The position numbers were made by a program, and so were the translations under genes. Below, piece after piece: positions 1 to 7,557 of a stretch of 7,557 nucleotides of DNA. Source of the stretch: Promethearchaeota archaeon. Its GTDB lineage: Archaea; Asgardarchaeota; Lokiarchaeia; Sigynarchaeales; SOKP01. Location of the stretch: contig WJIN01000430.1 of the NCBI GenBank assembly GCA_014730295.1, positions 1 through 7,557 of the forward strand, read 5' to 3'. Position 1 is the first letter of the stretch. Every line of letters begins with the position of its first letter. The notes beneath the pieces were generated by a model. The model saw only the letters and a program-made list of their open reading frames with translations. It was not told the origin of the DNA and searched no databases.

Positions 1-3000
1 CTTTATGTCACTCCAAAAATAGAAATGGAAGATTATTTAATAGACTTAAGGAGTTGGGTTGATGACACCTCGGGAAACAGAAATTTTAACCTAAAAATCT
101 ATACAAGAGAAAGATTTCACTCAAAAGCTTACATATTTGAGAAAAAGAAATCACACACAAGCCCCTCAATGCAAGGAATCGTTGGCTCCAGCAATCTTTC
201 ACTTTCGGGACTTGCTGGGAACACAGAATTGAATGCGAAAGTATATGATAATAATGCGGAAGCCTTAAAGAGCTGGTTTATGGAGATTTGGAAGGAAGCC
301 GATGAATTTTCAGAGAATTTATTTGAGATATTGGATAAATCTTGGGCATCCTATTTGCCCGGAACTGAAGGATTTCCCGATCCCTACTTTGTTTATATAA
401 AAACGATCTACGAGATGTATAAAGGAAGTCTGGAGACATCAGAAGAAATTTTACGGAGTTTTATCGTATATCAAAATTTGTATGAATTTCAAAAATGGGC
501 GGTATTGCGAGCAATTGAGGTTGCGAGGAAATATAACGGTGTAATCATTTCTGATGTAGTTGGAATGGGAAAGTCTTATATTGGTGCGGCTTGTCTTGAG
601 CATTTTTATCAAAAAAATCAGATATTAGGTCGCAGGGGAAAAATACTTCTGATATGTCCTCCGAAATTAATGGAAATGTGGGAAGGTATAATTAATAAAT
701 TTCATTTAAATGCTCAATTATTAAGTTTAGGAATGTTAAGTAAAGAAGGGTTCGATGAAACGCTATTAGATAAATATGCAAATACAATTTCAGTGTTAAT
801 TGATGAGAGCCACCATTTCAGAAACAACAATACTAATAGGTATGATAACATTACCCAGTTTTTACCCATTGTAAATGAGGTAATATTACTTACAGCAACC
901 CCTTACTCAAAAGGCGCGAGAGATGTTTATAACCAAATAAAACTCTTTCATTTGGACGATATTACAAATATACCCATAAATCCTCCAAATTTAAAAGAAT
1001 TCACATTAAATATTGAAAAAGGACATGGAAGCCTTTCCGAATTATTAACTCATGTCATGGTAAGGCGAACTCGCTACGATATTCTCAACCAATACGGAAT
1101 AAATGATAAAGATGGAAGAGACTATGTAGTAATTGGAGGGGAGAATAAATATTTCCCAGAAAGAAAATTAAAGACAAAAAGATATAGCATCTCAAAAGTA
1201 TATGGAAAAGGTTTCTACGATGAAATTGTTGATATTTTACGGAATTTAACATATTCTCGATATTCTTTAGGAAATTACTTAAAAAAGAAATATGAAACGA
1301 AAGAAAAATATCGAAATCTCCCCACCATCGGTAATAACTTACGAGGACTCATGAAATCACTATTGTTAAAACGTTTAGAAAGTAGCATTTATTCATTTAA
1401 AGAAACATTAAGGAAGATGATTAATACATACAATAATTTCCTTAACTTAATTAAACAAGGGAAGGTGGTGATGGGAAAAAAAGTAGATCAACTCCTTCGC
1501 GAGGAAGAGGATTTAGCAGATATTTCAGATCGGATTGATGTGTTGTTGAAAAGTGAAGAAATTGAAGATTATGACTTGAAAGCGTTTGATGAACAAAAAT
1601 TAAAAAAACACCTAAATGATGATCTCTCAGACCTTAACAAGTTATACTTGAAAATTAAGGGGATATGTGAAGAAATTCAAAAAGATTATAAGAAAGACAA
1701 AAAAATATGGGAATTAAGAGGGTTAGTGGAATCGCTTTATTCGGGGAAAAATGAGATTATAGCAGAACCAATTGAAAAAATTATAATTTTTAGTCAATAT
1801 AGCGACACAATTGACCATTTGAAGGGCGGATTAAAGTGGTTTAAAGATAATAAATATTTAAATAAATCTTTGAGGATTGATTTTGTTACTTCAGATACTA
1901 ATAATGTTCAAGATATCATTGATAGATTCGCTCCAAATGCAAATAATGTCAGAGATTCAATAGATAGTAAAGATGAGATTGATTTATTAGCTTCTACTGA
2001 TGTATTGAGTGAGGGTATTAACTTACAAGATGCTAATTGTGTTATAAATTACGATCTTCATTGGAATCCTCTTAAATTAATTCAAAGAATTGGAAGAGTG
2101 GATAGATTGGGGACTAAACATGAGAAAATATTTGCATTCAATTTTCTCCCCGAAAAGGATCTTGAAAAGGACTTAAACTTAATCGATAAGCTGGAAGCGA
2201 GGATAAATGAAATTAACGATGTATTTGGAATGGATTCAAAATTATTAAAAGAAGATGAGCAGCCAAATCTCTCTTATATGACATCAATTTATAAGGAAGA
2301 TTTGGAAGAGATTGAAAAATATGAAAGGACGATCCTAATTGGCGATGATCCCGTTTCAGATTCAATAAATCTATTAAAAAAATTAATGCAGAAAGATCAG
2401 GAACTAATAAATAAAATAAAAGGTTTGGATGGATTAAGAAGTGCTAAGAAATGGGAACAAAGTTTTGATGGTATATTTGTTTTATGTAAAGCAAGTGATT
2501 ATATTCGTCCTTATCTCATTAAGTTTGAAAAATCTAAACCAGAAATCCACGCAGCTCAACCAGAAATTATCCTTAAGACTATCAAGTCTGAACCAGAAGA
2601 AAAAGCGTTAAATATTGATCGAAATCTTTTTAGGAAATACAATACCGAAGCTTGTCAAAAAGCCATCTATGAATTTAAGAAAGATCTAAAAGAACGTAAA
2701 AAACTAATTGATGATCCCAGAAAACATAAAAGACTAAAATCGAAAAGAAGGTATGTTGAACGTCATCTAAGAGTTTTAGCCGAAAATATATCTGACGAGG
2801 AGCAAAAAAAGACCATAAATCACTATCGAACAATCATTCATAATATCTCAATCGTTCCTGTTTTAAGGGAATTTGAAAAAATCGAAGAAAAAAAATTAAC
2901 AGGAAAGGAAATCTTTCTTGCTACAGAATCTCTGATTCAAAAATATAATTTAGAAGAGAAGTGGGAGAAAAAAAAGGAATTAATGGAAACCTTTGACGAG

Positions 3001-3042
3001 CCCGTCCATATTTTATGCGGTATGTACTTAAAAGGGGAATAA
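1..3042 (+). CDS. PLD-domain SNF2-type superfamily 2 helicase (5' end outside window)
   Basis: The frame is open from base 1, so the gene starts upstream of the window; residues here are numbered from the in-frame ATG at 25. Residues 32-70 carry the second half of a phospholipase-D fold: HSK at 32-34, then GSSNLS at 54-59 and an N-x-E at 66-68. The Asp of a classical HxKx4D motif is Glu39, so nuclease activity is uncertain. The motor is complete: a Q-motif-like LYEFQKWA, Walker A GMGKS at 180-184, DESHH at 260-264, TATP at 290-293, FSQYSD at 589-594, SEGINLQ at 662-668 and QRIGRVDR at 687-694. A long Lys/Glu-rich, probably coiled-coil insertion lies between the two RecA lobes (about 430-570), and a charged tail follows to residue 1005. 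Family members are ATP-driven DNA translocases or remodellers, often found in defence islands. The substrate is unknown. The PCNA-like gene follows on the same strand. Host gene, cargo and defence gene all remain possible. Confidence 0.88.
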   Translation, partial: LYVTPKIEMEDYLIDLRSWVDDTSGNRNFNLKIYTRERFHSKAYIFEKKKSHTSPSMQGIVGSSNLSLSGLAGNTELNAKVYDNNAEALKSWFMEIWKEADEFSENLFEILDKSWASYLPGTEGFPDPYFVYIKTIYEMYKGSLETSEEILRSFIVYQNLYEFQKWAVLRAIEVARKYNGVIISDVVGMGKSYIGAACLEHFYQKNQILGRRGKILLICPPKLMEMWEGIINKFHLNAQLLSLGMLSKEGFDETLLDKYANTISVLIDESHHFRNNNTNRYDNITQFLPIVNEVILLTATPYSKGARDVYNQIKLFHLDDITNIPINPPNLKEFTLNIEKGHGSLSELLTHVMVRRTRYDILNQYGINDKDGRDYVVIGGENKYFPERKLKTKRYSISKVYGKGFYDEIVDILRNLTYSRYSLGNYLKKKYETKEKYRNLPTIGNNLRGLMKSLLLKRLESSIYSFKETLRKMINTYNNFLNLIKQGKVVMGKKVDQLLREEEDLADISDRIDVLLKSEEIEDYDLKAFDEQKLKKHLNDDLSDLNKLYLKIKGICEEIQKDYKKDKKIWELRGLVESLYSGKNEIIAEPIEKIIIFSQYSDTIDHLKGGLKWFKDNKYLNKSLRIDFVTSDTNNVQDIIDRFAPNANNVRDSIDSKDEIDLLASTDVLSEGINLQDANCVINYDLHWNPLKLIQRIGRVDRLGTKHEKIFAFNFLPEKDLEKDLNLIDKLEARINEINDVFGMDSKLLKEDEQPNLSYMTSIYKEDLEEIEKYERTILIGDDPVSDSINLLKKLMQKDQELINKIKGLDGLRSAKKWEQSFDGIFVLCKASDYIRPYLIKFEKSKPEIHAAQPEIILKTIKSEPEEKALNIDRNLFRKYNTEACQKAIYEFKKDLKERKKLIDDPRKHKRLKSKRRYVERHLRVLAENISDEEQKKTINHYRTIIHNISIVPVLREFEKIEEKKLTGKEIFLATESLIQKYNLEEKWEKKKELMETFDEPVHILCGMYLKGE

Positions 3043-3132
3043 TACCTTACAAGCATAATGAAGTTAATTTCTTCTAATGATTTTTGAATTTTGTTTAGTT
3101 TTTAAGTAAGGTGTAGGATATAGTTTTAAAAA
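3043..3132. other. Short A+T-rich intergenic spacer before the clamp gene
   Basis: This 90-nt gap separates the helicase stop from the ATG at 3133. It is T-rich at 3086-3104, which could act as an archaeal oligo-T terminator. TTTTTAAG near 3100-3106 lies about 26 nt before the ATG, the distance expected of an archaeal TATA box for a leaderless start. Both readings are weak in sequence this A+T-rich. Confidence 0.2.
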
Positions 3133-3359
3133 ATGAATGATCAAATATCTCACAAAATTTAGAGAATTTAGATATTAATTGGAAGAAATTAGCCAATAAG
3201 GGAAAAGAAACAGAAAAGATCGAACGATTAATAAAAACCTTCGCCCGTGAACAGGAAGAGATCATTAATGATTTTGTAGGACAATCTTCTAATAATTGTC
3301 TTTTTAATAAGGACTTAACTAATCTATCATATGAATTCGAGGAATACTTAGAGCTTAGA
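3133..3359 (+). other. Likely true 5' end of the PCNA-like gene, apparently frameshifted
   Basis: The clamp frame stays open upstream of its first in-frame start (TTG 3360) back to a TGA at 3138-3140, but contains no ATG, GTG or TTG there. An ATG at 3133 in the neighbouring frame reads only MNDQISHKI before a TAG at 3160. Adding one A to the AAAA run at 3154-3157 joins the two frames: MNDQISHKN then LENLDINWKKLANKGKE and onward without a stop into the clamp. The joined segment is a charged, helical sequence much like the residues after 3360. I infer that the real gene begins at 3133 and that one base is missing, either in the assembly or in the cell. Confidence 0.5.
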
Positions 3360-4244
3360 TTGAATAACTTAATAAGTGAAAAAAGTCAAAAAACCGATGA
3401 AGAGCTTTTAAAGAAAAAGTTTGACACATTTAAATTAGAGTTATTTAAATATCTTAACAATAAAATCAACATGTGTCTTTTCTCTGATATAACTTTCAAG
3501 CAAGGATATTATCTCTATAAATTATTTGATGCTTTAACAAAAATAAATTCTGAAGTCACATTCAAAATTAATCCTAAAAATTTAGAAATTTATACTTCTA
3601 ATGAATCAAACACCTATTTAATATGGCTCCTCCTAAAAGTAAAAAATATTCGATATGTTTATTATGATTCATTATGTTTATCAGTTAATTCAAAAGATAT
3701 GGTAAAAGCTTTAAGATGTAAGAAAGCAGATGAGGTCTCAACAAATCTGATTATTAAAAAGGATAAAATTATCGTAAATTTGTATTCAAGGCATTATAAG
3801 TCTAAAATTAGACGAGTAATAGAAAATTTAGAGATCAAAACACAAGAAAGTAAAATTTTGAATGACCTTATGAGCCATAAACACTCGGGTGTTTTTATTT
3901 TAGATAAAAATAAATTTTTACATCTTCTTTCACAGTCACAGAGATATTCTGAAGTTCTAAATTTAAAATTAACCAACAAAGCAGTTATTTTCGCGGAATC
4001 CAATAAATTTAACAAGAGTATAATTAAGTGGGATAAAAATTTGCTTACAAAATTAGCTCTGAAAACTGATTGTATAAGCATAACCTTTTCAATAGAACAT
4101 TTAAAAATTCTAACTAATTTTTTATTTGAATCAAATCCAAATTTGGTGTTTTATTTGAAGGAAAAATTGCCTTTAAAAATTAGATTAGACTTCAAAACGC
4201 TTGAGGAATCATCTGGATTAATCTTCATTGCGATAAGAAGGTAA
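3360..4244 (+). CDS. Divergent PCNA-like DNA sliding clamp
   Basis: The intact frame gives 294 residues from a TTG codon. Residues 1-33 are a charged helical extension. From about residue 36 the sequence follows the archaeal PCNA pattern. A first-domain stretch carries FDALTKINSEVTFKI (56-70) and then NPKNLEIYTS (71-80), matching the PCNA order of helix, strand and 'ALxKIxxEVTFKIxPxGLxIxAxD'. A SKDMVKALR helix at 111-119 follows. A linker around 150-170 is where the interdomain connector would lie. Domain two carries FILDKNKFLHLL (179-190). The C-terminal part carries SIEHLKILTNFL (244-255) and LPLKIRLDF (270-278), equivalent to the PCNA 'SLEYLKDIL' and 'xPLxLxF' segments. The protein ends in basic AIRR with no recognisable PCNA 'YLAP' strand. 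PCNA forms a trimeric ring that tethers polymerases and nucleases. Whether this one forms a ring is unknown. The start is doubtful because coding appears to continue upstream to 3133. The fold call is from pattern recognition only. Confidence 0.65.
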   Translation: MNNLISEKSQKTDEELLKKKFDTFKLELFKYLNNKINMCLFSDITFKQGYYLYKLFDALTKINSEVTFKINPKNLEIYTSNESNTYLIWLLLKVKNIRYVYYDSLCLSVNSKDMVKALRCKKADEVSTNLIIKKDKIIVNLYSRHYKSKIRRVIENLEIKTQESKILNDLMSHKHSGVFILDKNKFLHLLSQSQRYSEVLNLKLTNKAVIFAESNKFNKSIIKWDKNLLTKLALKTDCISITFSIEHLKILTNFLFESNPNLVFYLKEKLPLKIRLDFKTLEESSGLIFIAIRR

Positions 4245-4383
4245 GTTTACGGTTCAGGAAGTCAAAAAATTTTTTAATAATCCTAAATACTTTTCTAACA
4301 CTACTTATTTGAGGACAGAATGGAAGGTTTTAATAATTCAAGTTTTCCGTTTTCCTTAGAAAAATCAACTCATTTATCAATAA

Positions 4384-4569
4384 ATGGAATTCCAATTAAT
4401 TTCTCAATTAAATGAATTGTTGACCTCTTAAAATGAGAGAAAAGAAGATTTATCCATAAAAATTGATATAGATAAAAAAAGCATCCTTAAGCTTTTTAAC
4501 AATGTCCTATAGGGAGGAAATTATAAAAAATTTTACTTGGTATTTTTTAACATGAAGATTTTCAAATAA
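4384..4569 (+). pseudogene. Possible small decayed gene with two in-frame stops
   Basis: One frame from the ATG at 4384 to a TAA at 4567 reads as plausible protein apart from TAA at 4429 and TAG at 4510. Each stop is one base away from a Lys codon. The segments are MEFQLISQLNELLTS, then NERKEDLSIKIDIDKK followed by SILKLFNNVL, then GGNYKKFYLVFF and a short tail. The strand-like and helix-like alternation and the FYLVFF ending recall the clamp family, so it might be a relic of a second clamp-like domain. A short chance frame in A+T-rich DNA is also possible. Confidence 0.25.
4476..4497 (-). terminator. Candidate hairpin terminator downstream of tniQ
   Basis: AAAAAGC and GCTTTTT form a perfect 7-bp inverted repeat around an 8-nt loop. 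On the minus strand the hairpin is followed directly by further T, giving a seven-T run ending at 4474, which is the layout of an intrinsic terminator for the tniA-tniB-tniQ transcript. It begins about 95 nt past the tniQ stop. The stem is mostly A-T and therefore weak, and it also has a T run in the + direction, so it could serve both convergent transcripts. Confidence 0.3.
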
Positions 4570-4586
4570 GTGAGAAAAATAAGTGA
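4564..4586. repeat. Perfect 10-bp direct repeat AAATAAGTGA x2
   Basis: AAATAAGTGA occurs at 4564-4573 and again at 4577-4586, separated by GAA (13-nt period), ending 5 nt before the tniQ stop codon. Repeated transposase-binding sites are typical of the ends of this transposon class, though those are usually about 20 bp long. No further copy was seen in the spacer, and a 9-nt version occurs by itself in the clamp gene at 3371-3379. Function is unassigned. Confidence 0.3.
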
Positions 4587-4591
4587 ATGGA

Positions 4592-6334
4592 TTAATCATT
4601 TATTTCGGTGTGTGTATTCTTCTTATGTTTCGATAATCCACTGCTATATTTATACGCCTTACCACAAATTTCGCAGACAAATTTTCTTACATCAGAGTGA
4701 GAAATCATATGTTTTTTTAAATTACTTTTATCTCTAAATTTTTTCCCACATTTACAACATTCAAATGGTTTTTCTCCAGAATGTATTCTAAGATGCCTTG
4801 TTAAATGGCTTTTTCGTTTAAATCGCTTTTCACATTGTGGACATTTATAGGGTCGTTCATTAGTATGAGTTCTGATATGTTGTGTTAACGAATGAGATTG
4901 CGTAAAGCCCTTTCCACATATATCACAAATATAAGGTTTTTCTCCCGTGTGAACTCTTTTATGGACATTCAAAGCACTTTTTTGTTTAAAACTCTTTCCG
5001 CATTCATCACATTTGTATGGTTTTTCTCCCGTATGAATCCTTATATGGTTCTTTAAGTTATATTTTGTATTAAATCTTTTTTTGCAGATATGACATTCAT
5101 AAGGTTTAATGTTATGAACTTCTCTTAGATGATGGATATATTGTTTTCTATGTCTAAATTCTTGATTACAATTACTTTCGGTGCATTTGAATGGATGGGG
5201 TTTTTTATGCAGTTTAATGTGATTATTGTAATCCCACTTAGTTACAAACTTTTCATTGCATACTTCACAAGTATAGGTTTTCTCATTATTATGTCTTTTT
5301 ATATGGATTTCCATTCGAGCAACGCTGTTTTCCGTAAAATCACAATTTTTTTCCGGACATAGAAAAGGTTTATCTGTCCAGAATGACTCTCGTGTTGAAT
5401 AAAATCTTTTCAAAAATTCATCTAGCTTGTTTCCATCATCATAGAGGTTAATTGCGGTTCCCATTAGTAGATAGGTTATTTGGACATTACCAAAATATGC
5501 TTTTTTATTGGGTTTATCTATATTTTTCCTTTCGATATCTTTTATGCTTTCTTCTTTGGTTAGATAATGATTTTGAAAAATCTTATCTGAAAAAGAGCAA
5601 TGATTGGCTATAAACCAAGCTAAAGTAATTATTTTATATGTATCCTCAAGTTTTCTTTGTTCTAATCCCGTAAAACGAGTTATTAATGGATCATTTAATG
5701 GGATTGTTATTGGTTTGATTTTTGCTAACTCAAACTTACAAACACAGCATTTGTTCATCGCTGAATCCCATTTTAACTCATAGGGAGCAATGGAAGCTCC
5801 ACAATTAGGACATTTATTAACTAAAAATGTATGATGATTCAGACATATTGGAATATAGGCAAAACGCCAGATTTTCCTAAAAAAAGGTTTTTCATCCTCC
5901 TTCAAACATAAAGGACAGTATCTTAGACCATTTTTTGCTCTTTTTCTCCATCCAGTAAACCAAAGATCTTTCACAACAGAGATTCCGCTGTATTTTTCGG
6001 AAAAATTTGTAATACTATTTTTTAAATCAGAAAGACTCATCTTTTGAAGCTTTTCTTTTGGAATTTCTGTTTTCTGAGAAAAAAATTTTACTAATTCTGG
6101 AATCCAATTTAAATCTAAGTCAATTAACGCCGGATAGTAACCTTTTTCTCCTGTTAACGAAGAGGTTTTTTCTAAATTTGCTAAGGAGGTTCTTGTAAAC
6201 CAAGAAGCAAGAGACTCCCCCTCAAGAGGAACTAGTCGTTCTGCCCAGAGTTTAGGATAGTAATGATTCTTAAAAATTTCAGAATAAGACATTACAGCTT
6301 CTATAACATCTTCTTTGCAGTATTTTGAAGTCAT
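4592..6334 (-). CDS. tniQ: TniQ target-selection protein fused to a nine-finger C2H2 zinc-finger array
   Basis: This is a 580-residue protein in a single unbroken frame. Residues 31-215 form a TniQ domain: LVPLEGESLASWFTR near 34-48 is the family's N-terminal signature, and RYCPLCL (138-144) with C164 and H167 makes the first zinc site. CPNCG (175-179) with C196 and C199 makes the second. Residues 216-320 are a helical region without a recognised motif. Residues 326-575 are nine consecutive C2H2 fingers. TniQ/TnsD proteins of Tn7/Tn5053-like transposons bind the target, or a targeting partner, and recruit the TniB/TnsC ATPase. Their C-terminal part usually carries target recognition. Here that position is occupied by an eukaryote-style DNA-reading array, so I infer zinc-finger-directed target choice. 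The gene follows tniB by 52 nt, probably in one operon. The start is set by the only ATG before the TniQ domain other than M15. No strong ribosome-binding site is visible. Confidence 0.93.
   Translation of the reverse strand: MTSKYCKEDVIEAVMSYSEIFKNHYYPKLWAERLVPLEGESLASWFTRTSLANLEKTSSLTGEKGYYPALIDLDLNWIPELVKFFSQKTEIPKEKLQKMSLSDLKNSITNFSEKYSGISVVKDLWFTGWRKRAKNGLRYCPLCLKEDEKPFFRKIWRFAYIPICLNHHTFLVNKCPNCGASIAPYELKWDSAMNKCCVCKFELAKIKPITIPLNDPLITRFTGLEQRKLEDTYKIITLAWFIANHCSFSDKIFQNHYLTKEESIKDIERKNIDKPNKKAYFGNVQITYLLMGTAINLYDDGNKLDEFLKRFYSTRESFWTDKPFLCPEKNCDFTENSVARMEIHIKRHNNEKTYTCEVCNEKFVTKWDYNNHIKLHKKPHPFKCTESNCNQEFRHRKQYIHHLREVHNIKPYECHICKKRFNTKYNLKNHIRIHTGEKPYKCDECGKSFKQKSALNVHKRVHTGEKPYICDICGKGFTQSHSLTQHIRTHTNERPYKCPQCEKRFKRKSHLTRHLRIHSGEKPFECCKCGKKFRDKSNLKKHMISHSDVRKFVCEICGKAYKYSSGLSKHKKNTHTEIND
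4610..5359 (-). other. Nine tandem TFIIIA-type C2H2 zinc fingers within TniQ
   Basis: Zinc ligands (C,C,H,H) by TniQ residue number are: F1 326,331,344,348; F2 356,359,372,376; F3 384,389,402,407; F4 414,417,430,434; F5 442,445,458,462; F6 470,473,486,490; F7 498,501,514,518; F8 526,529,542,546; F9 554,557,570,575. All 36 are present. F4 to F8 are regular 28-residue units (84 bp), joined by TGEKP, TGEKP, TNERP and SGEKP linkers, the hallmark of DNA-binding arrays. F1 to F3 and the F8-F9 junction have atypical linkers. Helix residues at -1,2,3,6 are F1 S,A,R,I; F2 T,W,D,N; F3 H,K,Q,H; F4 T,Y,N,N; F5 Q,S,A,V; F6 Q,H,S,Q; F7 R,S,H,R; F8 D,S,N,K; F9 Y,S,G,K. Every finger differs, which suggests reading of a specific site of up to about 27 bp. 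Confidence 0.95.
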
Positions 6335-6386
6335 TTTTTCACTATCTAATTTACTAGAATTTATTATTTAAATTAAATTACTAAAA

Positions 6387-7232
6387 TTACCATCTGAATG
6401 GCATGGATTTCAATAAACTAAGTGTAATTCGCTCTTCACCACCCCTTATGGCTTTTATTCCACATTTTCTTATAATTGTGGTAATCCTACCGATTTTTCC
6501 TTCACTTACGGCATGTAATCTTTTTGCGATGTTTACCGAATGAAGGTTTGAAGGTTTTTTCAATGGTAATAATGCCTCAAATGTGGCAAGGAGATTATAA
6601 TAATCATCAGTCCCATCTTCCCATAGAGGCATTTCTATGGCGGGATATCGATCCGCAACTTGTTTATCTAAATCAAGTATTTCTTTTGCTGTTTCAATAC
6701 CTACAAGAACAATTGGAATTTGTGCTCTGTTATTTAGAGATTTTAATCCATTAAGAATATCTCTCTTATGATCTCTTCTTGAATCAAGGAGATTTTGAAT
6801 TTCATCGAAAAATAACATTTTTACCTTTTGATTTTCCAATCCTACCAAGATTTTCCTACGAAGATCTCCAGTTGACCTTGTTGATTTTGCGGGATATCCA
6901 AGAGTATTAAGTATCTCAACATAGAATTCTTTTAATGTTGTTCGCTCTGGTGTTTCCACATATACCAAATTACCAATATCTGGTGAATATTTTACAATAA
7001 ACTTCCTTATCATCGTTGTTTTGCCGTTATTTGTTGGGGAAACGAGAAGCATCCCCTCCATTCGAGGTCTGACAGGTTGTTCAAGCAAGTCTAAAATTTC
7101 TTGCCATATAACTTTAATTACCTCATATTCAACAAAACTACCTTTTTGAATGAATCTAATTCTCACTTCATCATTTTCATCTATTATACTCTTTACTTTA
7201 GGATGTAAAACTCTTTTAATTTGTTTACTCAT
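6387..7232 (-). CDS. tniB: TniB/TnsC-type AAA+ ATPase of a Tn7/Tn5053-like transposon
   Basis: This is a 281-residue protein, about the normal TniB length. Walker A is SPTNNGKTT at 65-73, the characteristic TniB/TnsC form. Walker B is MLFFDEIQN at 139-147. The sensor region is PIVLVGIETAKEIL at 173-186, followed by the arginine-finger-type ADRYP at 193-197 and the family's downstream MPLW at 201-204. TniB/TnsC assembles on target DNA with ATP, is recruited by TniQ, and passes the target to the TniA transposase. The ATG overlaps the tniA stop as ATGA and has a GGGAGG 10 nt upstream, so translation is probably coupled to tniA. Translation ends 52 nt before tniQ. No catalytic residue appears to be missing, so the ATPase looks functional. 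Confidence 0.93.
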   Translation of the reverse strand: MSKQIKRVLHPKVKSIIDENDEVRIRFIQKGSFVEYEVIKVIWQEILDLLEQPVRPRMEGMLLVSPTNNGKTTMIRKFIVKYSPDIGNLVYVETPERTTLKEFYVEILNTLGYPAKSTRSTGDLRRKILVGLENQKVKMLFFDEIQNLLDSRRDHKRDILNGLKSLNNRAQIPIVLVGIETAKEILDLDKQVADRYPAIEMPLWEDGTDDYYNLLATFEALLPLKKPSNLHSVNIAKRLHAVSEGKIGRITTIIRKCGIKAIRGGEERITLSLLKSMPFRW

Positions 7233-7557
7233 TGCTTATCATCCTCCCAAAAACTAACAGAATAGATATCTGGTTTTTTTTCTTCTTTTTCTTGTTTTTC
7301 TTCCTCATCAAAAAAGAAAACTTTAGGGACAAATGTTTTTACATGATTTTTCTGCTCTTGCCTGTTATTTATATCTTTTTTTTTTAGCTCTAATTCTTGT
7401 GGAAGTTGCTTTCTGTTTATGAACTTGGATTTTTTCCTTCCTTTTTCTCGCAGACTTTGCTGTTTTCTTTAGTTCTTTGGCTTTTTGGATAATTTTTTGT
7501 CGCTGTGCCATTGTCTTTGCTAAATCCCTCTGAGACACTGATGGAGATTTCCTAATC
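7229..7557 (-). CDS. tniA: TniA/TnsB transposase, C-terminal part (5' end outside window, frameshifted)
   Basis: The gene enters from the right edge on the minus strand. The first frame reads from 7556 and carries a strongly basic helical region (SQRDLAKTMAQRQKII, then KRKEKIQVHKQKATS) and stops at a TAA at 7365-7367. A second frame runs from 7375 to a TGA at 7229-7231, through VKTFVPKVFFFDEEE and an acidic stretch to PDIYSVSFWEDDKQ. The two join exactly if the A10 run (7376-7385) is read as A9. The second frame contains the tniB ribosome-binding site and ends in an ATGA overlap with tniB, good evidence that it is translated. TniA/TnsB is the DDE transposase that cuts and joins the transposon ends. 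Its catalytic core lies outside the window. Identification rests on gene order and the tail, since no DDE motif is visible here. A C-terminal hook that binds the ATPase is known in TnsB and MuA, and the acidic tail may play that role. Confidence 0.72.
7243..7248 (-). promoter_or_regulatory. Ribosome-binding site of tniB
   Basis: GGGAGG on the minus strand lies 10 nt before the tniB ATG and inside the last codons of tniA. An ATG immediately after it (7240-7242) would give only five codons before a stop, so the ATG at 7232 is the better start. The placement suits translational coupling with the ATGA overlap. Confidence 0.6.
7376..7385 (-). other. A10 homopolymer at the tniA frame change
   Basis: Ten A residues in the coding strand sit exactly where the tniA reading frame changes. 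Reading one fewer A links the two tniA segments without a stop. Candidate explanations are a base-calling or assembly error in a long homopolymer, a real mutation that removes the last 49 codons from the main product, or polymerase slippage that yields two TniA forms. Confidence 0.6.

Follow-up and report, generated by a model that had tools for sequence, protein, structure and literature searches.

A TniQ protein fused to a eukaryote-type C2H2 zinc-finger array as the likely target selector of a Tn7/Tn5053-like transposon

The target selector TnsD of Tn7 binds a conserved site through determinants that lie along its whole length and include a zinc motif, and it recruits TnsC (available text of PMC2918618). 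In TnsD-type proteins, the C-terminal extension is composed of helix-turn-helix (HTH) domains, and small TniQ proteins depend on partners, for instance TnsF or a Cas effector (available text of PMC10293859). The protein-guided readers known from Tn7-like elements, HTH or recombinase-derived, are hard to reprogram, and RNA guidance comes at the price of a large Cas complex. Here we analyze a stretch of 7,557 nucleotides from a Promethearchaeota archaeon (contig WJIN01000430.1, hereafter the window), which encodes both a TniB/TnsC-type AAA+ ATPase and a TniQ/TnsD protein, as expected of a Tn7/Tn5053-like element, the latter continuing into an array of C2H2 zinc fingers. With a probability of roughly 0.7, this fusion protein is the target selector of a Tn7/Tn5053-like transposon that would work like TnsD, with C2H2 fingers as reader and TniQ recruiting TniB. 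An earlier note on the same DNA had proposed such protein-guided targeting from the letters alone, and it is still the best reading, supported in part; operon position, domain order, fold and the conservation of presumed base-contacting residues all fit it.

The three minus-strand genes of the window look like one operon, given that the gene upstream of tniB ends in an ATGA overlap with the tniB start and that tniB, lying upstream, is separated from tniQ by 52 bp. The incomplete gene upstream of tniB is presumed to be tniA because it occupies the place where tniA is expected; neither frame of this gene end (7229–7557) matches Pfam, and no tniA is recognizable in the window. Its coding sense seems to shift frame between 7365 and 7468 on the minus strand, in an A-rich stretch, through an error, decay or a programmed frameshift. 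The divergent PCNA-like ORF weakly matches PCNA chains in the PDB (best E 6.2e-4), and its open frame extends back to 3141 without an ATG, so that the position of its start is ambiguous; a single-sequence fold with a mean pLDDT of 35 was not used. This ORF is possibly cargo or an element-borne clamp. A clamp of the PCNA kind, weak as this match is, suggests an archaeal host. Likewise, the PLD and SNF2 helicase at 1–3042, matched by the PADLOC profile C3a139 "HKD+Snf2" (E 3.1e-58) and more weakly by DrmD and DpdE, is possibly defence-type cargo. Cas families gave no match among the four ORFs scanned with Pfam, and Rfam gave none within the window, which spans part of the element.

Table 1 Features of the window, with strand and supporting evidence.
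Feature	Position	Strand	Evidence
PLD + SNF2 helicase, defence-type, 5' end cut by the window edge	1..3042	+	Pfam; PADLOC
Divergent PCNA-like (sliding-clamp) ORF	3360..4244	+	Pfam PCNA_N, 22.7 bits (cut-off 20.3)
tniQ-C2H2 fusion gene, 580 codons	4592..6334	-	Open frame; Pfam TniQ and zf-C2H2; 10 fused relatives
Nine C2H2 fingers, residues 326-575	4610..5359	-	Motif parse; model; Foldseek and VIA-align matches
Fingers 4-8, residues 414-546, C-x2-C spacing	4697..5095	-	Motif parse; contacts conserved in clade I
Fingers 1-3, residues 326-407, atypical	5114..5359	-	Motif parse: fingers 1 and 3 are C-x4-C; linkers differ from TGEKP
TniQ core, residues 26-322	5369..6259	-	Pfam TniQ; profile matches to solved chains; invariant ligands
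tniB, AAA+ ATPase, 281 aa	6387..7232	-	Pfam TniB, E 1.2e-45
3' gene end, presumed tniA (transposase)	7229..7557	-	Position only; frames 7229-7468 and 7365-7556

The fusion gene runs from ATG to stop without interruption, and the earlier claim of a single frame with a TniQ domain is borne out by a Pfam TniQ match on residues 33–171 (E 5e-17, 63.3 bits at a cut-off of 27). The TniQ core is laid out as a helical part, two zinc sites and a second helical part. Site 1 is formed by C140, C143, C164 and H167 and site 2 by C175, C178, C196 and C199; the note had pointed to both, and all eight ligands are invariant in a seven-row alignment of the window protein and six relatives. A profile search matches solved TniQ and TnsD chains (best E 2.5e-7). 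The TniQ half of the predicted model is poor, with many stretches below a pLDDT of 50, and VIA-align of the model returned no TniQ row; as its rows mainly cover residues 435–577, the TniQ half was barely probed by this comparison.

The C-terminal half matches Pfam zf-C2H2 (E 6.5e-43) and zf-H2C2_2 (E 3.6e-47). A motif parse confirmed the nine fingers described earlier, with the four ligands complete in each (9/9), and every unit fits a C-x2-4-C-x12-H-x3-5-H repeat in the layout of DNA-binding fingers. The TGEKP-class linkers attributed to the array held in part: exact TGEKP precedes fingers 5 and 6 only, whereas the remaining linkers are variants, atypical around fingers 1–3, of which the first and third also carry C-x4-C. 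In the predicted model, the array forms nine beta-beta-alpha units (block pLDDT 77–88 over residues 351–570, finger 1 lower), and Foldseek and VIA-align match this fold to the DNA-bound arrays Aart, PRDM9 and CTCF. The array of PRDM9 is minisatellite-like; for the tniQ-C2H2 gene a minisatellite-like array was ruled out, no tandem repeat being recorded beneath the fingers. Among relatives, the last His of finger 3 is replaced in P0003 (by Gln) and P0007 (by Tyr), and the His residues of finger 9 in P0007 are oddly spaced. Judged from such sequence features, the array may be able to do without its outer, atypical fingers.

Relatives were collected in three protein searches. Residues 1–345 of the window protein retrieved 8 proteins, 7 of them with TniQ and C2H2 fingers; residues 1–340 of P0007 retrieved 6, namely P0007 itself and five new ones, three of which carry fingers; and profile A3 retrieved 24, comprising 17 without fingers and 7 with fingers that had all been found already. 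Together, the searches gave 28 distinct proteins, of which 10 are fusions. Because the profile search missed P0010–P0013, this count is a lower bound, and the window protein thus has at least 10 fused relatives. A protein search for TniQ plus zf-C2H2 architectures, which the note had suggested, therefore yielded ten more fusions. Recurrence of the same fusion in 10 further proteins from several sources makes it neither a chance event nor the product of a single bad assembly, and a chimera or contamination was ruled out by 11 fused proteins of several sources and graded divergence. A core of nine fingers is collinear among the fusions, and the motif parse counts 11 fingers in P0010 and P0011 and 12 in P0012. 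Since the parse started at residue 300, the first two fingers of P0001, a shorter protein, escaped it, although they are present in the alignment. Finger 3 went unrecognized in P0003 and P0007 because its last His is replaced, as did finger 9 in P0007 because of its His spacing.

In a TniQ tree of 30 rows, a single branch of 15 rows with 100/100 support contains all 11 finger proteins including that of the window, along with four fingerless rows (P0008, both halves of P0009 and P0014). Mapping the finger label on the best tree requires two changes, and the TniQ-C2H2 fusion may have a single origin. Relatives without the fusion had been named beforehand as evidence against it; P0008, P0009 and P0014 are such relatives within the same clade and count weakly in that sense. 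Within the branch, the window protein and P0001–P0006 form clade I (support 98/96), and P0007, P0010, P0011 and P0012 form a second group, whose own branch lacks firm support (81/92 without P0014, 94/97 with it). The fingerless members have architectures of their own. P0009 (606 aa) carries tandem TniQ domains in one protein, and P0008 groups with its second half. P0014 (275 aa, on a 25.8-kb contig) has a TniQ placed beside the second group and stops before any array; possibly its fingers were lost or split into a separate gene, or the frame is broken.

We then compared helix positions -1, 2, 3 and 6 of each finger, which we take to be the base contacts, with the remaining non-ligand positions (scaffold). 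The scaffold comprised 105 sites in pairwise tests, where helix positions 1 and 5 were included, and 87 in the group site test, where these were set apart; P0001 was excluded from the site test and the pair count of clade I because it is a near copy of the window protein. Mean pairwise identity in clade I is 0.743 at the 36 contacts, 0.471 at the 87 scaffold sites and 0.545 in TniQ. Contacts are more conserved than scaffold (p 1.4e-5), in 15 of 15 pairs and with p < 0.05 in 10 of these, p-values that serve as guides since sites on a tree are not independent draws. Reading residues that are kept while the scaffold drifts, at 49–65% TniQ identity, suggest a fixed address, and from these alignments we infer that the elements of clade I probably share a single conserved target site. 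Contacts of the second group (0.431) show no excess conservation over scaffold (0.427), and finger number and contacts vary among its members.

These patterns bear on two alternative roles of the array. It could be a general DNA anchor of little specificity, with insertion nearly random or set by another factor such as a sliding-clamp-like protein. The second group, in which contacts are no more conserved than scaffold, would agree with this, as would the PCNA-like ORF that adjoins tniQ; TniQ and PCNA share an operon in a Lokiarchaeon, with TOPRIM and InsG and beside Argonaute (available text of PMC11217426), and TnsE of Tn7 acts via the beta clamp (available text of PMC9690074). Conservation of contacts above scaffold, as observed in clade I, is however unexpected for a non-specific anchor, and of the roles considered we regard this one as the least probable. 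Alternatively, the fingers could bind RNA or protein, for instance a host or guide factor, in an adaptor role like that of TniQ with Cascade or TnsF. Some C2H2 proteins are RNA binders, row 47 of the VIA-align matches being a WT1-RNA entry, and fingers 1–3 are atypical. Against this, the spacing of fingers 4–8 is canonical, and clade I conserves positions -1, 2 and 3 of these fingers (0.81, 0.77 and 0.88), as in DNA readers. An adaptor role is quite improbable, and recognition of a DNA target by the array remains the reading that we prefer.

A pair of close relatives in the second group differs strongly from a comparable pair in clade I. TniQ identity is 87% both between the window protein and P0001 (222/255 columns, P0001 lacking the N-terminus) and between P0010 and P0011 (258/297), whereas the contacts kept are 35 of 36 in the first pair and 17 of 36 in the second (Fisher p 2e-6). 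Divergence between P0010 and P0011 peaks at residues 313–502, covering fingers 1–6 and the preceding junction, with 39% differences vs 12% elsewhere, and none of 100 permutations produced a segment as strong. Across the array, 8 of 24 contacts are kept in fingers 1–6 and 16 of 20 in fingers 7–11. In fingers 5 and 6, the contacts usual in the family (QSA. and QHSE) are retained by P0011 but absent from P0010, which makes P0010 look derived in this part. By sequence, the array of P0010 and P0011, a single pair, looks rewritten. The change at contacts does not significantly exceed that at scaffold sites within this pair (p 0.17), so that replacement of a whole block, by recombination or finger conversion, or a relaxed constraint would explain it as well as diversifying selection on the contacts would. 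The idea of an evolving address tag, tied in the earlier note to relatives with different finger sets, is half right: it holds for the second group, by its varying finger numbers and contacts and by this pair, but not for clade I, whose contacts are conserved. A natural family of zinc-finger-addressed transposons, in which the address of one clade is strongly constrained and other lineages rewrite theirs by replacing blocks of fingers, stands at about even odds.

The same pair helps to weigh a third role, in which the array binds the element's own DNA, at its ends or promoter, and serves synapsis or regulation of the tni operon instead of target choice. C2H2 arrays are the usual transcription regulators of eukaryotes, and the conserved contacts of clade I would also fit conserved transposon ends. 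Yet a rewritten array beside a little-changed TniQ, as in P0010 and P0011, fits a new target more easily than new ends, and nothing like end repeats was recognized in 3000–4700 and 6300–7557, where a search run without a shuffle control returned AT-rich imperfect repeats only, none convincing, in a window that covers only part of the element. Within this stretch, beyond which the far end of the element lies, neither an insertion site, a transposon end or an empty site nor the 5-bp target duplication of Tn7/Tn5053-like elements was seen. The known task of the TniQ to which the array is fused is, moreover, target choice (available text of PMC10293859). We consider binding to the element's own DNA unlikely.

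Fingers can be read with the helix code of the designed-finger literature, which we applied to fingers 4–8. A first coarse reading, GACNGGNTANTANAG, has 1 match in the window with up to two mismatches (1.05 expected). A later reading for the window protein, ACGGGAYAATAAAT, has 2 matches with up to three mismatches (2.38 expected), and the corresponding reading for clade I, ACNGGCYAATATAG, has 0 (2.19 expected). The window hence contains no more predicted sites than chance would give, although the true site would be expected beyond the element.

Searches of mobile DNA extended the comparison. No locus related to the TniQ-C2H2 protein or its alignments was found in genome contigs or viral contigs, and viral contigs gave no relative of TniB or of the PCNA-like ORF; distant phage records alone were obtained for TniB (4) and for the helicase (11). 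The fusion protein as query returned 281 plasmid and 2 phage records, all below 60% identity and none (0/281 and 0/2) with 80% query coverage. The best 20 of the 281 plasmid rows are distant TniQ or unannotated places, two C2H2 proteins and one RHS protein. At 1998–2780, the conjugative plasmid CP074271.1, whose annotated host is Salmonella enterica, carries a 260-codon gene annotated as a C2H2-type zinc finger protein, 40% identical to the window array over query residues 382–556. Eukaryote-type arrays may occur more widely in the mobile DNA of prokaryotes, or this gene may be an assembly artefact. On a megaplasmid (NZ_CP030127.1), two TniQ frames lie ~5 kb apart, at about 390470 and 385360, in a dual-TniQ arrangement.

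If the array selects targets, the process may be pictured as follows. By analogy with TnsD, the C2H2 array, placed where TnsD has its HTH domains, would bind a double-stranded DNA address, fingers 4–8 serving as the main reader of about 15 bp. The TniQ core would recruit TniB and the transposase to the bound address, and insertion would follow at a fixed distance from the bound site, again as in TnsD. Judging from the conservation pattern, an occasional lineage that rewrites part of its array would move to another site.

A selector made of TniQ and a C2H2 array would be compact, with its address written in a partly understood code, so that retargeting is directly testable. That a prokaryotic mobile element carries long C2H2 arrays of eukaryote type, with recognition residues under constraint, also bears on the origin and movement of such arrays. 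If zinc-finger-addressed transposons do form a natural family, nature has already made the "zinc-finger-programmed transposase" at which engineers aim. No selector combining TniQ and C2H2 fingers is described among the matches listed, in their titles and the starts of their abstracts, a scope that leaves aside most subscription papers and preprints found only on bioRxiv, and the fusion is likely a TniQ selector of the protein-guided kind whose reader is of a new type.

In fold and helix layout, the array resembles those of PRDM9, ZFP568, CTCF and the designed Aart; PRDM9, ZFP568 and CTCF differ in having no TniQ partner. Natural eukaryotic poly-C2H2 proteins are regulators and recombination or repression factors. 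Among transposon proteins, the fusion would share with CRISPR-associated systems (TniQ with Cascade or Cas12k) a TniQ that links a reprogrammable reader to TnsC/TniB (available text of PMC10293859); the reader is an RNA-guided complex there and putatively a set of protein modules in one chain here. The TniQ and TnsF (Orf3) pair of Tn6022, which targets comM, likewise joins a dedicated DNA reader to TniQ; the first 199 residues of TnsF include zinc fingers, and one TniQ-TnsF fusion has been reported, but TnsF is a recombinase-derived reader normally encoded by a separate gene, and the word C2H2 does not occur in the main text of that source as available (PMC10293859). TnsD of Tn7, the glmS-site selector, is likewise encoded in a tni/tns operon and begins with a TniQ-type core that has zinc site(s). 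The fusion resembles it, by anatomy, in that domains of DNA-binding type form a long C-terminal extension behind this core, the putative reader. This extension is HTH in TnsD and a eukaryote-type C2H2 array of 9–12 fingers here (available text of PMC10293859 and PMC2918618), and the fusion is for this reason classed not as a TnsD but only as a protein that would work like one.
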